Source: Spirochaetaceae bacterium (GTDB lineage Bacteria > Spirochaetota > Spirochaetia > DSM-27196 > SLAA01). From it: a stretch of DNA of 46,247 nucleotides. The position numbers and the translations under genes are program-made. Numbering within the stretch: the first letter of the stretch is position 1; each line of letters begins with the position of its first letter. The notes beneath the pieces are model-generated. The model searched no databases, was not told the origin of the DNA, and saw nothing but the letters and a program-made list of their open reading frames with translations. The stretch covers positions 1-46,247 of the forward strand of contig PWQX01000242.1 of NCBI GenBank assembly GCA_003556605.1, read 5' to 3'. Below, piece by piece: positions 1 to 46,247 of the stretch.

Positions 1-121
1 GACTCATTTCGCTGCTGGATCTGATGCGAACGCATTGGAGTCATTCATGAACCGCCGTATACGGAACCGTACGTACGGTGGTGTGAGAGGACGGCGGGGG
101 TAACCCCGCCTCCTACTCGAT
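1..121 (+). mobile_element. 3' end of a group II intron (domains V and VI)
   Basis: Positions 49-82 form a canonical 34-nt domain V. The lower helix pairs 51-59 with 74-82 (one G-T pair), a two-base CG bulge lies at 72-73, and the upper helix pairs 60-63 with 68-71. Domain VI follows: stem 93-99/104-110 with a GTAA loop, then a second helix in which A115 is unpaired, seven bases from the expected 3' end at T121. A bulged adenosine 7-8 bases from the end is the group II branch point. The rest of the intron, including any reverse transcriptase, lies left of the window; the 48 bases before domain V contain no gene I can assign. Structure is seen directly; activity is unknown. Confidence 0.8.
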
Positions 122-125
122 GTGC

Positions 126-161
126 GCCCGGCAGGGAAGCTTATCTGCCGGGCTTTGATTT
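126..161 (+). terminator. rho-independent terminator in the 3' exon of the intron
   Basis: A perfect 9-bp stem (126-134 with 145-153) around a 10-base loop is followed by TTTGATTT. It begins only four bases after the predicted intron end, so the intron sits just in front of a terminator hairpin. It probably ends transcription from a gene left of the window. Confidence 0.7.
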
Positions 162-196
162 GCGGCGGCATTCGCGGTGATGCACCTCCTTTCCGC

Positions 197-225
197 TTGA
201 GCGCAGCTCTCAAACTCGGTACGAT
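197..225 (+). promoter_or_regulatory. sigma70-type promoter for phosphofructokinase
   Basis: TTGAGC (197-202), a 17-bp spacer and TACGAT (220-225) precede the gene by about 35 bases. It lies downstream of the 126-161 terminator, so the gene appears to be transcribed independently. Confidence 0.55.
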
Positions 226-260
226 ATCGGTAGCTTAATCGAAAAAGGATGTTTCCGCGC

Positions 261-1583
261 ATGGCAAACAGTGACGTTTTTACGGTAGAGAACCTCGGGG
301 AGTGCAAGATAGCGAACCCTATTCGCTACTCTCTGGTCTCAGGAGACGCGCTTGCGGGGTACGTAACCGATGAGCAGCGCATTATGTATGATGTTGCCCG
401 TGTAGCCGGCGCCGAGCCGCGCAGCTTTACGACCGGTGAGCTGCTTGAATTGGCCGGTCCGCGCGAGAAGGTGTTCTTTCCTGCGCAGCACGTGCACGCC
501 GGGATCGTCACCTGCGGCGGCCTCTGCCCGGGACTGAACGACGTGATCAGAGCGATCGTGCGCTGCCTCTGGCACCAGTACGGCGTGCGGCGCATCTCCG
601 GAATTCCTTTCGGGTACAATGGCCTACTGCCCGAGTTCAATCACACTCCTATCGACCTCAACCCCGACGAAGTCGACGACATTCACAAGATCGGGGGCAC
701 TATTCTCGGCACGTCACGCGGGGGAGGGGAGCGTACCGCGGAGCTGGTGGACGCGATAGAGCGCATGAATATCAATATGCTGTTCACCATCGGCGGCGAT
801 GGTACCCAGAAGGGCGCGTTAGCACTGGCGTCCGAAATCGAGCAACGAAAGCTGAAGGCGGCGATTATCGGAGTTCCGAAGACCATCGACAACGACCTGC
901 AGTTCATCCAGAGGTCGTTCGGGTTTGAAACGGCGGTCGGCAAAGCCACCGAAGCGGTGGTAAGCGCGCATGGCGAGGCGCACTCTGCCGTCTACGGGGT
1001 CGGCTTGGTGAAGGTGATGGGCCGGGAATCGGGCTTTATCGCGGCGCATACCGCGTTGGCCAGTCACGAAGCCAACTTCTGCTTGATCCCGGAGGTGGCG
1101 TTCGATCTTGAAGGTAAGAATGGGCTGTTCCAGTACTTGCACGATCGTCTGCGACGGCGCAATCACGCAGTGATCATCGTCGCCGAGGGCGCCGGGCAAG
1201 AACACCTGAGCGCTTCAGGTGCGAGTGATGCCTCCGGTAACAAGCGACTCGGCGATATTGGTGTGTATCTCAAGCAACGTATCGTGGAGCATTTCGATTC
1301 GCTCAACGTGAACGTAAACTTGAAATACATTGATCCGAGCTATACGATCCGAAGCGCCGAGGCTGCGCCTACCGATGCGGTGTACTGTTCGCGGCTCGGA
1401 AACAACGCGGTACATGCAGCCATGGCGGGAAAAACCAAGACCTTAATCGGGCTGGTGAACAATCACTTTGTGCATCTGCCGATTCCGGTGGCAGTCGCAA
1501 GCCGAAACTACGTAGACCCCGAGAGCAGTTTGTGGCGGGATGTCGTTGAGGCGACGCAGCAGCCGGTCGTGATGAAGAACTGA
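261..1583 (+). CDS. 6-phosphofructokinase, probably ATP-dependent (plant/trypanosome-type group)
   Basis: Phosphorylates fructose-6-phosphate in glycolysis; cytosolic, 440 residues. The phosphoryl-donor site reads GGDGTQKGA (178-186), the catalytic loop PKTIDND (206-212, Asp210 the expected base) and the substrate site MGRESGF (253-259). In this superfamily Asp at the position of Gly181 marks pyrophosphate enzymes, while Gly there with Lys at 207 is the combination of ATP-using plant and trypanosomatid enzymes; I therefore infer ATP use, although annotation pipelines often call this group PPi-dependent. The long N-terminal extension before the first glycine loop (about residue 80) also fits that group. 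The start at 261 is chosen because AAAGGA at 244-249 is spaced 11 bases from it; the ATG at 249 overlaps that site. Confidence 0.93.
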
Positions 1584-1647
1584 ACACCCGCAACCGAAAT
1601 GCCCAGCCGGCGCCCGCGAACTATTCAAACCCAATTCTCACGAGCGC

Positions 1648-1676
1648 AAAAAAAGCCGGTACTCACTACCGGCTTT
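1648..1676 (-). terminator. terminator of the small minus-strand unit
   Basis: A 10-bp stem (1652-1661 with 1667-1676) around a 5-base loop. On the minus strand it is followed by a run of seven T (the A run at 1648-1654), a strong intrinsic terminator. It may act weakly on the plus strand for phosphofructokinase. Confidence 0.8.
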
Positions 1677-1697
1677 GTGAATTTCCAATGGATTACT

Positions 1698-1790
1698 TCA
1701 CTTGAGTTCGGCACATTGTGCCTGAGTGTAAGAGTACTGCATTAATGCCGGGTCTTGCGCCCGGCCTTCACCAACCGGCGGTGCATCCAT
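1698..1790 (-). CDS. 30-residue small protein or leader-type ORF (unrecognised)
   Basis: The ORF has a textbook start: GGAGG (1796-1800) lies five bases before ATG at 1790, and it ends in TGA. The peptide begins MDAPPVGEGR, has one cysteine (residue 26) and ends AELK; no membrane segment or signal peptide is visible. It has its own promoter (1821-1850) and terminator (1648-1676), giving a transcript of roughly 165-170 nt. A 6-bp hairpin (1747-1752/1760-1765) lies inside the ORF, so the product could instead be a structured small RNA. It lies downstream of serC on the same strand, but the strong promoter in between argues for separate transcription. Function unknown. Confidence 0.6.
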   Translation of the reverse strand: MDAPPVGEGRAQDPALMQYSYTQAQCAELK

Positions 1791-1820
1791 AGCTACCTCC
1801 GTTTGAAGCACTACACCTAA

Positions 1821-1850
1821 AGTATAAGTCCCGCCGCTGCCTGTTGTCAA
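1821..1850 (-). promoter_or_regulatory. strong sigma70-type promoter of the small unit
   Basis: On the minus strand TTGACA (1845-1850, consensus) is separated by 18 bp from TATACT (1821-1826, five of six matches). Predicted transcription start is near 1814, about 24 bases before the start codon. It sits between the serC stop and the small ORF. Confidence 0.75.
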
Positions 1851-1874
1851 ATACAATCACAGACGGGCGGGCGA

Positions 1875-2966
1875 TTAACGGCGTGCGGCGAACGACCGCA
1901 TCAGAGTGGCGAGCGCCTCAGCTCCAGCTTGAGGCATGGCATTGTAGATTGAAGCGCGTAGTCCGCCCACGCTACGGTGTCCCTTCAAGCCGACCATATC
2001 GTGCTTCGAGGCTTCTTCCAAGAACAGCGGCTCGAGTGATTCATCGGCAATACGGAACACAACGTTCATACGCGAGCGATAGCGCTTGTCGACCGGGCAG
2101 CGGTAGAATCCGTCGCTGTCCGCGATCGCTTGGTAGAGCAGCTCGGCCTTTACTCTGTTAGTCTCCTCAAGCGGCCCGATGCCGCCCTGCTGCTTGATGT
2201 AGCGCAGGACGAGGCTCAGCGCGTAAACGGAGAACACCGGAGGGGTATTGAACAGCGACTCTTTCTCGGCATGAATGCGGTAGCTGAGATAGTCGGGCAA
2301 GTGCTCGGGGGAACGTTCGGCGATATCCTTGCGGATGATCACGACGGTTACTCCGGCCGGCCCGAGGTTCTTTTGCGCGCCGGCGTAGATGACCCCAAAG
2401 CGCTCAACCGGCACGCGCCGGCTCATGATGTCACTTGACATGTCGGCCACGAGCGGAACATCACCCGTGTCGGGCCACTCCTGAAACTGTAACCCGCCGA
2501 TGGTTTCGTTTGAGGTGATGTGCACGTAGGAGGACCCCGAAGACGGCTTGATAGCGTCGGTTGCCGGCAGCGTCATGTAGTTTGTCTCTCTGCCGTCGAA
2601 AACGGCATTAGTCGTGCCGAGCTTCTTGGCATCACCGTAGGCCTTCTTGGCCCACGAACCGCTTACCACGTAGTCAGCACAGGCTCCTTCGCCGGCGAAG
2701 TGCAGCAGATTGAGCGGGACCATCCCGAATTGCAGCGATGCACCGCCGCCGAGCAAGAGGACGTGATAATTGTCCGGAACCTCGAGCAGTTCGCGGATAT
2801 GCGCAATAGCTTCGTGGTGGACCTCGTCGTACTCTGTACTCCGGTGGCTGGTTTCGATGATCGAGAGGCCGTTGCCTTTGTAATCAAGAATCTCACGTTG
2901 GATTTCTTCCAGTACCGGCAGCGGAAGTGTCGACGGTCCGGCGTAGAAGTTATATTTCCGTTTCAT
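1875..2966 (-). CDS. serC: phosphoserine aminotransferase
   Basis: Converts 3-phosphohydroxypyruvate and glutamate to phosphoserine in serine biosynthesis (and may act in pyridoxine synthesis); PLP-dependent, cytosolic, 363 residues, normal for the family. The start reads FYAGPSTLP (7-15), typical of SerC. The PLP lysine is Lys199 in YAGAQKNLGPAG, and GGGAS (73-77) plus the TSNETIGG stretch (151-158) match cofactor and phosphate-binding regions. AAGGG lies in front of the ATG. The gene has its own promoter at 3020-3048 and no other serine gene adjoins it. Confidence 0.95.
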   Translation of the reverse strand: MKRKYNFYAGPSTLPLPVLEEIQREILDYKGNGLSIIETSHRSTEYDEVHHEAIAHIRELLEVPDNYHVLLLGGGASLQFGMVPLNLLHFAGEGACADYVVSGSWAKKAYGDAKKLGTTNAVFDGRETNYMTLPATDAIKPSSGSSYVHITSNETIGGLQFQEWPDTGDVPLVADMSSDIMSRRVPVERFGVIYAGAQKNLGPAGVTVVIIRKDIAERSPEHLPDYLSYRIHAEKESLFNTPPVFSVYALSLVLRYIKQQGGIGPLEETNRVKAELLYQAIADSDGFYRCPVDKRYRSRMNVVFRIADESLEPLFLEEASKHDMVGLKGHRSVGGLRASIYNAMPQAGAEALATLMRSFAARR

Positions 2967-3019
2967 GGTTGTTCTATCCCTTCTGTGGCGCTGATTGGTA
3001 GTAGTATCGTATCCACCGG

Positions 3020-3048
3020 ATAGTACAACACTGGTGAATGCGGGTCAA
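3020..3048 (-). promoter_or_regulatory. sigma70-type promoter of serC
   Basis: Minus strand TTGACC (3043-3048), 17-bp spacer, TACTAT (3020-3025). The predicted start of transcription is around 3013, about 45 bases before the serC ATG. Confidence 0.65.
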
Positions 3049-3128
3049 ATGCGGTTAAATGTGCGTGTTGGTACGGATTCGTTCTTGGTCCGTTTTGTGA
3101 CACAATTGGGTGTTGAGGGAGAATGATA

Positions 3129-3344
3129 ATGAGACAGGCGACCAAAGTTGTTACGGGTGAGAATTGGGCGCCGTTGGCCAAGCGTGAACGGCTGCCTGAT
3201 GAGATCAACGCGGTGCGCTCGATGCGCGAAGTCAAGGTGGTATCACATGGCAATGATCGGCCGCCGTGGTTGATCCGTCGCGGCGCCACGCTGCCGGTCT
3301 GCAGCGGCCGATGCTTGCACACCGAGCGCCGGCCCATAGAATAG
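3129..3344 (+). CDS. small hypothetical protein upstream of the alcohol dehydrogenase
   Basis: 71 residues, rich in arginine, unrecognised. GAGGGAGA lies about 8 bases before ATG 3129 (an alternative ATG at 3123 is too close). Codon choice resembles the neighbours. It stops four bases before the dehydrogenase ATG, which has no clear ribosome site of its own, so translation of the dehydrogenase may depend on this ORF. The C-terminus carries a Cys-X3-Cys-X-His pattern (CSGRCLH) without a recognised family. It could be a leader ORF rather than a functional protein. Confidence 0.4.
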
Positions 3345-3348
3345 CGGT

Positions 3349-4419
<1,071 letters not shown>

Positions 4420-4491
4420 AACGGACGTTTGCAGCTTTGGATTGATTACAGCGTGTAGGCGGGAAGCGGGCCGGCGCGGGGTTTGCTGGTC

Positions 4492-6093
4492 TCAAACCGC
4501 GAGCAAACGGCGCAGCGCCTCGATGGCCGCGCCGCCACCCGCCTCTTGCGAGAGAATCCGCTTTGTCAGGATCTTGCCGAGTTGCACGCCCTCTTGATCA
4601 AAACTGTTTATGTTCCAGACAAAGCCCTGGAACATCACTTTGTTCTCGAAATGGGAGAGCAGTGCCCCGAGCGCCTGCGGGGTAAGACGATCGGCGTGAA
4701 TCAGGCTCGACGGCCGCGCGCCCGGGAACGCCTTGTTGGCGTCCTCGTGGTCCTGCCCCACTGCAAACGCTACGATCTGTGCGACCAAATTTGCGTTGAG
4801 CTTGCGCTGGCTGCTTGATCCTTCGAACTCCAGATCCTGTTGCAACTGCGAGCGACGAAACCCAATGAACTGCATAGGGATAATATCGGTACCCTGATGC
4901 AGGAGCTGATAGAAGCTGTGCTGACCATTGGTGCCGGGTTCGCCGAACACCAGCGGTCCGGTGTGGTAATTCAGCGGTTGGCCGAAACGGTTCACGCGTT
5001 TGCCGTTGCTCTCCATGTCGAGCTGTTGCAGATGTGCAGGGAAGCGTGAAAGCGCTTGGCTATACGGAAGCACCGCCGTCGCCGAGCAGCCGAGCACGTT
5101 GCGCTCGTAGATGCCGATCAACGCATCAAGCAGCGCCGCGTTGTGGTCGATCGAGCTATCGAATGTCGCCTGATCGGCGGCATGGGCGCCGTCAAGGAAC
5201 TGCTGTACGATTGACGGTCCGAATGCGAGGCTCAGCACAACGCTTCCGACAGGGCTCGTGCTGGAGTAGCGCCCACCAATGTAATCGTCGATATAGAATG
5301 CATCAAGATACTCGCTGCTATTTGCGAGCGGGCTGGTCTCGCTTGTAACCGCCACTACGTGTTTGCGCGGCTGAAGCCCGGGGATGCTGCTTTGTTCCAG
5401 GGCGTCCAGTACGAAAGCCTCGTTGGTTAGCGTTTCCTGGGTAGTGCCGCTCTTCGAGACCAGAACAAACAGGGTTGTTTCGGGGTTGAGCTTTGCCAGC
5501 ACCGCGGCCGCGTCGTCGGGGTCGACATTGGATATGAAACGTGCCTGCAGCGGCTGCTCGCCGTAGTTGTGGACTACGATGTTTTCCAGAGCGTGAAACA
5601 TCGCACGCGGCCCGAGATCCGAGCCGCCGATGCCGATTTGCACCACGGTTTCGAACTGCTTACCGGTAGATCCGGCGATCTCCCCGGTGTGGACCCTCTC
5701 GGCGAACGCAAACACGCGCTCGTGTTGCTCGCGGTAAAACTGTTGCAGCCTGCGCCCGTTTGCTGTTATGCCCTCGCCGATCTTTCCGCGTGTGAGATGG
5801 TGCAGCACCATGCGTTGCTCGCCTGTGTTCATGACTTCGCCGTTGAGCAGTGCCCAGTATTTCTCAAGCAGCTGAGCTTCTTCGGCAAGCCGGTGCATTA
5901 GGCCGAGGCTTGTATCGTCGACTGCTTTCGCCGCGTAGTTGAACGCCATTCCGGTCGTTATCGGCGCCGAGTACGCACCGACACGGCGGTCGGCATCTGA
6001 TTCAAGCACCGAGCGAAGCTCTACGCGTGCAGCGCGCTTCAACTCAGCAAAACTTTTCAGTTTATCAAGGTTCTCATACGCAACTGTGCTCAT
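4492..6093 (-). CDS. pgi: glucose-6-phosphate isomerase
   Basis: Interconverts glucose-6-phosphate and fructose-6-phosphate; cytosolic, 533 residues. Both family signatures are present: GGRYSSTSPVGSVV in the middle and a FDQEGVQLGK block near the C-terminus; the IGIGGSDLGPRA loop and SKSGTTQET sugar-phosphate loop are also intact. GGGAG lies before the ATG. It is the last gene of the minus-strand arginine block, 24 bases after argG, so it is probably co-transcribed with arginine genes, an unusual pairing. Confidence 0.97.
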   Translation of the reverse strand: MSTVAYENLDKLKSFAELKRAARVELRSVLESDADRRVGAYSAPITTGMAFNYAAKAVDDTSLGLMHRLAEEAQLLEKYWALLNGEVMNTGEQRMVLHHLTRGKIGEGITANGRRLQQFYREQHERVFAFAERVHTGEIAGSTGKQFETVVQIGIGGSDLGPRAMFHALENIVVHNYGEQPLQARFISNVDPDDAAAVLAKLNPETTLFVLVSKSGTTQETLTNEAFVLDALEQSSIPGLQPRKHVVAVTSETSPLANSSEYLDAFYIDDYIGGRYSSTSPVGSVVLSLAFGPSIVQQFLDGAHAADQATFDSSIDHNAALLDALIGIYERNVLGCSATAVLPYSQALSRFPAHLQQLDMESNGKRVNRFGQPLNYHTGPLVFGEPGTNGQHSFYQLLHQGTDIIPMQFIGFRRSQLQQDLEFEGSSSQRKLNANLVAQIVAFAVGQDHEDANKAFPGARPSSLIHADRLTPQALGALLSHFENKVMFQGFVWNINSFDQEGVQLGKILTKRILSQEAGGGAAIEALRRLLAV

Positions 6094-6117
6094 CGTCTGC
6101 TCCCGTTATGTACCGAG

Positions 6118-7392
6118 CTATTTCTCATGGAACCCGGCCATCGCCTTCATTTCCTCGGCGGGACCACCTTCGGCCGGGGCCTTCTTGTGCACAATGGCCT
6201 CCACGCCGGTAGACAGACCGTACAGATTGATAAAGCCGGTGGCATCGTGGTGATCATAACTGCTTTCACCGAACGATGCCAGGTCCTCCAGATAGAGCGA
6301 GTACGGTGAGCGTCTGCCGGTGACGATAACGTTGCCCTTGTACAGCGCTATGCGCACCTCACCGCTGACGTACTCTGATGCGGTTGCCATGTAGGCGTCC
6401 ATCGATTCGCGGAAGTGTGTGTACCACTTGCCGGCGTACACAATATCAGCGTATTTGAGTGCGAGTTGATTCTTCATCCCGAGCGTTTCAAAGTCTAGGG
6501 TAATCATCTCGAGCTCACGCAGCGCCCGGAAGAGGATCGTCCCCGCGGGTGTTTCGTAGACCCCGCGGCTCTTCATGCCGACAAGGCGAGTTTCTACCAG
6601 GTCGGCGCGACCGATACCGTGCTCACCGCCGAGTTCATTGAGGCGCTCAACCATCTCAACCGGCGCCAGCGTCTCACCGTTAAGCGCTACCGGGCGTGCC
6701 TTCTCGAAAACCAGCGTTATTTCGGTTTCCTCATCGGGCGCGTCCTGCGGTGATTTCGTCAGCTGGTGCATTTCTTCGTTGGGACGGTTCCATGGGCTTT
6801 CGAGCTCGCCGCCCTCGTGACTCATGTGCCAGATGTTCCAGTCCCGCGAGTAGATGTTTTCTTCCGAGATATCTCCAAGCGGGATATCGTGCTGCTTGGC
6901 ATACTCAATCGCCTGGCTGCGCGATCGAATCTCCCACAGCCGCCATGGCGCGATAACTTGCAGGTGCGGCGCGAGCGCTTTGTAGGTCAACTCGAATCGC
7001 ACCTGGTCGTTGCCTTTGCCGGTGCAGCCGTGGGCGACCGCGTCAGCGCCTTCACGCAACGCTACATCAACCTGAACCTTGGCCTGTAGCGGTCGCGCAA
7101 TAGAGGTACCGAGCAGATACTTCCCCTCGTAAACCGCGCCGGCGCGTAACAGGCGAAACAGGAACTCACCTACGAACTCCTCACGAATATCGACCACTTC
7201 GAACGAAGAGGCGCCGGACGCAAGCGCCTTTTTGTCCAAGGCGTCCCAGTCCTCTTTCTGGCCAACATTGGTGCATACGCATAACACCTCGGCCCCGGGG
7301 TAGTGCTCCCGCAGCCACGGGATGATGATCGAGGTGTCGAGTCCTCCTGAGTACGCCAATACAATCTTCTTGATCTTCTGTGCTTCGGCCAT
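6118..7392 (-). CDS. argG: argininosuccinate synthase
   Basis: Joins citrulline and aspartate with ATP, the penultimate step of arginine synthesis. 424 residues. The N-terminal ATP-pyrophosphatase P-loop AYSGGLDTS (13-21 region) and the HGCTGKGNDQVRFE block (citrulline/aspartate site) are intact. Start codon directly abuts the argD stop (no intergenic base), so it depends on argD translation. argH and argF are not in the window. Confidence 0.97.
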   Translation of the reverse strand: MAEAQKIKKIVLAYSGGLDTSIIIPWLREHYPGAEVLCVCTNVGQKEDWDALDKKALASGASSFEVVDIREEFVGEFLFRLLRAGAVYEGKYLLGTSIARPLQAKVQVDVALREGADAVAHGCTGKGNDQVRFELTYKALAPHLQVIAPWRLWEIRSRSQAIEYAKQHDIPLGDISEENIYSRDWNIWHMSHEGGELESPWNRPNEEMHQLTKSPQDAPDEETEITLVFEKARPVALNGETLAPVEMVERLNELGGEHGIGRADLVETRLVGMKSRGVYETPAGTILFRALRELEMITLDFETLGMKNQLALKYADIVYAGKWYTHFRESMDAYMATASEYVSGEVRIALYKGNVIVTGRRSPYSLYLEDLASFGESSYDHHDATGFINLYGLSTGVEAIVHKKAPAEGGPAEEMKAMAGFHEK

Positions 7393-8679
7393 CTATTCCG
7401 TCCCTCCAGTATTTTGTGCGATTTCGTCTTCAACACGCTGTAATTCGCGGTCAAGCGTGGTAATGCCGCGCTCTACTTCGCTCGGTGAGATCGTCAGCGG
7501 CGGAGCAATACGGATAACGTTGGCGCCCGACCTCAGCACCAGGACGCCGGCTGAGCGCGTCCGTTCCAATAGTCTTGGGATCACCTCAGCCGCTTGCTCA
7601 TGTGTAAGCGCGAGCTCTACGCCCCGCAGCAGACCGAGTCCCCGGAGCGAGGCAACGATGGAGCGCTCGCTCAGCAAACGGTGCAGCATCTCCTCCAGCT
7701 GGCGGGCGCGTTGGCGAACGTCGTCCAGGAATCGAGCGTCGTGTACTGTGTGCAGAACCTTTTCGGCGACCGCGGTTGTCACTGGCCCTCCGCCGAAGGT
7801 CGTTCCGTGTTCGCCGAGTTTGACCTGTGAGTTGATGCGCTCGGGAATTACGGTCGCCGACAGCGGGAGTCCCGCCGCCAGCGGCTTAGACAGGGTGATG
7901 ATATCGGGTCGAAGCGCGAGCTGCTCCGAGGCGAGAAATGTGCCGGTGCGCCCAATGCCGGTTTGGATCTCATCGGCGATCATCAGTACGTCGTGCTCGG
8001 CGCAGACACGGTTCAACGTTTCGGCAAACTCGGAAGTCATCACGCTGAGACCGCCTTCACCCTGTACAACCTCCACGATCACCGCCGCGTGGTCGGGGGT
8101 AAGTGCGTGCTCGAGCGCCTGCGCGTCGTTGTACGGCAGCACCGTGACATCGCTTAGCAGCGGAACAAAAGGATCTTGGTACTTAGGATTGGGCGTAACC
8201 GAGAGTGCCCCAACGGTGCGACCGTGGAACCCGTTCTCGAAACACAGGAGCTTGTGGTTTCCGGGGCCGCGGGTCCGCAACGCGTACAGCCGCGCGTATT
8301 TCAAGGCGGCTTCGTTTGCCTCCGATCCGCTGTTTCCGTAGTGCACAGCTGCCGGGCGCTCCCGCAGTACCGCAGCGGCCGCCTCCAGCAAACGCGCAGC
8401 GACGCGCAGCGCCGGCTCGGTCGCGAACAGGTTCGAGACATGGATCAGCTTGCGCATCTGACGCGCGGCAGTGCGAGCCAGGTCGCGGCGTCCGTAGCCT
8501 AGGGCGTTGACCGCGATTCCCGACCCAAGGTCGAGGTATCTCTTCCCCGCGCGGTCGTACAGATATACCCCCTTGCCGCGGTCAAAGGTGAGCATCTCGG
8601 TGCTGTAGTTGTTCGGGTACGGGACCCCATGCACGACGGCTGCGTGATCGGGTGCGTGCGCGCGCGTGTGTTCACTCAT
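7393..8679 (-). CDS. argD: acetylornithine aminotransferase
   Basis: Class III PLP aminotransferase making N-acetylornithine from the semialdehyde. 428 residues. The PLP lysine is Lys265 in ITLSKPLAAGLP; the ADEIQTGIGRTG block (235-246) holds the cofactor aspartate; YGNSGSEANEAA (114-125) is the phosphate loop. Family members include ornithine and GABA aminotransferases, but the argB-argG context supports ArgD. Its first 8 bases overlap the end of argB. Confidence 0.94.
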   Translation of the reverse strand: MSEHTRAHAPDHAAVVHGVPYPNNYSTEMLTFDRGKGVYLYDRAGKRYLDLGSGIAVNALGYGRRDLARTAARQMRKLIHVSNLFATEPALRVAARLLEAAAAVLRERPAAVHYGNSGSEANEAALKYARLYALRTRGPGNHKLLCFENGFHGRTVGALSVTPNPKYQDPFVPLLSDVTVLPYNDAQALEHALTPDHAAVIVEVVQGEGGLSVMTSEFAETLNRVCAEHDVLMIADEIQTGIGRTGTFLASEQLALRPDIITLSKPLAAGLPLSATVIPERINSQVKLGEHGTTFGGGPVTTAVAEKVLHTVHDARFLDDVRQRARQLEEMLHRLLSERSIVASLRGLGLLRGVELALTHEQAAEVIPRLLERTRSAGVLVLRSGANVIRIAPPLTISPSEVERGITTLDRELQRVEDEIAQNTGGTE

Positions 8680-9481
8680 AGGCTATCCTTGTTCCGAGAG
8701 TTCCGTCTATCAATGCAGCGAACGCCTCCGCGGAGTCGCAGCCTCCAATCATGATGCGGGTCACCCCGCTCTGTAAAGCGTCTACCGCCGCGCGTGCCTT
8801 GACCACCATGCCACCGTCGATAACGCCGGCGGCGATTTCACGCTCAACTTCGTGCGGTGTGATCGCCGCTATCGGTGCACCGTCTTTCATGATGCCTTCG
8901 GTGTCGGAGATGAACACCAGAGCCTCGGCGCGGACGGCTTTCGCAATCTCGAATGCAACTTCGTCGGCGTTCACGTTCAGCGCCGCCCCGTCGCGGTTCA
9001 TGGCGACGGAGGCGAGTACCGGCAGGTACCCGCCCCCGATCAAGGTGTGGAACAACGCACCCGAAACACGGGTTACGCGCCCGGTGCAGGTGGGCGCCCC
9101 GTCGTCGGTCGCGATGGCGTCGGCGACCACGCTTGCCCCGTCGCATCCGGTTAAACCGACACTGGGCACGCCGCTAGACTGCAACCGCCGCACGAGCGCA
9201 GTATTCGCAGCACCGCCGAGCACCATTTCCACAATGGGCATCTCTTCCGGTGAGGTAATGCGCACGCCGCGCTCGAATCGCGGCTCTATCCCTAAGCGCC
9301 GCGAAAACGTAGTCAGCTCATCTCCACCGCCGTGTACGAGGATGGTGGGGGCGCGCTGATTCGCGCGCTGCCCGAGACCAAGCAGGATAGGCTGTAGGGT
9401 CGTCCGGCTGTTCGCGATACGCCCGCCTACTTTGATCACCACTGGTGTCGAGCTGCGTGTTGTCTGCTCTGTAACTGCCAT
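8672..9481 (-). CDS. argB: acetylglutamate kinase
   Basis: Phosphorylates N-acetylglutamate, the second step of arginine synthesis. 269 residues, amino acid kinase fold: VIKVGGRI (15-22 region), VHGGGDE and a late ISDTEGIM nucleotide-site block. Only about 15 residues precede the first strand, so the long N-terminal helix used by arginine-inhibited enzymes is missing; I infer arginine-insensitivity like the short enterobacterial type. GAGGA precedes the ATG. Between argC (77-base gap) and argD (8-base overlap). Confidence 0.94.
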   Translation of the reverse strand: MAVTEQTTRSSTPVVIKVGGRIANSRTTLQPILLGLGQRANQRAPTILVHGGGDELTTFSRRLGIEPRFERGVRITSPEEMPIVEMVLGGAANTALVRRLQSSGVPSVGLTGCDGASVVADAIATDDGAPTCTGRVTRVSGALFHTLIGGGYLPVLASVAMNRDGAALNVNADEVAFEIAKAVRAEALVFISDTEGIMKDGAPIAAITPHEVEREIAAGVIDGGMVVKARAAVDALQSGVTRIMIGGCDSAEAFAALIDGTLGTRIAYE

Positions 9482-9558
9482 GATGTTTCCTCACGAATTG
9501 CTGTACGCGTATCGGTAATCGGGACGTGCATGGACGTTGACTGGTGCGGTGTCTTCCG

Positions 9559-10596
9559 TCAGAGCTCACCGGTGTCCGGCAGTCCTTGCTCTTCCGGAAA
9601 CCCGAAACGCACGTTCATGTTCTGTACCGCCTGGCCGGCCGCGCCTTTCCAAAGGTTGTCGATCACCGAGAACAGGTACAGGTGCTCTCCTTCAACGCGC
9701 CACCCAATGTCGCAGCGGTTGGAGCCGCGGACGTGGCGTGTTTCCGGAATGCGATCGCCGGTCAAACGCACGAAGGCCGCGCTACCGTAACGGTCCGCGA
9801 GACACTGCCGCACCGTCTCCGCGGTGGTCTTGCCGGCGCGGGCGGCCACGGTGGTGACCGCCAAGCCCTGTTTTACGGGTATCAAGTGCGGTGTGAACAG
9901 GACCGGAAGCTTACCCCCCAAGCGTTCCAGGTGGTACTGCATCTCAGCCCAATGGCGATGCGTTCGGCCCGGCTTGTATGCCCCGGCGTTTTCGCTGCGC
10001 TCTACGAACAGCAGGTTTGTATCCGCTTTGCGCCCGGCTCCGGAGATCCCGGACAGCGCGTTAATTATTACCGTACCGTTTACCATTCCCTCGCGGGCCA
10101 GCGGGATCAGCGGCAGCAGCGCAGCCGTGGGATAGCAACCGGGATTAGCGATCACACCGGCGTACTTCAGTCCAGCGCCGGCGAGCTCGGTTAGCCCGTA
10201 AACGGCAGCGCTTGCCCGTTGCGGGTTCGGCAGCGGCGCGCCGTAGGCACGCTCGAAGACCGCTTCGTCCGGAATGCGGAAATCCGCCGAGAGATCGATG
10301 ACTACTGCGTAGTCGTAGAACGGATCGCACTGCGCAGCCGATTGCAGCGGCGGCAGCGCGGCGAACACTACCGCTGGTTGTTGGGCAGCCGCTTCGTCGT
10401 AGCCTATGCAGCGGCTGTGGATTCTGCCGGTCTTGTCTATGAGCGCGCGCGGCAGTCCCGGGTATAGCTCCGGCAACGCCGTGCCGGCGGCCGAGCGTGA
10501 AACCGGAAGAATCTCGCTGATCTCGGAATGCTGCGCAAGTATTCGAAGCACATTGACACCGGCGTATCCGGTTGCGCCCAGCACTGCTGCTTTCAT
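9559..10596 (-). CDS. argC: N-acetyl-gamma-glutamyl-phosphate reductase
   Basis: NADPH-dependent reduction of acetylglutamyl phosphate. 345 residues. Nucleotide loop GATGYAGVN (8-16), active-site cysteine in IANPGCYPTA, and the C-terminal dimer region with the FTPHLIPVKQG stretch typical of ArgC. Starts four bases after argR stops, so argR and argC are read together. Confidence 0.96.
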   Translation of the reverse strand: MKAAVLGATGYAGVNVLRILAQHSEISEILPVSRSAAGTALPELYPGLPRALIDKTGRIHSRCIGYDEAAAQQPAVVFAALPPLQSAAQCDPFYDYAVVIDLSADFRIPDEAVFERAYGAPLPNPQRASAAVYGLTELAGAGLKYAGVIANPGCYPTAALLPLIPLAREGMVNGTVIINALSGISGAGRKADTNLLFVERSENAGAYKPGRTHRHWAEMQYHLERLGGKLPVLFTPHLIPVKQGLAVTTVAARAGKTTAETVRQCLADRYGSAAFVRLTGDRIPETRHVRGSNRCDIGWRVEGEHLYLFSVIDNLWKGAAGQAVQNMNVRFGFPEEQGLPDTGEL

Positions 10597-10600
10597 ATCG

Positions 10601-11071
10601 TTACTCCTCGATCTCGGGAACCTTCTCGCGCAGCAGGCTCATGAACTCCTCCGCACTCATACTCTGTTTCAACACGGCTATCACGGTATCATCTCCGGCG
10701 ACGGTTCCAAGGACGGTATCGGGCATCACGTTGTCGACCGCGATGGCGACACTGTCGGCGTGCCCGGTCAGCGTGCGGATTACCCCGATGTTGTGTGAAA
10801 AGCGTATCGATACGTAACCGCGCACGAAATCAGAGATGTAGTTGCGCTCCGATTCCCTGCGTTCCTCCGCGCTTGGCAGCGTGTAGTAGTACCCGTGCGA
10901 ACTCCGAGAGATCTTCGCTACATTCAACACCTTGAGGTCTCGCGAAAGCGTTGCTTGCGTCACGCTGTACCCGTGTTGCTTCAGAATGCCGAGCAACTGC
11001 TCTTGGCTGGTTACCCGCTGATCGCGTATGATTCGTTTGACGACTTTGAGCCGTTGGGAGCGATCTTTCAC
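10601..11071 (-). CDS. argR: arginine repressor
   Basis: 156 residues, GTG start. N-terminal winged helix with the recognition segment YSVTQATLSRDL, hinge, then the hexamerisation and arginine-binding domain with the GTVAGDDTV motif, where the two aspartates bind arginine. GGGGGT lies before the GTG. As first gene of the arginine operon, with an ARG-box-like palindrome 16 bases upstream of its start, it is probably autoregulated and controls the genes that follow. Confidence 0.95.
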   Translation of the reverse strand: MKDRSQRLKVVKRIIRDQRVTSQEQLLGILKQHGYSVTQATLSRDLKVLNVAKISRSSHGYYYTLPSAEERRESERNYISDFVRGYVSIRFSHNIGVIRTLTGHADSVAIAVDNVMPDTVLGTVAGDDTVIAVLKQSMSAEEFMSLLREKVPEIEE

Positions 11072-11086
11072 CTGGGACCCCCATGT

Positions 11087-11104
11087 TGTGAATAGCTATT
11101 CGCC
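11087..11104. promoter_or_regulatory. ARG box-like operator
   Basis: The sequence contains a perfect 12-bp palindrome GAATAGCTATTC (11090-11101) and matches most of the enterobacterial/Bacillus ARG box consensus TNTGAATWWWWATTCANW. It lies between argR (minus) and the FapA-like gene (plus), so ArgR could influence both directions, though it is nearest to argR. Confidence 0.7.
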
Positions 11105-11136
11105 TTTTCGGTATAAACTTACGTTGAGAAGGCGAT

Positions 11137-11166
11137 TTGATCAAGCCCGGCATTTATGCTGATACT
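11137..11166 (+). promoter_or_regulatory. candidate promoter of the FapA-like gene
   Basis: TTGATC (11137-11142), 18-bp spacer, GATACT (11161-11166). AGGAGG follows at 11175-11180 but is 19 bases from the ATG at 11200, longer than usual; in-frame upstream starts are blocked by a TAA at 11188-11190. Confidence 0.4.
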
Positions 11167-11199
11167 ATGCAGCGAGGAGGTGTGCTTTAACGCGGCGTT

Positions 11200-12651
11200 A
11201 TGGCGGCTCACATACCGCAGCAACCTTGTAACCGCAGTACACCTTCGGTGGGCGGGCGGCGGCGCAAGAGCGGCGATGCTCACGCTGAGATCGTGATCTC
11301 GCCCGACGGGATGCTGGCCATGGCAACGCTCCGTCCGGCGGCACGGAAAGGGCGCCCGCTTACCGCCGCCTACCTTGAGGGTGTGCTGGGCGGCAGCGGT
11401 ATTACGCACGGGATTGACCGGCCGGCCCTTGCGCTCGCGATCGACGAATGCAACGGCGGGCGCGTCATCGAAAACCGCGTCATCGCGCGCGGCCAAGCCC
11501 CGGTAGCGGATGAGCCGGCACAGCTGGTGCTGCAACCACGACTGCGGAAGAGCACCGAAAGCCTCCCGCACACCGCTCTCGCCGGCTGCAGGCAAAACAC
11601 GCCGGGACAAGCCGGGGAGCCGTTGGATCATCGCAGTCGATCGCCGTTTATCGTTGTCCAGCGCGGAGAAGAACTGGCATTCCTGTGCGAAACCGTTTCC
11701 GGTCGTGATGGGCATACTGTGACCGGAGCGGGGATCCGGCGCCAGACTCAAGCCCCAGAACCGTTGGAGCCGGGCCGGAACACGGTGCGTGAGGGTGACC
11801 GCGTTGTAGCCGCATGCAGCGGGCGCTTCGTGACCGGGACAGACGCTTTTTGGGTTGAGGATACGCTCGAGATAACCGGTGACGTCGACTATACGACCGG
11901 GCACATAAACTTCCCCGGCAACGTGCTCATAACCGGGATCGTCAAGGATCGTTTTCGGGTATGGGTAGGCGGTGATCTGGAGTGTCATGGAGCGCTGGAT
12001 GCGTTCGAGGTATTCTGCAAAGGTGCGTTGACAGCTCGCGGCGGTATTATCGGGCGAGGTCACGGCTTGGTGCGTGTGGTTGGAGCGGTGACCGCCCAGT
12101 TCATTGAAAACTGTGCTGTTGAGTCCAAGAGCGACGTAGAAGTCTCCGGCAGCGTATTGAAGTCGCGCGTGTACTGCCTCGGTGCGCTGAGAACCGGCGA
12201 ACGCGGGCGTATTGTCGGTAGCGAGCTGCGATGCGGTGCGGGGCTGCAGTGCAGCCGGCTTGGCAACGAAGCGCACACAGCTACAACCGTCGCGTGCGGT
12301 GTAGACTTCGTCGCCGAGCGGCAGATGGAGCGGCTCAAGGCACGACGCGAGCAACTGATCGCGACCTTGGATGAGCTCGAGCGCCGGCTGGAGATTGCTC
12401 GGACAGCGAAACGAGAACGAGAACGCGAGCACGCTGTTGGGCTGCTGAAAGAGCTCGAAGCCCGGCTGCAAGCACTGTCGGTGCGATTGCTGCGGAATCC
12501 CGGCGCCGAGGTAGCGGTTGACAGCCGCGTGTACCCCGGTGTCACGATTACGATCGGGACTGCGGTGTTCACGGTGGATGAGCCTCTCAAACGCGTTCGC
12601 TTCCGTCTTGATCCGGAGACCAAGCGCGTTGTGTGCGAGAACCCGCCTTGA
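11200..12651 (+). CDS. FapA-like protein (DUF342 / flagellar assembly protein A family)
   Basis: 483 residues, no signal peptide. The central and C-terminal part (about 200-370) carries the repeated glycine/valine turns of a right-handed beta-solenoid typical of DUF342 proteins (DVDYTTGHINFPGNVLITG is the characteristic stretch). A charged coiled coil follows at about 375-430 (ERLKARREQL through LEARLQ), then a short beta domain. Family members occur with flagellar or polymer-related genes, but their biochemical role is not established; here the neighbour is biotin ligase. The N-terminal 120 residues are low-similarity and alanine/arginine rich. Confidence 0.75.
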   Translation: MAAHIPQQPCNRSTPSVGGRRRKSGDAHAEIVISPDGMLAMATLRPAARKGRPLTAAYLEGVLGGSGITHGIDRPALALAIDECNGGRVIENRVIARGQAPVADEPAQLVLQPRLRKSTESLPHTALAGCRQNTPGQAGEPLDHRSRSPFIVVQRGEELAFLCETVSGRDGHTVTGAGIRRQTQAPEPLEPGRNTVREGDRVVAACSGRFVTGTDAFWVEDTLEITGDVDYTTGHINFPGNVLITGIVKDRFRVWVGGDLECHGALDAFEVFCKGALTARGGIIGRGHGLVRVVGAVTAQFIENCAVESKSDVEVSGSVLKSRVYCLGALRTGERGRIVGSELRCGAGLQCSRLGNEAHTATTVACGVDFVAERQMERLKARREQLIATLDELERRLEIARTAKREREREHAVGLLKELEARLQALSVRLLRNPGAEVAVDSRVYPGVTITIGTAVFTVDEPLKRVRFRLDPETKRVVCENPP

Positions 12652-13484
12652 ACTCACGCTTTGATCAGCTTTGCGCATCCGCTGCCGGCGGCGCGTTTCC
12701 GGCGGCTCCGATTCATCACTTGAGAGTGACAGACTCCACTATGGATCGCGCCGACGAGCGGCGGGCGGCCGGAGACCCGCACGGTACCGTTGTGATTGCC
12801 GAGTATCAGAGCGGGGGTCGCGGGCGCGGCGAACGCCGTAGCTGGACGGCTCCGCCGGGGAGCTCGGTGCTGTGTACGGTGCTTCTGCGCTCGGAATCCA
12901 TGCCGCGGCTGCGGGCCGGCGCCGGGCGATTAGGGCTGCTCCCGTTGGTTGCCGGACTGGCGGTGGCGGAAGCTGTGGAAGAGCTGTGCAATGTGCCGGT
13001 GTTTCTCAAGTGGCCTAACGACCTGTACCTGCGCGATCGAAAGCTCGCCGGAATCCTCTGCCGGTACCGTGATGGTGCTTTTCTGGTCGGTATCGGCGTA
13101 AACTGCAATCAACGCAGCTTCCCTCAGGCGCTTCGGGGACACGCGGTGGCGCTGCGCGAGGTATGCGGAGTTCCGGTCGCCAGATATGTGCTCCTAGGGC
13201 GAATTCTGGGACGGTTGCGCGCCCACACTGCTGACGAGGGGGTCTCGCAAGCGACGCAGCTTGCGGCAGTCAACCGGCGCTTGTACCTCAAAGGCGAGAT
13301 GGTCTCGTTCCGTACAGTGGAGAACGAAACCGTGGTCGGGGCTGTTGTTGAGGTCGGCGAAAGCGGCAGCTTGGTTTTAGATCTGCCGCACGGAGGGCGG
13401 CGGCGGTATCTCAGCGGCGAGATCGTCCTGGAGGCGCTGGAAAGCGCGCGATTTCAGGCGCGAGAGCGCGGTGCGCTTCCGTAG
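12633..13484 (+). CDS. birA: biotin--[acetyl-CoA-carboxylase] ligase
   Basis: Activates biotin with ATP and attaches it to carboxyl-carrier proteins. 283 residues without an N-terminal helix-turn-helix, so a ligase-only (group I) form with no repressor function. Catalytic loop GGRGRGERRSW (about 59-69), biotin/ATP site LKWPNDLYL and KLAGIL, then GIGVNCNQ, and the C-terminal SH3-like domain. The GTG start at 12633 lies 19 bases inside the FapA-like gene; a TTG at 12648 is the alternative. Translation is probably coupled to the upstream gene. Confidence 0.92.
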   Translation: MREPALNSRFDQLCASAAGGAFPAAPIHHLRVTDSTMDRADERRAAGDPHGTVVIAEYQSGGRGRGERRSWTAPPGSSVLCTVLLRSESMPRLRAGAGRLGLLPLVAGLAVAEAVEELCNVPVFLKWPNDLYLRDRKLAGILCRYRDGAFLVGIGVNCNQRSFPQALRGHAVALREVCGVPVARYVLLGRILGRLRAHTADEGVSQATQLAAVNRRLYLKGEMVSFRTVENETVVGAVVEVGESGSLVLDLPHGGRRRYLSGEIVLEALESARFQARERGALP

Positions 13485-15232
13485 CGGGCAAGCAGTGGGC
13501 CGAGAGCTCGGACGAATTGCTCCACGCCGGCTGTGTCGATCGCTGTTGGGCTGAGTAAGATGCTGCGCCGCTCACGCGTTCCCGACAAGGCGCGGCCTTG
13601 AATGTCGTGGTACATCGGGCCGAGCGTTAAGATCACATCGGTAGTCTCCCCGTAGGCGTGTGTCTCTATCGGACAGCAGAGGACAGGTTTCGAGACCGGA
13701 TCGAGGTGCGCGAGGCTGAGGTTCCTGCCGGCGTGGCGGAACAAAAAACTCCAACCGCACAGAGGATCACGCGGCGCGCGTTCCCCGCCGTGCAGCGTCA
13801 GCCGGTAGCCGCTGCCGTCGGGGTAGTAGCCGGTAATTCCGAGCGCGTCGTCGGTCCCGAGCCGGGCCAGAGGGAGCGTTACAAGACGCGAGCTCTCGAG
13901 AGAAAACGCGTTGCGCCCGCTCAGGTGAGGCCAATCGATACCCAGTTCAAGCACCAGGTGCGGTGCGCCCTCGATGAAGTAGTAGTCTGCCCAAGCGCGA
14001 AGGGGCTCGCCGTGAAACATCTCCGCTTCCAGCGTGAAGCTGCTCCGCAGGCCCCGGGCGTTTTCCAGCTCAAACGACACTGCGCTTTCGGTGACAAACT
14101 CGTGTGACTTTCCGTTAACGGTCAGAGCCAACTCGGAGGTCCCGGGAGCCAGGAGATTCTCGCCGCGGTATGTGAACGCGGCGAGTCTCCCGTTGTGCAG
14201 CTCGGCGCTGCAGTCGCCCTCGCTAATGGCCGCGTGACCCATCATGCTCGCGGCAACCGAAAGGGCTGTGTCGCGTACGGAGTTGCGGCGAGAGCCGGTG
14301 CTCGGGACCGGTCCGCATCCGCCGAGCATACGCAACAGCGTCCGAGTGTACTCAGCTTCGTTAGGCGCCTCGGCGCGACGCTCAGCTGCCCCGAGAACTC
14401 GAGCAAGTTGTTCAGGGCTCCAGGGAGGCACGCCGATACGCTGCTGTGGCCCGGTCTCGGCAACCCGGTACTCGGTCGGCGTTCGCAGCGGGACTATCGT
14501 GCCGATGCCTTTGCGGCCTGTAACCGAATCCGCGCGCGCCAAGAACGAGCGTAGTACTTCGATCTGCTCAGCGTTTTCAAGCAGCAGCATTGTGACGGCG
14601 TAGGACTCACGCCGCAGGAGCCGTTTGAGGTGCCTCAGGAGCGCGCTCCCCGGGTCCTTCCGTCGCATGACAATCTGGGAGCGCCACGGGGGATCTAGAT
14701 GCGCGAGCGGGAGTGCGTAGCTTAGGCCGCCGGCGTTGCAAAACAGCTGTCCGGAGGTTCGCGTTTGTGCAGGCGCGTAGCCGCTGACCCAGATGTCGGC
14801 GAACTCGGCGTACAGGCGTCTGGCATCCGCGCGCCGCAGATCGGCCCCGGCGGGAACGAAGACGCGTTTTTCTCCGCCGAATATGCGGTCAAGCCCGGTT
14901 TCCCACGGGTTCATGACCGCCCAATCGAGCTCCAGTTGAAGCTCGCGAAGTTGAAGGTACGTATTGGGAGCTCCGGCGTATCCAATAGGGGCGATCTCAT
15001 CACCGGCGTTTCGGCGGCGTAGTTCGAGCCTGCGCTGAATGCGGCCGCACGCCTCCGGGTCTTGCTCGGCGACACCAACCGCACTGAAGCTCCAGGTCAA
15101 GGGATGGACTGCCAAGCTGGGACAGGCCCCGACAATTTCCGCCGCTTCTTCCACCAACTGCGCCTGCCGATCGCCGGCGGAGGCGGGAATAACGAGAACG
15201 ATGCTCAGCTTGTTCGACCTGCGTTGTATCAT
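13454..15232 (-). CDS. large uncharacterised protein, two-domain, possibly carbohydrate-related
   Basis: 592 residues from ATG 15232; upstream in-frame codons run into the groEL promoter, so the longer frame is unlikely. A GTG at 15250 is possible. The first half looks like an alpha/beta barrel with a WETGLDRIFGG / VPAGADLRR segment reminiscent of the GH57/GH38/deacetylase type of fold, but I see no clear catalytic residues. The second half (from about 390) is beta-rich, like the C-terminal sandwich of such enzymes. No signal peptide or membrane helix. Its 3' end overlaps the end of birA by 31 bases on the opposite strand. Function not assigned; the fold comparison is an impression only. Confidence 0.7.
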   Translation of the reverse strand: MIQRRSNKLSIVLVIPASAGDRQAQLVEEAAEIVGACPSLAVHPLTWSFSAVGVAEQDPEACGRIQRRLELRRRNAGDEIAPIGYAGAPNTYLQLRELQLELDWAVMNPWETGLDRIFGGEKRVFVPAGADLRRADARRLYAEFADIWVSGYAPAQTRTSGQLFCNAGGLSYALPLAHLDPPWRSQIVMRRKDPGSALLRHLKRLLRRESYAVTMLLLENAEQIEVLRSFLARADSVTGRKGIGTIVPLRTPTEYRVAETGPQQRIGVPPWSPEQLARVLGAAERRAEAPNEAEYTRTLLRMLGGCGPVPSTGSRRNSVRDTALSVAASMMGHAAISEGDCSAELHNGRLAAFTYRGENLLAPGTSELALTVNGKSHEFVTESAVSFELENARGLRSSFTLEAEMFHGEPLRAWADYYFIEGAPHLVLELGIDWPHLSGRNAFSLESSRLVTLPLARLGTDDALGITGYYPDGSGYRLTLHGGERAPRDPLCGWSFLFRHAGRNLSLAHLDPVSKPVLCCPIETHAYGETTDVILTLGPMYHDIQGRALSGTRERRSILLSPTAIDTAGVEQFVRALGPLLARYGSAPRSRA

Positions 15233-15277
15233 AGACGCCAGTTGTAGCACAGAACATCCAAGAATTGAATAATCCAC

Positions 15278-17081
<1,804 letters not shown>

Positions 17082-17116
17082 TCGCCTGCCTGTTGTTACG
17101 AACTTTCTGCATAGGT

Positions 17117-17146
17117 GGGGAAGCCGCAACCGGCTTCCCCTTTTTT
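17117..17146 (+). terminator. rho-independent terminator of groEL
   Basis: Perfect 10-bp GC-rich stem (17117-17126 with 17131-17140), CAAC loop, then six T. It lies 35 bases after the groEL stop. Confidence 0.92.
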
Positions 17147-17169
17147 CTGTTGTGTGCGAGTATATAGGC

Positions 17170-17460
17170 GTGCGACGACAGGATTTCGTTTTTACAATCG
17201 GCTTTCACGGTAACGCTGCTATTGTTGATGCGAAAGCGAAGCGCAAGTACGGTAAGCTTACAACGATGGAGCTTGCCGAACTCGGCTTGTATCGCTCCGG
17301 TTTCGCTTCGGCGCTGTACTCCGGGGATCAAGCCGAGATCGACGAGTTTATTCGGTTCTACTGCGAGCAGACAGGCGCTCAAGCGGGCGAGGTTGCCGAT
17401 TTCAAGAGACTGTTCGGTGTTGATGAAGCCCGCGAGGTAACCAAGAGCATAGTTGTGTAG
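17170..17460 (+). CDS. small conserved-looking hypothetical protein
   Basis: 96 residues from GTG 17170 (a GTG at 17152 would add six residues; neither has a strong ribosome site). Begins with RRQDFVFTIGFHGN and has a compact mixed alpha/beta pattern with no membrane helix. Codon usage matches neighbours. It starts right after the groEL terminator and no good promoter is visible, so expression may rely on read-through. Followed by yajC after 99 bases. Family not recognised. Confidence 0.65.
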   Translation: MRRQDFVFTIGFHGNAAIVDAKAKRKYGKLTTMELAELGLYRSGFASALYSGDQAEIDEFIRFYCEQTGAQAGEVADFKRLFGVDEAREVTKSIVV

Positions 17461-17559
17461 TAGACGGTACTCGGGCCGGGTCCGCGACGCAGTTCGGTTG
17501 ACCGGCGGCCCGCCTGCGTGGTACCGTAGCGGAAATCCTGACACGAAGGAAGTTGTGCG

Positions 17560-18003
17560 ATGACGACGCTAACGAACAGCCTCCCGCTGCTCCAGGCAGG
17601 AGCCGGCGGGCCGGCCACAATGGCACCGACACTGGTAACATTCGGGCTGGTGTTTTTGATTTTCTATTTCTTGATTATTCGGCCGCAGAACAAGCGCCAG
17701 AAGGAAACCAAGGCGATGCTCGCGAGGCTTCAGAAGGGCGACAGAGTCGTCACCATTGGAGGTATCCGAGGCGTAATTCAGAGCCTGAAAGATGAGACGG
17801 TTGTCGTGAAGGTTGATACCGACACGAAGCTGGAGCTTTCGCGCTCGGCGATCTCATCGGTGCTCGCCAAAGGCAAAGGCGGCGGCGGTGGTGGTGGCAA
17901 GAAAGGCCAATCGTCGAAGGCTGCGGCTGAGGTGCAATTCGACGACGATTCTGAATCGGAAGAGAATGAGTCTTTCGCCGACGCAGAGCGCGCTAACGAG
18001 TAG
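17560..18003 (+). CDS. yajC: preprotein translocase subunit YajC
   Basis: 147 residues. One membrane helix at about 24-42 followed by the hallmark FYFLIIRPQNKRQKE and the KGDRVVTIGGIRG block. Longer than usual because of a glycine-rich linker and an acidic tail (about 105-147). GAAGGAAG precedes the ATG. Forms the SecDF-YajC accessory complex with the next two genes. A weak promoter (TTGACC, 18 bp, TACCGT at 17498-17527) may precede it. Confidence 0.93.
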   Translation: MTTLTNSLPLLQAGAGGPATMAPTLVTFGLVFLIFYFLIIRPQNKRQKETKAMLARLQKGDRVVTIGGIRGVIQSLKDETVVVKVDTDTKLELSRSAISSVLAKGKGGGGGGGKKGQSSKAAAEVQFDDDSESEENESFADAERANE

Positions 18004-18035
18004 GCACGGTTCGTGTGTCGGCTCCGGGGTAAACA

Positions 18036-19763
18036 ATGAGCAAAAGACTACGCTTTCTAGTAGTATTCGTCCTGATCGCGGTCAGCGGCGTTTTCCTGTA
18101 TCCAACAGTGAACTGGTACTTTTTTGTGCCGGACGAAGACATTGAGCTTGCAGCCGGGTCGCGGTACGAGCTGCGTGAGTACGCGCAATCGCAGGCGCGT
18201 GAGGCGCTACAGGCGTTGTCCGAGCTCGCCGAGTCCGATCCCGGGGCCGCAGTTCCCGAAGAGTACGACTATGTGAAAGACTATGCCCGCGAGAACTACC
18301 GGCTGGCAGATCGCGAGATACCCGAGACCTGGACGGCGCGAAACGTGTTGCTCGGGTTTCGAAGCGAACGCGAAGCCTTTGAAACAATTGAGCGCCATCA
18401 TCGTGAACGAATAGAGCGACTGAAAGAAATGCGCTCCCGCATTGTCCAATTGGGCCTAGATCTGTCCGGGGGCTTGAGCGTGACACTGGAGGCCGATGCC
18501 GATAGCCTCGCTGAACGCCTTGGTGAGGAGCCAAGTCAAGAACAGCTTTCCGAAGCGGTGGACCTGGCGATTGGGATACTGTCAAGCCGGATTGATCAGT
18601 TCGGCGTCACCGAGCCTTCAATCCGCAAGCAAGATCAAACGCGTATCTCGATCGAGATCCCGGGCGACGACGACCCTGAGCGCGTTAACGCTTTCCTCCG
18701 GGGGCGCGGCAGTCTGAACTTCCACATTGTGAACGACGAGGTGACCGAGAAGTTGATCGAGTACCAGCGGGAGAATGCCGACTGGGACCCCGAAGTCGAC
18801 GGCACCCCCGACTTTGTGCCGGCCGGGACGAAGGTCAGTGCTTACGTGACGCAAGATGAGTACAACATCGACCGCGTGGTGCGCTATATAGCGATCAAGG
18901 AGGACATCTCGGAAGACGGTTTGCCGGGTCAGCACATAACCGAAGCACGGGTTGGTCGTGACCAGCTTACCAATCGCCCGGTAGTAAACTTCATGCTCGA
19001 CCGCGCGGGTGCCGATGCTTTTGCGCGTCTGACGCGTGATAACGTCGGCAGCAGCATGGCAATTGTGATGGACAGAGAGGTTCGGGCCTACGCGACCATT
19101 CAAGAGGAGATCCCAACGGGGCAAGTGCGTATTAGCGGGTTCTCGCAGGAAGAAGCGCGCGATATCGCAACGGTGTTGCGAACTGCGGCGCTGCCTGTGG
19201 ATCTCGTAGTTCTGAATCAGCAGAGCATCGGAGCTTCGCTCGGCGCTGAGACAATCCAGGCCGGCTTGTACGCAATCGCGGTTGGCCTTGCGTTGGTTAT
19301 ACTGTTTATGCCGGTGTACTACAAAGGGGCCGGGTTGATCGCTGACCTGGTGTTGCTGCTGAACCTGTTCTTCATCGTGTCGATCCTGTCGGTGTTTAAC
19401 CTGACACTTACGCTCACGAGCATTGCGGGTATCATTCTCACCGTCGGCATGGCAGTCGACGCGAACGTCATCATTTTTGAGCGCATCAAGGAAGAATACC
19501 TGCTCGGCAAGAGCTCCCAGGGGGCGGTGACCGCCGGATTCGACAAGGCGTTTTGGGCAATCACCGACGCCAATATCACCACGTTCATCGCGGCGATTTT
19601 CCTGTCTCAGCTCGGCACCGGTCCGGTGCAGGGCTTTGCCGTGACGCTTGCGGTCGGGATTGTGTGTTCGCTGTTCACGGCGCTGTTTGTCTCGCGCTTG
19701 GTCTTCGACTTCACCGCCGAGGCGCTTGGAAAACGTAAACTGAGTATTGGCTGGGGGCTTTGA
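18036..19763 (+). CDS. secD: protein translocase subunit SecD
   Basis: 575 residues. N-terminal membrane helix (about 7-26), large extracytoplasmic domain with the LGLDLSGGLSV motif, and five C-terminal membrane helices from about 405. Uses the proton motive force with SecF to complete export through SecYEG. An additional charged segment of about 100 residues (roughly 35-140) separates the first helix from the GLDLSGG motif. GGGG lies before the ATG. Confidence 0.96.
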   Translation: MSKRLRFLVVFVLIAVSGVFLYPTVNWYFFVPDEDIELAAGSRYELREYAQSQAREALQALSELAESDPGAAVPEEYDYVKDYARENYRLADREIPETWTARNVLLGFRSEREAFETIERHHRERIERLKEMRSRIVQLGLDLSGGLSVTLEADADSLAERLGEEPSQEQLSEAVDLAIGILSSRIDQFGVTEPSIRKQDQTRISIEIPGDDDPERVNAFLRGRGSLNFHIVNDEVTEKLIEYQRENADWDPEVDGTPDFVPAGTKVSAYVTQDEYNIDRVVRYIAIKEDISEDGLPGQHITEARVGRDQLTNRPVVNFMLDRAGADAFARLTRDNVGSSMAIVMDREVRAYATIQEEIPTGQVRISGFSQEEARDIATVLRTAALPVDLVVLNQQSIGASLGAETIQAGLYAIAVGLALVILFMPVYYKGAGLIADLVLLLNLFFIVSILSVFNLTLTLTSIAGIILTVGMAVDANVIIFERIKEEYLLGKSSQGAVTAGFDKAFWAITDANITTFIAAIFLSQLGTGPVQGFAVTLAVGIVCSLFTALFVSRLVFDFTAEALGKRKLSIGWGL

Positions 19764-20929
19764 TGAAGCGCATCTTTGAGTTCACGAAATACCGATTCAT
19801 CGCGTTGGCGATCTCCGGATTGCTCATCCTCGGCGGTATAGCGGCTACGGTGGCGCAAGGCGGGTTCAATCTCGGTATTGACTTCGAAGCGGGGCTCGAT
19901 CAGCGCGTGCGAATCGATCAGGCCGCCGGCGCGGCCGATGCTCCGCGGGTTCGGGCGGTGCTCTCTGAAGTAGAACCGGAAGGGCTGCAGGTACAGTCGG
20001 TTGGGCCGGCGGATGAGCAACAGTTCTCGATACGCGTTCGTGATCGCGGCGAGATCGAAGACTTCTCGGAAGTTATGGCCGCCCGCGTCATCGGGCTGTT
20101 GGAGGCCGAGTTCGGTGACGGCAGCGTAGAGGAGCTCGAGCGCTCCTACGTCGGCGCAAGATTCAGCGAGGATCTCGCCGGGCAGGCGGGATTCGTTATC
20201 GTTTTCGCTGTTGTCTTGATTCTGGCCTACATTTGGCTGCGTTTTCAGTTAGGATATGCAATTTCATCCATCACAGCGTTGGTGCACGATGTTGCCTTCA
20301 TGCTGGTATTCATCGGGACCCTTCAGATGGAGATACAGATTGCCACGGTCGCAGCGGTTCTGACGATTATCGGTTACTCGTTAAACGACACGATCGTGAT
20401 CTTCGACCGCATTCGTGAGAATCTCACGCTGATGCGTGATGCCGGTTACGAAGAGGTCATTAACACGAGTATCAGCCAGAGCATGAGCCGAACCTTGATT
20501 ACCTCGTTGACGACACTGCTTGCGGTAACCGCGATCTTTATCTTCGCGACCGGCGCAATCCAGGACTTTGCGTTGAACCTGATGGTTGGTGTAGTTGTTG
20601 GTACCTATTCTTCGGTGTTCGTTGCGTCGCCGGCGCTCTTGAGTTGGAAGAAGCGATCTGATGCGCGGCGTGCCGCTAAGGAAGGCTACAGCCGAGTGCG
20701 GCGGAGCGAGCCGGCGCGACAGGTGGAAGGGGCGGCCGGTGCGGCGAGTGCAGCCGTCGGCGGCAACAATTCATCGGACGGAGAGGATGCTGTGGTTCCG
20801 AGCGGCGCCGGAGGCGCAACTAAGGCCGAAATCGACGCTGTGAAGCGTGAGATTAGCCGAAAGAAGCAGCCGGCAGGTGCCGGTAGTCGCAAGCAGCAGC
20901 CCCGTTCAAAGCGCAAGAAAAAGAAATAA
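19763..20929 (+). CDS. secF: protein translocase subunit SecF
   Basis: 388 residues from ATG 19763, overlapping the secD stop by one base (TGATG); a TTG three bases earlier is the alternative. Six membrane helices, with LGIDFEAG replacing the usual GIDFxGG, and the conserved SLNDTIVIFDRIRENL stretch. After the last helix (about residue 295) there is a roughly 95-residue cytoplasmic tail, alanine/glycine-rich and ending in a strongly basic KRKKKK. Such a tail could contact ribosomes or RNA (inference). Confidence 0.95.
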   Translation: MKRIFEFTKYRFIALAISGLLILGGIAATVAQGGFNLGIDFEAGLDQRVRIDQAAGAADAPRVRAVLSEVEPEGLQVQSVGPADEQQFSIRVRDRGEIEDFSEVMAARVIGLLEAEFGDGSVEELERSYVGARFSEDLAGQAGFVIVFAVVLILAYIWLRFQLGYAISSITALVHDVAFMLVFIGTLQMEIQIATVAAVLTIIGYSLNDTIVIFDRIRENLTLMRDAGYEEVINTSISQSMSRTLITSLTTLLAVTAIFIFATGAIQDFALNLMVGVVVGTYSSVFVASPALLSWKKRSDARRAAKEGYSRVRRSEPARQVEGAAGAASAAVGGNNSSDGEDAVVPSGAGGATKAEIDAVKREISRKKQPAGAGSRKQQPRSKRKKKK

Positions 20930-20939
20930 GCTGCACGGG

Positions 20940-21521
20940 TTACAGCGGGTTGCCTTCGAGACCGATCTCGCCGGCAACCTCGCGCATGCCCAATATGGTG
21001 TGGTGAATAATGTCCCCGAGGTCCATCTCGAGCATCGCGGCGCCGTTTTGAATTATCGAGCGGTCAACGCCGCCGGCGAAGCCTTTCTGGTTCCATTTCT
21101 TTCTTACCGACTTGGGCTCAGTATCAAGAATGCTCTTTGAGGGGCGCATCAGCACGGTAGCAGTGATCAGGCCGGTGAGCTCGTCGATGGTGTAAAGTAC
21201 TTTCTCCATTCGGTGTTCAGGCTGCACGTTGGTAACGATACCCCAGCCATGGCTGAGCACAGAGCGAACGTAGTCCGTGGGCCAGCCGGCCTCGGTAAGA
21301 ATTTCCTCCGTTTTCTGGCAGTGCTGCTCGGGATATTCTTCCCAGTCGAGATCGTGGATGAGACCGATAATGCCCCATTTCTCTTCATCTTCGCCGAATA
21401 AGCGTGCGAAGTGACGCATCACCGCTTCAACGGATAGCGCGTGTTTAATGAGACTGTCGCTCTTGGTGTAGGTAGTCAGCAATTCGTACGCATGCTCTCG
21501 AGTAGGTGTCTGTTCAACCAT
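20940..21521 (-). CDS. HD-domain protein (putative metal-dependent phosphohydrolase)
   Basis: 193 residues. The HD-type metal ligands are present: His27, His56-Asp57 (GLIHDLDWE) and Asp113. Similar proteins are annotated as hydrolases of nucleotides or phosphorylated metabolites; the substrate here is unknown. AAGGAGA precedes the ATG. Follows the O-methyltransferase by 18 bases on the same strand, so both are probably one operon. Convergent with secF (10 bases between stops). Confidence 0.85.
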   Translation of the reverse strand: MVEQTPTREHAYELLTTYTKSDSLIKHALSVEAVMRHFARLFGEDEEKWGIIGLIHDLDWEEYPEQHCQKTEEILTEAGWPTDYVRSVLSHGWGIVTNVQPEHRMEKVLYTIDELTGLITATVLMRPSKSILDTEPKSVRKKWNQKGFAGGVDRSIIQNGAAMLEMDLGDIIHHTILGMREVAGEIGLEGNPL

Positions 21522-21539
21522 GAGGTAAGCTCTCCTTGT

Positions 21540-22196
21540 CTATGTGACCGACTTAGGGTTGGGACTTTGCAGTAAGGAAACCGACAATCCGTCACGTAAT
21601 GGCAGAATGACAGTGGTGTAGCGCGGATCTCGGGCCATGAGCTCGTTATAGCGACGTACACCACGCGTTGCCTCGTCCGCGTTGGGGTCTTCGGCAACAC
21701 ACCCACCCCAGAGGGCGTTGTCGGTGATCAAGAGGCCCTCAGGGCGCAGCAGTTTAGCCGCGGCATCCGGGACGAGCGGGTATTGTTCCTTGTCGATATC
21801 GTTGAACACAATGTCGAACCGCCCTCGCAAGCTCGTAGCGAGCTCCAAAGCGTCCCCGACACGAAACTGGATGCGATCCTCGAGCCGGGCTTTGGTAAGA
21901 AACCGATGCGCGCGTGAACGGTTTTCCCGGTCGGTGTCGGTGAGTACCACGCGACCGCTCGGACCAACGGCATTCGCGAAGAACAGCGCCGAGTAGCCGA
22001 ACCCGGAACCGAGCTCCAGCACTCGTTTGGCCCGTGAGCTGCGCGTAAGAATATACAGCAAGGCGCCGACTTGCGGCCCCACGATCGGGAACGCGAGCTC
22101 TTCGGCTAACCGCTCCATTTCAGTGAGAACCGGGTCCCGCTCAGAGTGTAGTTCCGCCAAATAGCGTTCGATACGTTGGTCCACAACCGGTATCAT
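21540..22196 (-). CDS. class I SAM-dependent O-methyltransferase
   Basis: 218 residues. SAM motif VLELGSGFGYSALFF and the acidic FNDIDKEQYP / LLITDNALWGG blocks place it in the catechol/caffeoyl-CoA O-methyltransferase family (metal-dependent). GGAGGG six bases before ATG 22196 fixes the start; the much longer open frame upstream is non-coding. The substrate is unknown. Confidence 0.9.
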   Translation of the reverse strand: MIPVVDQRIERYLAELHSERDPVLTEMERLAEELAFPIVGPQVGALLYILTRSSRAKRVLELGSGFGYSALFFANAVGPSGRVVLTDTDRENRSRAHRFLTKARLEDRIQFRVGDALELATSLRGRFDIVFNDIDKEQYPLVPDAAAKLLRPEGLLITDNALWGGCVAEDPNADEATRGVRRYNELMARDPRYTTVILPLRDGLSVSLLQSPNPKSVT

Positions 22197-22217
22197 TAGC
22201 GACCCTCCGTGCCGGAG

Positions 22218-22246
22218 AATATACAATGCGTACTCCACTCGGTCCA
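22218..22246 (-). promoter_or_regulatory. promoter of the O-methyltransferase/HD operon
   Basis: Minus strand TGGACC (22241-22246), 17-bp spacer, TATATT (22218-22223), just before the ribosome site and ATG 22196. Confidence 0.5.
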
Positions 22247-22262
22247 GGGCATTATGTGCGTA

Positions 22263-22292
22263 TTGCCTAGCACCTTCGACCGGCGTTATGCT
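22263..22292 (+). promoter_or_regulatory. candidate promoter of the nitroreductase operon
   Basis: TTGCCT (22263-22268), 18-bp spacer, TATGCT (22287-22292). It is divergent from the O-methyltransferase promoter in the same 141-base gap. Confidence 0.45.
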
Positions 22293-22337
22293 TAGCGCCG
22301 CGGCGGCGGTATGGTTAGCCGCGGAGTCATGAAGCCG

Positions 22338-22928
22338 ATGAGTGAGATACGACCCGAGATACTGAAGCGGCGCGCGAAACGCGCGCTGGCTGAGACCGCG
22401 GTTGCGGATACGGTGCTTGAGCGGCTCGCCGAGGCGGCGACGCTTGCACCGTCGTGTTTTAACAAACAACCGTGGCGCTTGCTGTTTGTAACCGATAGCC
22501 GCGCTCGGGCCGCGGTGCGTAATGCGCTTGCCGGCGGCAACTACTGGGCCGAGCGGGCGCCGGTATACGTTGTCGTCCTGACGCACCCCGATTTCGACTG
22601 CCGCTTGGATGAAGACCGCGACTACGCCTTGTTCGACACCGGGCTTGCCGTGGGGAACCTTCTGCTGCAAGCGACTCACGAGGGCTTGATCGCTCATCCG
22701 GTAGCCGGCTTCCACGCCGCGAAGCTGAAACAAGAGCTGGGCATTCCGCGGTGGTACATTGCTATCACGGTGCTGGTTCTAGGGTACCCGGGCAGCCCCG
22801 CCGGACTGACTGAAGAGCATCGCAAATTGGAGAACGCGCCGCGAACGCGGGTCCCGATGGAATCGGTAGTTCTGTTCAACCGTTGGGAAACAAACGACAA
22901 CTGCGGCGGCGGCCCCAAAACGGAGTAG
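22338..22928 (+). CDS. nitroreductase family protein (FMN-dependent)
   Basis: About 196 residues. The N-terminal LKRRAKRAL and the LAPSCFNKQPWRL segments are the FMN-phosphate binding parts; DTGLAVGNLLLQATHEGL is the conserved central helix. Substrate could be a quinone, nitro compound or other electron acceptor. Start 22338 is preferred because GGAG at 22323-22326 is spaced 11 bases; ATGs at 22311 and 22329 remain possible. The next gene begins five bases after its stop. Confidence 0.88.
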   Translation: MSEIRPEILKRRAKRALAETAVADTVLERLAEAATLAPSCFNKQPWRLLFVTDSRARAAVRNALAGGNYWAERAPVYVVVLTHPDFDCRLDEDRDYALFDTGLAVGNLLLQATHEGLIAHPVAGFHAAKLKQELGIPRWYIAITVLVLGYPGSPAGLTEEHRKLENAPRTRVPMESVVLFNRWETNDNCGGGPKTE

Positions 22929-22933
22929 ACCGG

Positions 22934-23707
22934 ATGAGGCTGTACGTTAGGGAATTCGGCAGCGGCGCACCGTTTGTGATGTTGCACGGTCTGTTTGGTA
23001 ACGGCGAAAATTGGCGCTCAATCGCGCGGCGCTTCTCGGATAGCTTTCGGATACTGCTGCCGGACCTGCGCAATCACGGGGACTCGCCCCACGCCCCGAG
23101 CCTTGAGTTGGAAGAAATGGCCAATGACGTGGTCGAAACGGCCGACAATCTAGGGGTAGAGCGCTTCGCACTATTGGGGCATTCGTTGGGCGGTAAGGTT
23201 GCCATGACCGTCGCGCTGCGGCACCCCGATCGGGTTCAGGCGCTGGTGGTGGTTGATATAGCGCCGCGCACCTATAAGGCATCACACGAGGCGATTGTGG
23301 ACGGTATGCAGGCTGTGTTGAATCAATCGGTGACCTCCCGCAAAGAGGCTTATGCAGTCTTGGCCGAATACGTTCCGCATGCTTCGGTGCGCGGTTTCTT
23401 GCTGAAGAGCTTAACGCGGGCACCGACGGGTGAGTATCGCTGGAAATTGAACCTAAAGGCGATACAATCACACTATCGAAGCATGATACAGTGGCCGATT
23501 CGCAAAGCGGTCTATAGCGGGCCGACCCTTTTTGTAGCAGGAGAGCAGTCGGGGTACGTTAGCCCCGATCGCGATGCAGACGTCATTCGCGATTTGTTTC
23601 CGAACGCAGTACTTGAAGTAATACCGAAGACCGGCCATTGGTTGCACTTCGAGCAGCCCGACGAGCTTGTGCGGAGGTTGGATGTATTCTTCACTCGGAA
23701 CATTTGA
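22934..23707 (+). CDS. alpha/beta hydrolase (YbfF-like esterase)
   Basis: 257 residues. HGLFGNGENW is the oxyanion region, GHSLGGK contains the nucleophilic serine and GHWLHFEQPDEL the catalytic histidine near the C-terminus; LPDLRNHGDSPH is typical of the YbfF/esterase subgroup. CGGAG, overlapping the previous stop, serves ATG 22934. Physiological ester unknown. The last 26 bases overlap the debranching enzyme. Confidence 0.9.
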   Translation: MRLYVREFGSGAPFVMLHGLFGNGENWRSIARRFSDSFRILLPDLRNHGDSPHAPSLELEEMANDVVETADNLGVERFALLGHSLGGKVAMTVALRHPDRVQALVVVDIAPRTYKASHEAIVDGMQAVLNQSVTSRKEAYAVLAEYVPHASVRGFLLKSLTRAPTGEYRWKLNLKAIQSHYRSMIQWPIRKAVYSGPTLFVAGEQSGYVSPDRDADVIRDLFPNAVLEVIPKTGHWLHFEQPDELVRRLDVFFTRNI

Positions 23708-25865
23708 GACAACACGCAGCGCGCACGCGCTGCCGGGTCCCATTACCCGTGGACGACCGAAGCCGCTGGGGGCGGCAGCGGATGCGCATGGCACGCAGTT
23801 TGCCGTCTTCTCACGTCATGCGACACGGGTGTCGCTGTTGCTCTACGATCATCCCGAGCAGGAGCTCCCTAGCGCCGAGGTAGTATTCGATCCGCAGTTG
23901 CATCGCACCGGGGATATCTGGCACATGCATCTCGCCGGAGTTCACCCGGGTCAGCTGTACTTATATCGGGTAGACGGGCCGTACGATCCTGAACAGGGTC
24001 ACCGCTTCAACCGCCACAAAGCGTTGATAGACCCGTATGCACGCGCCCTGACCGGTCGTTTTGTTCACGATGTGCACGCTGCACTGGGCTATGACCCACG
24101 GTCTCCGGATGCCGATCTCTCGTTCTCGGAGGAATCCAGCACAGCGGCCGTGCCGAAATGTGTGGTGATCGATGAAGATTTCGACTGGGAAGGGGACGTC
24201 CCGCTCAATATCCCGCTACGGGAGACAGTGGTGTACGAGGCGCACGTGCGGGGTCTAACCCAGCATGCGAGCGCCGGGGTGAGACACCCGGGAACGTATC
24301 GTGGGGTGGTTGAACAGATTCCGTACTTGCGCGAGCTCGGCATCACCAGTCTCGAGCTGTTACCGGTGCAGGAGTTCAACGAATACGAAATCGGCCGGGT
24401 AAACCCCGCTACCGGCAAGCTCTTACAAAACTACTGGGGCTACAGTCCGCTCGCGTTTTTCGCTCCCAAGGCGGGCTATGCCGCCTCGCGAGAGCTTGCC
24501 GGACCGGTAAACGAGTTCAAGTTCATGGTGCGCGAGCTGCACAAGGCGGGAATAGAGATCATTCTCGATGTGGTGTTCAATCATACCGGCGAAGGTAACG
24601 AGCTTGGACCTACGTACTCGTTCCGCGGACTAGACAACAGCATCTACTATATCCTGGATCACAACAGACGCTACTATCGCAACTTCTCGGGTTGTGGAAA
24701 CACGGTGAACTGCAATCACCCTATCGTGCGGCAGCTCATTCTCGACTGTTTGCATTACTGGGTGATGGAGATGCATATCGACGGGTTCCGGTTTGACCTC
24801 GGCTCTATCTTGGGGCGCGACAGCGCCGGAAACCTGATGGATAACCCTCCGGTTCTGGAGCACATCGCTCAAGACCCGATTCTCCGTAATACAAAGCTTA
24901 TCGCGGAGGCTTGGGACGCGGCTGGGGCGTATCAAGTCGGCTGGTTCCCGGGCGGCCGCTGGGCGGAGTGGAACGACAAGTTTCGGGACGATGTGCGCAA
25001 GTTCTGGAACTTCGAACATGGTGACGCGGCCCAGCTTGCGACACGCTTGAGCGGCAGCGCAGACCTGTATCTTCGCGACGGGCGTAAGCCGTTCCACAGT
25101 ATCAATTTCGTTACCTCGCACGACGGGTTCACGTTGTACGACCTGGTGAGCTACAGCAAGAAATACAACTACACCAACGGCGAGAACAATCGCGACGGGC
25201 ACAATGCCAACTACTCGCACAATCACGGCATAGAGGGAGAGACTAAGGATTCGCAGGTCAACAGGCTGCGTATGCGCCAACGCAAGAACCTCATCGGGAC
25301 GCTGCTGCTTTCGCAGGGGACACCGATGCTGCTCGGTGGTGACGAACTCGGGCGCACGCAGCATGGCAACAACAACGCCTACTGCCACAATGACGAGACG
25401 GTCTGGCTCGACTATCGCGGCCTGCGACACGACGGTGAGTTTCTACGCTTCTTTAAAGCGATGATTGCGTTCCGCCGCCGGCATCCAGCTTTACTGCGCG
25501 GTGAGTTTTTCACCGGTGAAGACCGTGACTCCGACACGCTGCCTGACATCGTCTGGCTGGACCCCGAAGGGAGATCGGTTGACTGGACCACTGCCGGCGG
25601 GCGGCTCGCGGTGCGCATAGACGGTGGCGGCCTCGAGGAACAGACTGAGGGTAACGACGATGACTTGCTACTGCTGTTCAATGCCGACAGACAACCGGTA
25701 TCGTTTCTGCTGCCGTCTGGCGGCCGATGGGCGCGGGTCATCGACACCGGTTTAGCTCCTCCGGAGGACATTGTGCCCGAGGCGGAGGCGCATATCTTCG
25801 ACGGTGGCGAGCGCTACCGGGTCTGCGGGAAAGGTTTGGCGGTGTTCCTCGAACATCGCGGTTGA
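23682..25865 (+). CDS. glgX: glycogen debranching enzyme (GlgX/isoamylase type, GH13)
   Basis: Hydrolyses alpha-1,6 branches of glycogen or limit dextrin. 727 residues from ATG 23682, set by GGAGG four bases upstream. N-terminal CBM48-like domain, then the GH13 barrel: DVVFNHTGEGNE (region I), GFRFDLGS with nucleophile Asp372, acid/base Glu409 in LIAEAWD, and His480-Asp481 in TSHDGF. C-terminal beta domain completes it. No signal peptide, so it acts on cytosolic glycogen. Overlaps the hydrolase gene by 26 bases. Confidence 0.95.
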   Translation: MYSSLGTFETTRSAHALPGPITRGRPKPLGAAADAHGTQFAVFSRHATRVSLLLYDHPEQELPSAEVVFDPQLHRTGDIWHMHLAGVHPGQLYLYRVDGPYDPEQGHRFNRHKALIDPYARALTGRFVHDVHAALGYDPRSPDADLSFSEESSTAAVPKCVVIDEDFDWEGDVPLNIPLRETVVYEAHVRGLTQHASAGVRHPGTYRGVVEQIPYLRELGITSLELLPVQEFNEYEIGRVNPATGKLLQNYWGYSPLAFFAPKAGYAASRELAGPVNEFKFMVRELHKAGIEIILDVVFNHTGEGNELGPTYSFRGLDNSIYYILDHNRRYYRNFSGCGNTVNCNHPIVRQLILDCLHYWVMEMHIDGFRFDLGSILGRDSAGNLMDNPPVLEHIAQDPILRNTKLIAEAWDAAGAYQVGWFPGGRWAEWNDKFRDDVRKFWNFEHGDAAQLATRLSGSADLYLRDGRKPFHSINFVTSHDGFTLYDLVSYSKKYNYTNGENNRDGHNANYSHNHGIEGETKDSQVNRLRMRQRKNLIGTLLLSQGTPMLLGGDELGRTQHGNNNAYCHNDETVWLDYRGLRHDGEFLRFFKAMIAFRRRHPALLRGEFFTGEDRDSDTLPDIVWLDPEGRSVDWTTAGGRLAVRIDGGGLEEQTEGNDDDLLLLFNADRQPVSFLLPSGGRWARVIDTGLAPPEDIVPEAEAHIFDGGERYRVCGKGLAVFLEHRG

Positions 25866-25890
25866 CACGCAACAGTGCCCGACGTATCTT
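25862..25890 (+). promoter_or_regulatory. strong promoter of thrS
   Basis: TTGACA (25862-25867), 17-bp spacer, TATCTT (25885-25890). The consensus -35 hexamer contains the glgX stop codon. Leader of about 50 bases to thrS. Confidence 0.7.
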
Positions 25891-25947
25891 CAGCGGTGGC
25901 TACGGTATTCCCCGCCGCTTCGGCCCAACAAGACGAAGGAGCATATC

Positions 25948-27711
25948 ATGTCGCACTCACAAGCGCTGAAACAGCTCGACCGTGAACAGAGACTTTATCG
26001 AATCCGCCATTCCACTGCCCATGTGATGGCAGAGGCCGTGTTGCGCGAGTTCCCGGAAGCGAAGATTGCGATTGGTCCGCCAATCGATAACGGCTTTTAC
26101 TATGATTTTGACCTACCACGGTCGTTGACCCCCGAGGATCTCAGGCGCATCGAAGAACACATGCGTGAGATTATAGGCGAGGATCACACGTTCGAACGCT
26201 CGGCAACAACGCGTGAGCGAGCGCGTGAACGGTTTGCCGACCAGCCCTATAAGCTGGAGCTGCTCGATGGGATAGAGCCGGGCGAGGAGGTTTCGCTGTA
26301 CACGCAGAACACCTTTACGGACCTCTGCCGCGGTCCCCACGTGGAAAGCACCAAGGATCTGAATGCGAAAGCCTTTAAGCTGCTGTCGATTGCCGGAGCG
26401 TATTGGCGTGGCGACGAGCAGCAGAAGATGCTGCAGCGTATTTATGGGACTGCGTGGGAAACACCCAAGGAGCTTCGACAACACCTCGATCACCTGGCCG
26501 AAGTTGAGAAGCGCGACCATCGACGCTTGGGGCGTGAGCTCGACCTGTTCTCGACGCATGAGGAGGCCGGGCCGGGGTTGATCTACTGGCATCCGAACGG
26601 CGCCCGCATTCGCCTGGCAATAGAGGATTACTGGCGCGCGGAGCACCTGAGTAACGGCTACGAGCTGTTGTACACCCCGCATGTGGGCAAGAGTTGGCTT
26701 TGGGAGACCTCGGGGCATCTTGAGTTCTATAGCGAGAACATGTACTCGCCCATGGAGCTCGACAACGCGGAGTACTACACCAAGCCGATGAACTGCCCGT
26801 TCCATATCATGATCTACCAGACGCATACGCGGTCCTACCGCGACCTGCCGCTGCGCTGGGGTGAGCTCGGTACCGTTTATCGCTATGAGCGCTCGGGCGT
26901 TCTGCACGGCCTGCTGCGCGTGCGCGGGTTCACCCAGGATGATGCGCACATCTTTTGCACACCGGATCAGATCGAGGAGGAGATTCGCGAAGTACTGCGC
27001 TTTAGCCTGCAAGTCTGGGACGATTTCGGGTTCACTGATATCAAGGCCTATCTCGCCACACGGCCGGAAAAGAGTGTCGGCGACGATGCCGACTGGGATA
27101 AGGCGATCTCCTCCTTAACCAAGGCGATAGACCGGGAGGGACTGGAGTACGAAGTCGAAGAAGGTGGAGGTGCGTTCTACGGGCCGAAGATCGATCTGAA
27201 GATCAAGGATGCCCTCGGGCGCGAATGGCAGATGACAACCATCCAGTTCGACTTCAACCTGCCTGAACGCTTCGGCATGACATTCGTTGATCGCGACGGC
27301 AAAGAGAAGCGTCCGTACATGGTGCATCGCGCTTTACTCGGGTCGCTCGAGCGATTCTTCGGCGTGTTGATCGAGCACTACGGCGGTGCGTTTCCGGTAT
27401 GGCTCGCGCCGGTTCAGGCGGTGGTTATTCCGGTAGCGCCTGCGTTCAACGATTACGCCGACCGGGTCAAGCGTGAGCTCGTCTCTGCCGGTATTCGCGC
27501 CAATGCCGATCTTTCGGACGCCCGTATGAACGCCAAGATCCGCGCCGCGCAGCAGCGCAAGGTACCCTACATGTTGATCGCCGGCGAGAACGAGCAAGAG
27601 AGCCACCAGGTCTCGCCACGTTTACGAACCGGAGAGAAGGAAGACGCGCAAGCGGTCGCGGAGTTCATAGGGCGGGTTCGACAACGCGCAGCAGCCAAGG
27701 CGCTGATATAG
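25948..27711 (+). CDS. thrS: threonyl-tRNA synthetase
   Basis: Charges tRNA-Thr. 587 residues from ATG 25948, preceded by GAAGGAG. It begins directly at the editing (N2) domain, with RHSTAHVMAEAV holding the editing-site histidines; the N-terminal TGS domain of about 60 residues found in E. coli ThrS is absent. Catalytic core: zinc ligand Cys in MNCPFHI, motif 2 YRYERSGVLHGLLRVRGF, and motif 3 GSLERFFGVLIEHYGG. The anticodon-binding domain follows (VIPVAPAFNDYA). Confidence 0.97.
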   Translation: MSHSQALKQLDREQRLYRIRHSTAHVMAEAVLREFPEAKIAIGPPIDNGFYYDFDLPRSLTPEDLRRIEEHMREIIGEDHTFERSATTRERARERFADQPYKLELLDGIEPGEEVSLYTQNTFTDLCRGPHVESTKDLNAKAFKLLSIAGAYWRGDEQQKMLQRIYGTAWETPKELRQHLDHLAEVEKRDHRRLGRELDLFSTHEEAGPGLIYWHPNGARIRLAIEDYWRAEHLSNGYELLYTPHVGKSWLWETSGHLEFYSENMYSPMELDNAEYYTKPMNCPFHIMIYQTHTRSYRDLPLRWGELGTVYRYERSGVLHGLLRVRGFTQDDAHIFCTPDQIEEEIREVLRFSLQVWDDFGFTDIKAYLATRPEKSVGDDADWDKAISSLTKAIDREGLEYEVEEGGGAFYGPKIDLKIKDALGREWQMTTIQFDFNLPERFGMTFVDRDGKEKRPYMVHRALLGSLERFFGVLIEHYGGAFPVWLAPVQAVVIPVAPAFNDYADRVKRELVSAGIRANADLSDARMNAKIRAAQQRKVPYMLIAGENEQESHQVSPRLRTGEKEDAQAVAEFIGRVRQRAAAKALI

Positions 27712-27811
27712 CCCCACCGGGTCGCGCCCCTTGAGAATGCGACCCATTGACGGCGTGCCGCGGCAGGGTTGACAGTTTGGGAAGCGTTTACCGCGAGTGC
27801 AAGGAGGCAGG

Positions 27812-29344
27812 ATGGCGGAGACCGGATTGGCTGCGGTGATGGCCGCAATACGCGATTTTGACCGCGAGCTGCAACTGCTGAAACATGGCACCGCCCTTTT
27901 GCAGTGGGACCAAGAAACCTGTATGCCGAGCGCGGCGGCCGCTGAACGAGCCGAGCAACTGGGGCTGTTCGAGACTCTTGTTCACGACCGGATTGCGTCC
28001 GGGCGGCTTGGAGAGTTGCTGGAACAGACCGGCGCCGGTCCTGATGCGCCTTCCGGCTCGGAGTCTCTTTCGGAGCAGGATAGCGCGCTGGTACGTTTCC
28101 TGTTCCGTGAGCACAGCATAGCTCGCAAGCTCCCGCGTGAGCTGGTCGGCCGGCTGGCACGTGCAGCCAGTAGCGGTCAGACCGCTTGGCGCGCCGCGCG
28201 CGCACACGATGATTTCGCGGCATTCAAACCACATCTCGAAGAGCTCGTGGCGTTGGCTATGCAGCGTGCTGATTGTCTGGGGTATCGGGACCAGCGTTAT
28301 GATGCCTTGTTGGATCAGTATGAGCCCTACATGACGACCGCCGAGGTGCGGCGCGTATTTGATGAGCTGGAGCAAAGCCTGGTACCACTGGTCGCCGAGA
28401 TCGGCGAAGCGCCTCAGGTGAATAGCGCGTTCCTCTACGGCGAGTATCCCGAGGCGCAGCAAGCTGAGTTCGGCCGCCGTGTGCTTTCCGCGATCGGGTG
28501 GCCGGCAGACCGCGGGCGTCTTGACTGTTCCACGCATCCGTTCACTATCGGTCTCGGGCGCGATGACGTACGCATCACCACCCGCTATGACGAGAACTTC
28601 TTCAACTCGGCGTTCTTCTCTATCTTGCACGAGGCGGGGCATGGGCACTACGAACTGGGGTTCGGCGAGGAGATCCGCGGCAGTTGCCTCGCGGACGGTA
28701 CTTCACTCGGTATCCACGAATCGCAGTCCCGCTTCTGGGAGAACATTGCTGGTCGCAGCCGGGCGTTCTGGCGCTACTATTATCCGCAGTTGCAGCAGGT
28801 CTTTCCGTCGCCGCTCGCCGATATCGACCTGGAGTCGTTCTACCGCGGCATCAATCAGGTCAAGCCCTCGCTGATCCGCGTTGAAGCGGATGAAGTGACC
28901 TACGGATTGCACGTCATTCTGCGTTTTCGCCTCGAGTTAGGCCTCGTGGAGAACGAGTTGACGGTGAAAGATCTTCCGGAAGCCTGGCGCGAGGAATCCC
29001 GCCGTTTGCTGGGTGTAGTGCCGGAGCGTGATGTCGAGGGAGTGCTCCAGGACGTGCACTGGTCGATGGGCGGGTTCGGTTATTTCCCGACGTACGCGCT
29101 CGGCAACCTGTACGCGGCGCAGTTCACCGAGACATTGGAGCAGGAGCTGGGACCGCTCGCCGGCTTTCTCGAGCGTGGCGAGTTTGAGCCGATTCTTGCG
29201 TGGTTGCGACGCGCGATTCACCGCCACGGTGCCGCGCGAACCGCCGAAGAGCTGGTTCACTCCATCACCGGCGGACCGCTCGCGGCCGATGCATTCATGC
29301 GCTACTTGCGTACAAAGTTCGGGGAGATATACTCTACGGCGTAG
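27812..29344 (+). CDS. metallocarboxypeptidase, M32 (Taq) family
   Basis: 510 residues, cytosolic, mostly helical. Zinc motif HEAGH (273-277) with third ligand Glu303 in IHESQSRFWEN, as in carboxypeptidase Taq. Removes C-terminal residues from peptides. AAGGAGG precedes ATG 27812. The 100-base gap after thrS holds an imperfect 7-bp hairpin (27719-27745) without a T run, so read-through is possible; a TTGACA at 27769-27774 has no good -10. Confidence 0.94.
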   Translation: MAETGLAAVMAAIRDFDRELQLLKHGTALLQWDQETCMPSAAAAERAEQLGLFETLVHDRIASGRLGELLEQTGAGPDAPSGSESLSEQDSALVRFLFREHSIARKLPRELVGRLARAASSGQTAWRAARAHDDFAAFKPHLEELVALAMQRADCLGYRDQRYDALLDQYEPYMTTAEVRRVFDELEQSLVPLVAEIGEAPQVNSAFLYGEYPEAQQAEFGRRVLSAIGWPADRGRLDCSTHPFTIGLGRDDVRITTRYDENFFNSAFFSILHEAGHGHYELGFGEEIRGSCLADGTSLGIHESQSRFWENIAGRSRAFWRYYYPQLQQVFPSPLADIDLESFYRGINQVKPSLIRVEADEVTYGLHVILRFRLELGLVENELTVKDLPEAWREESRRLLGVVPERDVEGVLQDVHWSMGGFGYFPTYALGNLYAAQFTETLEQELGPLAGFLERGEFEPILAWLRRAIHRHGAARTAEELVHSITGGPLAADAFMRYLRTKFGEIYSTA

Positions 29345-29350
29345 GTGCCT

Positions 29351-30190
29351 ATGAGTTATGTTGCGTTTCTGACCTCCACTCCGTATAGCTGGATCGTTGT
29401 GTGCGGGCTGCTCACTGGGATAGCGGTCGCAGGCCTTACCCGGGTAGTCGCTCCATCCGGCAAGGCCAAAGAAGGCACAGACCGCGCGCGGCGCCGGGCA
29501 GCTCGGGCTTCGCAGCTTACGCGGGTGCTGTTTTACCTTACGGGTGCCGTCGCCTGCATACCGGCGGCTGTCTTTTTTCCCGGCGCCGAGCAAATACTCG
29601 ACTCCGCCCTGCCGCGCTTCTATGTGGGCGCGTCGGTGGCCGGTTTCCTGATCGAGCGTTTTCCGAGGGCGCTCGGCATACCGGTGGTCTTATTCGTAGT
29701 GCTTGCCGTAGTGACCGGATTCGGAGTGCTTTCGGCGTATCCGCCGGTGTACGGGGAGATGACGGTCGCAGAGCTGCGGGCTCTCAGTGTGCACGAAGGT
29801 TCTCTGCGGGTCGAGTTGTCAGCCGTCGATGACTCCGAGCATTCTCTTGGTATCGCAACGCTCAGCGGAAACGCGGTTGCGCCGGTAGTTTCCACCGTCG
29901 GTCTACACCCGGGCTGGTTTGTGTTCGGACGAGAGCTCGGTTACCGGGTTCGCGGGCTTGATGCGTACATGCTGGAGACCCAGCGTGAGGTGACCGACAG
30001 GTTCCGGATCGCAGAACCGGAGGGCCGGGGCGGTCTGGCAGTCCGCGTTCTTCAAGCGATCGCCGGCCGTTTGCCCGGTATCACGAAGAGCGAGAGCGTC
30101 ACAGCTCCGCAACTGATGCGCTCGCGTGACCGTTATAGTGTCGTGCTCGATGCCGCTAGCGGGGAGATGCAGCTCAGGCTGCGTGAGTGA
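29351..30190 (+). CDS. hypothetical membrane protein
   Basis: 279 residues, six bases after the carboxypeptidase stop, so co-transcribed. Membrane helices at about 13-33, 60-80, 85-105 and 110-130; a basic loop (about 38-60) suggests its side is cytoplasmic. The C-terminal half is a soluble beta-rich domain. No family recognised. Confidence 0.7.
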   Translation: MSYVAFLTSTPYSWIVVCGLLTGIAVAGLTRVVAPSGKAKEGTDRARRRAARASQLTRVLFYLTGAVACIPAAVFFPGAEQILDSALPRFYVGASVAGFLIERFPRALGIPVVLFVVLAVVTGFGVLSAYPPVYGEMTVAELRALSVHEGSLRVELSAVDDSEHSLGIATLSGNAVAPVVSTVGLHPGWFVFGRELGYRVRGLDAYMLETQREVTDRFRIAEPEGRGGLAVRVLQAIAGRLPGITKSESVTAPQLMRSRDRYSVVLDAASGEMQLRLRE

Positions 30191-30207
30191 CGCACGGGGC
30201 ACGCTCC

Positions 30208-31017
30208 TTAACGCAACCTGCCCAGTGCTTTACGCCGACGGGCATTCTGAAAATCGAGCCTGAGAATGTAGAGCTTCTCGAGCAGCGAGATCACCAGGAT
30301 ACCGGCGACCGTGTACTCAAGCGCGGTTGTCACCATCTGCACTACGTGCCGGAAACGTTGGAACAGCTGCAGGATAGACACGGCGTAGAGTGTCATCGCG
30401 GAAAAGATCGCGATCTTGCCGAATCGGGACGATTCGGGCTTAAGATATCCTTGATAGACTAACAGTGCAACGAGGCCCAACGCATACACGATAAGCCGCG
30501 CCAGAATGAATCCTAGGAACCATTCCGAGATAAGTCCGTAATGCATGAACGCGATCGACACCACAATAAGAATGGCGTAATCGCTCATACTGTCAAGATA
30601 TTGTCCGATACGGGTAATCTGGCCCGTTCTTCGCGAAATCAACCCGTCAAGCAGATCGGTGAGAAACGCCACACAGGTGAAGATCAGCATGACGGCGACC
30701 AAAGGGTAGTCCTGCGTGAGGATTAAGAGATACAGGATTGTGGGCGTGGAGCTCAGTCGATACATTGTGAGTAAGTTAGCGACGTTTACGTGAACAAGTT
30801 TGTGTGTTGAGGGTACAAGGTAAAACTGGCTGCGCATCGCAAGCAGAAACACAGCGAGTGCGATGTGGAGAATAACGGTACTGGTGTAAAACCGTTCGAC
30901 TTCGGCGGCGTCAATGCCGAAACGGCGGGTAATCACCGTGAAGAACCCGAGTTGGAACGCAAACAACCCGCAAACTGACAAGAGTATGCTGAATACAATC
31001 CGGTACTTCTGCGTCAT
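30208..31017 (-). CDS. CDP-alcohol phosphatidyltransferase family protein
   Basis: Membrane enzyme of phospholipid head-group transfer; 269 residues from ATG 31017. The signature D-x2-DG-x2-SR-x8-G-x3-D-x3-D is complete (from DLLDG to DSMSD), with Ser in place of the usual Ala before Arg. About six to eight membrane helices, two of them ahead of the signature. Which alcohol it uses (glycerol-phosphate, serine, inositol or choline) cannot be told. Start uncertain: GTG 31029 has GGGGG nine bases upstream, but the promoter below would leave 31017 as a nearly leaderless start. Confidence 0.85.
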   Translation of the reverse strand: MTQKYRIVFSILLSVCGLFAFQLGFFTVITRRFGIDAAEVERFYTSTVILHIALAVFLLAMRSQFYLVPSTHKLVHVNVANLLTMYRLSSTPTILYLLILTQDYPLVAVMLIFTCVAFLTDLLDGLISRRTGQITRIGQYLDSMSDYAILIVVSIAFMHYGLISEWFLGFILARLIVYALGLVALLVYQGYLKPESSRFGKIAIFSAMTLYAVSILQLFQRFRHVVQMVTTALEYTVAGILVISLLEKLYILRLDFQNARRRKALGRLR

Positions 31018-31027
31018 CGGTTTAGCC

Positions 31028-31056
31028 ACTCTACGATACCCCCAAATCGATGTCAA
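31028..31056 (-). promoter_or_regulatory. candidate promoter of the phosphatidyltransferase
   Basis: Minus strand TTGACA (31051-31056), 17-bp spacer, TAGAGT (31028-31033). Transcription would start near 31021, only a few bases before ATG 31017. Confidence 0.5.
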
Positions 31057-31137
31057 CTGAGACCGGCAGCGTTCGGCCGCGAGGCTGCCTGCGGGAACAT
31101 GCCTGCGCTTGTCTTCGTCCAGGGACGGGATGATGAT

Positions 31138-31391
31138 CTACTTACCCAGCCGATGGGACACGAAACCAAGCGGGCTGAACGCAACGAATAACGGCGCGCG
31201 ATGGAGGATTTCGGCGAACGAGGCGCGAACGGTCGTGTTCAGCCTGCTGCTTAGCTTGTCGCGCGTTGCCGGCGTGTTGGTATGACCCGCAACTCGATCC
31301 TGTAGACGCCCTCCGCAAAGTGGTTCAAGTTGTGCGCGCCGTTTCTAGGAAAACGCTCTACTCTCTTGACCTGATACCCTATCGGTCTCAT
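31138..31391 (-). pseudogene. possible frameshifted small gene in the 31057-31423 gap
   Basis: No intact gene fills this 366-base gap. On the minus strand an ATG at 31391 opens 46 codons (MRPIGYQVKRVERF...) ending at 31251; a second frame, open for 68 codons without a start, ends at 31138 with ...FSPLGFVSHRLGK. The first frame followed by the second would give a protein of roughly 85 residues broken by one shift. No clear ribosome site. On the plus strand a 30-codon ORF (31099-31191) has no support. Might be a decayed gene or chance. Confidence 0.25.
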
Positions 31392-31394
31392 AAT
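31366..31394 (+). promoter_or_regulatory. sigma70-type promoter of pcnB
   Basis: TTGACC (31366-31371), 17-bp spacer, CATAAT (31389-31394): each hexamer matches consensus at five of six positions. Leader of about 23 bases to GTG 31424. Confidence 0.7.
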
Positions 31395-31423
31395 TACCCA
31401 GCCTGTGAAGCTTCAACAAGTAG

Positions 31424-32491
31424 GTGCTGTGCAGCGTGCTGATACGCTATAAGACATCGGAAAGCGGCAAAGCCGTTAAGCAAGCCGAGATCTATCAAGC
31501 GCAGGAACATGGAATCACCAATGATGCCATTGATCCCGACGCGATCAAGATTGCGCGTCGGCTGCGTAGCCACGGCCATACGGCATATATCGTTGGGGGC
31601 GCGGTTCGTGATCTAGTGCTCGGCAAGTACCCGAAGGATTTTGACCTTGTTACCGATGCGCTACCGGGGCGGATCAGGAAGCTGTTTCGCAACTCTCGTG
31701 CGATCGGCAAGCGCTTTCGGTTAGTGCATATTTTTTTTCGTGACAAAATCATCGAGGTCTCGACTTTTCGTGCGCGTGAGGCCGGCGGGTTTAACAACGT
31801 TTACGGCGTCGTCGAGGAAGATGTGCTGCGGCGCGACTTCACCATGAATGCGTTGTACTATTGCCCGCTCGACCGTATCGTGATCGATTACGTCGGTGGT
31901 TATCGCGATATTATCGATCAGCGGCTGAAGTCCGTAATTCCACTGGACCGGATCTTCTCCGAAGATCCGGTTCGCATGGTTCGGGCCTTGAAATACGCTA
32001 CCGCCACCGGCGCGAAGATGGTAGGTCCGCTTAAGCGCCAGATTAAGCGAGATATCGAGCGGCTTGAAGACTGCTCACACTCGCGTATGACCGAAGAGGT
32101 GTTCAAGATTCTCCTCAGCGGCAGCTCGGCAGAGATCCTGCGAATGGCGAAGAAGTACAAGCTCCTGCAGTACATGCTTCCCGAGGTAGACGCGCTTCTG
32201 CGTACCACCCGGGATTATCGCAAGCGCTTCTTTCATTCGATGGAGAGATTGGATGCCGAAACGCGCCGCCGCGACGAAATGCATCGCTCAATCGCGCTCG
32301 CGCATCTTTGCGCCGATTACCTCTATACGCTGTCTGAGTTTCGGGAGTTGCGCAAAATTCCGTTCAAGGAAGCCTACATCGATCTCAAGCGGCTCATTTA
32401 CCCCGTGGTGCCGGCGAATCGGGATGTTGAGAAGGCATTGGCGTATCTCCTGAAACGTCGCAAGCGCTACCTGCAAAGTGGCGGGTGGTAA
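31424..32491 (+). CDS. pcnB: poly(A) polymerase / tRNA nucleotidyltransferase family protein
   Basis: 355 residues. Class II nucleotidyltransferase head: GGAVRDLVLGKYPKDFDLVT with the two catalytic aspartates (DFD), then GKRFRLVHI, the stretch that distinguishes PcnB-type poly(A) polymerases from CCA-adding enzymes, and RRDFTMNALYY. The RNA-binding helical domain follows and ends in a basic tail. Role: adding A tails to RNA 3' ends, or CCA addition if it is bifunctional. Start GTG 31424 or 31436; neither has a strong ribosome site. Stop lies three bases from the opposing gene. Confidence 0.88.
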   Translation: MLCSVLIRYKTSESGKAVKQAEIYQAQEHGITNDAIDPDAIKIARRLRSHGHTAYIVGGAVRDLVLGKYPKDFDLVTDALPGRIRKLFRNSRAIGKRFRLVHIFFRDKIIEVSTFRAREAGGFNNVYGVVEEDVLRRDFTMNALYYCPLDRIVIDYVGGYRDIIDQRLKSVIPLDRIFSEDPVRMVRALKYATATGAKMVGPLKRQIKRDIERLEDCSHSRMTEEVFKILLSGSSAEILRMAKKYKLLQYMLPEVDALLRTTRDYRKRFFHSMERLDAETRRRDEMHRSIALAHLCADYLYTLSEFRELRKIPFKEAYIDLKRLIYPVVPANRDVEKALAYLLKRRKRYLQSGGW

Positions 32492-32494
32492 GCC

Positions 32495-33673
32495 CTATCG
32501 TGGAATCCGACTCAGCAGCTGTTCGGCGCGGTCTCGGTAACGATCGGCATCCAACTGTATCGCGGTTTCGAGATATTCCTTCGCGCTGCCGTACCGCCCG
32601 GCTGCAAATGCATTAACCCCTAACGCATACTGTACCACCGCATCGTCGGCGCCGACCTCGGCGGCACGCATGTAGTAGTACTCCGCCAAACCGTAGTTCG
32701 CCTCATCGTAGTTGATGAGTCCTAGATAGTAGTACGCAGCGTGATTGTCCGGCTCTCGTTCCGCAGCTTGTAGGAACAGTTCCTCGGCCCTCTGCAGCTC
32801 ACCGGCTGCGTAGAGCTCTACCCCATCTTGCGTCAAGCCCACCGGGGAGCGCCGCTGTTGTAGGTAAGCAGCTAACTCGGTCTCAAGCTCTGCGAGCTCC
32901 ACCCAGTCGAAAGCAGCACGCTGTATCGCAGCGACGTTTTGTTCGCGCGTGGCTCCGGGACGTAAAGCGGAGACGCTGTCCCACAGTAAACGCGTGACGG
33001 CACGATCCTCAGCATGCAGTAGAAACGAGACCAAAGCCCAGGCCTGTGGATAGAAGCGTTCGAGCTCTTCCTCGGCTTGCCCGGGCCCCATCGTCAACAC
33101 GGCTTCAAGCTCAATCTGACGGTCTTCATCGTAGAGCGCTCGTGCGGTGTCGAGCCAGCTCAGGTTCTCGACCAGTTCTGTGGTGCCTTCGGCCTTGTCG
33201 TACTCGGTGTGTTCGAAGTACACCGCCAACCCTTCCTGAAGCCAGATAGGCGGATCAGAGACGAAGGCCCGTAAGAATTGTACGAACCCTTGGTGCGCGA
33301 GTCCGCGACCGTACTCGGGGTGTTCACGCGCATACGCCACCAACTCGTTACGTTCGGGGTTACGATAATGCAGGTAAACGTATTCTTCAGGAGCCGCGCC
33401 GAGTATCGTCTCAAGATAGGTTTCGAACTCTTCGCGTCCGGCGAATACTCGTATCTGCAACGGGCTATCCAGGTAATCGCGCTCAAAGCGCATCTTGGCG
33501 TTATAGAGGTTGAACAGAGCCTCCATACGCTCGGCAGTTTGTTCAGCGTGCGTTTGCCCTATATACGAGCGAACCAAATAGTTATCGCTGCGATATTCCG
33601 CCTGGTTTACTTCAACGGCGAATACCGGCGTCCCGATCAGTACTGCTGCTAACACTGCAATCGCACGTTTCAT
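32495..33673 (-). CDS. secreted TPR protein with degenerate peptidase-MA-like domain
   Basis: 392 residues. Signal peptide (1-19, cleavage after FA). The first 240 residues resemble the peptidase MA-like gluzincin fold: the conserved PPIWLQEGLAVYFE keeps the third-ligand glutamate (Glu147), but the HExxH site reads HQGFV (127-131), replacing the catalytic glutamate and second histidine. Two to three TPR repeats follow (about 282-385: YAAGELQRAEELF, LINYDEANYGLAEYY, FAAGRYGSAKEYL). Likely a non-catalytic periplasmic scaffold. AGGGAGG lies before the ATG; 16 bases after the P-loop gene. Confidence 0.85.
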   Translation of the reverse strand: MKRAIAVLAAVLIGTPVFAVEVNQAEYRSDNYLVRSYIGQTHAEQTAERMEALFNLYNAKMRFERDYLDSPLQIRVFAGREEFETYLETILGAAPEEYVYLHYRNPERNELVAYAREHPEYGRGLAHQGFVQFLRAFVSDPPIWLQEGLAVYFEHTEYDKAEGTTELVENLSWLDTARALYDEDRQIELEAVLTMGPGQAEEELERFYPQAWALVSFLLHAEDRAVTRLLWDSVSALRPGATREQNVAAIQRAAFDWVELAELETELAAYLQQRRSPVGLTQDGVELYAAGELQRAEELFLQAAEREPDNHAAYYYLGLINYDEANYGLAEYYYMRAAEVGADDAVVQYALGVNAFAAGRYGSAKEYLETAIQLDADRYRDRAEQLLSRIPR

Positions 33674-33689
33674 GTCTGTTCGGCCTCCC

Positions 33690-34610
33690 TCACTGTACCT
33701 TCTTCTCTACTCCTTTATCGGCGCGTTTATCGCCTTTCTTATCGTGCTTTTTGTCGGATACCGTATCGATCACAACGTTCAGTTCTTCGATAATGATGCC
33801 GGTGAACTTCTCGATGCTATCGATCATGTAGTTTTGAAGGTCGTGTACCGCCCCCGATAGTTGCAAGCCGAACGGCACCTCGAGGTATACGTCGATCTTA
33901 TAGCCACGCGGCTCGTTCTTGACGCTCACCTTGCGGACACTCAGTGCGGGCGAGTACTCATCGACACAGTGCAGTACCATCTGACTCAAAGCATTCTTTG
34001 CGATTGTGATCGAGCCCTTGCGACCGAACTCGGGACGCATCACGCTCTTCTCGTACACTTCTTGGCGCCTGAACAGGCCGAACCCCTGCCGTAGAAAGAT
34101 CTTGATCGAATCGGCCATCATTTTGGGGTAGTTGTTACGCACCTCAATCGAAGGCACCGGAATAACGTGCTTGCCTTGGAGCTTGCGGTACTGAATCGCG
34201 GTGTTGATCTCTTCAGAGGTAGCGATTTCTTCGATACTGATGACCTTGTGCGGTTGCGGCAGCCGTAGCCGCTCAGCAATTTTATTAACCATCCGCTCTG
34301 AGGTGCCGATGACCAGGATACGTTTGAACGACTCGCGCTCCAACGCGTCGAGCATCTGGCGCCGATGAATCTTGTCGTTGAACAACGCCGTCTTGACCGC
34401 CGTGAAATATGCTTTCTCTCGCTTCGCCGACCGGCCGGCGATGATCTTTTGATTGCGAATCAACAGCCCGTCGTCGATCATGAGCTCGATATCGTATTTC
34501 TCCATGACCAACCGAGCGCGGAAGCTCTTGCCGGTTCCGCTGCGCCCCACCAGAGCAAACACCCGGATACGCCGGAAGCTCCATGTCAGTCGATTCCAGA
34601 GTCTCCTCAT
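33690..34610 (-). CDS. P-loop protein with C-terminal Asp23/Gls24-like domain
   Basis: 306 residues. N-terminal Walker A VGRSGTGKSF (21-30) following a short basic/tryptophan-rich start, then an ATPase-like domain to about 165. Residues about 180-275 resemble the Asp23/Gls24 envelope-stress family (VKNEPRGYKIDVYLEVPFG and the VHDLQNYMIDSIEKFTG helix). The end is a lysine/aspartate-rich tail. No membrane helix. Role unknown; the fusion suggests an ATP- or GTP-regulated envelope-associated factor (inference). Between rluA and the TPR protein on the same strand. Confidence 0.8.
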   Translation of the reverse strand: MRRLWNRLTWSFRRIRVFALVGRSGTGKSFRARLVMEKYDIELMIDDGLLIRNQKIIAGRSAKREKAYFTAVKTALFNDKIHRRQMLDALERESFKRILVIGTSERMVNKIAERLRLPQPHKVISIEEIATSEEINTAIQYRKLQGKHVIPVPSIEVRNNYPKMMADSIKIFLRQGFGLFRRQEVYEKSVMRPEFGRKGSITIAKNALSQMVLHCVDEYSPALSVRKVSVKNEPRGYKIDVYLEVPFGLQLSGAVHDLQNYMIDSIEKFTGIIIEELNVVIDTVSDKKHDKKGDKRADKGVEKKVQ

Positions 34611-34677
34611 ATCGCCGGTATTGTACTGCGCGGGAGATCACACCGACAACCCGTTGCGTGCCGGCAGCACGGGCGAG

Positions 34678-35730
34678 TCACTGCGAACGCTTCGAGCTGA
34701 ACGCAACGAGATTAACCGGGTCGAGCGTTTCACGCGTGAATAGGGCGGTGAGCTGCGCTTCGGTTTCACTCCCGAATAGCCGGCAGATGCGCGTGCGTGC
34801 GGTGTCCGGCAGTGGGGCCATTACTACCTGCCGTCCCAACAGCCTGTCGCTTCCGGGCATCTCAAGGCGCATTGCGTGCAGTAGATACGGCGGGTCGCGG
34901 TGCGACCCATACCGAAGGTCACCGTCTAGCGGGCAGCCGCGGGCCGCCGCTTGCGCGCGGATTTGGTGGCGCCTGCCTGTCTCAAGCTTCACGGCCGCGA
35001 GGGTGACGCCGTCCCGTGGGATACGGGCCAGCGGAAAGACTTGTAACACCCCCGTTGCAGCGCCGGCGCCGCTTGACGAAACGACGCGCGTGAGTCCGGA
35101 ACGACGGTCACGGTGTAAGCGGTCCAGCCAATGTGCGGGATGCTCGAGGACACAGCCGAGCAGAACTAGGTACCACTTAGTTATCTGCCGGCTCCGCAAC
35201 AGTTGCGAGAATTGCCGCGCGCCGTGCATGCTCGCAGCACAGATCACTACTCCGCTTGTACCGCGGTCAAGGCGGTGCAGTGGAGCAGGGCGAAACGCAA
35301 GCGACTGCGCGGCGACGTCCTTGAAAAGATCAGCGATTAGATGCTGCAGCGATTTAGGACCGTGCGTAGCGAGTCCAGTGGGCTTATTCACCGCGATAAG
35401 GTGCGGACCTTGTGCGAGGATTTCAAGCCGCATCCCGGTGTCTTGCTCGTGCGTGTGTTCCGTTTCTGCGGTTCCGATATCGGCGCTCACGAAGCCTGCC
35501 GAGCCCGCCGCGCCGCCCGTTACAGCGCTCTCGGCAAGATCCGCAGGGATGGTAATGACTTCGCCGGCCCGGATTCTGTGTTCTCCGCGGCTCCTGCGGT
35601 GCTCGACCCGAATACGGCCTGTGCGCAGTGCGCGGTAAATCGCCGGTAGTGGAACCGTCGGCAGCATGCGTCGCAGTACGCGGTCGAGTCTCCTGCCTTC
35701 GTCGTCGGGACCTGTCGTGAATAACACCAT
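34678..35730 (-). CDS. RluA-family 23S rRNA pseudouridine synthase
   Basis: 350 residues from ATG 35730, chosen because the promoter at 35748-35777 would place transcription start downstream of the alternative at 35763. N-terminal S4 RNA-binding domain (GRRLDRVLRRMLP), linker of low complexity, then the catalytic HRLDRGTSGVV with the active-site aspartate and the LETGRRHQIRAQAA motif. Which RNA position it modifies (RluA, C or D specificity) cannot be told. Confidence 0.92.
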   Translation of the reverse strand: MVLFTTGPDDEGRRLDRVLRRMLPTVPLPAIYRALRTGRIRVEHRRSRGEHRIRAGEVITIPADLAESAVTGGAAGSAGFVSADIGTAETEHTHEQDTGMRLEILAQGPHLIAVNKPTGLATHGPKSLQHLIADLFKDVAAQSLAFRPAPLHRLDRGTSGVVICAASMHGARQFSQLLRSRQITKWYLVLLGCVLEHPAHWLDRLHRDRRSGLTRVVSSSGAGAATGVLQVFPLARIPRDGVTLAAVKLETGRRHQIRAQAAARGCPLDGDLRYGSHRDPPYLLHAMRLEMPGSDRLLGRQVVMAPLPDTARTRICRLFGSETEAQLTALFTRETLDPVNLVAFSSKRSQ

Positions 35731-35747
35731 AATGAGAATACTGCGAG

Positions 35748-35777
35748 ATACTATGGCGAACACAACGGCTCTGTCAA
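35748..35777 (-). promoter_or_regulatory. promoter of the rluA-type gene
   Basis: Minus strand TTGACA (35772-35777), 18-bp spacer, TAGTAT (35748-35753). Predicted transcription start about 12 bases before ATG 35730. Confidence 0.6.
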
Positions 35778-35878
35778 ATCACGAGCTGGCGGGCACCATG
35801 AGTCGGCGGGCTAGGGCACTGCGCAGCTGTGTATGGGAATCTTGACAAAGGCCACGACGGGCGACACACTACAATGTC

Positions 35879-36358
35879 ATGCAACCCCAGTCTGTAGACT
35901 CGTTCTACCACGCGCTCAGGAGTCCCATATTCCTCTCTGCATTCTTCAGCTGGTTTATTGCACAGCTTCTGAAAGCCATGATCGACGCGGTCTGGCACCG
36001 TAACAGAACCTCACGCGAAGTAGTGGTTACGCTGTTTTGGGCTACCGGCGGCATGCCGTCGTCTCACTCCTCGTTGGTCACCGCGTTGGCAACCGCCATA
36101 GGTTTCGAGTACGGTCTGAGCTCGCCGCTGTTTTCGTTAGCGCTGTTTTACGGGATGCTCGTGATTCGAGATGCACTCGGTGTGCGACGCGCGGCCGGAA
36201 CGCAGGCCCAAGCAATCAATCGGATGGGTCGTAAACTGCAAGAACAATTGGCGGTGGAGTATGAACCGGTACAGGAGGTTCATGGGCATACACCGGCTGA
36301 GGTTTCGGTAGGTGTGCTTCTCGGGTTTTTCATCGCGGTAGCTTTTAGTCTGTTGTAG
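35879..36358 (+). CDS. divergent PAP2 family protein (DUF212)
   Basis: 159 residues, four membrane helices. The GGMPSSHSS stretch and the following VTALATAIG helix are the family hallmark, related to acid phosphatase/lipid phosphatase PAP2 but with an altered active site; activity is uncertain. The ATG has no Shine-Dalgarno; TTGACA at 35852-35857 with a CACACT 17 bp on would make the transcript nearly leaderless. The next gene begins 28 bases later. Confidence 0.88.
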   Translation: MQPQSVDSFYHALRSPIFLSAFFSWFIAQLLKAMIDAVWHRNRTSREVVVTLFWATGGMPSSHSSLVTALATAIGFEYGLSSPLFSLALFYGMLVIRDALGVRRAAGTQAQAINRMGRKLQEQLAVEYEPVQEVHGHTPAEVSVGVLLGFFIAVAFSLL

Positions 36359-36386
36359 CCTAGCAAGAAGAATTAAGAAGTGACTG

Positions 36387-38126
36387 ATGCGAGCTGACTC
36401 GTGGCTTAGCTTCAACAGCGTAGTGCTCTTATTCGTGGCGTTCGTACTGGTCGCCGTTGTGGTAGCGGCGAGGCAGCTTCCGGAGACCGTACCGCACAAC
36501 AGAATCTGGGAGGGGTATTCGATTCTCCTTGTTGAGCGGGAAGTATCCTCGGAAGCTGTGACGCGGGCTTTGAAAGACGAGGGAGTCACGGGGGTTATCT
36601 CTCACAGCACTGTGGAAGTGCGGTACAACGATACCGATCGTATGGGATCGGTTCCGTTGTCTGAAATGGATCAGCGATTTCTCGACTACGATCCGCGACT
36701 GGACCCCTACATGCGTTCGCTCTCCTCGTACTTTGTCACCGCCGACGCCGAGCGCGAGTACGCTATCTACTATCTGAGCGATTCGCAAAAGCGGCGGCTC
36801 ACGCGAATGGTTGAGGATGCGCTTGCGGGCATTCATGCCGAGTGGCGATTCGCCGATAGGAGCCCGCTGGAGGCTCGGTTTCTCCCGGTGCTGTTCGGGC
36901 TCACGGCAGCGCTCGTGCTGCTCTATCTGCGCACCCCCTCGATTGCGCTGGTGCTCACAGCAGCGCTACTCGGTATACAGCTGACACGAGTTGGCCCCGG
37001 TGTGTTGTTTGCCGCAACCATACTATACCTCTTGTGGGCGCTGCTGTTGCACCAGTTGGACATCTACCTTCCGCACGCCTTAAACCATCGCGAGACGGTC
37101 CGCCCCATCGCCCACTGGGTCCCCCGGGCGGCGTTCTCGGTGCCGGTCATCGCCACAGTGCTGCTGTACGGCTACCGCATAGACGGCGGTCCGGCCGCGC
37201 TCCTGCACGTTGCCGTGGTATTGGTTATCTTAGCCGCAACTGCCGCGGGGTTGGTCTCAGCAGCTACACTGAAGCACAGCCGTCACGAGCATCGTTTGTT
37301 TGTTCCAGTTACGATCGTACCGGGCGGTCCTCGACGAATCCGGGTGTTGTTTGGTGCTCGTTCGGCGGCGTTACGGTTCAATCGGCGCGATCAAGGTGCA
37401 GTGAAAGCAAAGCTAGCACGGCTTGTGCGTGAACTACGCCTGCGTGGTTCGGGTTTCGGGCTGTGGGTGCGTGATGCTGCAGTAGACTGGCCGGTAGGCA
37501 TTGCACGCCTTGCCGGTGTAGCGCGATTACTACTACCGGTCGCCATCGCTGTCTTGGTGGTGGTTATCTTGCGCACCGCCTGGCTGCCGTCCGGCACGGC
37601 AGTACCGGTGCCCACGCCGATTGCGGTGACGGAAGCCGAGACCTTATCGTACGACTCCCTAGAGCGGCTTGAGGAACGTCGCCCGGCCGGCGGCTTGCCC
37701 GATCTTGCAGTGTATCTCACTCATAGAGCGCATCAAGATGGGTTTATGTACGGCCGGGAGTTTCGTTTTCCCGAGCGTGACGAAGAGCTTACGCGCCAAC
37801 GCTACGTTCGGACTGAAGACGGGATCGGTAGTACTACAGAGGTTGCAATACGATTCGATGAGGAATGGCGTGAGGCGGTTTGGTCGGCGGTTCCCCTTGG
37901 GTCACCCATGCAGTTATTGCTTACACAGGACAAAGCCGTCGGGGTTGTATTCGAATCCTCCCCCGCGCTATACTCCGCTCGCTCTACTGTGCTGCGGCAC
38001 GGCGCTCTTGTGCTGCTGGTGTTTGTCCCGTTTCTCTTCTCCTCTCTGTTCGCATTTCAGTCAATGCCGGGGCATGCGCATAGCGCTCATAGAACGGTAG
38101 GACAGGAGAGGGACCAAGACGCATGA
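36387..38126 (+). CDS. large multi-pass membrane protein of unknown function, coupled to rnfC
   Basis: 579 residues. One N-terminal helix (about 11-29), an extracytoplasmic domain (30-165), a block of about four to six helices (166-297), a basic soluble region (300-375), a helix (about 378-403), a second extracytoplasmic domain (405-530) and a last helix (about 533-555). The reading frame overlaps rnfC by four bases (ATGA type), implying joint translation. No Fe-S, flavin-attachment or ATPase motif is visible. Unrecognised; the context suggests an accessory to the Rnf-type proteins (inference). Confidence 0.75.
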   Translation: MRADSWLSFNSVVLLFVAFVLVAVVVAARQLPETVPHNRIWEGYSILLVEREVSSEAVTRALKDEGVTGVISHSTVEVRYNDTDRMGSVPLSEMDQRFLDYDPRLDPYMRSLSSYFVTADAEREYAIYYLSDSQKRRLTRMVEDALAGIHAEWRFADRSPLEARFLPVLFGLTAALVLLYLRTPSIALVLTAALLGIQLTRVGPGVLFAATILYLLWALLLHQLDIYLPHALNHRETVRPIAHWVPRAAFSVPVIATVLLYGYRIDGGPAALLHVAVVLVILAATAAGLVSAATLKHSRHEHRLFVPVTIVPGGPRRIRVLFGARSAALRFNRRDQGAVKAKLARLVRELRLRGSGFGLWVRDAAVDWPVGIARLAGVARLLLPVAIAVLVVVILRTAWLPSGTAVPVPTPIAVTEAETLSYDSLERLEERRPAGGLPDLAVYLTHRAHQDGFMYGREFRFPERDEELTRQRYVRTEDGIGSTTEVAIRFDEEWREAVWSAVPLGSPMQLLLTQDKAVGVVFESSPALYSARSTVLRHGALVLLVFVPFLFSSLFAFQSMPGHAHSAHRTVGQERDQDA

Positions 38127-39469
38127 AACTGATCCATACGTTTTTGAAAGGTGGGGTGTTCCCGCCGGAGCACACGCGAACGGCTCGAGACGCAGCGACT
38201 TGGAATGCGATGATTCCGGCTCGGTGTGTTGTGCCTCTCTTGCAACACTCCGGTGTTCCGGCGCGGCGAATTGTACAGCGCGGGCAGCGCGTCAATGAGG
38301 GTGCGATCATCGGTGCTGCACGGGCGTACGAGAGCGCGCGGGTGCACGCCCCAATCCCCGGGGTGGTGAGCGAGATCATACAGCTTACCCTGGCCGACGG
38401 CCGACAGAGTGAAGCGGTGGTTATCGAGCTCGACGGTGAGTTTCAACAGCTCGGCAGATCGATAAAGCCGCGTGATTGGCGGCGGCTCAAGAATCGGCGA
38501 ATTTACGAGCAGATTTCTGATGCAGGCGTCGTTGGGCTTGGTGGCGAAGGAGTCCCGAGCCACACCAAGTACGTACTCCCGAAAACCGCAGCGGTTGAAT
38601 GGCTGATCGTTAACGGGTGTGAGTCCGAACCGTATCTTTCGAGCGAATACCGGCTTCTGCGTGAGCGGCCGCAGCAGCTGGTAGAGGGCATCCAGATCTT
38701 GATGCGCCTGTTGTCACCCAAACGAACCGTGATCGCGTTGGCCGGTCACACTCGCTCTGCAGTTTCGGGTTTACGAGGGGCGGTTGCCGCTGCCCGATCA
38801 CGTATTCAGCTGCAGCGACTCGCCGGTAAGTACCCGCAGGGGGATGAACATACGCTCGTGGGCTCGGTTGCCGGACGGGCGGTGCGTGGAGCCGCAACCG
38901 TTGCCGATGCCGGTTGCATGGTCATCGATGTTGCGACCGTATTGGCCATGTACGAGGCGGTTTTGCTCGGTAAACCACTGGTAGAGCGGACCGTAACCGT
39001 CAGCGGCGGTGCTATCGCACAGCCCGGGAATCTAAAGGTGCGCCTTGGCGCTTCAATCGGCGATCTGATCGAGGAATGCGGAGGATTCTGCGCGGCTCCG
39101 CGCAAGCTGGTAGTGGGTGGACCAATGCGCGGACACGCAGTCACTGATCTGACGCAGCCGGTAACCAAGCTGACCTCGGCGGTTTTGGCGTTGACCGAGG
39201 AAGAGCTGCAGAGCGTCGGGCAAACCGCGTGTGTGCGCTGCGGCCGTTGTGTACGAGCATGCCCCATGGGGCTCGAACCGGTGATGCTGCACTTGCTGAT
39301 CGCGCAGCATGATTGGCGGGCGGTAGTCAAGGCGGGAGTCTTTGACTGCACCGAGTGCGGATGCTGCGGGTTCATTTGCCCATCGGGTATCCCGCTGGTC
39401 GATCAGCTAAAACAGGCGAAATCCCAGATTCGACGAGAGGAGCACGAGGACGGTGAACGAGCGCACTGA
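38123..39469 (+). CDS. rnfC: Rnf electron transport complex subunit C
   Basis: 448 residues. N-terminal domain and the GLGGEGVPSHTK glycine loop of the NADH/FMN-binding Nqo1-like fold, followed by the SEPYL segment; two 4Fe-4S motifs near the C-terminus: Cys370/373/376/380 and Cys409/412/415/419. RnfC is the NADH-oxidising entry subunit of the Rnf Na+/H+-pumping ferredoxin:NAD+ oxidoreductase. Overlaps the upstream membrane protein (4 bases) and rnfD (17 bases). Confidence 0.94.
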   Translation: MKLIHTFLKGGVFPPEHTRTARDAATWNAMIPARCVVPLLQHSGVPARRIVQRGQRVNEGAIIGAARAYESARVHAPIPGVVSEIIQLTLADGRQSEAVVIELDGEFQQLGRSIKPRDWRRLKNRRIYEQISDAGVVGLGGEGVPSHTKYVLPKTAAVEWLIVNGCESEPYLSSEYRLLRERPQQLVEGIQILMRLLSPKRTVIALAGHTRSAVSGLRGAVAAARSRIQLQRLAGKYPQGDEHTLVGSVAGRAVRGAATVADAGCMVIDVATVLAMYEAVLLGKPLVERTVTVSGGAIAQPGNLKVRLGASIGDLIEECGGFCAAPRKLVVGGPMRGHAVTDLTQPVTKLTSAVLALTEEELQSVGQTACVRCGRCVRACPMGLEPVMLHLLIAQHDWRAVVKAGVFDCTECGCCGFICPSGIPLVDQLKQAKSQIRREEHEDGERAH

Positions 39470-40574
39470 ATTGAACACCTCTCGGCTGATCGTCGCCGGG
39501 AGCCCGCAGATTCACGATGCACTGTCAACCACGAAACTGAACTGGTTGGTGGCGGCTGGGGTGGCGCCGGCCGCTCTATGGGGGTTTATCCAGTTTGGCC
39601 TGCCGGCTGTGACGGTGGTTTTGGCGGGGGTCGGTGCGGCCGCGCTGACTGAGGCCGTTCTCCCAAAGAGAGTGGGCAGCGTGCGCGACGGAAACGCAAT
39701 CCTCATCGGCTTGCTTATGAGTCTTATGTTTCCACCCGCCGCGCCGTGGTACTTGGCGGCGGTATCGGCCGTGTTTGCGGTGGGGATCGTGAAATGGGCC
39801 TTCGGAGGTCTCGGTCACGCGATCTTGAATCCTGCGGTCGCCGGGCGTGTTCTGGCGCAGGTCTTAGCTCCGCAGGAGATGAGCCGCTACGCGATTCCTT
39901 TAGCTCTCGGCGGCGGCGAGTTTGAGCATGGTGCCACGGCGGTGATGGCGGTGCGCTCGGCGGCCGGCAGCGTTGAGCCTTTGCAGCGTTTGCAGGAGCT
40001 CGGCTATCCGCGTTCGGTCCTTGATCAAGCGGTGACCGCATGGCTGAACGAGCACCTGTTCGAACCTGTGGGTGTTGTGTTACCAAGCGGGTACGTTGAT
40101 CCGTTTATCGGTTTAGCCCCGGGCGGGATCGGCGAAACCTCTGCGCTCTTGCTATTGGTAGCAAGCGCTGTGTTGCTGGGCCGGCGGGTGATTTCGTGGC
40201 AGGTGCCGTTGGCATTTTTCGCAGGGTTCGCCGCCGCAATCGCAGTCTGGGGCTCAGTTGCGTTCGGCGGTGTGGCATTGCGGGGAGATGTGCTGTTCCA
40301 TTCTCTGCATGGTGGTGTGCTGTTCTTGATGTTTTTCTGTGCAACTGATAACACTGGTGCTCCGGCAACCGGCAACGGGATGGTGCTGTACGGTCTCGCT
40401 GCCGGTGTCTTGGCGGCGGTATTGCGGCTTTTCGGATTGTACGCGGAAGGTTTAGCGGTAGCGGTTTTGGTGGTCAGTTTCTTCGTGCCGCTGATAAACC
40501 ACGTTACGAAACCCGCCCGCTTTGGATTCTCCCGGCGTAGGCGCAAGCCTTTGCTTTACAAACCACGTGGGTGA
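39453..40574 (+). CDS. rnfD: Rnf electron transport complex subunit D
   Basis: 373 residues, GTG start with AGGACG upstream. About ten membrane helices. ILNPAVAGRVLAQ and the DNTGAPATGNGM block are typical of RnfD/NqrB. The HGATAVMA stretch contains the GAT of the covalent-FMN motif (usually SGAT), so flavinylation is possible but its first residue is changed. The usual partners rnfG, rnfE, rnfA and rnfB do not follow. Confidence 0.93.
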   Translation: MNERTELNTSRLIVAGSPQIHDALSTTKLNWLVAAGVAPAALWGFIQFGLPAVTVVLAGVGAAALTEAVLPKRVGSVRDGNAILIGLLMSLMFPPAAPWYLAAVSAVFAVGIVKWAFGGLGHAILNPAVAGRVLAQVLAPQEMSRYAIPLALGGGEFEHGATAVMAVRSAAGSVEPLQRLQELGYPRSVLDQAVTAWLNEHLFEPVGVVLPSGYVDPFIGLAPGGIGETSALLLLVASAVLLGRRVISWQVPLAFFAGFAAAIAVWGSVAFGGVALRGDVLFHSLHGGVLFLMFFCATDNTGAPATGNGMVLYGLAAGVLAAVLRLFGLYAEGLAVAVLVVSFFVPLINHVTKPARFGFSRRRRKPLLYKPRG

Positions 40575-40583
40575 GAGTACAAT
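40555..40583 (+). promoter_or_regulatory. sigma70-type promoter of the GH57-like gene
   Basis: TTTACA (40555-40560), 17-bp spacer, TACAAT (40578-40583), each five of six to consensus. It overlaps the last codons of rnfD and gives a leader of about 75 bases. Confidence 0.65.
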
Positions 40584-40664
40584 CGACGCCGTCTCGTTGT
40601 AGAGTTCCGATTCAGTGCCTGGTGAGTGGTTGAGTGTGCGTCAAACCGAGCGGGATTACCTATA

Positions 40665-42749
40665 ATGAAGAGAGTGAAGTTGGTGTTCGGCACCAGCAAC
40701 AGCCAACCGGTTGGGACCAACGAAGAAGAGTTGGAGCGGGTGTACCAGCGCGCGTATAAGCCGTTTATCCGCACGCTGTATAACTTCGCTGAGGTTCCGA
40801 TTACACTGCACTACTCCGGGACGTTGTTCCAATGGCTAGAGAATAACCACGCTGAGTTTCTCGATGTGCTCGCCGAGATGGGTGGGCGTCGTCAGATCGA
40901 GTTCCTCGGGGGCGGCTTTTACGAGCCGGTCCTGCCGATGATTCCGCATACCGACCGCATTGGTCAGATAGAACAAATGACGACTTTCGTGCGCAAGCGC
41001 TTTGGCCGCCGCCCGCGCGGTACATGGATCACTCAGTTGGTGTGGGAGCCATCACTTCCATCGGCGTTGAAAAACAGCGGCATGGAATACACGTTTCTCG
41101 CCGATTATCACTTCATCTCGGCCGGCCTCGCGCAGGATGCTTTGTACCGTCCCTGCATCACCGAAGATCAGGGCAAGACCGTCGTGGTGTTCCCGATCTG
41201 CAAACGCACCCGCTGGAAACTCATGATCGAGAGTCCCGAAGAGGTGATCGAACATCTGCGCGCGCTCGCCGACGATGACCCGCAATCCGTCGTCGTGATG
41301 CTCGAAGAGGGTGAACGGTTCGGCGCCGGCGAAGAGAGCTATCGTATTTGCTATCGCGAACAGTGGCTTGAGCGTTTTCTCACCTTGGTTGGCGAAAACG
41401 GGGATTGGCTCGAGCCGATACACCCGGGGCGTTATCTCAAACAGGTGACTCCGCGCAGGCGAGCCTACTTCCCGGCTACGTCCTACGAAGACATGATGCG
41501 CTGGGCGCGGCCGGTTGCGCGCCGGAAGGCCGGTCACGGAAGCTCGCGTGCCGGCGAGCACGCGTACGCGCACGCGCGTAACGGGTTTGTCTCCGGCGGC
41601 TTCTTCCGCCAGTTCTTGACTCGCTATCCCGAGAGTAATCTGATGTACGCAAAGATGCAGTACACGCATATCTTGGTGAACCAGATCCGCGGGGACAAGT
41701 ATCGCAAACAGGCCGCCCGAGAAGAGCTGTGGAAAGGACAATCCCATCACGCCTACTGGCACGGTCGGCCGGGGGGGATCTACGTCAATCAGTTGCGCAA
41801 GCAGGTGTACAGCGCGCTGATTGAAGCGGAGAAAGTTACGCGCGAGAAGGGCATCTTTATTCCCTCGATTGTCGCCGTGGATTTCGATATGGACGGTGTG
41901 CTGGAATACCTGTATCAGGGGCAGGAGATGAACGCATACGTCCACACGCACGGGGGCACGTTGTTTGAGCTCGATTATCTGCCGGTTGCGTTCAACTACT
42001 TGGATACTCTGTCACGCCGGGTTGAGGCGTACCATGACAATGAGGTTGTAGGGTACGGATACGATCGCTATTTGCGCAAAGCATTTGTCGACCATTTTTT
42101 CTCTCCTGGTCTCACCGTCGACCAGTTTGCACGCATGCAGCATCGCGAGCTTGGCAGTTTCGTCGATGCAGTCTATACAGTCGAGAAGCACGACCGTGAG
42201 CATCACTGGATTCAGTTGCAAAGCAGCGGCACGGTCGAGCGCGAACCAGGGAGAATTGCGGGAGCAGATGATGCCGCTGTGGAACTCGGAGTGGAGTCCG
42301 CAACTGAGCAGCCGGTTAGGCTCGAGAAGCACTACAGTTTCAACGCTGCCGAAGTGACGGTTCAGTATCGAATTACGACTACCGGTGAACCGCTTAAAAC
42401 CACTTTCGCTTGTGAGATTAACATCTCGGTTGCCGACGCCGCCGACGGCACGCTACTGATTGCGTGCACCTCGGATGCTGAAGACGCGCACGATATTCCG
42501 TTAGAGCTTGCCTCGGTAGACCGGTGTAGCGAGGTTCGGCTCTATGACGAGCTTAACCGCACCGTCATTACGCTTGCGGCTTCTCAGGAGGCCCGGCTAT
42601 GGAGCATCCCGGTGGAGACCTACGCTATGTCGGATGACAGGGTGAAAGCGCAGTTCCAACAGCTCAGCTGCGTGTATCACTGGGATATCACGCTGTCGCC
42701 GGATGAAGCGTGGGAGGCCACCGTTCGATTGCGCTGCGATCGGTTTTGA
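40665..42749 (+). CDS. GH57-family glucanotransferase-like protein, probably catalytically inactive
   Basis: 694 residues from ATG 40665, with the domain order of the thermophile 4-alpha-glucanotransferase (GH57 barrel, helical middle, C-terminal beta domain, about 400-694). The family's opening His-x-His-Gln-Pro is SNSQP (11-15), so both histidines are serine. The nucleophile segment T-E-R-V-W is T-Q-L-V-W (Gln124) and the acid/base segment H-D-D-G-E is L-E-E-G-E (213-217). The scaffold, including the LADYHFISAGL motif and FGGGFYEPVL-type block, is otherwise well conserved. I infer a pseudoenzyme, possibly a glycan-binding or regulatory protein. No signal peptide. The in-frame GTG at 40626 is less likely. 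Confidence 0.85.
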   Translation: MKRVKLVFGTSNSQPVGTNEEELERVYQRAYKPFIRTLYNFAEVPITLHYSGTLFQWLENNHAEFLDVLAEMGGRRQIEFLGGGFYEPVLPMIPHTDRIGQIEQMTTFVRKRFGRRPRGTWITQLVWEPSLPSALKNSGMEYTFLADYHFISAGLAQDALYRPCITEDQGKTVVVFPICKRTRWKLMIESPEEVIEHLRALADDDPQSVVVMLEEGERFGAGEESYRICYREQWLERFLTLVGENGDWLEPIHPGRYLKQVTPRRRAYFPATSYEDMMRWARPVARRKAGHGSSRAGEHAYAHARNGFVSGGFFRQFLTRYPESNLMYAKMQYTHILVNQIRGDKYRKQAAREELWKGQSHHAYWHGRPGGIYVNQLRKQVYSALIEAEKVTREKGIFIPSIVAVDFDMDGVLEYLYQGQEMNAYVHTHGGTLFELDYLPVAFNYLDTLSRRVEAYHDNEVVGYGYDRYLRKAFVDHFFSPGLTVDQFARMQHRELGSFVDAVYTVEKHDREHHWIQLQSSGTVEREPGRIAGADDAAVELGVESATEQPVRLEKHYSFNAAEVTVQYRITTTGEPLKTTFACEINISVADAADGTLLIACTSDAEDAHDIPLELASVDRCSEVRLYDELNRTVITLAASQEARLWSIPVETYAMSDDRVKAQFQQLSCVYHWDITLSPDEAWEATVRLRCDRF

Positions 42750-42772
42750 GACTGTCTTACAAATCAGCGGCA

Positions 42773-43717
42773 TCAGCGCAGGCCCTCGGTCGCGGACGGT
42801 CTCTCATCGATGCTCAGAATGGTGTTGAGCCACGGTTGTACTTCTTGGTACAGCTGCGGCTCGGCTAAGAGAAAGCTCATAAACGCTTCGCGAGGCCGGT
42901 CTTGGAAATACAGCGTCTGCCCTAGGTAGAACAGGGCGCGGGCGCGCACCTGCGGTTCTTCAAACACCGAGTAGAGATTTCGAAGCTCCTGCTCAGCCTG
43001 CGCCCATTCGCCGCGCGGGAATCGCGCCGTCACGATCCGGGCCAGAGTTGTCTCGCGGCCTTTGGCCCGTTCTGTATTCTCATCACGCTCAAAGGGCAGG
43101 ATCTGAGGCGTAAGGGGCGAGGGTGGTTCTGTATCCGGCGCACGGCGAAGCAGCGTTTCGAAAGCCGGCTTAAGCTGTTCGGACAACGGCTGAGAAGGCT
43201 CGTGTTCCTGCAGTGCTCTGTAGACCATGGCGTCGCTCTCGAGTTGTGGAATCACTAAGAGCTTCGGCAGCGGCACGCGGCGGAGCATCGGCGGTTGCGG
43301 CGTCTGAGGAACGTGTATATCGCGGTCTAACGGTACTGTAATCGGGTTGATGGTGCGATTGCGCCCGGGTATCAAGCGCCCATCGCCGCGCTCCAGTCGA
43401 TCGATCGCCATAACTGCGTAGTAGTACGGCAAGCCGGGGGGCGGGTGATCGAAATGGACGGATTCGGTAGCGGGTGTTACCGCGATACGAATCGCATCTT
43501 CCAGGTCCTCGAGAGCGGCAATCGGGCGACTGCGCCGGTAGATTACGTAAGCGGCCTTGGAGTCGCTTGGACGAAACTCGATACGCACGCCGTCCTGCCC
43601 GTGCTCTGTGACCATGAGGTCTAGAACCTCTGGAGTGATCGAGTTGGCCGACACTTGAACAACGGAGATCAAGATGAGCATGCCGAAAACGACAGGCGAT
43701 CTATAGAAAGCCACCAT
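42773..43717 (-). CDS. secreted protein with FN3-like and TPR-like regions
   Basis: 314 residues from ATG 43717. Signal peptide (1-24, VVQVSA then N). An FN3-like beta domain (about 30-125: VIYRRSRPI, PYYYAVMAID), a proline-rich middle, and a helical TPR-like C-terminus (about 240-300: QAEQELRNLY, ALFYLGQTLYFQD). No ribosome site precedes the ATG; the promoter below places transcription start at the ATG itself, so a leaderless mRNA is likely. Convergent with the GH57-like gene. Function unknown. Confidence 0.75.
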   Translation of the reverse strand: MVAFYRSPVVFGMLILISVVQVSANSITPEVLDLMVTEHGQDGVRIEFRPSDSKAAYVIYRRSRPIAALEDLEDAIRIAVTPATESVHFDHPPPGLPYYYAVMAIDRLERGDGRLIPGRNRTINPITVPLDRDIHVPQTPQPPMLRRVPLPKLLVIPQLESDAMVYRALQEHEPSQPLSEQLKPAFETLLRRAPDTEPPSPLTPQILPFERDENTERAKGRETTLARIVTARFPRGEWAQAEQELRNLYSVFEEPQVRARALFYLGQTLYFQDRPREAFMSFLLAEPQLYQEVQPWLNTILSIDERPSATEGLR

Positions 43718-43722
43718 ATCAG

Positions 43723-43751
43723 TATATATCGGCGGGGTAGGGAGTTGTCTA
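43723..43751 (-). promoter_or_regulatory. promoter of the 42773-43717 gene
   Basis: Minus strand TAGACA (43746-43751), 17-bp spacer, TATATA (43723-43728). The predicted transcription start coincides with ATG 43717. Confidence 0.5.
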
Positions 43752-43856
43752 CAGCTTCCCGGCCCATCTTCAGGCCGGCGGCCGCGGTGAGGTGGTAGAA
43801 ACGTTTGCTGGAAAAGAATACACTGAGCTATTAACGCATATCCCCTGGAGGCCCGC

Positions 43857-44976
43857 ATGGCAGAGGAACTTCGCGAGTCGATCGCAGCGCTCAAGACTCA
43901 AATCCTAGACGCCTGGAGGCGTCTTTGACCCGGAACAACTACAGCAGGAAATCAGAGAGCTAGAACGCCAGAGCGCTAACCCTCAGTTATGGAACGACCG
44001 CACACAGGCTGAGCGTACCCTGACACGGCTCAATCAACTGCGCACCCGTCTCGATCCGTGGCAGGAGCTTGTGGAACACGTTGAGGAGCTGGAAGAGCTT
44101 CTCGAGCTTGCCATCGAAGAAGACGACGACTCGGCGGCCGAAGAAGTTGAGCGAGGTCTTGCCCAGGCGCGCAAGACCTTCGCGGAACTGCAATTGCGCG
44201 AGTTATTCCAAGATGAGATTGATTATTCCGACGCCTACCTGACGGTGCATGCCGGCGCGGGCGGGACTGAAGCGTGCGATTGGGTGAGCATGCTGTTGCG
44301 AATGTACTTGCGCTGGTGCGAATCGGTTGGGTACAAGACCAGAACTCTAGATATGCAGGAAGCCGAGGGCGGGGTTAAGTCGGTGACGATTGAGGTATCC
44401 GGAGAGCTGGCGTTCGGTTATCTGCGTGCTGAGACAGGGATTCACCGTTTGGTTCGCATCTCCCCGTTCGATTCCGGAGCCCGGCGGCACACCTCGTTTG
44501 CCTCGGTTTATGTCTCGCCGGTCATCGATGACACAATTGAGTTCGAGGTCAGGCCCGATGACATCAGGGTCGATACCTACCGCGCAAGCGGTGCCGGTGG
44601 TCAACACGTCAATAAGACCGACTCAGCGGTTCGGATCACTCATTCGGAAAGTGGTATTGTAGTACAGTGTCAGAATGAGCGCAGTCAACATAAGAACAGG
44701 GATATGGCGATGAAAATTCTCCGCTCACGGCTGTACGAGTACTACCGTGCCGAACGTGAACGTGAGCAGCAGAAGAACGCTCAAGAGAAAAAGGATATCG
44801 GCTGGGGGAACCAAATCCGCTCGTACGTCTTTCAACCGTATACGATGGTGAAGGACCACCGTACGAAACACGAAACCGGAAACATTCAAGCGGTGATGGA
44901 TGGCGACATCGGCGAGTTCATCGAAGCATATCTGCATTTCGGTACCGCACCCCAGTCGGCGGATGCTCGATCGTAA
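43857..44976 (+). CDS. prfB: peptide chain release factor 2 (programmed +1 frameshift)
   Basis: Terminates translation at UGA and UAA. 372 residues after frameshifting: 23 codons from ATG 43857, then TGA, then 349 codons in the +1 frame. GGAGG (43847-43851) precedes the ATG. The stop-recognition SPF tripeptide lies in RISPFDSGARR and the catalytic GGQ in ASGAGGQHVNKTDSAV. Length normal for RF2. The ATG shown starts the zero frame; translated without the shift only 23 residues would be made. Confidence 0.97.
43915..43929 (+). promoter_or_regulatory. prfB autoregulatory frameshift site
   Basis: GGAGG (43915-43919) acts as an internal Shine-Dalgarno three bases before CTT-TGA-C (43923-43929), the same layout as in E. 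coli. Low RF2 makes ribosomes pause at TGA and slip forward by one base. Confidence 0.95.
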
Positions 44977-44994
44977 CGCGGGATAAGGGGCCGA

Positions 44995-45411
44995 ATGTCT
45001 GGACGGGTTTTGGTAATCGACGATCTGCCGTTCATGCGCAGCCTACTGCGGGATGTGTTGTCGAATGCCGGATTCACGGTGGTTGCGGAGGCTGCAGACG
45101 GTCGGCAGGGAATGGTCGCGTATGCGCGGCACGAACCGGATGCGGTATTGCTTGACATCACGATGCCGATTATGGACGGTATTACAGCGCTGAAACGAAT
45201 CATGGAGCTTGATCCGCAAGCGCGTGTGGTGATGTGCAGCTCGCTCGGTGAGCAGGAGTTGATTCTGCGGGCAATCCGCTTGGGCGCACGGGATTTCGTT
45301 GTCAAGCCCTTTCGTCCCGAGCGGGTGACTTCGGCGGTACACAAAGCGCTAAAGAACCACTCCCGATCGGTGCGTTCGAGTGTCCGCAAGGGGTTGGAAA
45401 GTGATGGTTAG
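44995..45411 (+). CDS. CheY-like response regulator (receiver domain only)
   Basis: 138 residues: a single receiver domain with acidic pocket Asp9-Asp10, phospho-acceptor Asp54 (LLDITMP), switch Ser82/Ser83 and Lys104 (VKPF). No output domain; the last 20 residues are basic. No kinase is adjacent, so its partner is unknown. Starts 18 bases after prfB and overlaps the next gene by eight bases. Confidence 0.9.
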   Translation: MSGRVLVIDDLPFMRSLLRDVLSNAGFTVVAEAADGRQGMVAYARHEPDAVLLDITMPIMDGITALKRIMELDPQARVVMCSSLGEQELILRAIRLGARDFVVKPFRPERVTSAVHKALKNHSRSVRSSVRKGLESDG

Positions 45412-46247
45412 TCTTCTGCAGCGCTATTCAGTCGGCCGGGGTTTAGCGGTTGCGTGCTGCGCACTGCTCGGGATGGGCGCACCGCCGGGGCTCGAAGCCG
45501 AAGAGCTCTCGGGGTTAGAGCGGCGTGAGACGTTGCGTGTCGGTGTCGCCGAGTTTCGCGCCGATGACGTAGAAGCTCGGTACCGTGATCTGCCCGGGGT
45601 TCTGGCACGGATCGTCGCCGAAGATCTCGGCGAGATAGATCAGCGCCGGCTGAGCGAGGCCGAAGTCGCTGCGTATCGAAGCGAGTTGTTGCGGGGAGCG
45701 CTGCGGTCGGCACGTGAAACCGCGCGCCGGCGGCGAAAAGAACGCGACAACGCCTTCTTTGCAACCGGAACCCGTGAGCAGCGTAAACAGCGAGCCGAGG
45801 AAGCACAAGAGCGGCTGATCGAGGCCGAGCGAGAGCTCAGGCGGGTTGAGGCGTACAACCCCGAGGACATCTGGGTCGCCGATGAGAAACCGCTGGAGCT
45901 GCACGGCGACGGGGTTCTGCCGCCGCCGCGCGATCCACAGCGGATGCTAATTCGCGATGACTTGGATCTGCTTGTCACCGGGCAGCTCGAGCAAATGGAC
46001 CGGTATCTGTATCTACAGCTACAAGGTTTCGCTCGCGGTGTGAATGAACCGGTCTTTGCAACCGGGTTCGTAGCGGTCGCTGCCGAGTTGTACGATGAGG
46101 TACGGGCGGGTCTGGACCATATCTCCGGCCTTGTACTGGGACGTGAATGGAGCGGTTTGCAGGTGGTGACCGATGACCCCGATGCCCGTATAGAGGTTGA
46201 CGGACAAGTGATCGGATACGGCTCGGCGCGCGAGCGATTCCTGGAAC
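45404..46247 (+). CDS. secreted protein with PEGA-like domain, truncated by window edge
   Basis: 281 codons seen from ATG 45404, open to the right edge. Signal peptide (about 1-32: RGLAVACCALLGMG). A folate-type beta domain (LRVGVAEFRADDVE onward) is followed by a strongly charged coiled coil (about 85-150, with arginine/glutamate repeats). Near the end DPDARIEVDGQVIGYG matches a PEGA repeat, found in surface or periplasmic proteins. Overlaps the receiver gene by eight bases, so co-translated. Likely periplasmic. Confidence 0.75.
   Translation, partial: MVSLLQRYSVGRGLAVACCALLGMGAPPGLEAEELSGLERRETLRVGVAEFRADDVEARYRDLPGVLARIVAEDLGEIDQRRLSEAEVAAYRSELLRGALRSARETARRRRKERDNAFFATGTREQRKQRAEEAQERLIEAERELRRVEAYNPEDIWVADEKPLELHGDGVLPPPRDPQRMLIRDDLDLLVTGQLEQMDRYLYLQLQGFARGVNEPVFATGFVAVAAELYDEVRAGLDHISGLVLGREWSGLQVVTDDPDARIEVDGQVIGYGSARERFLE

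Follow-up and report, generated by a model that had tools for sequence, protein, structure and literature searches.

A GH57 4-alpha-glucanotransferase-like protein that has lost its catalytic residues is encoded in the class Spirochaetia at the end of a conserved block of rnf-derived genes, and this dead enzyme has probably been recruited as a cytosolic, non-catalytic partner of a Rnf-derived membrane complex specific to the Spirochaetia. The association of the GH57-like gene with rnf genes is well supported. The protein was studied in a stretch of 46,247 nucleotides from a Spirochaetaceae bacterium (contig PWQX01000242.1 of assembly GCA_003556605.1; hereafter the window), where it comprises 694 amino acids encoded on the forward strand at positions 40665..42746.

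This ORF matched three Pfam models (PF03065/PF09094/PF09095), namely Glyco_hydro_57 (2e-40, 139 bits against a cut-off of 21.2), the AmyA/glucT middle domain (8.5e-22) and the C-terminal domain (3e-37), and in a phmmer search its only PDB match was 1k1w, the 4-alpha-glucanotransferase of T. litoralis (TLGT; E = 1.4e-95). An AlphaFold2 model built from an alignment of 46 relatives (pLDDT 91, pTM 0.91) superposed on 1k1x with a TM-score of 0.94, an rmsd of 2.6 Å and 31% identity. Sequence and predicted fold both place the protein in family GH57 with an intact scaffold, in agreement with a preliminary description of the gene, made from the sequence alone, that had called the scaffold otherwise preserved. 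The start ATG at 40665 agrees with the starts of homologues, and an in-frame GTG lies at 40626. The N-terminus, MKRVKLVFG, contains no signal-like segment, which is consistent with a cytosolic site.

The alignment with 1k1w located the replaced residues in the conserved motifs, all read on the forward strand. CSR-1 (40689..40712) is GTSNSQPV where TLGT has GIHNHQPL, so that H-N-H-Q-P becomes S-N-S-Q-P, with serines for H11 and H13 at residues 11 and 13. In CSR-3 (41022..41051; TWITQLVWEP), the nucleophile E123 aligns to Q124 (codon CAG), and in CSR-4 (41289..41324; VVVMLEEGERFG), H212-D213-D214 aligns to L213-E214-E215, the change of the acid/base D214 to Glu being conservative. These losses, from which the preliminary description started, were borne out, and a fourth was found beyond its three, D354 being replaced by His in CSR-5 (41736..41765; GQSHHAYWHG compared to AQCNDAYWHG in TLGT). 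CSR-2 (40890..40928; RQIEFLGGGFYEP) is the best-kept motif. The window protein thus shares the full-length fold and domain order of TLGT (PDB 1k1w/1k1x/1k1y), though H11, H13, E123, D214 and D354 are all replaced, and where an active GH57 4-alpha-glucanotransferase has a catalytic Glu in CSR-3 and Asp in CSR-4, it has Q124 and E215. The S-x-S-Q pattern, the conservation of which had been raised together with that of Q124, proved common to the genus of the window organism, whereas many other residues occupy those positions in the wider clade. Q124 is private to the window genome. Since the four same-genus relatives (L004-L007, 76-78% identical) have Glu and CAG is one base from a Glu codon, Q124 could be a recent step, perhaps of private decay, or else a consensus error in the fragmented assembly.

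Homologues were sought in 296 genomes of the phylum Spirochaetota only and were found in 156, and 55 sequences from the class Spirochaetia were compared with a canonical set of 23, made up of TLGT and 22 homologues from the rest of the phylum. H11, H13, W120, E123, D213, D214 and E216 were all present in each of the 23 canonical homologues. The combination of H13, E123 and D214 was present in 23/23 of these versus 0/55 class members, among which H13 was retained in 15, E123 in 20 and D214 in 13. In the tree, the class Spirochaetia sequences formed a single, fully supported clade with a long stem, apart from the canonical enzymes. State changes on this tree numbered seven at H11, five at H13, four at E123 and nine at D214, as expected if catalysis ceased to matter before the lineages split. 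Compared with the remaining enzyme-invariant columns, the catalytic ones showed no excess of losses in the clade (p = 0.17), and the loss at three separate motifs, which had been put forward as a sign of selection, does not serve as such an argument.

The GH57-like protein is under strong purifying selection. Unsaturated pairs gave an overall dN/dS of 0.05-0.11. The barrel (0.02-0.06) and residues 266-400 (0.005-0.03) scored below the C-terminal domain (0.08-0.22), the lowest values falling in the barrel and the helical domain. RnfD (0.16-0.18) and mem (0.27-0.33), encoded in the same block, showed higher dN/dS than the former catalytic domain. Full-length ORFs without internal stops were found in the genomes examined. 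Furthermore, fixation in the clade and not in the enzymes was seen at nine positions, in TLGT numbering E103, T106, R110, R115, G169, K170, Y327, E381 and R385, and in window numbering E103, T106, R110, R116, G170, K171, Y328, E389 and R393. The dN/dS values, the class-wide full-length ORFs and these clade-specific constrained positions sustain the earlier view of a selected pseudoenzyme rather than a decaying gene, on grounds other than those first offered.

In the window, the GH57-like gene is the last of five genes on the forward strand, in the order DUF212, mem, rnfC, rnfD and GH57-like. The block opens with a DUF212 (divergent PAP2) gene (35879..36358; PF02681, 6.5e-42). It is followed by mem (36387..38126), which overlaps rnfC by 4 bp and encodes a membrane protein that is polytopic and, in its AlphaFold2 model, has two alpha/beta domains outside the membrane. 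RnfC (38123..39469; TIGR01945, 5e-128) has two 4Fe-4S motifs and a Gly-rich nucleotide motif, and rnfD (39453..40574; PF03116, 1e-71) ends 90 bp before the ATG of the GH57-like gene. Downstream, a convergent gene for a TPR-containing protein (42773..43894, reverse strand) is a frequent neighbour outside the operon. The mem protein had no Pfam match, and in a fold search against the PDB no structure reached E ≤ 0.001, the weak matches being of RND/SecDF-like and PII/CutA-like kinds. The family is very divergent (14-48% identity), with both extramembrane domains confidently modelled, and is recognizable by its position between DUF212 and rnfC. A scan for promoters and terminators returned no more than shuffled sequences did.

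The neighbourhoods of the homologues were scanned with profile HMMs made from the window genes and a canonical rnf operon. The class-wide arrangement was DUF212-mem-rnfC-D-G-E-A-(B)-GH57-like, with the GH57-like gene last, and mem HMM matches lay at the equivalent place in most class loci. After removal of two duplicate loci (contigs identical to those of G001 and G004), a rnf gene stood directly upstream on the same strand in 46/55 class genomes, mostly at a spacing of -45 to +160 bp. In three others (G134 and two MAGs), mem was directly upstream with no rnf gene adjacent, and in the remaining six the gene was unlinked. The Rnf genes found elsewhere in G134 were only a canonical Rnf and a Nqr-type copy. 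Outside the class, none of the 23 canonical homologues was linked to rnf, the upstream sequence covered being only 1.5 kb for many of them.

The linked block resembles canonical Rnf (rnfCDGEAB), as known from Clostridium tetanomorphum (PMC9588780), in gene order and subunits, though it adds mem, DUF212 and the GH57-like gene and has lost most cofactor sites. Of the six canonical subunits (C, D, G, E, A and B), only C and D adjoin the GH57-like gene in the window. RnfD proteins from GH57 loci, that of the window among them, fell on one side of a branch (support 99) that set them apart from every other Rnf/Nqr RnfD, even those encoded in their own genomes; most class genomes have a canonical Rnf elsewhere, which in the window genome is represented by C-D-G-E-A on contig C289. 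In C. tetanomorphum, iron is bound by invariant cysteines of RnfA and RnfE (Cys25/113 and Cys26/109), and threonines of RnfD and RnfG are the sites of covalent FMN attachment (PMC9588780). Most GH57 loci lack the RnfA/E cysteines, the RnfG and RnfD FMN threonines and the RnfC nucleotide motif. All four RnfA/RnfE cysteines were present in about 6/32 GH57-linked loci (L078, L102, L105, L113, L115 and L125), the RnfG threonine motif occurred in canonical-like GH57 loci only, and the RnfD motif, found in 19/19 RnfDs encoded elsewhere, was degraded in most GH57 loci. The Gly-rich nucleotide motif of RnfC was lost except in canonical-like loci and the genus of the window organism, whereas the two 4Fe-4S motifs were kept in 36/36 RnfC proteins of GH57-linked loci.

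Five or six class GH57 loci retain the Rnf cofactor residues. In L102, L113, L115, L116, L125 and L078, most of these residues are kept beside a degenerate GH57 protein, and these loci are useful cases for the question of how the GH57-like protein relates to a redox-active Rnf. A linked loss, in which an intact Rnf would go with an intact GH57 enzyme, was rejected on account of L113, L115, L116 and L125, where a canonical-like Rnf accompanies a degenerate GH57. The window genome also carries a further Rnf-like operon on contig C207 (L092:1108-5366), separate from the GH57 block, which encodes a Fe-S protein, a RnfD-RnfG fusion in which the SGAT motif occurs twice, and versions of RnfE/RnfA that lack the usual cysteines.

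One genome (G060) was taken as that of Treponema pallidum because one of its proteins matches T. pallidum TroA (1toa) over 291 residues with 633 bits. Genome-wide, it had no match to Rnf-Nqr (PF02508) and a single weak RnfD match, located in the GH57-linked locus (L097:2431-9013), where RnfD, RnfC and remnants of G, E and A are followed by the GH57-like gene, which overlaps the A remnant by 45 bp. Its RnfC has intact 4Fe-4S motifs and no nucleotide motif, and the Rnf-like genes lack the RnfA/E cysteines and the FMN threonine motifs of RnfD and RnfG. The GH57-like gene is presumably TP0147, judging from locus-tag order; a literature search found no paper on TP0147. T. pallidum flavinylation is said to be the subject of a 2015 mBio paper. 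For this species, a flavin-dependent RNF of noncanonical type has been put forward (PMC7512555, citing the 2015 paper). The only Rnf-like genes of the genome are those of the GH57-linked locus, though they lack the residues just listed and end in a GH57-like gene, which the accessible text of the accounts of the noncanonical RNF does not mention. As far as the sequences can tell, a normal Rnf pump in T. pallidum is unlikely, and some electron transfer by these genes is compatible with them.

Considering these results, we propose the following course of events. A single recruitment at the base of the class Spirochaetia would have placed the gene of an active 4-alpha-glucanotransferase last in a second, paralogous rnf operon, with which it may be co-transcribed. 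Catalysis would then have been free of selection, and the catalytic residues would have been lost piecemeal in separate lineages, while the barrel and helical domain stayed under strong purifying selection and would have gained the residues fixed in the clade. Most likely, the barrel is a cytosolic subunit that, without any catalysis, has a docking or accessory role in a membrane complex of mem and RnfC-RnfD, possibly in contact with these proteins, which remnants of RnfG/E/A/B would join in other genomes. In most lineages, this complex would have given up the ion-pumping electron path and retained the ferredoxin-like end of RnfC, and its role in the cell may lie in redox sensing, or in anchoring or regulating an envelope process. 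Since the gene persists in a few genomes where rnfC/D of the locus do not, its true partner may be mem, an unseen factor or nothing in the locus.

The preliminary description had suggested that the protein senses or binds glycans and regulates a glgX-type pathway. As an explanation of the class-wide locus, an inactive pocket that informs the Rnf-derived complex of carbohydrate status by binding a sugar, whether alpha-glucan or other, is unlikely. The fold is intact, and the most conserved parts of the protein are E79 (54/55 class members) and W126 (55/55), both on the old active-site face, together with the CSR-2 motif KQxExLGGGFYEP, to which E79 belongs. The substrate-side columns H11, H13, W120, W221, W357 and D354, however, are mostly unconserved in the clade, glycogen genes showed no conserved association with the gene, and it is retained in T. 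pallidum, which is not known to make glycogen. Regulation of a glgX-type pathway found no support in the locus either, because the gene probably meant, a GH13/CBM48 isoamylase of GlgX type (23667-25865), lies 15 kb off and is not adjacent, and in the class as a whole the neighbourhood conserved around the GH57-like gene is one of rnf genes. An active 4-alpha-glucanotransferase paralogue, the search for which had been suggested, did not emerge in the window genome. The only other GH57 gene found there is of the branching-enzyme type (C-terminal domain PF09210; contig C130, L096:3081-4718) and lies near a methyltransferase-like gene.

Alternatively, the GH57-like gene might be kept beside rnf by operon inertia and work alone, functionally independent of the Rnf-derived proteins, and we regard this as quite improbable. 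The gene does persist without rnf neighbours in G134 and in L043-L046, standing alone in L043/L045, and in G010, G146 and G292 it is not beside the block. However, the linkage has held across very deep divergence (end branches in the clade measure about 0.5-2 changes per site), some loci have overlapping genes (-45 to -3 bp), and a DUF212-mem-C-D-E-A block is still present elsewhere in the last three of these genomes (L137-L139), which are three of the six unlinked ones. In the eroded locus of G292, rnfC is broken into two ORFs (L137:8696-9972), possibly by a frameshift or as a pseudogene.

Residual or new enzyme activity, with members that have both E123 and D214 acting as slow glycosidases or transferases or with the pocket shifted to another reaction, is very doubtful. 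Both residues occur together in 6/55 class members (L014, L016 and L043-L046), the genus mates of the window organism carry E123 with Glu at 214, and, given the invariant or nearly invariant W126 and E79, ligand binding or even chemistry may survive. Yet H13 is absent from every member with E123 and D214, no alternative set of acids and histidines is conserved clade-wide, and the nucleophile of the window protein is Gln. Lastly, a decaying pseudogene, as the lost catalytic residues might suggest, is hardly credible and is refuted as a general account by the low dN/dS (0.05-0.11) and the full-length open frames.

With these alternatives weighed, recruitment of the dead enzyme to the Rnf-derived complex can be set beside earlier work. 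GH57 '4AGT-like' proteins without catalytic residues, 63 bacterial sequences in all, have been described (PMC6037648); they belong to the same subfamily and show the same type of loss, so that, going by that description, the catalytic loss in the window protein makes it a member of an already known sequence class. The Spirochaetia clade probably overlaps this group, though the main text of that paper mentions neither spirochaetes nor rnf as their context and offers no locus, selection test or function for them. A literature search returned no record of the link between GH57 and a Rnf-derived locus, of the class-wide conservation of the block or of its erosion, and no paper was found for GH57 together with pseudoenzyme.

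Taken together, we tentatively suggest that the Spirochaetia may possess a dedicated non-pumping complex made of a redox-eroded Rnf paralogue (RnfC-D with remnants of G/E/A/B), mem and a dead GH57 barrel, which would be the only 'RNF' of T. pallidum. The class-wide conserved locus, that of the syphilis spirochaete included, would then represent an electron-transport machine and a sugar enzyme apparently stripped of their chemistry and reused. The GH57 '4AGT-like' proteins, which the main text of their description presents only as catalytically incomplete sequences, gain a genomic home and a testable set of partners. The finding also bears on the energy supply of T. pallidum, for which a 'noncanonical RNF' has been invoked that, by sequence, is without most of the cofactor sites defining Rnf; if our proposal is true, Rnf-driven energy conservation in this organism would not proceed via a normal ferredoxin/flavodoxin:NAD ion pump.
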